In this document: in pieces, positions 1 to 36,510 of the stretch
Layout: each line of letters begins with the position of its first letter
Numbering within the stretch: the first letter of the stretch is position 1
From: Bacillota bacterium
GTDB lineage: Bacteria > Bacillota > Sulfobacillia > Sulfobacillales > Sulfobacillaceae
DNA length: 36,510 bases
Direction: 5' to 3'
NCBI GenBank assembly: GCA_021797825.1
Contig: JAJZZA010000032.1
Location: 1 to 36,510, forward strand
Position numbers and translations under genes: made by a program
Notes under the pieces: generated by a model
Databases searched by the model: none
Seen by the model: only the letters and a program-made list of their open reading frames with translations
Told to the model about the DNA's origin: nothing

Positions 1-127
1 GCCATAGCCCTTTCATCAAGCGCGTCCGTCGCCGGGGAATAGCATCCGTTCATGGTACAGTTCCCGGACAGCCAACCCGAGACTTTTTTGGCCAAATACC
101 GTGAGACCTTACAACAGGAGGCGTCCC

Positions 128-454
128 GTGCCCGAGACCACCGTCTTCACCTATCAGATCTCCCTATCCCCCACGGAATGGAACCAAGCGTCAGCCGCTC
201 GCCGGGCCGCTGGCGACCTTTGGACGCGGTTAGGCAAAATTCACCGTTTTGGTCGGCGTCGGCATTGGCGGTGGCCGACGAAATCCCCATTTAAGGCACA
301 TTTTAAACGGCGGGTTCCGCTCCACTCGCAAACGGCACACGCGATCATCGGAAAGTTCTGCGCCCGATTGACGGGGTGCGGACAAAACGCCAGCAAGGGG
401 ATCACCGCACGCGGTCCGCAACTTATGTCGCCACCGCCACCTTTTTTTGGATAG
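128..454 (+). pseudogene. TnpB (IS200/IS605 OrfB) N-terminal remnant
   Basis: The reading frame opens at a GTG preceded by GGAGG with 6-nt spacing and encodes about 108 residues before a stop. It reads like the N-terminal part of a TnpB/OrfB RNA-guided nuclease: a short beta-rich start, a basic stretch with HRFGRRRHWRWPTK, then LHSQTAHAIIGKFCA, which matches the 'HSQ..q.i..kf' region of OrfB proteins. The RuvC domain and zinc finger that normally follow are absent, and homology fades near 420-450 where another gene begins. No TnpA was seen. I infer a truncated, dead insertion-sequence gene; the family call rests on motif recall only. Confidence 0.5.
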
Positions 455-521
455 GGCCGGTTGGCGGATTATGCCATGGCGAGAACTTTTTGCACAATGT
501 GCCAAGGAATTTGGTGATGCC

Positions 522-1628
522 ATGTCGAATGGCAGAACGAGATCACGGATAAAAGTTTGCAGCGGAAGAAGGCAGAGGCCGGTGCCGGCAAGCGAACGCG
601 TCTTGACAGTGTTTTTGAATAGCAGCCAGCAGGTTATCCGCGAACGCGACCTTCGCAAGAAGCTCCGGTTGGTAGCAGCCGCGGTAACTGAGGCTGGGCT
701 GTTTCGACGTGCGGTGGTCCAGTTATACGGGGAGACCTATGGCGAAAAGATTTTTGGCTGCGCTGGCCTGACTGCAGCCGAGGAAGCCTGGCTAAACAGC
801 CGCAACACCTGGGGGCCTCGCGAGTATGATCGCATAACCGCGGCGGCGACCTCCTGGCACGGCATCTATTATGTCCCTCACGACCGTCTGGAAGCAGCCA
901 TCCCGGACCTCGGAGAAACGCTTATTGCCTCGGCCCGGCCGTGGTCCGGCGAAGGGTACTGGCATCCGAACGACATGCTGTTTGCCACCCTGGTCTCGTC
1001 ACAAGGCGAGGTGATGGGCAATCTCACCGCCGATGAGCCCCACGATGACCGCATTCCCAGCCGTGAGACCGCGGCTTTGCTGGCCCCGTTTCTTTCCATG
1101 GCAAGTGCTGCCGTCGAGCAGGAATTGAATCGGCGGCGGGACACTTTGACGGGCTGCTTTAATGGTCCGTTTTGCCTCGACGAGACATCCCGGCGCCTGG
1201 GAAAATCACAACCGGTCGGTTTTTTGTTTTGCGACCTCGATAACTTAAAGACGGTTAACGATCGCTATGGTCACGGCGCCGGAGACCGGCTGATTTTGGA
1301 CGTGGGGTCCCGGCTGAGAACTCTGGTCTCCTCCGGCCCCTTTGCGGAGAGTGCGGTCTGCCGTTTGCACGGCGATGAATTTGCCGTGTTGTTCCAGGTT
1401 CCTATGGACCACAGCGTGCACACCCTAATCAACTGGTTGCGCGGACAGTGGCCGGCCATCTTGCCCGAAGTCAGTTGGGGACTTGCGGTTAGCAAGTCCG
1501 GTGACACTCCCCATACCCTCATGCGCCGGGCTGAACTGGCCATGTATAACGACAAGCGTGGAAAAACTCAACGCCCCTTGACGAATCGCATAACCGCGCG
1601 GTCGCCTGTGCCACGCAATCCAGATTAA
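522..1628 (+). CDS. GAF-like/GGDEF-domain protein, putative diguanylate cyclase with HGDEF signature
   Basis: About 368 residues. Residues 20-210 look like a GAF-type sensory domain (inference from pattern and position). A short helix (AVEQELNRRRDTLTG) leads into a GGDEF domain. FCDLDNLKTVND (around D238) supplies the first metal-binding aspartate, and YGHGAGDRL follows. The signature loop reads RLHGDEF (residues 281-287), so the first glycine of GGDEF is histidine. The domain closes with ELAMYNDKRGKTQ. No RxxD inhibitory site is visible at the usual spacing. GGDEF proteins condense two GTP into cyclic di-GMP; whether an HGDEF variant does so is uncertain, and it may act as a receptor instead. 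The start is ambiguous: ATG at 447, 471 or 522. I chose 522 because AAGGA lies 13 nt upstream and the earlier codons overlap the TnpB remnant. No membrane segment is evident. Confidence 0.8.
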   Translation: MSNGRTRSRIKVCSGRRQRPVPASERVLTVFLNSSQQVIRERDLRKKLRLVAAAVTEAGLFRRAVVQLYGETYGEKIFGCAGLTAAEEAWLNSRNTWGPREYDRITAAATSWHGIYYVPHDRLEAAIPDLGETLIASARPWSGEGYWHPNDMLFATLVSSQGEVMGNLTADEPHDDRIPSRETAALLAPFLSMASAAVEQELNRRRDTLTGCFNGPFCLDETSRRLGKSQPVGFLFCDLDNLKTVNDRYGHGAGDRLILDVGSRLRTLVSSGPFAESAVCRLHGDEFAVLFQVPMDHSVHTLINWLRGQWPAILPEVSWGLAVSKSGDTPHTLMRRAELAMYNDKRGKTQRPLTNRITARSPVPRNPD

Positions 1629-1939
1629 ACGCCGCGCCATCCACAAATCCCTCACCCTGGAACGGGTTTTTGCCCGCAGAGAGCTTGTCCCGAACCTGAG
1701 CCGGATATGCTGACTGACCAACCGATCGGGGAAGCCCCCCTCATCGCGAAGCCCTCTTGCCCCGTGGTGGGGCGGCCGCCACCGCTTGCCGTTCGCATGC
1801 TTAAGGGGCGGGCAAGCCGTCAGGCTTCCCCGCCCTGTGCGCTGATCGACCGGGAAATGGGTCGAATTGGTGATGGAAGCGACTCCCCCGGGGGGCGTTC
1901 CCCGATCTCACCCACACCGCCCCCCGCGGTCGCCTAGGC
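1629..1939. other. Intergenic region with strong hairpin, no gene seen
   Basis: This stretch lies between the convergent ends of the GGDEF gene (plus) and the lipoprotein gene (minus). It carries one strong stem-loop, listed separately. No credible coding frame or promoter was found. A GC-rich part around 1720-1800 could be the decayed right end of the IS200/IS605-type element whose tnpB remnant lies upstream, but I could not confirm this. Confidence 0.4.
1806..1835. terminator. Stem-loop between convergent genes, possible bidirectional terminator
   Basis: GGGCGGGCAAGCC pairs with GGCTTCCCCGCCC: 13 positions with one mismatch and a 4-nt loop (gtca). There is no T-run after it on either strand, so it is not a textbook intrinsic terminator. 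Its place between two convergent genes fits transcript termination, though a mobile-element end structure is also possible. Confidence 0.4.
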
Positions 1940-2734
1940 TCAGCTGTTAGGAAAGGGCCTGGCCCCGGCCGGCGGCAGGATCGGTGGCACGTTACCAATC
2001 GCCGTCATCTCCAGCAGGTCCGAAAACCTGGTAGTCTTGCCGTTAGCCGTCACCGACCAACTCAATTCTGACCGCAAGGGTGCCCCCGTGGCGCGGTCCA
2101 CGCAGGTTACCCCGGTTTCATGGCCGCTGCTTCCCACCACTCCGAGGTTGACCGACACATCGTATGCGTTGCCAGGTCTGCCCAACACCGAGCATGCTCC
2201 GGCATAACGTGCGACACCGCCTTCAAAGGTGTTTTTCCACGAATTTGCAATTGAAGACCTCTGCGCCAGAGGCGCAGCGAACGCGGCGGCCAATCCGGTT
2301 TGGTTATTCGTACCCAAATCGAAGGAACCCTCTGGACCTGAAAAATAGTAGTGTCCGTTTTGCGCACGGATCACACTCACCGAATGGGCGGTGCCGGGAT
2401 CAATGACAAAATCGTAGTCGGTGGGACTGTAATAGGAAGATTCCATGGTAATCGTTCCTCCCGGACTGCTTCCCCCCGCCACCGCGATGGTCGAGCGATA
2501 CGAATAGTTTGTCAGTTTTTGCAGATTGCCCCAGAGTGCCGTGCCCTGCCAGGATGGACCAGACGCCTGCTTCGGCGAAGTCGGAGACGGTGTCTTGGAG
2601 ACACTCTTATGCGCCGGCGAGGGGGTTCCACCCGTCGCCGAGGACGTGCCTCCCCCACACCCGCTGGCCACGATTCCCACCACACCCAACCCCACTCCGA
2701 ACACTGTCCAGAACTTTCTGCCGTATGTCACCAT
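1940..2734 (-). CDS. Secreted lipoprotein of unknown function
   Basis: 264 residues. The start is set by AGGGCGG before the ATG at 2734; longer in-frame extensions overlap the upstream gene. The N-terminus is a lipoprotein signal: a basic MVTYGRK, a hydrophobic stretch, then lipobox VASGC with the lipidated cysteine at residue 26. A Gly/Ser/Thr/Pro-rich linker (27-65) follows, as is typical for surface lipoproteins. The rest has many Tyr/Ser/Thr and alternating beta-type segments (NYSYRSTIAVAGG, ESSYYSPTDYDFVIDPG, GHYYFSGPEGSFDLG). This recalls the LolA/LprG-like lipid-carrier fold, but only weakly. Two cysteines (in GACSVLG and GVTCVD) could form a disulfide. It lies 25 nt after the DUF4870-like gene and is likely co-transcribed with it. 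Confidence 0.8.
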   Translation of the reverse strand: MVTYGRKFWTVFGVGLGVVGIVASGCGGGTSSATGGTPSPAHKSVSKTPSPTSPKQASGPSWQGTALWGNLQKLTNYSYRSTIAVAGGSSPGGTITMESSYYSPTDYDFVIDPGTAHSVSVIRAQNGHYYFSGPEGSFDLGTNNQTGLAAAFAAPLAQRSSIANSWKNTFEGGVARYAGACSVLGRPGNAYDVSVNLGVVGSSGHETGVTCVDRATGAPLRSELSWSVTANGKTTRFSDLLEMTAIGNVPPILPPAGARPFPNS

Positions 2735-2759
2735 GTTTTCCGCCCTGCCCTTCGTACGA

Positions 2760-3158
2760 TTAGATTCCGTGGACATACCGCGCAGCCACTGCCCCCAGCA
2801 GCGGAAGCCGCACCGTCTTTCCCTGAAACGCGCCGACCATGCAAACCAGCCACGCCGCCAGAAACACCAGACCCAACAGCGAGCTGCCTGCAGAAGCGAG
2901 CAACAGCCCCGCCCAGGGCACACCCACGGCCACAACGGTCACCGCCACCCCCCACACCACCGAGGCCAGGAAGGCCGCGATCGATAGTACAATCGACTGC
3001 ACGGCCGCAAAGCGCACAAAGCCGTCGTTTGGTGTCAGAATGAAAAATATGATGCCGGTGACAAATCCGAACAGATAGGCCAATCCCGCCGCAACGTGTG
3101 GAGAAAGGTTGCTTGCCGGGTCCGGGACACTCCCAAAGCCCTGACCGTTAACGCCCAT
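2760..3158 (-). CDS. DUF4870-like small membrane protein
   Basis: 132 residues from the ATG at 3158. An alternative ATG at 3164 sits only 2 nt from the GGGAGG site, while 3158 has the ideal 8-nt spacing, so I prefer 3158. After a short N-terminus (PDPASNLSPHVAAGLAYLFG), three hydrophobic segments follow: HVAAGLAYLFGFVTGIIFFI, an alanine/valine-rich helix after FVRFAAVQS, and a third in LLGLVFLAAWLVCMVGAFQG. The pattern 'aglaYlfg.itgiiff......fvRf.a.qs' is typical of DUF4870/Tic20-like proteins, whose role is not established. It follows the SARP gene by 99 nt and precedes the lipoprotein by 25 nt; the last two probably form a transcript acting at the cell envelope. Confidence 0.75.
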   Translation of the reverse strand: MGVNGQGFGSVPDPASNLSPHVAAGLAYLFGFVTGIIFFILTPNDGFVRFAAVQSIVLSIAAFLASVVWGVAVTVVAVGVPWAGLLLASAGSSLLGLVFLAAWLVCMVGAFQGKTVRLPLLGAVAARYVHGI

Positions 3159-3257
3159 CGCCATATCCTCCCTTTTTTCTTACCGCTGCCAGACGAAGCC
3201 ACCTGCGCAGCGCTTCACTTGCTCTGTACCAGGACCCGCCCAGTCCCCGGCTTGGCG

Positions 3258-3953
3258 TCAACCGTGACGTGTCGTTCCGGGCCCCCGCATTTTGGCCATC
3301 CAGACGGCCGCCTCCGCCGGTGATCCGCGGGCTAGGGCAGCCGCATGCAACAGAGAGAGAGCCTGGCCCAAGGCGGCCTCCATTTCGAGACGCACTGGGT
3401 CGGCCCAACTGGCTGCAACCTCTTCCTCCAGAAACCTTCCCCTTATCAGCGTGACCACGTGCCGAGCGACGGCTTGGTTGCCTTGAATCAACCCTGGCTC
3501 CAATTGTCGAACCGCCTGCACGTCCCAGAAATCCTCGCCAGTCAAAACCAAGCGATAACAACCGTCCGCATAGACAATACGCTCGGGGGGCAGCGCCGGT
3601 TGAATGCGAGCCCGCAAGCGGTGGATCACGCTCCACAACCGGGGCCGGGTCACTGTGGAAGTCAGGTTGGGCCAAAGCCCCGCGCACATCGTATCGGCCC
3701 GAACGGCTGCCGGATAGAGGGCCAACAGCCATTTGAAAACCCGTTTGGATTGATGTTGGTTCCAATCGGAGAGGATTCGTCCATCCACCGCCGCTTCGAA
3801 GTAGCCCAGACTGCTAACAGACAACCCGGAGACCTCTGCCGGTAGGGGTTGACGGTGCCCCTGATCGAGTGTTGTCGCCGAGGATGCTGGTGGAACCGGC
3901 CCTGATTCGTCCACTGCGTTCACAGCCCCCCGCTGCCCTTGACTTGGTCGCAT
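3258..3953 (-). CDS. SARP-type transcriptional regulator (winged helix plus short BTAD)
   Basis: 231 residues. The start ATG at 3953 has GGGAG 7 nt upstream. Residues 1-40 look disordered. Residues about 43-135 form an OmpR/SARP-type winged helix: LGYFEAAVDG, then QSKRVFKWLLALYP, RADTMCAGLWPNL, and the recognition helix RPRLWSVIHRLRARI, with the wing around RIVYADGCYRLVL. The remainder (FWDVQAVRQLEPG, then RGRFLEEEVAASWADPVRLEM) matches the start of a BTAD-type helical domain but stops early, so this is a short SARP-like protein. Such proteins activate nearby operons by binding direct repeats. It lies downstream of a STAND ATPase gene on the same strand; in AfsR-type regulators these domains are fused, so the pair may work together (inference). 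Confidence 0.75.
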   Translation of the reverse strand: MRPSQGQRGAVNAVDESGPVPPASSATTLDQGHRQPLPAEVSGLSVSSLGYFEAAVDGRILSDWNQHQSKRVFKWLLALYPAAVRADTMCAGLWPNLTSTVTRPRLWSVIHRLRARIQPALPPERIVYADGCYRLVLTGEDFWDVQAVRQLEPGLIQGNQAVARHVVTLIRGRFLEEEVAASWADPVRLEMEAALGQALSLLHAAALARGSPAEAAVWMAKMRGPGTTRHG

Positions 3954-4275
3954 CGTCTCTCTCCCACATCCAAGATAGCAAGATGACAGTCCATGCGCAG
4001 TGCCAAGTCAGTGTCACATTGATGGCATTGACTGCCATTTGTGCCCGTTGCGCCACCGGTAGATGGCCGGGGGATGTTTTTGACGGCCCACGCGTGCGAA
4101 ACATCCTCCGAGCCGTATGGAGTTGCCCGAACCACCACACACCGTCAGGCGGTGGCGGAAATTTTCGCGACAGGGTCGCGTCATCGCGGCATCGGAGCGG
4201 CCGGCATGGGGGCCGGGATACCCGTGTTCGCCGTAAGTTTCGCCGAGTCGCCGGGACTCAACCGCACCCCGACCG
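3954..4275. other. Intergenic leader of the SARP gene
   Basis: 322 nt between the STAND ATPase gene and the SARP gene, both on the minus strand. No gene was found. It holds an imperfect operator-like inverted repeat, TGGCA-N5-TGCCA, at 4023-4037, about 70 nt upstream of the SARP start. On the minus strand a TTGGCA element lies close to the start but without a well-spaced -10 box. A promoter here is likely from the gap size but not proven. Confidence 0.35.
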
Positions 4276-6402
4276 TTAACTAAACAATGACTGCGCGAAT
4301 TCCTCCAACCCTTTATGTAAATATCGGAAATACGTACGCCGGGAGAGGTGCAGTTGCTCCGCCAGGGATTCATGCGTCCCTTTTTGCTCGACATAGTAAC
4401 AGCGGAGAATGGCCCCCGCGGTTTCCTCCGAAAATCGCGTATGGTTGATGGCGTCGGTCAGCCACGCATACAAAAACCCGGCCCCTGACACGCCGAAGGC
4501 CGAGTTCGCATAGCGCGCCGCCGCGGTCCGAGGCAGCCCGTCCGGATCATGCAGGGCTTCCAAAGCTTCTCGCGCGGCGACGGCCTGGCCTGGCGCCGCA
4601 ACCGCTGACCGGCCCCGAGACTCCACTAAGGCCCGCAGCCACCGCACGTAACCGCCGCTTAAATCAAGCGTGTAGGCATGATGCGGCAATTTGCGCCCCC
4701 GCAGCATCACCTCGAAATTGTCCACCCTGCGCCCGCCCACCAAGGGAGCAAAAAATTCCGCTTGCGGCAACGCCGTCACGACCACCAAGGCTTGGTACCG
4801 GGAGAGTTCGAGACAGGATTCGCGAAATAGCGCGAAGTACAGGTCGTCGGACGGATGGGCCAAACCCATCTGTGCCAGTATCAGCAACCGGTCTTCACGG
4901 GTCCTCAGCTCCTCCGCTGGCACGCTCCGCAGATAGGCGGCCGAGGCCGGCTCTTTCCACAGCGCCTGCCTAGTGACACGGGTATACGGGATCGGCGCGG
5001 AATACCCCAAGAGTTCTCCCCGCGCCCCTCGCGCCGTCACGAATCCTTGCGGAAAGACCTCAACCAAAGCCCGCAGAGCCTCCCGTTCCTCCGCCAATCC
5101 ACTCTCTCCGACCCCGAAACTGATTCGCAGCGTGGCCTGCCGGCAAGCATAGAGTTCCTCCAGGTTGCCGTGCGACACCCCGCGCTCAAAATGCCAGCCG
5201 CTTTGCGATTCGCCGGCGGGCCGCAACCAGGAGTGCCAGAGACAATCGGTCGCCAAATTGGTAATTTCGGCCCAGTTGGCCCCGATCCCCGCGCTCGACT
5301 CGCGGCCCGCCGCATCCAAACAATGCTGAATCGCCCGCCACCGCCAGCGCATGGCCGACCATGGACGACGCTCCAACAGCGCCGTTGCCATGGTCTGCCG
5401 CACGGCCTCGTGCACGCTATACCCGGCGATGGTACGCGTGACCACCGGCAAATTGACCAGGTCCGGCCAACAAGCGTTTACCTGGTCCGGCCCCAGCATG
5501 GTCACCAGCACTTCGCGGTCAAACCGATTTAAAAGGGAGGCCGCGGCAAGACCCTCCTCAAGTGCCGCAGGGTGTTCCGCATCCTCCGGTTGGCGTGAGC
5601 GCTCGAAGTGCAAGATGCGTTGAATAAACGGCGTAACCAAGGTCTCCGCATCCGTCGTCTGGTAAAGCGCCGTCCCGGCAGGCCACATTTCCGTCCACCC
5701 GCCATCCTGCTCGGCACCATCCGCCCACAGGTCCCCGGCCATGGCTAACAGCAACGGATTCCCTCCGCAAATGCTCTGGGCGCAACGCAACGCACGTTCC
5801 GCAGTCACCCCGCGGCGGCTCAACAATTCCCGGCTTTCCTGTTCCGACAACGGCCCCAATGCCAGCGGCCGCAGCAAACTGCGCCAGGCCGGGTCTCCCG
5901 GCCAGAGATCTTTCTGATGCGGGCGACCGGCCAAAACCACCAGCACTGCGGGGCTTAACTGCAACAAGACTTCGGTTCGCAGCCACCGGTCGCCAGCCGA
6001 CAGCTTGTCGTACCCGTCAATCAACAGGGTCAGCCGGCCGTCGCTACGCGCGCGCCCGTCCAATGCACCCACCACCTCGCGCAATGATTGGGGCGGGCTC
6101 CCCATCCATTCCCGCGACGCGTTGCCAAATGCTTGCAAAAGCCCGACGGCAGTCGGCTCCACCCCACCGCCGTCGATGAATACGGCGGGTATCCCGCGGT
6201 CCTGAATGAGACGTCGCCAAGCACGCATCAGAGCGGTTTTGCCGACCCCCGCCGGACCGTGCAGATAAATCACCCGCGACTTTCCGGCCGGTTCCTCCAG
6301 CGCACGCACCAAGATGTCCAGCTCGGCCGACCGGCCCACAAAGAGGGCGCGCTCAGCCTGATTCAGCCTCTCCTCCAGCGTCCCCGCCGACCTTGTATCC
6401 AT
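4276..6402 (-). CDS. STAND-type AAA ATPase regulator with C-terminal helix-turn-helix
   Basis: 708 residues from the ATG at 6402, which has GGGAGGA 4 nt upstream; an upstream in-frame ATG at 6456 lacks this. The N-terminal ATPase has LFVGRSAELDIL, Walker A GPAGVGKT (49-56), Walker B LTLLIDGYD (124-132), a VVLAGR sensor strand (155-160) and the STAND-family motif GGNPLLL (213-219), as in MalT and AfsR. A long helical region follows. The last 45 residues (GTHESLAEQLHLSRRTYFRYLHKGL) form a helix-turn-helix, so it probably binds DNA directly. These proteins usually hold ADP when resting and switch to an ATP-bound oligomer when a ligand binds; the ligand here is unknown. It is the first gene of a same-strand run ending in the lipoprotein, with a plausible promoter at 6563-6590. 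Confidence 0.8.
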   Translation of the reverse strand: MDTRSAGTLEERLNQAERALFVGRSAELDILVRALEEPAGKSRVIYLHGPAGVGKTALMRAWRRLIQDRGIPAVFIDGGGVEPTAVGLLQAFGNASREWMGSPPQSLREVVGALDGRARSDGRLTLLIDGYDKLSAGDRWLRTEVLLQLSPAVLVVLAGRPHQKDLWPGDPAWRSLLRPLALGPLSEQESRELLSRRGVTAERALRCAQSICGGNPLLLAMAGDLWADGAEQDGGWTEMWPAGTALYQTTDAETLVTPFIQRILHFERSRQPEDAEHPAALEEGLAAASLLNRFDREVLVTMLGPDQVNACWPDLVNLPVVTRTIAGYSVHEAVRQTMATALLERRPWSAMRWRWRAIQHCLDAAGRESSAGIGANWAEITNLATDCLWHSWLRPAGESQSGWHFERGVSHGNLEELYACRQATLRISFGVGESGLAEEREALRALVEVFPQGFVTARGARGELLGYSAPIPYTRVTRQALWKEPASAAYLRSVPAEELRTREDRLLILAQMGLAHPSDDLYFALFRESCLELSRYQALVVVTALPQAEFFAPLVGGRRVDNFEVMLRGRKLPHHAYTLDLSGGYVRWLRALVESRGRSAVAAPGQAVAAREALEALHDPDGLPRTAAARYANSAFGVSGAGFLYAWLTDAINHTRFSEETAGAILRCYYVEQKGTHESLAEQLHLSRRTYFRYLHKGLEEFAQSLFS

Positions 6403-6562
6403 GGCTTCCTCCCGGTTATGGCTCCAAACAAAGGCGCAGGTATTGGTTAGGAACAACGGGCGAAGAACAAGAGGTTCGGTGAACTCAGGCCGACCGACGA
6501 CGCGCAGGCAATCGCAACCACCGGGTTACGCAACCGACCCGCGCATGATAGCTAGTAGGTAT

Positions 6563-6590
6563 ATCTTAGCGACTTCGCGGTCCGAGTCAA
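6563..6590 (-). promoter_or_regulatory. Sigma-A-type promoter for the STAND ATPase gene
   Basis: On the minus strand TTGACT (6590-6585) and TAAGAT (6568-6563) are separated by 16 nt. The -35 matches 5 of 6 and the -10 matches 4 of 6 consensus positions. It would give a leader of roughly 150 nt before the ATG at 6402. Confidence 0.45.
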
Positions 6591-6663
6591 AGAGGCCGCC
6601 TCCAAAATCGGCCCCCGGCCTTGTGGACCCGATTCTGCCGTTGGGTGCCTGAGTGAGGGGTCC

Positions 6664-6693
6664 TTAACGCGCATACGGGCCGGAGCGTATAAT
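6664..6693 (+). promoter_or_regulatory. Sigma-A-type promoter for the GNAT gene
   Basis: TTAACG (6664-6669) and a perfect TATAAT (6688-6693) are separated by 18 nt. An ATG at 6694 directly follows the -10 box and so cannot be the translation start from this promoter. The GTG at 6742 with GGAG at 6727-6730 fits better. Confidence 0.5.
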
Positions 6694-6741
6694 ATGGAAT
6701 CAAGTAATTTATTCCGCCAAACGAATGGAGCGGCACGAATA

Positions 6742-7153
6742 GTGCAATGGACTCGGAACCAATTTACTGTCAGTGATACGTTAGACAAAGTCGATTTGGA
6801 TACGCTCGGTGACTTTCTGGCTGGCGGATGCGTATTGGGCGGCAAACCGGTCTAGACACGCTATTGAAAAAAGTATCCAGCATTCCATAGTGTTTGGGAT
6901 GTATACTGATGGAAAGATGGTCGCATTCGCAAGGGTCACCACAGACCGAGCGGTATTCGGCTGGATTTCCGATGTCTTTATCCGTTCGGATTATCGCGGA
7001 TTGGGCCTTGGAATGTGGTTGATGGAGGGTCTACTCGAACATCCGACAATTAGCCGATTAAGTAGCCGAGGATTAGCGACGAAAGACGCCTATTCCTGGT
7101 ACGAAACATTCGGGTTTCAGCGATGCGAAACTATGTTACTACGGCGCGATTGA
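6742..7153 (+). pseudogene. GNAT family N-acetyltransferase, frameshifted
   Basis: A complete small GNAT acetyltransferase can be read only by joining two frames. The first frame (from GTG 6742, SD GGAG) gives FTVSDTLDKVDLDTLGDFL, the usual first strand and helix of this subfamily, then runs into a stop near 6853. The second frame, from about 6818, continues WLADAYWAANRSRHAIEKSI, then FARVTTDRAVFGWISDVFI and the acetyl-CoA loop YRGLGLGMWL (R/Q-x-x-G-x-G/A type), ending FGFQRCETMLLRRD. A single extra base (or equivalent indel) between 6811 and 6821 explains it. The family transfers acetyl from acetyl-CoA to amines; the substrate is unknown. The gene is more AT-rich than its neighbours, suggesting recent transfer. 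A sequencing error would restore a working gene. Confidence 0.75.
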
Positions 7154-7522
7154 AGTGGGCTGTCGTCGTGTGCATCTGGGGGTCGAGAGCGCATTAGCCC
7201 AAGGCCGTTCTTCGGAAGGATCCCGTTCCGGCTAGTACGGCAGTAGTGTAGGTAGAATGAGGCGTCAATGGCGGATGCAATGAGGCAAAGTGGACCAGTG
7301 GAGAGTGGTGTGGTTGGCCAATATCCTTGGCGTCTGCTGGAATAGAATAGAGAGCAATGTCCTGTCTATCCCTTGTATGACTGGGCAGACGGACCGGGTC
7401 ACCGGCATGCGTGGCGAGATGCCACTGGGCTTGAGTCGGAGCTGCGCCAAATGCCAACCCTGTGGGGCCAAATAGTACCGTTGATAGATTGGGTTCATCA
7501 CCTTTACCCGCCGTGGAACGGC
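7154..7522. other. Unassigned spacer between GNAT gene and intron 3' end
   Basis: About 370 nt without a recognisable gene. On the minus strand an open frame continues through it from the intron boundary, but the translation matches nothing I know. It could be the 3' exon flank of the group II intron, i.e. the disrupted target locus. Confidence 0.3.
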
Positions 7523-7551
7523 ATAGCGGGCGGCGGTGAGCGCCCCTGCCA

Positions 7552-7586
7552 CACCACACGGCATGCGGGTCCGCACTGGGCGGTTC
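7552..7586 (-). ncRNA. Group II intron domain V (intron 2)
   Basis: The minus strand reads GAACCGCCCAGTGCGGACCC, then the paired 3' half ending GTGTGGTG: a 35-nt hairpin like the GAACCGCC...GGTGGTG type of bacterial domain V, with the TGCG/CGCA tip stem. It begins 13 nt after the maturase stop codon, the usual arrangement. Confidence 0.65.
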
Positions 7587-7598
7587 GAGCAGTTGAGG

Positions 7599-8162
7599 TC
7601 ATGCGAGTCTGGTCTGGGGAAGCCAGCCAAGATCATCGAAGTATTTGACCGTCAGGATACGATTCCACCCTGCTTCGCTGTGCCCCCACCAACTGCCGGT
7701 TCCCCCGGCACTCAAGGCCGCCAACTCGTGGGCGACGGACACGGCTATACGGCGTCCCCGTTCGCCACTGTTTGAGTTGAAAGGCCCGCAGCCGGTGCCG
7801 AATCCATGAATCTGGGGCTTTGAACACCGTAGGCGTCTATGCAAGCCGGAAATACGCTTTCCAATCCGGCAGGTATTCCCGCATGTGTGCAGCAACCTGC
7901 GCCATGCTCGTGCCCCCGACACGTTTGGTGATGGCCCCGGATGCGCGGTTTGAACGTGTCAATAGCCTTGGGAGCCACAGCGGTCTTCACCCTGTCCCCC
8001 GACCATCGCCCGCGGCAATAGCCGAGGAACTTCCGTCCGAACATCGAACCCACTTCGGTTTTCTTCTTGTTCACGCGCAGATGCAACCGCTCATACATCT
8101 TGCGCCTCCAGCCCAGAACTGGTTCACCTGCCCTCTCGCTGCGAACCGACACGTTGCAGCGA
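7599..8162 (-). pseudogene. Group II intron reverse transcriptase/maturase, C-terminal remnant
   Basis: The minus strand encodes the part of an LtrA-like protein after the YADD motif, in more than one frame. From 8152: SVRSERAGEPVLGWRRKMYE, LRVNKKKTEVGS, FGRKFLGYCRG, then AVAPKAIDTFKPRIR, matching the thumb and start of the X domain. Frameshifts follow, and the end is recovered as FMDSAPAAGL/RLRAFQLKQWRTG and WWGHSEAGWNRILTVKYFDD, the usual C-terminus 'WW..S....N..Lt..yFd.lG'. The catalytic palm with YADD is missing: homology stops exactly where the IS630-type element begins at 8163. Non-functional. Confidence 0.75.
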
Positions 8163-8403
8163 TACTCCTCACGTGTGACAATTGACGATTTAAGAGGCCG
8201 ATTTCAAGACTTGGAATTTGAGTGTCAATAGGGTGTCCACGATGGGAATCGAAATCCGGGTCATATGCCCGTCCCCCTCGTCGTCGATTGGAGATTTCCA
8301 TGTCCCCATCGCGCGGAATCGAGCAGGAACCTTTGGTCCAGCCCTGGAAAGCACCCCGCAAGCATTGGCAAGGAAAATCCTCAAAATTTATCCGCGAGGA
8401 GTA
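8163..8403. mobile_element. IS630-type miniature element, copy 1 (241 bp)
   Basis: The ends are TACTCCTCACG (8163-8173) and CGCGAGGAGTA (8393-8403), inverted repeats ending in the TA that IS630/Tc1-mariner elements duplicate. Next to the left end the minus strand encodes TLLTLKFQVLKSAS, the last residues of an IS630-family transposase. The inner 41 nt at the right end match copy 2 (27542-27996) at about 35 positions. The transposase body is missing, so this is a non-autonomous, MITE-like derivative. It interrupts the maturase of intron 2. Confidence 0.7.
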
Positions 8404-9269
8404 GAGTAGACCCGGGGAATTGCGCCCCGAGTCGAGTAGTGCCCACAGGCGCCATGGTGTAGGCGAACTGTCGCTCCGTTTGCCGCCCCTTTCGGGTGGC
8501 GGTGCCTCAGTCCGTCACCCTGCCCGGTTTCCTGCGGGCCCGCTAAAATTGCGCCCAGTCGGTTTACCCGAGTACGGCTTCAAACGACCACTCCGCCCGG
8601 AATCTACGTGGGCTGCCACAGCTTAAAGGCACCCGCCCATGCCCCTTGGCCCGTCCACGTGGTTCCGACCTACGGGTCACCCTGCGAGGCCGCGGTCCTC
8701 GGGCCGAAGCCCTGGCCACGACGGCGGGCACCCTGGGTCGTCCATGGGCCCTTTCCTCGCCGGCGGTTGTCGTGTCCGTCGGGTCCCCGCTGCCACGGCC
8801 TGATCCGCCGGGCTTGGAGCCACGCTGCGTTTTCGCGGTCTGCGCTTATACGCCCCGCCTGGCCCTTCGCAGGTGCTCCGGGCGAGCCCCGAGTCCTTCC
8901 TGCTTTGCCAAGATATCCTCGCGTCCATGCTGTCTCCCTTACGCCGGCAGGGCGATTCGGTGCAGTCCCCTCGCTTCCCGAATCGTACCCGTCTTCGCCC
9001 GAGAGACCGAGGCTCGACCCCTTCATCAGTCCCGTTAGTCAGATTTGGCGGGGTTTTGTTTTCGACGCGGCAGACCTCACTTCAGGCTACGGCCTGGACG
9101 TTGGCTAGCCCCGCTGTCTGACCTCGCCGGGCGGCGACCCGGAACCTAATCTTCGCGGCTTTCACCAGATGGGTCACCCCAGTCCGGTCCGCGATTCGCT
9201 ACGCGGCCGAATCGGCAGTTGCCACGGTCGGACTTGCACCGGCTGTATATCCTAGGTTACAGGCTGCAC
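8404..9269 (-). ncRNA. Presumed 5' RNA domains of group II intron 2
   Basis: About 850 nt with strong GC content and no credible protein; the long frames on both strands are compositional. On the minus strand GGTGCAAGTCCG lies near 9240, and short GAAA-containing hairpins (for example CCGCCACCCGAAAGGGGCGG near 8500) resemble structured intron RNA. A possible maturase ATG lies at 8455. Domain-by-domain folding was not possible here. Confidence 0.4.
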
Positions 9270-9278
9270 GTCTCTCCC

Positions 9279-9313
9279 AAAACCAGACGTGAACCTCTCG
9301 GCTCATCCCGCTC
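9279..9313 (-). ncRNA. Group II intron domain V (intron 1)
   Basis: The minus strand reads GAGCGGGATGAGCC, a GAGA tetraloop, then GGTTCA, a CG bulge and TCTGGTTTT. This has the standard form: the AGC catalytic triad near the 5' end facing GTT near the 3' end, a GNRA loop and a two-nucleotide bulge. It lies 2 nt after the stop codon of a maturase C-terminal remnant. Confidence 0.7.
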
Positions 9314-9315
9314 CC

Positions 9316-9480
9316 CTATCTCGCCGCTGGCCGCATCCTTTGCCAGTGTGTGAACAGCTGGGGTTCGCGTTGACCCACCCCGACCAGTCCGTGTTCCGCC
9401 CGGCGGGGGTGATGCTCCAGCTGCTTGTCCTTCCGTGTGGCCCAGCGGACCTTTACTCCGCGGTGAGCAATGCGACCCTC
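9316..9480 (-). pseudogene. Second group II intron maturase, C-terminal tail
   Basis: About 54 residues ending at TAG (9318-9316). The translation contains VKVRWATRKDKQLEHHPRRA and QREPQLFTHW, matching the extreme C-terminus of another group II maturase type (pattern 'vRWA.rKyKrl......a...l..va.rePqLFaHW'). Everything upstream is lost; the piece abuts transposase debris near 9480-9490. This maturase type differs from that of intron 2. Confidence 0.65.
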
Positions 9481-9484
9481 CAGG

Positions 9485-10037
9485 CCATGCGGCAAACCAC
9501 GCCGTCACCTGCTCCCACCCCAGGCCCTGGGCATCGACGCCCCGGCAGGCTTCTTGCCCTAGTCCGCATCCGTATCGCGACGTCTGTCGGGCGTCGCCTC
9601 GTCCGGGCGATGCTTCGCGAACGATCCGATCGCTTTGCTATCGACGGCCAACCGTTCTGCAAAGTCCGGCAGAACCTCCTATAAATCGTCGATGACCCGG
9701 TGCATCACCATTTCGAGGTCATCGAGGTGTTCCAGGATGCGTGCAAGAGTCGCGCATAGGCCCACGCCGAGGGGGCGGAGCCGCCCAGTCCGACCATCTC
9801 CCGCCGTTGGCCATGGCGGCCCCGCTCCCGGCGCCAGCTCTCAATGCTCGGATGTTGATAGACAACGCCCGCCAACCTGGAACTTTACATCGCCCGTACG
9901 GGATAGTCGTTCCGAGCGCGTCCGCGGACGCACTCGAAGATGCGCATCAGCGGTTCATCGGGAATCGTTTCGAGCACCAACTGCAAGCGGCCCAGGTCGC
10001 CCGGCGGCTGTAGGTCTTCCCACGAAAAGAACTTCGG
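9485..10037 (-). pseudogene. DDE transposase (IS4/IS5-like with DUF772-type N-terminus), decayed
   Basis: Read in several frames, the minus strand gives FFSWEDLQPPGDLGRLQLVL and MRIFECVRGRARNDYPVRAM (N-terminal DUF772-like region), a stop, LAGVVYQHPSIESWRRE, SAPSAWAYARLLH, a frameshift, LEHLDDLEMVMHRVIDDL, another stop, then LAVDSKAIGSFAKHRPDEAT and RRDTDADWG, and in a third frame GVDAQGLGWEQVTAWF. VDSKAI would carry the first catalytic aspartate. There are at least two stops and two frameshifts, and the C-terminal catalytic part is missing where the intron 1 tail begins. Confidence 0.7.
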
Positions 10038-10341
10038 TTATGGTTTAATCGCCATACGGGCACGCTCGTTTGAAATTGATGGGTGGTTACCTCAATTTTT
10101 CCCGAGGAGACCCGTTTTTTGTTGTTGCCATACGGTTTTTTGACCGTTCACCTTCGGCGGGGTCACATTCCGCACAGCGCGACTGCCGCCCCCTCCCATC
10201 GCGCATGCCTTCCTCGAGTTCTGGGGTAAAGTTTCTTAGCGGGCATCCTCCACGCCAGTCATAGTGCAGTCTCTAGAGCAGCGCAAACGCCCAAAATGAT
10301 AAGGCCCTCGATCCTTCGCGCTTCGGCCCGTTGAATTCGCG
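10038..10341. other. Intergenic debris downstream of preA
   Basis: 304 nt between the preA stop and the transposase remnant. The minus strand holds a possible scrap of the same transposase's N-terminus (QKTVWQQQKTGLL) interrupted by stops. No gene, promoter or clear terminator was seen. Confidence 0.35.
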
Positions 10342-11574
10342 CTAGGCCAGTCCCCGCCAAGTTTTCGCCGGACGGCCGGTCTCGATCGGTACCATGTCGA
10401 TGCATCCCGGCACGGGACACACCAAGGAACACAAATTGCACCCCACGCAATCCGCTTCCCGAACCAGAGGGACTTTTTGACCTGGGATAAGGTCGATGCA
10501 TTGGTGGCCGCCATCGTCGCAGGCGATGTAACAAAGGTTGCAGCCCACGCACTTTTGTTGGTCAATCCGAGCCACGACTTGATACGAGAGATTGAGATCG
10601 TTCCAGTCCCCCAGCCGGTTCAACGCCCCCCCGGTCAATTCTCCCACTCGCGCCATGCCCCGTGCGTTGAGGTAATCATTTAGCCCATCGGTCATCTCGC
10701 GAACAATCCGAAATCCGTAGTGCATGGCAGCGGTGCAGACTTGCACCGTGCTCGCTCCGAGCAGCAAAAATTCCACCGCATCCCGCCAGGTCTCGATCCC
10801 GCCAATCCCGGAGATGGGAACCCCCACCCCCTCATCCTGGGCAATGCTTGACACCATGTGCAGCGCGATGGGCTTGACCGCCGGACCGCAGTATCCCCCA
10901 TGCGAACCCCGTCCGTCCACGTGCGGCAACGGGCGCCAGGTATCCAAGTCGATGCCCATGACGCTGTTGATGGTGTTGATCAGCGACAGTGCGTCGGCCC
11001 CGCCCAGCACGGCCGAACGGGCTGGATTGCGGATATCGGTCACGTTTGGGGTCAATTTCACGATGACCGGGAGTTTGGTAAACGACTTGGCGTAGCCGGT
11101 TATCTGGCACGTATAATCCGGCACTTGGCCGATGATCGAGCCCATTCCGCGTTCGCTCATGCCATGCGGACACCCAAAATTCATCTCGACCCCATCGGCG
11201 CCGGTGTCTTCGATCTGATGCAAGACATCCGCCCACGCCTCGGGCCGGCTCTCCACCATCACGGACACGACCACGGCCTGATCCGGAAAGCGCCGTTTGA
11301 CCTGGGCGATTTCCCGCAGATTGTCTTCGAGCGAACGGTCTGAAATTAATTCGATGTTGTTGAGGCCCATCATCCGCCGGCCACCGTAATCCAAGCCCCC
11401 CAGCCGTGAGCTGACGTTAACCACCGGCTCCCCGACCGTCTTCCAAACCGCTCCGCCCCAGCCTTCATCAAAAGCCTTGGCCACCTGGTAGCCGGTATTG
11501 GTTAACGGGCCAGACGCCAGCCAGAACGGATTAGGGGACTTAATGCCTGCAAAATTTACCGACAGGTCTGCCAT
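10342..11574 (-). CDS. preA: Dihydropyrimidine dehydrogenase (NAD+), catalytic subunit PreA
   Basis: 410 residues. PreA is the FMN- and Fe-S-containing half of bacterial dihydropyrimidine dehydrogenase, which with PreT reduces uracil and thymine to 5,6-dihydro forms in the cytosol. The N-terminal barrel has SGPLTNTG and WKTVGEP at the start, the active-site loop NFGCPHGMSERGMG with the catalytic general-acid cysteine at 135, VKLTPNVTD, and the FMN phosphate region GIGGIETWRDAVEFLLLGA. The C-terminus carries two 4Fe-4S motifs, CVGCNLCYIAC and CVGCNLCSLVC. Length and domain order match the family. It starts 3 nt after the preT stop, so the two subunits are translationally linked, and it closes the pyrimidine operon. 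Confidence 0.93.
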   Translation of the reverse strand: MADLSVNFAGIKSPNPFWLASGPLTNTGYQVAKAFDEGWGGAVWKTVGEPVVNVSSRLGGLDYGGRRMMGLNNIELISDRSLEDNLREIAQVKRRFPDQAVVVSVMVESRPEAWADVLHQIEDTGADGVEMNFGCPHGMSERGMGSIIGQVPDYTCQITGYAKSFTKLPVIVKLTPNVTDIRNPARSAVLGGADALSLINTINSVMGIDLDTWRPLPHVDGRGSHGGYCGPAVKPIALHMVSSIAQDEGVGVPISGIGGIETWRDAVEFLLLGASTVQVCTAAMHYGFRIVREMTDGLNDYLNARGMARVGELTGGALNRLGDWNDLNLSYQVVARIDQQKCVGCNLCYIACDDGGHQCIDLIPGQKVPLVREADCVGCNLCSLVCPVPGCIDMVPIETGRPAKTWRGLA

Positions 11575-11577
11575 ACC

Positions 11578-12918
11578 TTAGTCCTCCCGTCCCGTTGTTA
11601 GTCGGTGGTGGACGGCAAACGCGCAACGTTTGCCGTCGGCCACGCCTTGCACGACAGTCGCCTCGCCAGGTCGCGCGAGTCCGTCGCCAATCGCATAAAC
11701 CCCGGTCAGCGACGTCTCAAAGGTCTCAGAATCGACCACCACCCGGCCCTCCCGGACCAAAACGCCCAGAGCGGACCAAATCTGGCCGGGCTTTTCTTGC
11801 CCCACCGCCCGAATCACCGCCGACACCGGAATATCCTGCACGGAGTCGGCCACATCTTCCAACTGCGCTTGTCGATCACTGCGGGCCTGACCGGAGGCGG
11901 GTCGTGTCGAAACCACCCGGATCCCTTCCACCCGGCTCGCGCCGGTGATCGCCAGCGGCCGCGTCCACCACCGATACTCGATGCCTTCCTGTTTGGCGAA
12001 GGCATATTCGTAAGCATACGCTGGCATGGCCTCTTCCCCGCGCCGGTAAAGAATGATAACCCGGTCTGCGCCCAGGCGTTTGGCCAGCGTGGCCGCATCC
12101 ACCGCCGTATTCCCGGCCCCGACCACCGCTACCGTGCCGAAGAGCCGGATAGCTTCCAGCGGCCCGGTCTTGCTGGCTTCGACCAATTCGAGCGCGTCGT
12201 AAACCCCGGGTAATTCCTCGCCCCCAATACCCAGCCGCGGGACCCGGCCCAATCCCACCGCCAGCACCACTGCATCCCAGCCTTCGCGCAATGCATCCCA
12301 GGACACATCCCGACCCGCCCTTACGCCGTAGTGGAATTGCACGCCCATCTTTGCCGCCCGCTCCACTTCCCAAAGGCTAACCGCTACCGGCTCCCGGAAC
12401 GACACGATTCCGTACGTGTCGAGCCCTCCGCCCGCCGGGCGCTCCTCAAAGACATCCACCTCGTAACCCAAGCGCCGAAGATAGCTGGCCGCGCTTAAGC
12501 CGGAAGGGCCCGCCCCCACCACCGCCACCCGCCCGTGGCCAGCCGTTGCGAACTCCGGCAGGTCCGGCACCTCGCCCGCCATGGCGGCGTCGGTCGCGGT
12601 GCGCTGCAATCGGCCAATCGCCACCGGGCGGCTGTCCTGACCACGGACGCAGGCCCCTTCGCAAAGCGCCTCGGTGGGGCAAATGCGGGCGCAGGTGGCA
12701 CCCAGCGGGTTGGCGTCCAAAATGGTGCGGGCAGCGCCCAACAGGTGCCCGGTGGCAATGTGCTTGATAAACACTGGAATATCAATCGCGGTCGGGCAGC
12801 CCCGAATGCACGGAGCGTCATAACAATAGTAACAGCGCAGGGCTTCCTCGCGGGCTTCCGCCGTGGTCAGCGGGCCGACCACCTCATGCATCACCAGATC
12901 GCTGGTAAACTCCGGCAT
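11578..12918 (-). CDS. preT: Dihydropyrimidine dehydrogenase, NAD-binding electron-transfer subunit PreT
   Basis: 446 residues, resembling the GltD small subunit of glutamate synthase. PreT passes electrons between NAD(P)H and PreA through FAD and Fe-S clusters. The N-terminus has the cysteine-rich cluster region CYYCYDAPCIRGCPTAIDIP and CARICPTEALCEGAC. An FAD-binding Rossmann motif VAVVGAGPSGLSAASYLRR follows, then a second one for NAD(P)H, VAVVGAGNTAVDAA with ILYRRGEEAMPA, and the C-terminal FAD motif GVYAIGDGLARPGEATVVQG. It begins 17 nt after the beta-ureidopropionase gene and ends 3 nt before preA. A glutamate synthase subunit is excluded by the adjacent PreA. Confidence 0.92.
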   Translation of the reverse strand: MPEFTSDLVMHEVVGPLTTAEAREEALRCYYCYDAPCIRGCPTAIDIPVFIKHIATGHLLGAARTILDANPLGATCARICPTEALCEGACVRGQDSRPVAIGRLQRTATDAAMAGEVPDLPEFATAGHGRVAVVGAGPSGLSAASYLRRLGYEVDVFEERPAGGGLDTYGIVSFREPVAVSLWEVERAAKMGVQFHYGVRAGRDVSWDALREGWDAVVLAVGLGRVPRLGIGGEELPGVYDALELVEASKTGPLEAIRLFGTVAVVGAGNTAVDAATLAKRLGADRVIILYRRGEEAMPAYAYEYAFAKQEGIEYRWWTRPLAITGASRVEGIRVVSTRPASGQARSDRQAQLEDVADSVQDIPVSAVIRAVGQEKPGQIWSALGVLVREGRVVVDSETFETSLTGVYAIGDGLARPGEATVVQGVADGKRCAFAVHHRLTTGRED

Positions 12919-12935
12919 CTAAAGCCCCCCTCGGT

Positions 12936-13823
12936 TTAAAGAGCCGTCAGCGGCCCATAAGTTTCTGGCCGTCGGTCCCTAAAGAACTGCCAGGTGTTGC
13001 GCACTTCGCGCACCAGATCCATATCGGCATCGCCAATCACGACCTCCGACTGGTCGGGACTGCCCATCGCCACAAACTGTCCACGCGGGTCTACCAAGTA
13101 GCTTTCGCCGTAAAAATCGCCCATGTTCCAAGGGGCCTCCCAACCCACGCGGTTGATGGCGCCCACAAAAAATCCGTTGGCGACCGCATGTGCCGGCTGT
13201 TCCAGCTTCCACAAATATTTGGATAGACCGGCCACCGTGGCCGAGGGGTTAAACACGATTTCCGCGCCGGCCAGCCCTAACGCGCGGGCACCCTCCGGAA
13301 AGTGACGGTCATAGCAAATATAGACGCCCACCCGGCCAATCGCGGTGTCAAACACCGGATAGCCCAAGTTGCCCGGGCGGAAATAGAATTTCTCCCAAAA
13401 GCCGGTGTATGGGCTTTCGCCAGCTTGCACGTGCGGAAGATGGTTCTTGCGGTACTTCCCGAGATAGCGGCCATCGGCATCAATTACCGCGGCGGTGTTG
13501 TAATAGACTCCGGGCGCCTCTTCTTCGTACATCGGCACAATCAGCACCATACCGGTCTCTTTGGCGACAGACTGCATCAGTTGGGTGGTGGGTCCGTCTG
13601 GGATCTGTTCAGTGAAGTCGTACCAGCGCCGGTCCTGGCCGGCACAAAAGTAAGGCCCGTAAAAAATTTCCTGAAGACAGACCGCCTGGGCGCCTTTTTG
13701 CCTGGCTTCGTGTATCATGCCGAGATGTTTGTCGAGACTCCACTGCTTGTGTTCCGCCAAGGGTTGATCACCCGGCACTTCGTGGTGGGTTTGAATGAGG
13801 CCGATGCGGACAATGCGACTCAT
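12936..13823 (-). CDS. Beta-ureidopropionase (N-carbamoyl-beta-alanine amidohydrolase)
   Basis: 295 residues from the ATG at 13823, which has GGGAGGA 6 nt upstream; a longer in-frame reading to 13946 lacks such a site. It is a nitrilase-superfamily amidase with the Glu-Lys-Cys triad: E52 in VCLQEIFYGPY, K126 in YRKNHLPH and C170 in GVYICYDRHFPEG. The sequence is close to N-carbamoyl-beta-alanine and N-carbamoylputrescine amidohydrolases. The context with preTA and beta-alanine-type aminotransferases favours the last hydrolytic step of reductive pyrimidine breakdown, which yields beta-alanine (or beta-aminoisobutyrate), CO2 and ammonia. The 477-nt gap upstream suggests its own promoter. Confidence 0.88.
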   Translation of the reverse strand: MSRIVRIGLIQTHHEVPGDQPLAEHKQWSLDKHLGMIHEARQKGAQAVCLQEIFYGPYFCAGQDRRWYDFTEQIPDGPTTQLMQSVAKETGMVLIVPMYEEEAPGVYYNTAAVIDADGRYLGKYRKNHLPHVQAGESPYTGFWEKFYFRPGNLGYPVFDTAIGRVGVYICYDRHFPEGARALGLAGAEIVFNPSATVAGLSKYLWKLEQPAHAVANGFFVGAINRVGWEAPWNMGDFYGESYLVDPRGQFVAMGSPDQSEVVIGDADMDLVREVRNTWQFFRDRRPETYGPLTAL

Positions 13824-14049
13824 GACGATTCCTCCCCCCGGATCCCGCGGGTTCGCCAACAGCGCCCGGGGATCCAACGTATTCGCTAAAGGTTGCCGGA
13901 TGCCGTTTGTCAGGTTTGATTCCCAGGTCGCATGCACCCCGTGCAAAAGGCCAGCGGCTGGCAGCGATCTGTCAGATGGACAAGAATCCTACGCAAAGTC
14001 TGACCTGGTTAAGGGTTAAACAAACGGGAGCTCGCGTCCTTTAGACAGG

Positions 14050-14081
14050 GTGACAGATTGTTGCACAAAAAATGTGACAGA
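14050..14081. promoter_or_regulatory. Direct-repeat pair GTGACAGA, candidate operator
   Basis: Two identical octamers at 14050-14057 and 14074-14081, 24 bp apart start to start, on either side of an A-rich run. On the minus strand they lie about 230-260 nt before the beta-ureidopropionase start. The spacing of just over two helical turns fits a dimeric regulator, but two short repeats can also arise by chance. Confidence 0.3.
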
Positions 14082-14245
14082 GTGGCGATGGGCCTCTGCG
14101 GCCAGCGCGGGGGCGCCCCTACCTGTGCCGTTCGCTGGCGGTGAGGCCCCCCAGCTCGACGAGCTTCCCGTGCGGTCGCCGCCTTGCCTGGCGCATCCAA
14201 CTCGGCGCAGCCATCACGCGGAGCCCCGGTCGCCGACGACAGACG

Positions 14246-14276
14246 GCACCCCGCATTCGGGTGCGGCGTTTTTTTT
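14246..14276 (+). terminator. Orphan intrinsic terminator with T8 tract
   Basis: On the plus strand CCGCA pairs with TGCGG (14251-14255 and 14262-14266), or alternatively GCACCC with GGGTGC (14246-14251 and 14259-14264), followed by CG and eight T residues (14269-14276). The orientation is opposite to the genes on both sides, so it would end a plus-strand transcript that has no visible protein gene. Confidence 0.5.
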
Positions 14277-14300
14277 CGCAGCCCGCAGGCCGCAGGAATT

Positions 14301-15644
14301 CTACGACAGCGCCGCCTCATAGCGGATGCGGGTCGGGGTCACCGCTTTGAGGTCCGGCTCGCTTTGGTACACCGCGCGCAACGCTCCCTCCATCGCCGCC
14401 AACGCCTCATCGATCTCCGTTGCGGTCACCGTCATCGGCGGCGCAATCCGCACCGCATTGCCGTAAAGACCACCCTTGCCAATCAAAAGGCCCCGTTGCC
14501 GGCTTTCCTCGACCAAGCGGGTCGTCAAGTCCGGGGCCGGCGCCTTGTCCCGACGCACCAGTTCCAGACCTTGCATCAGACCCTTTCCGCGCACGTCGCC
14601 CAACACCGGGTAGCGATCGGACAGCTCTTCCAATCCCGAACGCAGCCGATCCCCCATATTCCGGGTATGCGTCACCAACCCTTCCCTTTCAATCACGGCC
14701 AGGGTGGCCAAGGCCGCCCGCATGGAAAGGGGATTGCCCCCAAAGGTTGAGATGGTGGGTCCCCGATAACCGCGCGCGATATCCGGGGTCGTCACCGTCG
14801 CGCCAACCGGCAGGCCATTGCCCAGCCCCTTGGCGAACGTCATAATGTCCGGGGTGACGCCATATTGTTCAATCCCGAACCACGATCCGGTCCGCCCGAA
14901 TCCCGTCTGCACTTCGTCGTCGATAAACAGACCCCCATGCTTGCGCACAATGCCTACCGCTTCCTGAAAAAAGGCCGGGGGCGGGGTGATGAATCCGCCG
15001 ACTCCCTGAATCGGTTCGGCGATAAACGCCGCGATCCGTCCGCCGGTGCTGGTCTGGATGAATTCTTCCAAGTCATGTGCGCATTCAAGACCACAGGCAT
15101 CCGGGGTCCGGCCAAACGGGCAGCGATAGCAATAGGCGTTGTGGGCATGGTGGATAGGAAGCGACTGGCCCCCTTCGCCCAACTTCCAGCCGGATTGGCC
15201 GGTCAATCCCATTCCCAGTTGCGAACGGCCGGAATAACTGTGCCGAAGCGCCACGATCTCCGGCCGTCCCGTGGCAATCTGGGCCATGGTAATCGCCGTT
15301 TCGTTGGCTTCGGTGCCGGAGGTGGTAAAGAAGCTTTGCGAAAGTTCGCCCGGCAGCAACGACGCCAGCTTCTCGGCCAAATCGACCATCGGTTTGGTGA
15401 CATACAGTGTAGACGTGTGAACCAGTTTTCTGGCCTGATCGGCCACCGCCTCGGCCACCGCAGGATGCGCATGACCAATCGAAACGGTCAGAATCCCCCC
15501 GAAGAAATCCAGGTAGGACTGCCCGGCCTGGTCGGTAACGGTGCGCCCGCTGCCGGATTCCAGCAGCAGTGGTTCCTGATAGTAAGGCGCCACCGCGGGG
15601 ACCAAATACCGCCGCTGCCGATCGAGGAGAGATTCCTCGCTCAT
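14301..15644 (-). CDS. Class III aminotransferase (AGXT2 / beta-alanine type)
   Basis: 447 residues from the ATG at 15644 (GGAG 7 nt upstream). It is a fold-type I PLP enzyme. SGTEANETA (110-118) binds the cofactor phosphate, FIDDEVQTGFGRTG contains the Asp that pairs with the pyridine nitrogen, and K272 in MTFAKGLGNGLP forms the Schiff base. A four-cysteine insertion, CYRC at 172-175 and CGLEC at 184-188 (CxxC-x8-CxxxC), may bind a metal. Overall it resembles alanine-glyoxylate aminotransferase 2 and beta-alanine:2-oxo-acid transaminases. Next to beta-ureidopropionase it probably deaminates beta-alanine or beta-aminoisobutyrate to the semialdehyde. 4-aminobutyrate or ornithine transaminase activity cannot be excluded. 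Confidence 0.85.
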   Translation of the reverse strand: MSEESLLDRQRRYLVPAVAPYYQEPLLLESGSGRTVTDQAGQSYLDFFGGILTVSIGHAHPAVAEAVADQARKLVHTSTLYVTKPMVDLAEKLASLLPGELSQSFFTTSGTEANETAITMAQIATGRPEIVALRHSYSGRSQLGMGLTGQSGWKLGEGGQSLPIHHAHNAYCYRCPFGRTPDACGLECAHDLEEFIQTSTGGRIAAFIAEPIQGVGGFITPPPAFFQEAVGIVRKHGGLFIDDEVQTGFGRTGSWFGIEQYGVTPDIMTFAKGLGNGLPVGATVTTPDIARGYRGPTISTFGGNPLSMRAALATLAVIEREGLVTHTRNMGDRLRSGLEELSDRYPVLGDVRGKGLMQGLELVRRDKAPAPDLTTRLVEESRQRGLLIGKGGLYGNAVRIAPPMTVTATEIDEALAAMEGALRAVYQSEPDLKAVTPTRIRYEAALS

Positions 15645-15837
15645 GACCCCACTCCCCCTCCCATATCGGTTCAAAGCTTTGGGCCGAGCGCCGGCGGTTT
15701 TCCCCGGCATCCCGCTCAGGCAAGCCCATGCTTCGCCCCCAATCCCTATGGTACGGTTCGCCGCCGCCATCTCCCCGCGACAGCGTGTCTAAACTTTCGC
15801 CGATCTGCCACAACACTCTGTCGCTTGCCCGCGGTTG

Positions 15838-17163
15838 TCAGATTGCGGCCAGAACGGACAGACTGTCCGCCAGTGACTCCACAATCTCATCCACCTGTGC
15901 CGCGTCAATCACCAGCGGCGGGGAGAGGGTAACCACATTATTGACCGGTCGCACGATGACGCCGCGTTCCCGCATCCCGTCACCCACCCGCGTCCCCAGT
16001 TCGACGGGACCCAGCCGACCGTTGGGGTCGACCAGTTCCACCCGTCCCAACAATCCCACGTTGCCGGCATCGTACACCCACCCGGGAAACCGCTCCTTTA
16101 AACCCGACAACGCGGCGCGCAACACGCCTCCCATTTCCCGCGCGCGCCGCGGCAAGTCTTCGCGTTCCATAATCGCCAGATTGGCCAAGGCCGCCGCGCA
16201 CCCGACCGGATGGCCGCTATAGGTATTGCCATGCCGGAATTCGGGCCCGGGTCCCGGCGTGGTCAAGAACACCTCCATCACGGACGGCGCGACGGCCGTG
16301 GCCGCCAGGGGGAAATATCCCGAGGTGAGTCCCTTGGCAAACGTCATCAGGTCCGGCTTAATGCCATAGTGGCGACTGCCCGTCCACTCTCCGATCCGCC
16401 CGAATCCGGTCACCACCTCGTCGGCAATGAACAGCACCTCATGTCTTCGGCAAATCTGCTGGACTTCCGCCAGATATTCCGGCGGCGGGATGATCACCCC
16501 GCCTGCGGCTTGGATCGGCTCGGCGATGAACGCCGCCACCGTGTCGGGCCCTTCGAACTGGATGATGCGCTCTACCTCGCGGGCACACGCCAAATTGCAC
16601 ACCGCGGAGTCGGGATGAAAGGCGCAGTGCACCGCATAAGGCGCCGGGGCGTGCCGCACCCCTTGCAGCAACGGTTCGAAGGCCACGCGATTCGCGGTGA
16701 TTCCCGCCACGGACAGCGCGCCCAAGGTCACACCGTGATACGCGTGCTGACGGCCAATCAGTTTGACCCGAGACGGTTTGCCGCGAACCTTCCAGTACTG
16801 ACGACTGATTTTCAACGCGGTCTCGACGGCTTCCGATCCGCTCCCGCTATAAAACACGTGACCCATGCCGTCGGGTGCCAGCAGACCCACCAAACGCTCC
16901 GCTAAATCGAGCGAAGGCCGGTTGGCCATCCCTCCAAACGAGGAGAACCAGGCCAGCCGTCTCGCCTGGTGCGCCATCGCATCGACGATTTCGCCCCGGC
17001 CATACCCCACATTGGCCAACCACAAACCAGCGTGAGCATCCAGATATTTGCGCCCCGACTCGTCCCACACATGAACCCCTTGCGCCCGGTCGATGACCAG
17101 CGGCCCGGCCTCCCCCAGATCTTTCATCGCGGTATAGGGACCCCAGCGCGCTTTGCTTGCCAT
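15838..17163 (-). CDS. Class III omega-aminotransferase (beta-alanine:pyruvate type)
   Basis: 441 residues, with GAAGGAGG 8 nt before the ATG at 17163. PLP motifs: [13 protein letters not shown] (107-119), the aspartate in [15 protein letters not shown] (D248) and the Schiff-base lysine K277 in [16 protein letters not shown]. The late motif [17 protein letters not shown] is typical of the beta-alanine:pyruvate/omega-amino acid group. Only part of the cysteine pattern of the neighbouring paralogue is kept ([16 protein letters not shown]). It lies between ureD (102 nt) and the AGXT2-like gene (193 nt) on the same strand. The likely reaction is beta-alanine plus pyruvate to malonate semialdehyde plus alanine. 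Its own ribosome-binding site and a hairpin at 17190-17205 suggest it can be expressed separately from urease. Confidence 0.85.
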
Positions 17164-17189
17164 ATGAAACCTCCTTCATCAAATGAATT

Positions 17190-17205
17190 CCCGCAGATTT
17201 GCGGG
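17190..17205. other. Small perfect hairpin between ureD and the aminotransferase gene
   Basis: CCCGCA-GATT-TGCGGG, a 6-bp perfect stem with a 4-nt loop, on the leader side of the aminotransferase (about 16 nt before its ribosome-binding site). There is no T-run. It could be a weak terminator for the urease transcript or an mRNA stability element. Confidence 0.35.
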
Positions 17206-17265
17206 CTAAAATGCACGCGGTGCCCGGCTTGGCGATCGCGACCGCCAGATCGGTCGGCCCCGGCG

Positions 17266-18168
17266 CTAAGCCGTGTAGTCCGACGCGTCCCACTGCCCGC
17301 GCACCGCGGCGGTGATGGCCGCCAGACACTCTGCCAAGCGATCAGCGCGACGGGCCAGCACACGCACCACCCATCCGTGCCGAATGCGGCTTAACCCCCC
17401 ATAAAGCGCATCGTCGCCAACCGTTCCCACCCGTCCCGGATCGTCCCGGTAGGGTCCCGGCCGCGGGTCGGCCGCCAGCAGCGCTTGCCAGGCGGCGTCA
17501 ACCCAGGTCGGCTCCGCCTGCCGCTCCGTGCCAGGCTCGACCACCACCAGCGACCCCAAGTAGGGCCAGGCACCCCAGGCCCCGTTCGCACTCGGCGGTT
17601 GCTCACCGGGCCTTAGTTCCTGCCTTTCCCAATAGAGTGGTGCCGGCACACCCGGCACGCCAATCCTGACCGACATCGTCACCTCGCTAAACGCAAACCG
17701 TTCCCCCCGGGCCAGCCGCCCCGGGGCCAGCAGATCACGCATCAGCACCCGGCTGCCCAATTCCGCCTCAACCGCAAGAACCTGCTGGTACCGCGCGCCG
17801 GCGAAAGGAATCAGGACATCGGGCAAATAGATCAAGGTCCCGCCCGCCGCCACCCGTATGGACAAGTCATGGCGCGCACCCCGGTCCGGCATCCGATACA
17901 ACTTGGTCGCGGCCTGCGTGGTCAGCACCAGGCCCGCCCGCTCCCCCACCTCGACATCGGTCCGAAACGAATCCCCCTGCAACACCCCACCCAGTTGCGC
18001 CATGACGACCCGAATCGCGCGGTGATCCGGATGAGGTCCGAACAGTTTCAGCGGAGCCTGCGCAAACGAGGTGGTAAGCAGCGAGTCGCCATCCGGTCCC
18101 GCCACCACCCGGATGCGCTGATACCGGGTGGCAAACTCCGCTTCCCCGGCCGGAACGCGGTCGCTCAC
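17266..18168 (-). CDS. ureD: Urease accessory protein UreD
   Basis: 300 residues. UreD (UreH) is the scaffold that binds apo-urease and recruits UreF and UreG for nickel delivery. Family signatures visible: [34 protein letters not shown] and [18 protein letters not shown]. The start overlaps the ureG stop by 4 nt (ATGA type), so the two are translationally coupled. It is the last gene of the urease operon; the order ureABCEFGD with ureD last is common in Gram-positive bacteria. No truncation was seen. Confidence 0.9.
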
Positions 18169-18794
18169 GGCGCGCCAGCCCGCGGGTAGAAATCTTCAAA
18201 CAACGCGTCGCGGGCGACGTGGCTCAGCACCTCGGGCAGTCCCTGGCCGGTCAACAGATTGGTCACCGCATACGGCCGGGCGCCGCGCATGCGCCCGGCA
18301 TCCCGGCACATGACACCCAGGTCGGCCCCCACATAGGGCGCAAGATCGGCTTTATTGATCACCAGCAAATCGGACCGCGTGATGCCCGGGCCCCCCTTGC
18401 GCGGAATTTTGTCCCCACCAGCCACGTCAATGACATAGATTACGTAGTCGGCCAGTTCGGGTGAGAAGGTTGCCGCCAGGTTGTCTCCCCCACTTTCAAT
18501 CAGCAGGATCTCCAAGTCCAAAAAGCGGGCCTTCAGTTCCTCCGCCGCATCCAGATTAATCGAGGCGTCCTCCCGGATGGCGGTGTGCGGACATCCTCCG
18601 GTTTCAACCCCCATAATGCGTTCCGGTGGCAGTACCCCGGTCGCGGTAAGGATGCGTTCATCTTCTCGCGTATAGATGTCGTTGGTAATCACCGCCAAAC
18701 TGTAGCGGGAACCGAGAGACCGGGCCAACTGCTCCACCAACGTGGTCTTGCCCGACCCGACAGGTCCCGCCACGCCAATGTGAACCACCGCCAT
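18165..18794 (-). CDS. ureG: Urease accessory GTPase UreG
   Basis: 209 residues. UreG is a SIMIBI GTPase whose GTP hydrolysis drives nickel insertion. The P-loop is [10 protein letters not shown] (10-19). [20 protein letters not shown] holds the conserved Cys-Pro-His nickel-binding motif. [18 protein letters not shown] and [15 protein letters not shown] supply the Walker B/G3 region and the guanine-binding NKAD. Length is normal. Spacing is 21 nt from ureF, and the stop overlaps ureD. Confidence 0.95.
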
Positions 18795-18815
18795 ATCCTC
18801 CCCCCCTGCTAAACG

Positions 18816-19517
18816 CTACGACCGGAAAACCCGGCTGTAGAGCCGCTCGTGTCGCATGGCCGCAATGTCCGTCTGCGGCACTACCTGCCCAATCTCTTCC
18901 AGTGACGGGGATGTTAAGCGATTCGCCACGCCCATCACCACCGGGGCGAGCTCGTACAGCAGCGATTGGCCCGCACTTTGGCCCAACGGCACCAACTTCA
19001 CCAAGGCGGTGACCAACGCGTTCGCGGTTTGAAAGCCGCTGGCCGCCACGGTCACGGCTCGCGACCAACCAGAGACCGCTCCCAGCATCCCCATCACGGC
19101 GGCGGGATTGCCCAAAGCCGACGGCGCCACCGCCCATTGCCGGTACGTCTGCAAATGGGGATCCCCGGTCAGACGGGCCGACTCCAGCAAGAGCCGCCGT
19201 CCGGTTTGCAGGGCTCCCGCCCGCGACTCCCGGGCTACTCGGCTGGCCGTCAGCCGTTCGTCGGCGCTGGCCACCAGCCCTAAGTCGCCGTTACCCGCCG
19301 CCAGCGCACCCCAGGCAATGGCCGTCACCGCACCGTCGGTCGATGCCCAACCGCGCGACAGAAAGGTGAAGAGCCACTCGCGGGCGGACTCCAGGTCATG
19401 AATGGCGCCTTCTTGCACCACCGTCTCAAGGCCGTATGAATAGGCGAATCCTCCGGTCGGAAAGGCACTGTCGGCAAACTGCAACAGCGCCCACCAGTTC
19501 CCTCCCGGCTCAGTCAT
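18816..19517 (-). CDS. ureF: Urease accessory protein UreF
   Basis: 233 residues from the ATG at 19517, which overlaps the last codons of ureE; a longer reading to 19586 would overlap ureE much more. UreF is a helical protein that works with UreD and regulates the UreG GTPase. It shows the family start LLQFADSAFPTGGFAYSYGLE, followed by the helical middle (GRRLLLESARLTGDPHLQTYR, shown in part) and the late region LYELAPVVMGVANRL. No ribosome-binding site of its own is strong, which fits coupling to ureE. Confidence 0.9.
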   Translation of the reverse strand: MTEPGGNWWALLQFADSAFPTGGFAYSYGLETVVQEGAIHDLESAREWLFTFLSRGWASTDGAVTAIAWGALAAGNGDLGLVASADERLTASRVARESRAGALQTGRRLLLESARLTGDPHLQTYRQWAVAPSALGNPAAVMGMLGAVSGWSRAVTVAASGFQTANALVTALVKLVPLGQSAGQSLLYELAPVVMGVANRLTSPSLEEIGQVVPQTDIAAMRHERLYSRVFRS

Positions 19518-19974
19518 GGCGATGGCCCAACGCGGCCCGGCGACTAGAGAAAAATCCCCGCGCCAACACCCTGGGCGATCGCACAAATTCGATTCCCAGT
19601 TGCTGGAAGAGACCTTCCATAATCGGGTCGTCAGGCACCACCAGTCGGCCCTCCTCGACCAAGCAGGGCTGATGCAAGTTGCCCACGTGATACGCCGCCA
19701 GCCCCATTTCCGTGAGCGAGGCCGGTTCGGCGGTCAGCACCATCACCGGCCGCACCCTCACCGCGATAACCCGGGTGCCCTCCCGCCACAACACATCACC
19801 CGCGGCCAGACCGTCGCCAGCCTCCAAATCTACGGCTACCGCGCGGCCTTGGTCGGTTGCCGACCGAAACCGCTTGCGCGCACAATCTTGCCAATCAATG
19901 GTTAGCCATTCGCTCACGGTTTCATCGCGGCCGACCGGGCCCAAGGTCTGTTTCACCAGGATTCCGCCATCCAT
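19510..19974 (-). CDS. ureE: Urease nickel chaperone UreE
   Basis: 154 residues from the ATG at 19974. A TTG at 20004 overlapping the ureC stop is possible, but the GGGAGG site lies between the two and favours the later start (12-nt spacing). UreE delivers nickel to the UreDFG-urease complex. Recognisable parts: LTIDWQDCARKRFRSATDQG (N-terminal peptide-binding domain), then LTEMGLAAYHVGNLHQPCLV, which holds the conserved metal-binding histidines (GNLH), and DPIMEGLFQQLGI. The C-terminal tail is short (GHRHD), not the long His-rich tail of Klebsiella UreE. Confidence 0.88.
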   Translation of the reverse strand: MDGGILVKQTLGPVGRDETVSEWLTIDWQDCARKRFRSATDQGRAVAVDLEAGDGLAAGDVLWREGTRVIAVRVRPVMVLTAEPASLTEMGLAAYHVGNLHQPCLVEEGRLVVPDDPIMEGLFQQLGIEFVRSPRVLARGFFSSRRAALGHRHD

Positions 19975-20000
19975 GCTAGGGTGCCGCCTCCCTTTTTTGC

Positions 20001-21719
20001 TCAAAAGAGAAAATAACGCTGCGCCAGGCTGACCGTTTTAGCCGCTCGCGAGGTGATCAGATGGCCGTCCGCCCGCACCTCGTACGTTTCCGGATCGACG
20101 GTGATGGCCATGATGGTGTCGTTTAACCGCATTTCTTTTTTTCCAATCGCTCGGCATCCCGTCACCGGGTACAACCCCCGCGTCAACCCCAGCCGTCCGC
20201 CGACCCCCGCGTCCAGCGCCGCTTGTGACACAAACGTCCAGCTTAAAGCGGCCACGGCGCCGCCCATCGCGCCGAACATCGGCCGCATGAGAACCGGTTG
20301 GCAGGTCGGCACCGAGGCATTAGGATCGCCCATGGCCGCCGCCGCAATCATTCCCCCCTTTAGCACCAAACTCGGCGCCACCCCGAAAAACGCCGGGTTC
20401 CACAACACCAGGTCGGCCCACTTGCCCACTTCAATCGATCCCACCAGATCCGCCACTCCGTGGGTAATGGCGGGATTGATGGTGTACTTGGCCACATACC
20501 GCCGGATTCGCAGATTGTCGTGAGGGCCGCTCTCCTCTGGTAACCGGCCGCGTTCCCGCTTCATTTTGTCCGCCGTCTGCCAAGTCCGGCTGATCACTTC
20601 GCCAATGCGACCCATTGCCTGTGAATCCGACGAAATCATGGACAAGACACCCAAATCGTGTAAAACGTCTTCCGCGGCAATCGTTTCCCCCCGGATCCGG
20701 GAGTCGGCAAACGCCACATCCTCCGGCAAATCCGGATCCAGGTGGTGGCAAACCATTAGCATATCCAGATGCTCGTCCAGGGTGTTGACCGTATAGGGGC
20801 GAGTCGGATTGGTTGACGAGGGCAATACGAACGGCTCTCCCGCCACGCGCAAGATATCCGGGGCGTGCCCCCCGCCCGCGCCTTCCGTATGGTAGGTGTG
20901 GATGGTGCGCCCGCCAATGGCCTCCAGGGTCCGTTCCACAAATCCCGCTTCGTTCAGGGTATCGGTGTGAATTGTGACTTGCACGTCCATCGCGTCGGCC
21001 ACCTTAAGGCAGGTGTCGATGGCCGCCGGCGTGGATCCCCAGTCTTCGTGCAATTTGAGTCCAATCGCGCCTGCTCGCACCTGCTCGATCAGGGGTTCCG
21101 GAAACGACGCGTTGCCCTTGCCGGTCAACCCGACATTAACCGGCAACGCTTCCGCCGCCTGCAACATGCGCGCCAGGTTCCAGGGGCCAGGGGTGGCAGT
21201 GGTGGCATTGGTGCCGGTCGCCGGACCGGTGCCGCCCCCAATTAGCGTGGTAATGCCGGCCATCAACGCATGATGGGCTAATTGCGCGGAGATAAAATGG
21301 ACATGCGAATCAATCCCGCCAGCAGTCAACAGCATGCCTTCGCCGGCAATGATTTCCGTCCCCGGCCCAATCACCAAACCGGGGTCGACGGAAGGCATGA
21401 TGTCCGGGTTGCCAGCTTTGCCGATGGCGGCGATGCGTCCATCCTTGACGCCCACGTCAGCTTTCACGATGCCCCACCAATCGATAATCACCGCATTGGT
21501 GATGACCACATCCGGGGCACCGTCGGCCGATGTCATCCACCCGGCCTGACCCATGCCGTCGCGAATCACTTTGCCGCCGCCAAACACGGCTTCGTCCCCG
21601 GCCAGGGTGTGGTCGGCTTGCACCTCCGCCCATAATTCCGTATCGGCCAAACGGATGCGGTCGCCCAGGCTCGGGCCGTACAGATTGGCGTAGCGTCGTC
21701 GGCTAATCTGCCTGGTCAT
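20001..21719 (-). CDS. ureC: Urease alpha subunit UreC
   Basis: 572 residues from the ATG at 21719, overlapping the ureB stop by 4 nt and with GGAG 8 nt upstream. UreC hydrolyses urea to ammonia and carbamate at a dinickel centre. Nickel ligands are present: H139 and H141 in [10 protein letters not shown], the carbamylated lysine K222 and H224 in [11 protein letters not shown], plus HTDTLNE and [15 protein letters not shown]. The mobile-flap histidines lie in MVCHHL, and the last Ni-binding aspartate is in [14 protein letters not shown]. Length and all catalytic residues are normal, so the enzyme should be active once matured by UreDEFG. Dihydropyrimidinase, a related amidohydrolase, is excluded by these motifs. 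Confidence 0.96.
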
Positions 21720-22120
21720 GGCGTCGTCTCCGCTTGCGGGCCATCCCGCCAGGGCCGCATCCGGCACCCTATCGCCGCCGCGCGCCGCAGTGCCTCCGCC
21801 CGCACGGCCGGATCGGCGACCCCTCCGTTGACCAGCCCATTTAACCCGAAGGCGCGAGCGCTGCCGGCGAACGCCACCAGCGCGACCGATTTCGTCTCCC
21901 CGGGTTCGAACCGCACCGCGGTCCCGGCGGGAATGGCCAGCCGATACCCCAGGGCCGCCGCGCGGTTAAACGCCAACTCCCGGTTGACCTCAAAAAAATG
22001 AAAATGGGACCCCACCTGAACCGGACGGTCCCCCACGTTCGTCACGTCAATCGTCATTTCCGGACGTCCCGGGTTAAGCGTCACATCTCCCTCCCCGGTT
22101 TGCACTTCCCCCGGAATCAT
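21716..22120 (-). CDS. ureB: Urease beta subunit UreB
   Basis: 134 residues. It is a small structural subunit of the (alpha-beta-gamma)3 urease. Typical sequence: [19 protein letters not shown], then [38 protein letters not shown] and [10 protein letters not shown]. The C-terminal extension after that is ordinary. Gene spacing is 54 nt from ureA, and its stop overlaps ureC, giving the usual ureABC order with separate gamma and beta subunits. Confidence 0.95.
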
Positions 22121-22174
22121 TGCCCGCCCTCCTCGTGCCTCGCATGGCCCTCCGCTCCCGACGCTTGGTCCGGG

Positions 22175-22480
22175 TTATGCCCGAATCGGGTGGTGCACCG
22201 TCACCAACTTGGTTCCGTCGGGAAAGGTAGCCTCCACCTGCACCATCTCGATCATTTCCGGAACTCCCTCCATTACCTCGTCCCGCCTCAAAAAGGTGGT
22301 TCCCGCCTGCATCAGTTCTGCCACCGTCCGACCATCGCGGGCGGCTTCCAGCAGCCCGACGCTGATCAAGGCGACTGCCTCCGGATAATTAAGCTTGAGC
22401 CCTCGCGCGCGGCGCCGCGCCGCCAAGTCGCCGGCCACGGTCAGCAAAAGTTTTTCCTGGTCGCGCGGACTGAGCATCAT
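22175..22480 (-). CDS. ureA: Urease gamma subunit UreA
   Basis: 101 residues, the normal length. Signature [20 protein letters not shown], then [27 protein letters not shown] and [19 protein letters not shown]. The start has GGAAGGAAGG closely upstream. It is the first gene of the urease operon and is preceded by a well-formed promoter at 22555-22583. Confidence 0.95.
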
Positions 22481-22498
22481 CTGAATCCTTCCTTCCCC

Positions 22499-22513
22499 TC
22501 ACCGGCTGACGGT
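22499..22513. promoter_or_regulatory. Small hairpin in the urease leader
   Basis: CACCG-GCTGA-CGGTG, a perfect 5-bp stem just before the ureA ribosome-binding site. It could affect translation initiation; short stems like this also occur by chance in GC-rich DNA. Confidence 0.25.
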
Positions 22514-22554
22514 GCCAATCAACGCGCTGAAAAAATCGTTTCGCACCTGCCAAC

Positions 22555-22583
22555 ATTGTACCAAGCCCCCAAACATCTCACAA
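22555..22583 (-). promoter_or_regulatory. Sigma-A-type promoter of the urease operon
   Basis: On the minus strand TTGTGA (22583-22578) and TACAAT (22560-22555) are separated by exactly 17 nt, matching 4 of 6 and 5 of 6 consensus positions. The predicted leader is about 70 nt. Confidence 0.55.
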
Positions 22584-22769
22584 CGCATGGCGGGGTTGTC
22601 GCAGATTTTCTTAGCCTTCGGAGGTGCCCTCCCCCACCCTGGCTGCGCAGACGCCAGGCCGTCGCCGCGGCCATGAGCGGCCGTGCCAAGGCGAGAGGAG
22701 CCAAGCGCGGTCCGCTCCCAGGAATTTGTCGGCCACAGGCAGAGATTTCGGAGAGTAATGTCAGACCTA

Positions 22770-22798
22770 TTGACACACTTTCAACCGCTGTGTAATCT
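22770..22798 (+). promoter_or_regulatory. Upstream promoter for the CxxC protein gene
   Basis: A perfect TTGACA (22770-22775) followed after 17 nt by TAATCT (22793-22798). It points away from the urease operon. A second candidate lies just downstream. Confidence 0.45.
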
Positions 22799-22801
22799 TT
22801 C

Positions 22802-22855
22802 TTGCAATTCCTTGCGATTTTTTGTATATATACTTGTAGAACCTAACGTTAACGT
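22802..22855 (+). promoter_or_regulatory. Second promoter plus palindromic operator candidate
   Basis: TTGCAA (22802-22807), a 17-nt spacer and TATATA (22825-22830). The 10-bp perfect palindrome ACGTTAACGT (22846-22855) sits just after it, around the predicted transcript start and before the ribosome-binding site, a good place for a repressor. Confidence 0.4.
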
Positions 22856-22883
22856 CGGTCACTTTGAGAGGAGAGAGGGAACT

Positions 22884-23357
22884 GTGCGGAGCACATTAGA
22901 TCGAGTGGGGCTGTGTCAATTGTGCAGTGACATCCTCACCTCCCATGATGTCTTAACCACTGGCCAAGCCAAATGGTGCGCGGGGTGCATGGTGGTGCAG
23001 CAGGCCACCGCTCGCAAGAATTCGGACATGCCGGAACTGCCGGTCCCGGCCCGGCCCAAAATGATGACCAAAAAATCCGCGCCGAAACCCTCCGTGGCTC
23101 CCGCCCTGCTGTCTTTCGAGTCCGCTGCGACGGCCCCTGCCGAGGAGGTGTCGGCCTGGTGGGCGGGATTGCCGGCGGATTTCCGATTTGAACTCTGGAA
23201 GACGCTGGTGGTGCCGGACTGGATGCACGATAGTTCCCTGACCAAACTGATCGCCGCCGCCCTCATGGACAGCCGCGGCGCGAACCCGAGCAACCCAGGC
23301 CGTTTATGGCTGGAAGTGGCTTACAGCTACGCCACCGCCGCGCTGGTAGCAAGTTAG
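22884..23357 (+). CDS. Small CxxC...CxxC (zinc-ribbon-like) protein, unknown function
   Basis: 157 residues from the GTG at 22884, with a purine-rich GAGAGGAGAGAGGG site upstream. No family was recognised. The N-terminus has four cysteines, C11-x2-C14 and C32-x2-C35 (in GLCQLCSD and KWCAGCM), a likely zinc knuckle. Residues 40-90 are a Lys/Pro/Ala-rich linker. The C-terminal domain (WWAGLPADFRFELWKTLVVP, then LTKLIAAALMD and LWLEVAYSYATAALVAS) looks helical. It is divergent from urease and has two overlapping promoter candidates plus a palindrome, so expression is probably controlled. A DNA- or RNA-binding or regulatory role is possible but not shown. It is very likely a real gene, given its leader and non-random composition. 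Confidence 0.65.
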   Translation: MRSTLDRVGLCQLCSDILTSHDVLTTGQAKWCAGCMVVQQATARKNSDMPELPVPARPKMMTKKSAPKPSVAPALLSFESAATAPAEEVSAWWAGLPADFRFELWKTLVVPDWMHDSSLTKLIAAALMDSRGANPSNPGRLWLEVAYSYATAALVAS

Positions 23358-23379
23358 CCGATGCTCCGCGTTCTGCTGC

Positions 23380-23404
23380 GCCAGGGCGGCAGCTCCGCCC
23401 TGGC
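23380..23404 (+). terminator. Strong hairpin after the CxxC protein gene
   Basis: GCCAGGGCGG pairs perfectly with CCGCCCTGGC around a CAGCT loop, starting 23 nt after the stop codon. There is no T-run. It lies between convergent genes (the Nudix gene ends at 23648) and may serve both. Confidence 0.5.
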
Positions 23405-23647
23405 GGCAATATTCGGCACCCAGGGCCGTTGCGGCCCCGACTCTGGGTCCACCCTGGTTCGACGGGAGCTTTGGTGAGGCCTCCGGGCCTCGGCAAGGCC
23501 AGGGCGCGCGAACCCGCGGTTCATGACCAGCCGTCATGCCGTCCCTCTCCTCGCGCCCCATCACGGTTGGCCGATCGCCAGCCGCGAAGTCATGTCCCTC
23601 CGCCTCGGCGCGCCATCATGTGGCGTCGGTTGCCTCGCGCCCGGGGC

Positions 23648-24412
23648 TCACGCCAGAGCGTCTGGGCACTGCAGCAACCGCCCCAGTACGTAACGGGTGG
23701 GCATCACCAGCGGAAATCTCCCCCCCTCTGCTTGCTCTAAGGCGGCGTCTGGCGTCATCCACCGGCCTTCGGCAATTTCTCCCCCCTGGAGGGCTATGCT
23801 GGGTGTCTGGCCGGGGGGCAGCTGCGCTTGAAAAAAACGGGCCTGAAAGCGGGCCGGCGGCCCGGGCGGGGTGGTGAGGCGACCCAAATAGCGGAGCCCA
23901 GGCCAGGCTGGACGCGCGCCGTAACGAGCAAACAACGTAATAAACCGGCGGGCTTGCGCCCCCACTGCCTCCCGCCAGTTTCCGGCCGGCAAAGACAATC
24001 CGGGAGCGTCCCACAGCAATACCCCCACCTCTTCAAACAGCTCGCGTATCGCCGCGACGCGCACCGCCAGATGACTGGCCGGATCAGGGTCAATAGCCGG
24101 CCATAGATCGTCTTGCCCGGCAGCGGCCGGCGTCTGGTCTACGGCAAAGGGTTCGGGCCACCAGGCGAGAAAGCGCTCTTGGGAAATTTCCCATCGGCCG
24201 TTTTCGACGGTCTTCGCTTCCTGCGGCCAGGACGGCCATCCGCTTGGCGCCAGCTCGCGCCACAACGGACTGCGATCGGCCGCATCAACCGATCCGCCGG
24301 GAAATGCCCACACCCCGGCAAACGCCCGCGCCTGCTGGGGTCGCCGCACAAAGAAGACTTCACGCCCCGCGCGACCAGGCCGATGCAAAACCACGGTGGC
24401 TGCGTCCCGCAT
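23648..24412 (-). CDS. Nudix hydrolase, NUDT19-like
   Basis: 254 residues. The Nudix box is split by an insertion, as in NUDT19-type acyl-CoA/CoA diphosphatases: FPGGSVDAAD (38-46) is followed about 75 residues later by AAIRELFEEVGVLL (REx2EExG at 123-130), which holds the metal-binding glutamates. The C-terminal region (RFQARFFQAQLPPGQTPSIAL, in part) also fits. The family cleaves CoA or acyl-CoA to 3',5'-ADP and a phosphopantetheine product. It is 3 nt downstream of the CitE-like gene and last in a CoA-thioester operon, so housekeeping of CoA esters is a reasonable role. The exact substrate is unknown. Confidence 0.82.
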   Translation of the reverse strand: MRDAATVVLHRPGRAGREVFFVRRPQQARAFAGVWAFPGGSVDAADRSPLWRELAPSGWPSWPQEAKTVENGRWEISQERFLAWWPEPFAVDQTPAAAGQDDLWPAIDPDPASHLAVRVAAIRELFEEVGVLLWDAPGLSLPAGNWREAVGAQARRFITLFARYGARPAWPGLRYLGRLTTPPGPPARFQARFFQAQLPPGQTPSIALQGGEIAEGRWMTPDAALEQAEGGRFPLVMPTRYVLGRLLQCPDALA

Positions 24413-24415
24413 CCC

Positions 24416-25255
24416 TCAGTCTCCCTCCGCGGCCGCCAGGATTTGCCGGGCCCGCTCCAAAAGCGGCCGGTCAATCATCTGCCCCGCCACTTGCACGGCG
24501 CCAGCGCCCGTTCCGGCCGCCAGCACCCCGCGCGCCCAGGCCAGCTCGGCGTCCGACGGGGCAAATGCTTGATGCACCGGGCCAATCTGCTTGGGATGAA
24601 TAACCATCTTGCCGGCATACCCTAACCGCCTGGCGGTTTGCGCGGCCCGGCTCAGGCCGTCCTCATCATCAAACCGCGGATAGACCGCATCAATCGGCGC
24701 CATCCAGCCCAGACTCCGGCAGGCCAGCACAATCTCGCTGCGGGGCATCAACAGTTCCTGCTCATCCAGGCCAATGTCGCCCCCCACATCCGCTTGATAA
24801 TCGAGCGCACCAAAAGCAATGCGCACCGACATCCCAGGCAGCCACGCCGTGTCCAGATGCATGAGATCCCAAAGCCCGCGGGCGGATTCCACGATAAGGA
24901 GCCATTGCACCGACTGGGCGGGACCCTGCTGCTGAAGCCAGGCCACCACCCGCGCGTCAACCTTGGGCACGGCGATGCGCGGCGGCCGCCCTGAGCAGGC
25001 CTTGAGCGCCGCCTGCAGGTCGTCCGCGGCCCACACCGTGTCTGGGCCATTGATCCGGATCCAGGGCATCCGCGCGGAAGCCGTTTGTTCCGCCAGACCC
25101 GCCAGCTGGGCTCTCGCCATCTCTTTGCGGCCCGCCGCCACCCCGTCCTCCAAATCCCATATAACCTGGTCCGCCGCGGTATCCAGAGCCTTTAGGCATC
25201 GTTGCGGCACATCGGCTGGCGAAAACAGCCAGGACCGCACCCGCTCTTCCTTCAT
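24416..25255 (-). CDS. CitE-like / HpcH-HpaI family C-C lyase
   Basis: 279 residues. It is a TIM-barrel lyase of the citrate lyase beta/malyl-CoA lyase group. Visible motifs: RSWLFSPADVP (substrate and CoA region), VIWDLEDGVA (31-40, Mg-coordinating acidic residues), PWIRINGPD, LLIVESARGLWDL with the metal-binding Glu, IAFGALDYQADVG, and GKMVIHPKQIGPV. Members cleave malyl-, citramalyl- or beta-methylmalyl-CoA. No citrate lyase alpha or gamma genes are nearby; instead MaoC and an acyl-CoA ligase precede it, which favours (S)-citramalyl-CoA lyase-like or malyl-CoA lyase-like activity (inference). Spacing: 43 nt after maoC and 3 nt before the Nudix gene. Confidence 0.82.
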   Translation of the reverse strand: MKEERVRSWLFSPADVPQRCLKALDTAADQVIWDLEDGVAAGRKEMARAQLAGLAEQTASARMPWIRINGPDTVWAADDLQAALKACSGRPPRIAVPKVDARVVAWLQQQGPAQSVQWLLIVESARGLWDLMHLDTAWLPGMSVRIAFGALDYQADVGGDIGLDEQELLMPRSEIVLACRSLGWMAPIDAVYPRFDDEDGLSRAAQTARRLGYAGKMVIHPKQIGPVHQAFAPSDAELAWARGVLAAGTGAGAVQVAGQMIDRPLLERARQILAAAEGD

Positions 25256-25298
25256 CGGGCGTGCCCGGGCGGTACCCGGTGTGCGGCGCCGTTTACGG

Positions 25299-25745
25299 TC
25301 AGGCCTTTTTCATCATCGCGGCACGTCGGCAACGAGCCACCACCTCCCCATGTTGATTGCGCGCCCGGTGCTCAAAGGTGACGATACCCCACTCCGGATG
25401 CGACTTGGACTCGCGGCGATCGACGACTTCCGTCTCGGCGGTCAGCGTGTCGCCGATGAATACCGGTCGGGGAAATTCGACCTTTTCAAACCCCAAATTA
25501 CCCACCGTGGTGCCCAAGGTGGTGTCGGCGACGGTCAACCCCACTAACAGCCCCAAGGTGAACAAGCTGTTGACTAACGGCTTCCCGAATTGAGTGGTCG
25601 CCGCGAACTGGTAGTCGAGATGCAGCGGCTGCGGATTCATGGTCAGGGTGCTAAACAGCACGTTGTCCGTTTCCGTCACGGTACGGCCAGGCTGATGCCG
25701 GAACAGTCGCCCGGTTTCCAATTCTTCGAAGTGCTTGCCGGCCAT
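25299..25745 (-). CDS. MaoC-like hotdog-fold enoyl-CoA hydratase
   Basis: 148 residues from the ATG at 25745 (GGGGAGG close upstream); a longer reading to 25811 overlaps the ligase gene. The hotdog hydratase motif is present: [21 protein letters not shown] (split here after DNVLF), with the catalytic Asp-x4-His-type arrangement ending [26 protein letters not shown] is the long helix, and [19 protein letters not shown] is typical. It resembles itaconyl-/mesaconyl-CoA hydratases more than fatty-acid R-hydratases, but this is by impression. It adds water to a 2-enoyl-CoA. It lies between the ligase and the lyase. Confidence 0.82.
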
Positions 25746-25780
25746 GGTCCTCCCCTTTCGATTGCTGACACCCTCAGCCG

Positions 25781-27346
25781 CTAGTTGACCTGATTGGGTT
25801 GGTTGGCCCAATAGGGCTGGCGCAACACGTATTTTTGCACTTTTCCGCTGGCGGTGCGGGGCAACCCGGAAATCATCTCAAAGCTGGTCGGCACCTTGAA
25901 ATGGGCGAGATGCTCCCGGCAGAACTGCCGAATCTCGTCCTCGGAGACCGTCTCCCCGGGCTTTACCACGAGAAATGCCTTGGGGGTTTCGCCCCACTTG
26001 GGGTCGGGAACCGCCACCACCGCCGCCTCATAGATGGCCGGATGACGGTACAACACGTCCTCGACCTCCACCGACGAAATATTTTCCCCGCCCGATATGA
26101 TAATGTCCTTGGCGCGGTCGCGAATTTGGATATACCCGTCCGGGTGCACCACCGCCAGATCGCCGGTGTGGAACCAGCCGTCGCTGATAGCTTCAGCGGT
26201 CGCCTCGGGCTGTTGAAAGTAGCCCTCCATGACCAAGTTGCCGCGGTTGACAATCTCTCCCAATTCTTGTCCGTCCCACCGCACCGGGGAACCGTCGGGG
26301 CGCACCACTTTGACCTCTCCCGCCAAAAGTTGCTCAACCCCCTGGCAGGCCATTTTAGCGGCGCGTTGCGCCGCCGGCAGCCGCCGCTCCTCCGGCCACA
26401 CCTCCGATACCGTAATCCACGGTGACACTTCGGTCAGACCATAGACATGCAGAATATCGATCTCCTCGGCGGCCAGCCGGGCGATAAGGGAAGCGGGGGG
26501 CGGGGCTCCCGCCGTGGCAATCCGCAGCGGCCGCGCCGGGGGAGCGTGCGGGGTGGAGGCGAGCATGTTAAGCACCGCCGGTGCGCCGCACAACACGGAG
26601 ACCCGCTCCTGCTCAATCAGATGCCACATGACTTCACCCTCGACCCGGGCCAGGCACACCTGTACGGCGCCCATGGCGGAGACAGCCCAGACATCGCCCC
26701 AGCCGTTGACATGAAACATGGGCAGAGTGTGCAAATAGCTGTCGCCCATTTCCAGACGAAGGTGAATGATAAATTGCAGCGCATTTAGAAACGTATTGCG
26801 GTGGGTCAACATGACGCCCTTAGGCCGCGACGTGGTGCCGCTGGTGTAATTGAGCGTAATCATGCGGTTTTCATCGTCCAACGGGTAGGGGTGAGGCGTC
26901 GGGTCGCCTTCCGCCAGCCACGCTTCATAGTCGGCCCGGCCGGAGCCGGCGGCTCCCACCACAACCACCGGCAGCTCCGGCAAACTGTCGAGGGCAGGAC
27001 TCACCAGATCGAGCAAGCGGTGGTCGACGATCAGCAAACGGCTGCCCGAGTGGTTTAGAATGTAGGCATAGTCTTCGGCAGACAAGCGGGTGTTCAGCGG
27101 CACCAGCACCGCCCCGCCCCACGGCACCCCATAGAACGCCTCCAGCATTTCATGGCTGTTGGGAGCTAAAATCGCCACGCGGTCCCCCGGCCCCACCGAT
27201 CGCTGAATCTGGCTGGCCAGACGGTATACCCGTTCTGCCAGTTCCGTGTAGGTGGCCCGGTACGGGCCGTCCACCACCGCCAGACGGGAGCCATACAGTT
27301 TGAATGCCCGTCGACCAAACTCCAATGGGCTGACCGGCACAATCAC
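25781..27346 (-). CDS. Acyl-CoA synthetase (AMP-forming)
   Basis: 521 residues, starting at a GTG with AGGA 9 nt upstream. It is an ANL-superfamily adenylate-forming ligase: P-loop [19 protein letters not shown] (one residue unusual, TSRPKG rather than TGxPKG), [11 protein letters not shown], the [17 protein letters not shown] region, [15 protein letters not shown] hinge, and the C-terminal lysine in [11 protein letters not shown]. It activates a carboxylic acid to its CoA thioester at the cost of ATP to AMP. The chain length is typical of medium-chain or short-chain acyl-CoA ligases. It opens the operon with maoC, citE-like and Nudix genes, so it probably activates the substrate that those enzymes process. 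The identity of the acid is not visible. Confidence 0.88.
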
Positions 27347-27538
27347 AGCGCATCATCCTTTCCGAGCCTCTCAAGCGGCAATGCCCGACCCCATTTTACC
27401 GGAATCTCGCGAAGATTTCGGCACCGTTATGATATTTCCCGACCGATTGCACCGAATTCCGCCGTCTGTCCTGCCGGTGTTCTTAAACTGTCGGGGATGG
27501 CACCCCGCCACCCCATCCGCACGGCGTGCTCGACCCTG

Positions 27539-27919
27539 TTATACTCCTCGCGTTTCACAATTGATGATTGAGGCAGCCGACTTGAAGACCGGGAATTTGG
27601 CTGTCAGTAGGGTGTTGAGCCGGGCTTGATGGCGGCCGCTGGTGTCGGCCAAACAGTCGCTGATCGCCTGGTTTAACGGCCCAAACTTCGGATCATACCG
27701 CCCAGGGAGGCACCACCGGTACTCGCTGCCGAGCCCGTCAGCCTGCACACACTTCCCGAGCCGTGCGATGAGGTTGCGGTGGGGGGCACACGTCGGCGAC
27801 CCGAGCCGGGTCATCGCGAGGCGTGCCGCCTCGGCCATCACCCGGGCATGGCGTTGATAACGGGCGTTATCGAGCACGAGGGTAATCGGCCGTTCTACGG
27901 CTTGGCCACCGTCGCGCAA
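27539..27919 (-). pseudogene. IS630-family transposase, C-terminal remnant
   Basis: 126 residues of the catalytic end: ITLVLDNARYQRHARVM keeps the second catalytic Asp. The region that should read PPYSP.LNLIERLWK is APHRNLIARLGK, so the catalytic Glu is Ala. YDPKFGPLNQAISDCLADTS and LNTLLTAKFPVFKSAASI complete the tail. The N-terminal 200 or so residues are missing and the start is directly joined to the inverted repeat side. Dead transposase inside element copy 2. Confidence 0.75.
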
Positions 27920-27996
27920 CGTAACGACGCCCTCCCTATTGATACATAGGTGTCACATTGGTGAGGAAAATCATCACAAATCATCCGCGAGGAGTA
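27542..27996. mobile_element. IS630-type deletion derivative, copy 2 (455 bp)
   Basis: The ends TACTCCTCGCG (27542-27552) and CGCGAGGAGTA (27986-27996) are perfect 11-bp inverted repeats ending in TA, the IS630 target dinucleotide. It contains the transposase C-terminal remnant but no N-terminus. The right-end 41 nt closely match copy 1 at 8163-8403. It sits between the CoA-ligase operon and the MDR gene and may affect either promoter. Confidence 0.8.
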
Positions 27997-28043
27997 TACC
28001 TGCCGCGCCCGGGGCGTGGCCGGATGTCGGGCGCCCCGGCGCC

Positions 28044-28072
28044 TTGTCCCGACATTGCGGGTGTGCCACAAT
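28044..28072 (+). promoter_or_regulatory. Weak promoter candidate for the MDR gene
   Basis: TTGTCC (28044-28049) and CACAAT (28067-28072) with a 17-nt spacer, each 4 of 6 to consensus, about 30 nt before the start codon. Confidence 0.3.
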
Positions 28073-28101
28073 CGGAGACGACACCGTAAAGGAGGTTTCT
28101 T

Positions 28102-29109
28102 ATGCTAGCCGTCATGTTGCGCGAGTTAGGCGGACCGGACAACCTGTTGTTGGAAGAGGTCCCGACCCCCCTGCCCGGGCCCGGCGAGGTTCGCGTGCGT
28201 CTTATTGCCGCGGCGCTAAACCGCCGCGACGCCTACACCCGGGTCGGCCTGTATCCTGGCATCAAGCTGCCCGCCATTCCGGGCTCGGACGGGGCCGGCA
28301 CCGTTGATATGCTCGGTGAAGGGGTGACCGGCTTTCGCCCCGGGGACCCAGTGGTGATTAACCCGGCCTTGAACTGGGGGCCCAATCCCCGCTTCTACGG
28401 GCCGAATTTTTCTACGTTAGGCATCCCCATCAACGGCACCCACGCGCAATTCGTCACCGTCCCCGCTGCCAACGTGGCCGCGAAACCCGACTACCTGACC
28501 TGGACCGAGGCCGCCGCCCTGCCGCTCGCCGGACTCACCGCCTACCGCGCGCTTTTTACCCGCGGCCAACTCCGGACCGGCGAAACCGTCATTGTTCCCG
28601 GGGCTGGCGGAGGCGTGGCCACGTTCGTGTTGCAAATGGCGGTCGCCGCCGGTGCCCGGGTTTTCGTCACCTCCGGCCACGACGCCAAATTGGCCAAAGC
28701 GGCCGCGTTGGGGGCAGCCGGGGGCGTGAACTACCACACCCCAGGATGGGTCAAAGAACTCAAAAAAATATCCGGGGGCGCCGACTTAGGGGTCGACAGT
28801 ATTGGTGGTAATACGTTTAACGACCTCATTTTGCTGGCCAATCCCGGCTCGCGGATTGTGGTATTCGGCGCCACTGCCGGGCCGATCCCGGAATTGGTCA
28901 TGCCGCGCCTGTTCTTTAAGCAACTTGACGTGCGGGGCACCACCATGGGCAGTCTCGAGGACTTCCGAGCCATGCTCGCGTTCGCCACGCAGCACCACAT
29001 CCGTCCGGTGCTTGACCGGCAATATGCGCTGGATCAAATCAGCACCGCCCACCGGGCTCTGGAGAGCGGCGTGCAATTCGGCAAAATCACTCTGACCATT
29101 CCCGGGTGA
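28102..29109 (+). CDS. Zinc-independent MDR oxidoreductase (quinone oxidoreductase-like)
   Basis: 335 residues, with a strong AAAGGAGG site 6 nt before the ATG. It is a medium-chain dehydrogenase/reductase: the GroES-like N-terminal domain (PLPGPGEVRVRLIAAALNRRD, split after the first part; GSDGAGTVDMLGEGVTGFRPGD) and a Rossmann domain with GAGGGVATFVLQMA as the nucleotide loop. The zinc-ligand cysteines of alcohol dehydrogenases are absent; in fact no cysteine is visible, so this belongs to the zinc-free group (quinone or enoyl-type reductases using NADPH). The substrate is unknown. Its end overlaps the convergent MFS gene by 23 bp, so the two genes' 3' ends are antisense. Confidence 0.82.
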   Translation: MLAVMLRELGGPDNLLLEEVPTPLPGPGEVRVRLIAAALNRRDAYTRVGLYPGIKLPAIPGSDGAGTVDMLGEGVTGFRPGDPVVINPALNWGPNPRFYGPNFSTLGIPINGTHAQFVTVPAANVAAKPDYLTWTEAAALPLAGLTAYRALFTRGQLRTGETVIVPGAGGGVATFVLQMAVAAGARVFVTSGHDAKLAKAAALGAAGGVNYHTPGWVKELKKISGGADLGVDSIGGNTFNDLILLANPGSRIVVFGATAGPIPELVMPRLFFKQLDVRGTTMGSLEDFRAMLAFATQHHIRPVLDRQYALDQISTAHRALESGVQFGKITLTIPG

Positions 29110-30292
29110 TGTCGTTGGGCTCCAAGCCTGCGGCCCTGGCTGCCGCTTGCGGGTGGTGGTCGATGCGCGCCACCACCACCAACAGGACGGCCGCCACCAC
29201 ATAGAGAGCGGCCACCGGCGCCAAGTCCGCTTGGTACGAACCCGTCCACTGGCTAACCCAGCCGGCGCACGCCGGGCCCAACGCCCCGCCGACGCCTTGC
29301 CCCAACAGAATCCATCCCCACACTTTGGCAAATTGCGCCCCGTAGCGGCGCGCCGCGATCGTGGCGAAGACTGGCGTGCGTCCCCCAAAACTTACCCCAA
29401 ACAGCACCACCGCGCTGAATACCGCCAGGTGCGGGGCGTGCCGCGGTAACGCCAGCAGGGCCAGGCAACCCGCGATGGAGATGCCGTAACCCGTCAGCCC
29501 GGCCGTGACGGGCCGCCAGCGGTCGGCCAGGTAGCCGAATAGCAAGCGTCCGGCCCCGGACACCGCCCCGGCCGCGCTGACGGCCAACGCCACCGTGCCA
29601 AACGGCACCGACAACTCAGCCAAAGTGGGGGCCAGCACCACCCAGTTGGCAAAGCTGGCAAAGGCTGTTGCAAAAAACGCCCCCACTAGCAACCACCCGC
29701 TCAGGTCGAGCCGGATGCGCTCGGGGGTTAGGGCGGACCGCACCGCCGACGGCGCGGGGTCGTGGGGCAGCCACTTTAATGCCACCGGCACCATCAGCGC
29801 CGGCAACCCCATGCCCAAGGCGGTAAACGCGAGCCGCCAGCCGCGCCAATGAATCAGCAACCCGGTCAGCGGCACCACCACCAGCGCCGCCAGACCGGTT
29901 CCGGTGGACAATAATCCGACCATCAGACCGCGCTGGCGAGGAAACGCCTCCCCGGCCAAGGGCGCGCCCACCACCAATCCAATCGCGTTCAAGCCGATTC
30001 CCGCAACCCCGTAGGCGATTAGCAAGGCCGGATAGGAAGCGGCGGCGCCGGCCCAGACCAATCCGAGTCCGGCGACGGCGCCCCCCGCCGCAAACAAGAC
30101 CCGCGCGCTGAACCGGGTCACCAGCCGGCCAATCACGGGCGACGTGACCGCCTGCGCGGCCAGCGCCATCGAATAGACTGACACCGCCAGAAAATGGTTG
30201 CGTCCCAAGCTCTGCTCAATCGGCAGGACGAACAGGGTGTACGAGGCCAGCACCCCTTGGTTGAGAAAGAATCCAAGATAGGCCACCCACAC
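29087..30292 (-). CDS. MFS transporter
   Basis: 401 residues with twelve predicted hydrophobic segments and a central loop around PHDPAPSAVRSALTPERIRLD. The loop between helices 2 and 3 reads GRLVTRFSARVL, an MFS-A-like motif, and its counterpart in the second half is GYLADRWRPV. The pattern is closest to the oxalate/formate antiporter and monocarboxylate transporter branch, so small organic acids are plausible substrates. The GTG start is weakly supported: the frame is open further upstream without a good ATG, so the N-terminus may be slightly longer. It follows the aminotransferase gene by 61 nt on the same strand, suggesting co-expression and possibly uptake of the aminotransferase substrate. 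Confidence 0.8.
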   Translation of the reverse strand: MWVAYLGFFLNQGVLASYTLFVLPIEQSLGRNHFLAVSVYSMALAAQAVTSPVIGRLVTRFSARVLFAAGGAVAGLGLVWAGAAASYPALLIAYGVAGIGLNAIGLVVGAPLAGEAFPRQRGLMVGLLSTGTGLAALVVVPLTGLLIHWRGWRLAFTALGMGLPALMVPVALKWLPHDPAPSAVRSALTPERIRLDLSGWLLVGAFFATAFASFANWVVLAPTLAELSVPFGTVALAVSAAGAVSGAGRLLFGYLADRWRPVTAGLTGYGISIAGCLALLALPRHAPHLAVFSAVVLFGVSFGGRTPVFATIAARRYGAQFAKVWGWILLGQGVGGALGPACAGWVSQWTGSYQADLAPVAALYVVAAVLLVVVARIDHHPQAAARAAGLEPNDITREWSE

Positions 30293-30353
30293 CCGGGTCC
30301 AGGGATTTCGATTGCGGCCGATCCGTCTAAGCGCCGATGATGGGCTCTCTATA

Positions 30354-31748
30354 TCAATAGCCCGGCACCGCCCCGGTCAGGATATTGCGGATACCCGCCG
30401 CCAGGGTGCTGACCAGACGGTCCCCCTCTTCGGAGGTCATCACCAGCGGTGGCGCCAAAATCACCACGTTATTGTCATCGCGTTCGATATCGGTGGTCTT
30501 TCCCGCCACAATTCCGTTCTGAATCAGCTGGCGGGCCACTCGGCGCATGGTGGCGGTGCTAACTGGCCCTCCCGACGAGGGGTCGACCAGTTCCACGCCG
30601 ACCAGCAAGCCCAGGCCGCGAATGTCGCCCACCCCTTCGCTGCCGGCCAGCGCCGACCGCAATTCGCCCAGCAAATAGTCGCCCAGGCGGGCGGCGCGTT
30701 CGACCAGCCCTTCGCTGGCCAAGACCTCCAGGTTGGCCAGCGAGACCGCTGTGGCCACTGGATGCCCGCCAAAGGTATTGACGTGGCGGAAATGGCGTCC
30801 GCTCTCGGCGTCACCCAGAAATCCGTCAAATATCCGCTGGCTAAAAGCCGTCGCCCCTATCGGCATGTACCCGCTTGCCAATCCCTTGGCCATGGTGACC
30901 ACGTCCGGACTTACCCCATCGTGTTCATATCCAAACATCCGTCCGGTCCGGCCGAATCCGGTCACCACCTCATCGACAATCAGCAACACCTGATGCCGTC
31001 GGCAGATCGCCTCCACCGCCGCCAAGTACCCCGGCGGCGCTACCAGCACGCCCCCGCCGGCTATCACCGGTTCCACCATGACGGCCGCCACCGTGTCGGG
31101 TCCCTCAATCTGAATGCGCCGCTCAAAATCAGCCGCGCATTGCAGGCCGCAAGTCGGATGGCTGAGACCAAAGGGACAGCGATAGCAGTACGGGGGACTC
31201 ACTTGGATGAAATCGCCGGCCAGCGGCCCATAGCCGCGCTTCCGTTCGGGCTGCCCGGTTGCGGACAACGCGCCCAGCGTGGAACCGTGATAGCCCCGAT
31301 AGCGCGAGATGATTTTGGTCTTATCCGCATAGCCCTGTTGGCGCCAATACTGCCGCACGGCTTTAAAGGCGACCTCATTGGCTTCGGACCCGGAGTTCGA
31401 GAAGAAAAAGTGAGGCGTGTGCACGAGGTACTCCGCCAGTCGGGCCGCGAGCCGGATGGCCGCAGGATGGCTTTGGGTCAAGGGATAATAGGCAAGTTCC
31501 TGCAATTGCCGGATTCCCGCGGCAATAAGTTCCTGGCGGTCATAGCCCACGTTGACACACCACAACCCGGCGGCGGCGTCAAGATAGGGCGTGCCCTCCG
31601 TGTCAAACACAGTCGATGCTTGACCCCGGGCAATGATCAGCGGATGCTGGCCCGCCAGATAAGGGGTGTGTTGCGTCAGCGGGTGCCAGACATGCTGGCG
31701 GTCATGCTCGGCCAGATCATGCGCGGACCATTGCGGGGTAAATTCCAC
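30354..31748 (-). CDS. Class III aminotransferase, third copy (omega-amino acid type)
   Basis: 464 residues from the GTG at 31748 (AGAGGA 9 nt upstream); a longer reading to 31946 has no such support. PLP motifs: SNSGSEANEVAFKA (117-130), the aspartate D259 in [15 protein letters not shown] and the Schiff-base lysine K288 in TMAKGLASGYMPIGAT. It has the same four-cysteine insertion as the 14301-15644 enzyme (CYRC at 188-191, CGLQC at 200-204, spacing CxxC-x8-CxxxC). HVWHPLTQHTPY at the N-terminus recalls beta-alanine:pyruvate and taurine/omega-amino acid transaminases. It is paired with the MFS transporter. The amino donor is unknown; beta-alanine, taurine or polyamine-derived amines are candidates. 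Confidence 0.85.
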   Translation of the reverse strand: MEFTPQWSAHDLAEHDRQHVWHPLTQHTPYLAGQHPLIIARGQASTVFDTEGTPYLDAAAGLWCVNVGYDRQELIAAGIRQLQELAYYPLTQSHPAAIRLAARLAEYLVHTPHFFFSNSGSEANEVAFKAVRQYWRQQGYADKTKIISRYRGYHGSTLGALSATGQPERKRGYGPLAGDFIQVSPPYCYRCPFGLSHPTCGLQCAADFERRIQIEGPDTVAAVMVEPVIAGGGVLVAPPGYLAAVEAICRRHQVLLIVDEVVTGFGRTGRMFGYEHDGVSPDVVTMAKGLASGYMPIGATAFSQRIFDGFLGDAESGRHFRHVNTFGGHPVATAVSLANLEVLASEGLVERAARLGDYLLGELRSALAGSEGVGDIRGLGLLVGVELVDPSSGGPVSTATMRRVARQLIQNGIVAGKTTDIERDDNNVVILAPPLVMTSEEGDRLVSTLAAGIRNILTGAVPGY

Positions 31749-32131
31749 AGCCGTTCGTCCTCTCCCGGGAGGCAGCCTCATCGCTGCGTTGTCCCTATTG
31801 TACGGGATGTTCCCCATCGGGATCCAGAGCGCTTGTCGCCTTGGCCGAGAAGAGATCCGCGACGCCCCCCTGCCACCGTCCAAAAGGACCCGACACAAGC
31901 CGGGGATTGCCGAGCGCCCGGCAGGGACAAACCCCGGGGAGGACATCGCAGGCCCGCCCCAGCCCGCGCGGAGCGATGGTCCGCCCCGCTTTACGGCCCA
32001 CGAACAAGCTGACCGCCGCGCTTACGCCAGCTCCGGCCCGGGGTCCCATCCGCCGGCGGTCGCACGTGTTCCGCGCCGCTCGCCCAAGACCGCTGGACCA
32101 CCGCCTGCCCCGCCGGCAACCAACGGGGACA
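31749..32131. other. Intergenic region upstream of the aminotransferase gene
   Basis: About 380 nt. On the minus strand a TACAAT -10-like box (31802-31797) lies about 50 nt before the aminotransferase GTG, without a convincing -35. The rest is GC-rich, with long chance open frames on both strands that lack ribosome-binding sites. No gene was supported. Confidence 0.35.
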
Positions 32132-32164
32132 GCAAACCACCCCGCGGCTGCCGGGGTGGTTTGC
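32132..32164 (-). terminator. Perfect 13-bp stem-loop after transketolase
   Basis: GCAAACCACCCCG pairs with CGGGGTGGTTTGC around a 7-nt loop, beginning about 10 nt after the tkt stop codon. No T-run follows. Position and strength fit a terminator of the gap-tkt transcript. Confidence 0.55.
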
Positions 32165-32173
32165 CACACCGGG

Positions 32174-34165
32174 TTACCCCCGAACGCGTTTGGCGGTGGC
32201 TACCACGTTGTCCACCGTAAACCCAAAATGCTTGAACAGTTCCCCGGCGGGGGCGGAAGCCCCGAACCCGGGCATGGCGATAATCGCGCCACCTAACCCC
32301 ACATAGCGCTCCCAGCCCATCGGCGAAGCGGCTTCAATCGCCACCCGCGCGGTGATGTCCGGCGGGAGCACCAGGCGCCGATAGTCCGCCGGCTGGCTGT
32401 CAAATATCTCCCAGCTCGGCATACTCACCACCCGCGTGGCGATCCCGGCCAGTTCAAGCGCTTCCCGAGCCGTCACCGCCAGCGCCACCTCCGACCCGGA
32501 GGCCAAAAGAATCACCTCGGGTCGGCCATTTGCGGCGTCTAGCAGAATATACCCGCCCTGGCGGGTGCCCGCCGCCTTGGCAGCCGGCAGAACCGGAAGG
32601 TTTTGACGACTCAAGGCCAACGCGACCGGTTTTTGGGTCGAGGTGACGGCGATGGCCCAGGCCTCACGCGTCTCGTTGGCGTCGGCCGGGCGTAGCACGA
32701 TGAGTTCGGGCATGGCCCGCAGGCCCGCCAGTTGTTCGATCGGCTGATGCGTGGGGCCGTCCTCGCCCAACCCGATGGAGTCATGGGTAAACACATAGGT
32801 TACCGGCAAGCCCATCAGACTCGCCAATCTTATCGGGGGCAGCATGTAGTCGGAGAAAATCAGAAAGGTTCCGCCGTAGACGCGCATGCCGCCATGCAGC
32901 GCCATCCCGTTTAAGATGCCGCCCATGGCATGTTCGCGCACGCCAAAATGAAAGTTTCGCCCCGCGTAAGATCCCGGCCCGAAATCCCCTTCCTCGGTTA
33001 AACGGGTGAGGTTGGAGGGGGCCAAATCGGCTGAGCCTCCGCCTAGCCAAGGAATATTGCGGGCTAAGGCGTTCAACACCTGACCCGACGCGCTGCGCGT
33101 GGCAATCTGGGTGCCTTCCGCAAAGACCGGCAGGTTGGCATCCCACCCCGGGGGAGCCGCACCCGTCCACGACTGGGTCAATTCTTCCGCCAGCTCGGAA
33201 AACGCCGCGGTGAACCGGTCCCACTCCACCCGCCATTCGCGCTCCCGGTCCGCTCCCGCCGCCCCCGCCGCGCGGAAATGGGCCAAGACCTGGTCGGGAA
33301 TGAAAAACGGCTGATCGACCGGCCATCCGTAGGCGGCTTTGGTCAACCGCATTTCGTCGGCGCCGAGCGGCTCGCCATGCGCTTTGGAGGTGTCCTGGCG
33401 ATGGGGACTGCCGTACCCGATGTGCGTTCTCACCGCAATCAGGCTCGGCTGTTCGGTCTCCGCCTGCGCGGTGGTGATGGCCGCTTCAATCGCGTCGAGG
33501 TCGTTGCCGTCAGCCACCCGTTGCACGTGCCAGCCATAGGCTCTAAACCGGGCCGCCGCATCTTCGGTAAAAGCCAGCGAGGTGTCGCCTTCGATCGAAA
33601 CATGGTTGTCATCGTAAAGATAAATCAGCTTGCCCAGCTTTAAATGCCCGGCCAACGACGCGGCCTCCGAACTGACCCCTTCCATCAGGTCGCCGTCTCC
33701 CACAATCGCATAAGTATAATGGTCAATAATCGAACAACCCTCGCGATTGTAGCGCGCGGCCAGATGGCGTTCCGCCATCGCCAGCCCCACGCCCGTGGCG
33801 AATCCTTGGCCTAACGGTCCCGTAGTTGTCTCCACGCCCGGAGTCAGCCCATATTCCGGGTGGCCCGGGGCCTTGGATCCCCATTGCCGGAACCGCTTGA
33901 GATCCTCCAAGCCGAGATCGTAGCCGGTCAGATGCAAAAGCGCGTATAACAACATGGATCCGTGTCCCGCCGAAAGCACGAAGCGATCGCGGTTCCACCA
34001 ATGCGGGTTTTGGGGATTATGCCGTAAAAAGCGCGTCCACAAGACATAGGCCATCGGGGCCGCGCCCATCGGCATACCGGGATGGCCCGAGTTGGCCGCC
34101 TCCACCCCATCCATCGCCAACGTCCGGATGGTTGTGATTGCCAGGTTGTCTAATTCGTGTGCCAT
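32174..34165 (-). CDS. tkt: Transketolase
   Basis: 663 residues, the normal length. Transketolase moves two-carbon units between sugar phosphates in the Calvin cycle and pentose phosphate pathway using thiamine diphosphate and Mg. The N-terminal domain has [18 protein letters not shown] and [19 protein letters not shown], and the ThDP signature is [18 protein letters not shown] with [12 protein letters not shown]. The pyrimidine domain has [20 protein letters not shown], with the catalytic Glu in [26 protein letters not shown] is also conserved. It lies 40 nt after gap on the same strand. In this context it probably served CO2 fixation, but it is also needed for pentose metabolism, so it would stay useful if Rubisco were lost. 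Confidence 0.96.
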
Positions 34166-34205
34166 GCTGGCTCCCTTCCGTTTTTGGATTAACCGGCGGC
34201 CGGAA

Positions 34206-35225
<1,020 letters not shown>

Positions 35226-36129
35226 TTAGCCTGGGCTGTCCTCTACAACCCGCGAATTGATTTGCTCAGACGGATGGGTTCGCCGGCCGGTTGTCGAAAT
35301 CCGGCTTGCCCGAATATCTTCCGCCTTGATGGTCATCAAAGCCTGTTTGGTCAGCCGTCCGCCTTGGGCGCAGAGGCGATTGGCTTGCCGCAGTCGAGCG
35401 CGATCGATCCCATTGCGGATGCTGCCCGCGTAGCGAAACCGCGGCTGCTCCATGCGCAAGCGAATGTACTCCGCCCGCGCGATTTGGGCCTCGCGACTAA
35501 ACCGGCACTACAGGTTGCCCGCCAGCAGCTGCGCGATAATCTGCATTCCTCGACCCCGTGGTCCGGAAAGTCGCTGTGATGGGCAATGCGGGAACTCACG
35601 CCAGGATTGGAGGAAAACACTGCGCCATCCGATCCTTGTATCCGGTCAGAATCACGACCAGCTCGTCCCCTTGGTTCTCCATCACCTGCAGCAGGATTTC
35701 GATCGACTCCTGCCCATAGTCCCGCTCATTGTCCTGTCTGTAAAGATAGTACGCCTCGTCAATGAACAACACGCCGCCCAGAGCCCGCTTCAGCACCTCT
35801 TTGGTTTTGGGCGCGGCATGGCCGATAGACTGACAGACCAAGTCGTCCCGCGTCACCGCCACCAAGTGTCCCTTGCGCACATAGCCCAGCCTATGCAAAA
35901 TCTCGGCCAGGCGCAAGCCCACAGTCGTTTTGCCGCTGGCCGGATTTCCCGTATGGGTCATATGCAACGACGGATGGTCGCTGCCGAGCCCGAACTCGCA
36001 TCGAATCCGGTCAATGACCAAACGCGCGGCGATTTCCCGAATACGCGTCTTCACCGGTCTTAGCCCGACCAGTTCCCGGGCGGGTTGCACCAACACGTCG
36101 AACACCTTGGTCTGTATGAACTCTCCCAC
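35226..36129 (-). pseudogene. cbbX: cbbX (Rubisco activase-type AAA ATPase), inactivated
   Basis: The minus strand carries an almost full-length CbbX in three frames. The first 177 residues (from 36129) contain [17 protein letters not shown], Walker [11 protein letters not shown] (61-70, with Ala-Ser where GTGKT is usual), [20 protein letters not shown], Walker [14 protein letters not shown] and [19 protein letters not shown] frameshift near 35620 then gives [19 protein letters not shown] in the next frame. A second shift near 35550 and an in-frame TAG at 35510-35508 precede RFSREAQIARAEYIRLR and the tail RARLRQANRLCAQGGRLTKQ, ending at 35226. CbbX uses ATP to release inhibitory sugar phosphates from red-type Rubisco. 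Two frameshifts, a stop and the altered Walker A argue against simple sequencing error. Twelve nt separate it from gap. Confidence 0.85.
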
Positions 36130-36149
36130 CGCCTAACCATGACGGGTTG

Positions 36150-36510
36150 GGGCGGGGGTTTCCGGGATCGCGCCCGAAAGTTATCGCTGGCTCCAGATCC
36201 CGCAACAGATTGCTGACCGCGTGCCGCACGGCACGCCAACCGTGCTCAGGGGGGATCGCGAAGCGGATATGGATGATCGGTTCATCGCCCCGCGCAGTCC
36301 CCAGCAGGCGCTATTGGTCCGCGCGGCGTGGGACCGCAAACCCGCCGATCCCCCGGCACCGCATCGCTGGGCCGCAGCCGAAGCCGCGCCCCTGCTGGGA
36401 ACCATGCCGATCACGGTGCCGGCCAAGCCGGAACAGCGCGCACGCGCGGCGCCGTTCGCCTGACGGACGACCGTAGTGCAGATGGCGCGGCCGGCCCAGC
36501 GTTTGGCGAC
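36150..36510 (+). pseudogene. IS4-type (Tn5-like) transposase remnant, runs off window
   Basis: The plus strand reads APESYRWLQIPQQIADRVP, then GTPTVLRGDREADMDDRFIA (motif GDREAD with a catalytic Asp), ALLVRAAWDRKPADPP, RWAAAEAAPLLGTMPI and ends at a TGA (36461-36463); similarity seems to continue in frame beyond it (RTTVVQMARPAQRLA). This matches the central part of IS4-family transposases of the 'DREADIYDLF...LLVRA..NR' type. No start or N-terminus was found upstream, so it is a fragment. It lies where genes upstream of cbbX would be expected. Confidence 0.65.

Follow-up and report, generated by a model that had tools for sequence, protein, structure and literature searches.

A mobile-element stack from the family of Sulfobacillus acidophilus probably holds a bacterial twintron whose inner ORF-less group II intron is one of a family spread across phyla and marked by an atypical D5

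We have analysed the window, a stretch of 36,510 nucleotides that is the entire contig C13 of a 3.6-Mb draft genome from the family which includes Sulfobacillus acidophilus, and find on its minus strand, from about 10290 to 7519, a stack of mobile elements that very probably contains a genuine bacterial twintron. The inner intron, here termed E, belongs to a family of ORF-less group II introns with an atypical D5 which extends across phyla and is probably mobilised in trans. Read along the minus strand, the order is an IS1182-type remnant, intron 1 truncated at its 5' end, E, the rest of intron 1 with its D6 and 3' end, an IS630 derivative and a third intron, as follows.

9493-10287, minus: IS1182-type (DUF772/DDE_Tnp_1) transposase gene in remnant form, with 76% identity to C11 of this genome across 803 nt
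9458-9498, plus: inverted short piece of the intron 1 RT gene, 88% identical to L094 476-516 in opposite orientation
9270-9451, minus: 5' segment of intron 1, maturase C-terminus and D5 (D5 about 9316-9279), from RF00029, RF04357 and homologues
9270-9276, minus: IBS1 of E within intron 1, GAGAGAC, 7/7 Watson-Crick pairs with the EBS1 of E
8431-9269, minus: E, read as a complete ORF-less group II intron of 839 nt, GTGCAGCC...CTACTCGAC, delimited by the empty site in L059/L094 and by copies with the same ends in the family
9082-9245, minus: part of D1 of E, RF02003 (group-II-D1D4-4), 56 bits (gathering score 49)
9001-9007, minus: EBS1 of E, GTCTCTC, complementary to IBS1
8545-8581, minus: atypical D5 of E, its 3' strand mutated in the window copy; covariance model R1, 54.5 bits at 8591-8525
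8431-8544, minus: J5/6 and D6 of E, with a bulged A near the 3' end and an extra A in the window copy
8404-8430, minus: remainder of intron 1, D6 and 3' end, joined directly to the D5 segment in L059/L094
8163-8403, minus: IS630-type internal-deletion derivative, 241 bp, with TA and CTCCTC at both ends (compared with L032, L043 and C55)
7519-8162, minus: 3' part of a third group II intron, RT/maturase tail and D5 (7587-7554), unrelated to E

A sequence-only reading of this DNA had assigned a maturase tail and a D5 to intron 1, and both are present at 9451-9270. The D5 is matched by RF00029 at 33 bits, below the gathering score, and by the RF04357 D5 model at 9316-9277, and homologues of the intron occur in S. 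acidophilus as well as in further genomes of its family (L059/L094, L061, L062/L097 and L083). G003 is taken as S. acidophilus, its match coordinates being those of the DSM 10332 plasmid. In another of these genomes (G028, L059/L094), the homologue of 9451-9270 directly abuts that of 8433-8404, giving an empty-site joint which reads GGGAGAGAC|TCGGGG, and the window has exactly GTGCAG...CTACTCGAC between the two halves. The insertion point of E is the D5-D6 linker of intron 1. Further empty counterparts are found on comparing L083 and L095 with the S. acidophilus intron (L097) and L077 with L081; the empty sites cover four E copies, L095 on its left side only. Insertion is exact and without target-site duplication (empty sites L059/L094, L097 and L081). 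As E is inserted exactly into a joint that is left empty in a relative, E is the younger of the two introns, and by this sequence comparison it is nested inside intron 1 in a twintron.

The same reading had placed the possible 5' end of a second intron within 10 nt of the intron 1 D5, and this end is indeed found at 9269, followed by the RF02003 match at 9245-9082 (56 bits); the differing D5 types which it described for the two introns are likewise borne out. Its suggestion of a twintron-like insertion beside D5 that would date the order of events is upheld by the exact empty site, but the anatomy it gave the second intron is not. That intron was thought to run on to the maturase at 8159-7519, whereas comparison with relatives ends it at 8431, and what was read as one intron is two different ones, E (9269-8431) and the third intron. 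Elsewhere, in tandem arrays at L081, L094 and L097, the 3' end of an RT-encoding intron nearly abuts the 5' end of the next intron.

E has the parts expected of a group II intron. RF02003 matches its D1; the window copy scores 56 bits, and intact copies score 56-80 bits. Full copies in the host family have identical ends, GUGCA...AC, one base off the 5' GUGYG consensus, while copies from other phyla end NYGCAG...GRY, their 5' end being placed by the profile and the EBS1 match only. EBS1 is the variable loop which precedes GGGCGAAG, and in the window this loop, GTCTCTC (9007-9001), is complementary at 7/7 positions to GAGAGAC, the seven bases that precede the inserted E. When EBS1 and IBS1 were swapped among 14 host-family copies, own pairings gave a summed score of 208 against 151±10 for swapped pairings (0 of 100000 swaps as high), and among 14 copies from other genomes 221 against 157±11 (again 0 of 100000), figures which are not strict probabilities because related copies share loops. 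The match is poor in a few copies (L086a, L087 and L131).

D6 of E consists of a 9-bp helix and a GAG/CUC pairing, between which one A bulges out 7 nt from the 3' end, in line with the 7-8 nt expected of a group II D6. D6 arms pair at 8.6 of 9 positions with their own partners and at 6.4±0.19 when swapped, the 3' arm in this comparison being located by sequence only; separate counts of D6 pairs are biased because their 3' arms were chosen partly by complementarity. Both D5 and D6 are found unguided by RNAfold and by RNAalifold, D6 with z -3.0 to -4.0 in RNAfold. Combined, these features indicate at the level of sequence that E is a complete group II intron and lacks any protein-coding gene. 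The idea that E has no D5 at all, which arose from the Rfam failures described below, was dropped, since a D5-like hairpin stands directly 5' of the covarying D6. A further candidate, that E is part of a TnpB transposon or IStron, came from L080 and L088, which lie at TnpB genes, and was rejected as the majority of copies have exact ends at other kinds of place. In the window the copy of E is altered: the 3' strand of its D5 has GGGCGC in place of GUACGG, GAG is replaced by GCG at the base of D6 and there is an extra A near the end of D6. Judged from these changes, the window copy is probably inactive, although its EBS1 still matches the target.

In known D5s an AGC triad faces GUU. The D5 of E is the hairpin that immediately precedes D6; its 3' strand carries a bulge of 2 nt, and AGC is kept in nearly all copies but without the pairing to GUU; the opposite strand reads GG-AA-UUUU, which amounts to an AA insertion or to G-A and A-A mismatches. 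These letters were fixed by the exact-pattern search, and they hold too in host-family copies that were found otherwise. The distal helix covaries (G-C/C-G and G-C/A-U), as does the lower helix, with U-A in 28 and G-C in 8 members of a relaxed set which was aligned to the structure and takes in canonical and sister D5s. RF00029, the Rfam D5/D6 model, had 0 matches in the E copies tested, at E<=0.05 or E<=10, a test of the model and not a defining chemical property. Standard searches miss the E family because its catalytic hairpin is unusual. A GAAAA pentaloop was considered as a trait of E only and rejected, since the D5s of intron X and L222 carry GAAAA too.

A sister subtype without AGC was also observed (L186, L187, L188, L189, L182 and L164). 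Its D5 reads CAAAACCGG, CAGAACCGG or similar, and in place of the AGC type it has a hairpin of the form CAAAACCGGAC...GUCCGGGAUUGUAG and similar. Two of its members, L186 and L164, align with the greater part of the E profile.

The exact D5 pattern of E was found in 53 stretches from a collection of 84,980 species. Their record titles name Acidobacteria, Deltaproteobacteria, Verrucomicrobia, Bacillota, Omnitrophota, Gemmatimonas, Scalindua and others, and include two archaeal MAGs and the cultured Edaphobacter modestus, of which strain DSM 18101 carries E (L106); these taxon labels are record titles, mostly of MAGs, in which contamination is possible. The same pattern found nothing in the viral contigs searched. 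D5 model matches (E<=0.001) occur in 13 of 34 host-family genomes, and the weakest of these matches may be canonical D5s. In the loci examined no RT was found upstream of an E-type D5, RTs being present only downstream, within the host introns, and no RT remnant was seen within E. A group II RT match was obtained in 19 of 20 E-bearing genomes; G540 has none, and the match in G551 is weak. Within the host family, E lies at three places in intron 1, in intron X, at one Y-type intron site and at TnpB genes. It is often nested in other mobile elements, with flanks that are unrelated between copies. One and the same Y-type intron site is occupied in L078, L086 and C99 (L025), where the outer flanks differ; either this site was targeted repeatedly or a Y::E twintron moved as a unit.

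This distribution bears on the best of the alternatives, in which E is a dead or passive relic of RF02003-class introns that has lost its ORF and the function of its D5 and has spread with its host introns. The decay of the window copy and of C63 would fit such a relic, as would the atypical D5, and the occupied Y-type site in L078, L086 and C99 could have been inherited as a unit. We nevertheless consider this reading unlikely, as E copies occupy many different targets, each matched by the EBS1 of that copy, with unrelated flanks in different copies, and as D5 and D6 are conserved and covary across phyla.

Most likely, E reverse-spliced into the D5-D6 linker of an older, RT-encoding intron 1, guided by base pairing between EBS1 and the target. 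RNA of the E family probably splices, and the maturase/RT encoded by co-resident group II introns probably mobilises it in trans; the driver would most likely be an intron of the related RF02003 class. RT-encoding introns with an RF02003 D1 and very similar D5 and D6 exist, for example L222, and at the ends of contigs the genome of the window carries copies of the RF02003 type, to which the RT-encoding L193 is related. Such introns, of the L222 and L193 type, are the best candidate parents and drivers of E, with which they share the class of D1 but from which they differ in encoding an RT. In L222 and E alike, the core of D5 is GCCGUAUUCGGGAAAACCGAACGUACGG and D6 ends in GCGCC...CUCUACUC; the 3' strand of the L222 D5 reads GG-UUUG, as in known D5s, whereas that of E reads GG-AA-UUUU. 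L222 (G545:C265) also contains, at about 1850-1935 of the reverse complement, two tandem identical D5 hairpins before D6.

The closest described parallel is provided by the TeI3 introns and TeI3-TeI4 twintrons of Thermosynechococcus elongatus, for which mobilisation in trans by the protein of another intron has been shown (PMC2882425). On the TeI3 model, an IEP would be supplied in trans for both splicing and reverse splicing of E, trans-mobilisation being demonstrated for TeI3 and inferred for E. TeI3 and E are alike in being ORF-less, in having many targets with good EBS/IBS pairing and in being nested in an RT-encoding intron (PMC2882425). They differ in that TeI3 has a local parent, a recognisable ORF deletion and a range of one genome (PMC2882425), whereas E is found across phyla and has an atypical D5. 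Nested introns of Methanosarcina acetivorans resemble E in that group II introns have inserted into each other repeatedly, a comparison by description only and drawn from excerpts of that paper, in which an E-type D5 and an ORF-less inner family are unmentioned (PMC4424553).

Circularly permuted group II RNAs are also similar to E in some respects, being about 900 nt long and ORF-less with an unusual base at AGC, an unpaired A (PMC8637638). It is very improbable that E is one of them, since its domains run D1...D5-D6 and not D5-D6-D1-D4, the empty sites define D1-D6 as the inserted unit and no upstream D5-D6 copy is seen. Splice motifs differ as well, GGGCG/NU in the permuted RNAs compared to GUGCAG/AC in E, and no mobility is known for the former (PMC8637638). 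The E profile gave no significant match on pTT8 or within bases 1-50000 of pPNAP05, a range outside which the permuted RNA of pPNAP05 may lie.

According to the prediction of a 2015 review, few ORF-less introns should have escaped notice unless they have a D5 unlike the known ones, and published surveys relied on the RF00029 D5 model (PMC8919778; PMC12350094). The E family, widespread, ORF-less and missed by RF00029, fits the exception made in that review. The family supplies natural variation in the catalytic triad, together with a natural system for how bacterial introns turn non-autonomous and dependent on a shared splicing protein. Spliceosomal introns and non-LTR retrotransposons are regarded as descendants of group II introns. 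We regard as evenly balanced the broader proposal that bacteria and some archaea harbour a large, overlooked class of non-autonomous group II introns with an altered strand opposite the AGC triad, spliced and moved in trans and often nested, in which the AGC-less sister may borrow a D5. A prior description of the E family may exist elsewhere, because the literature covered consists of open-licence papers.

The 241-bp element separates the 3' end of intron 1 from the RT of the third intron. An IS630-type element had been reported in the sequence-only reading as interrupting the maturase of the second intron; it is present at 8403-8163, with TA and CTCCTC ends, but no such interruption exists. 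Full-length relatives are L032 and L043, HTH_23 and DDE_3 being detected in L032, and the TA target, shared terminal repeats and internal deletion identify it as an IS630-derived miniature element. A second copy, at C55:1-95, has 100% identity to it over 95 bp that span the deletion joint, which indicates that the deleted form has itself been repeated. The different flanks, intron 1 on one side and the RT of the third intron on the other, could reflect recombination between two copies.

The third intron is 72% identical to C24:1598-2264 and to Polaromonas plasmid introns (NC_007950; ltrA), and its RT has a weak TIGR04416 match. Rfam searching at E<=5 finds no D5 at 7586-7552, where one had been claimed, and this D5 is therefore placed by homology to C24 and Polaromonas only. 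That one ordinary RT-encoding intron spans 9269-7519 beside intron 1, its maturase split by the 241-bp element, is scarcely credible despite the expected order of 5' end, maturase tail and D5 on one strand, as 8430-8404 continues intron 1 and the L059/L094 empty site refutes the reading, the C24 and Polaromonas introns match 8159-7519 with no similarity to 9269-8406, and E copies elsewhere share the 3' end without an RT.

At the other end of the stack, the decayed DDE transposase that had been recognised from the letters is present at 10287-9493, 76% identical over 803 nt to C11. The C11 ORF matches PF01609 and PF05598, and NF033551 (IS1182) below the cut-off; a Pfam search of the protein fragments of the window gave 0 matches. 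The transposase C-terminus was to be sought below 7523, and blastn found none there. The junction of transposase and intron 1, at 9498-9451, shows a 6-nt microhomology, GGTTTG. The first 41-46 nt of the 5'-truncated intron 1 are inverted, with 152 nt missing at the inversion joint, an arrangement which resembles the 'twin priming' of LINE-1; we know of no such case in a bacterial group II intron. As this is one decayed locus only, a simple inversion is also possible. Elsewhere in the window, RF02514 (5' ureB sRNA) matches with 81 bits at 21269-21548 of the plus strand, antisense to a 588-aa ORF, a match which perhaps reflects nothing other than conserved urease coding sequence.
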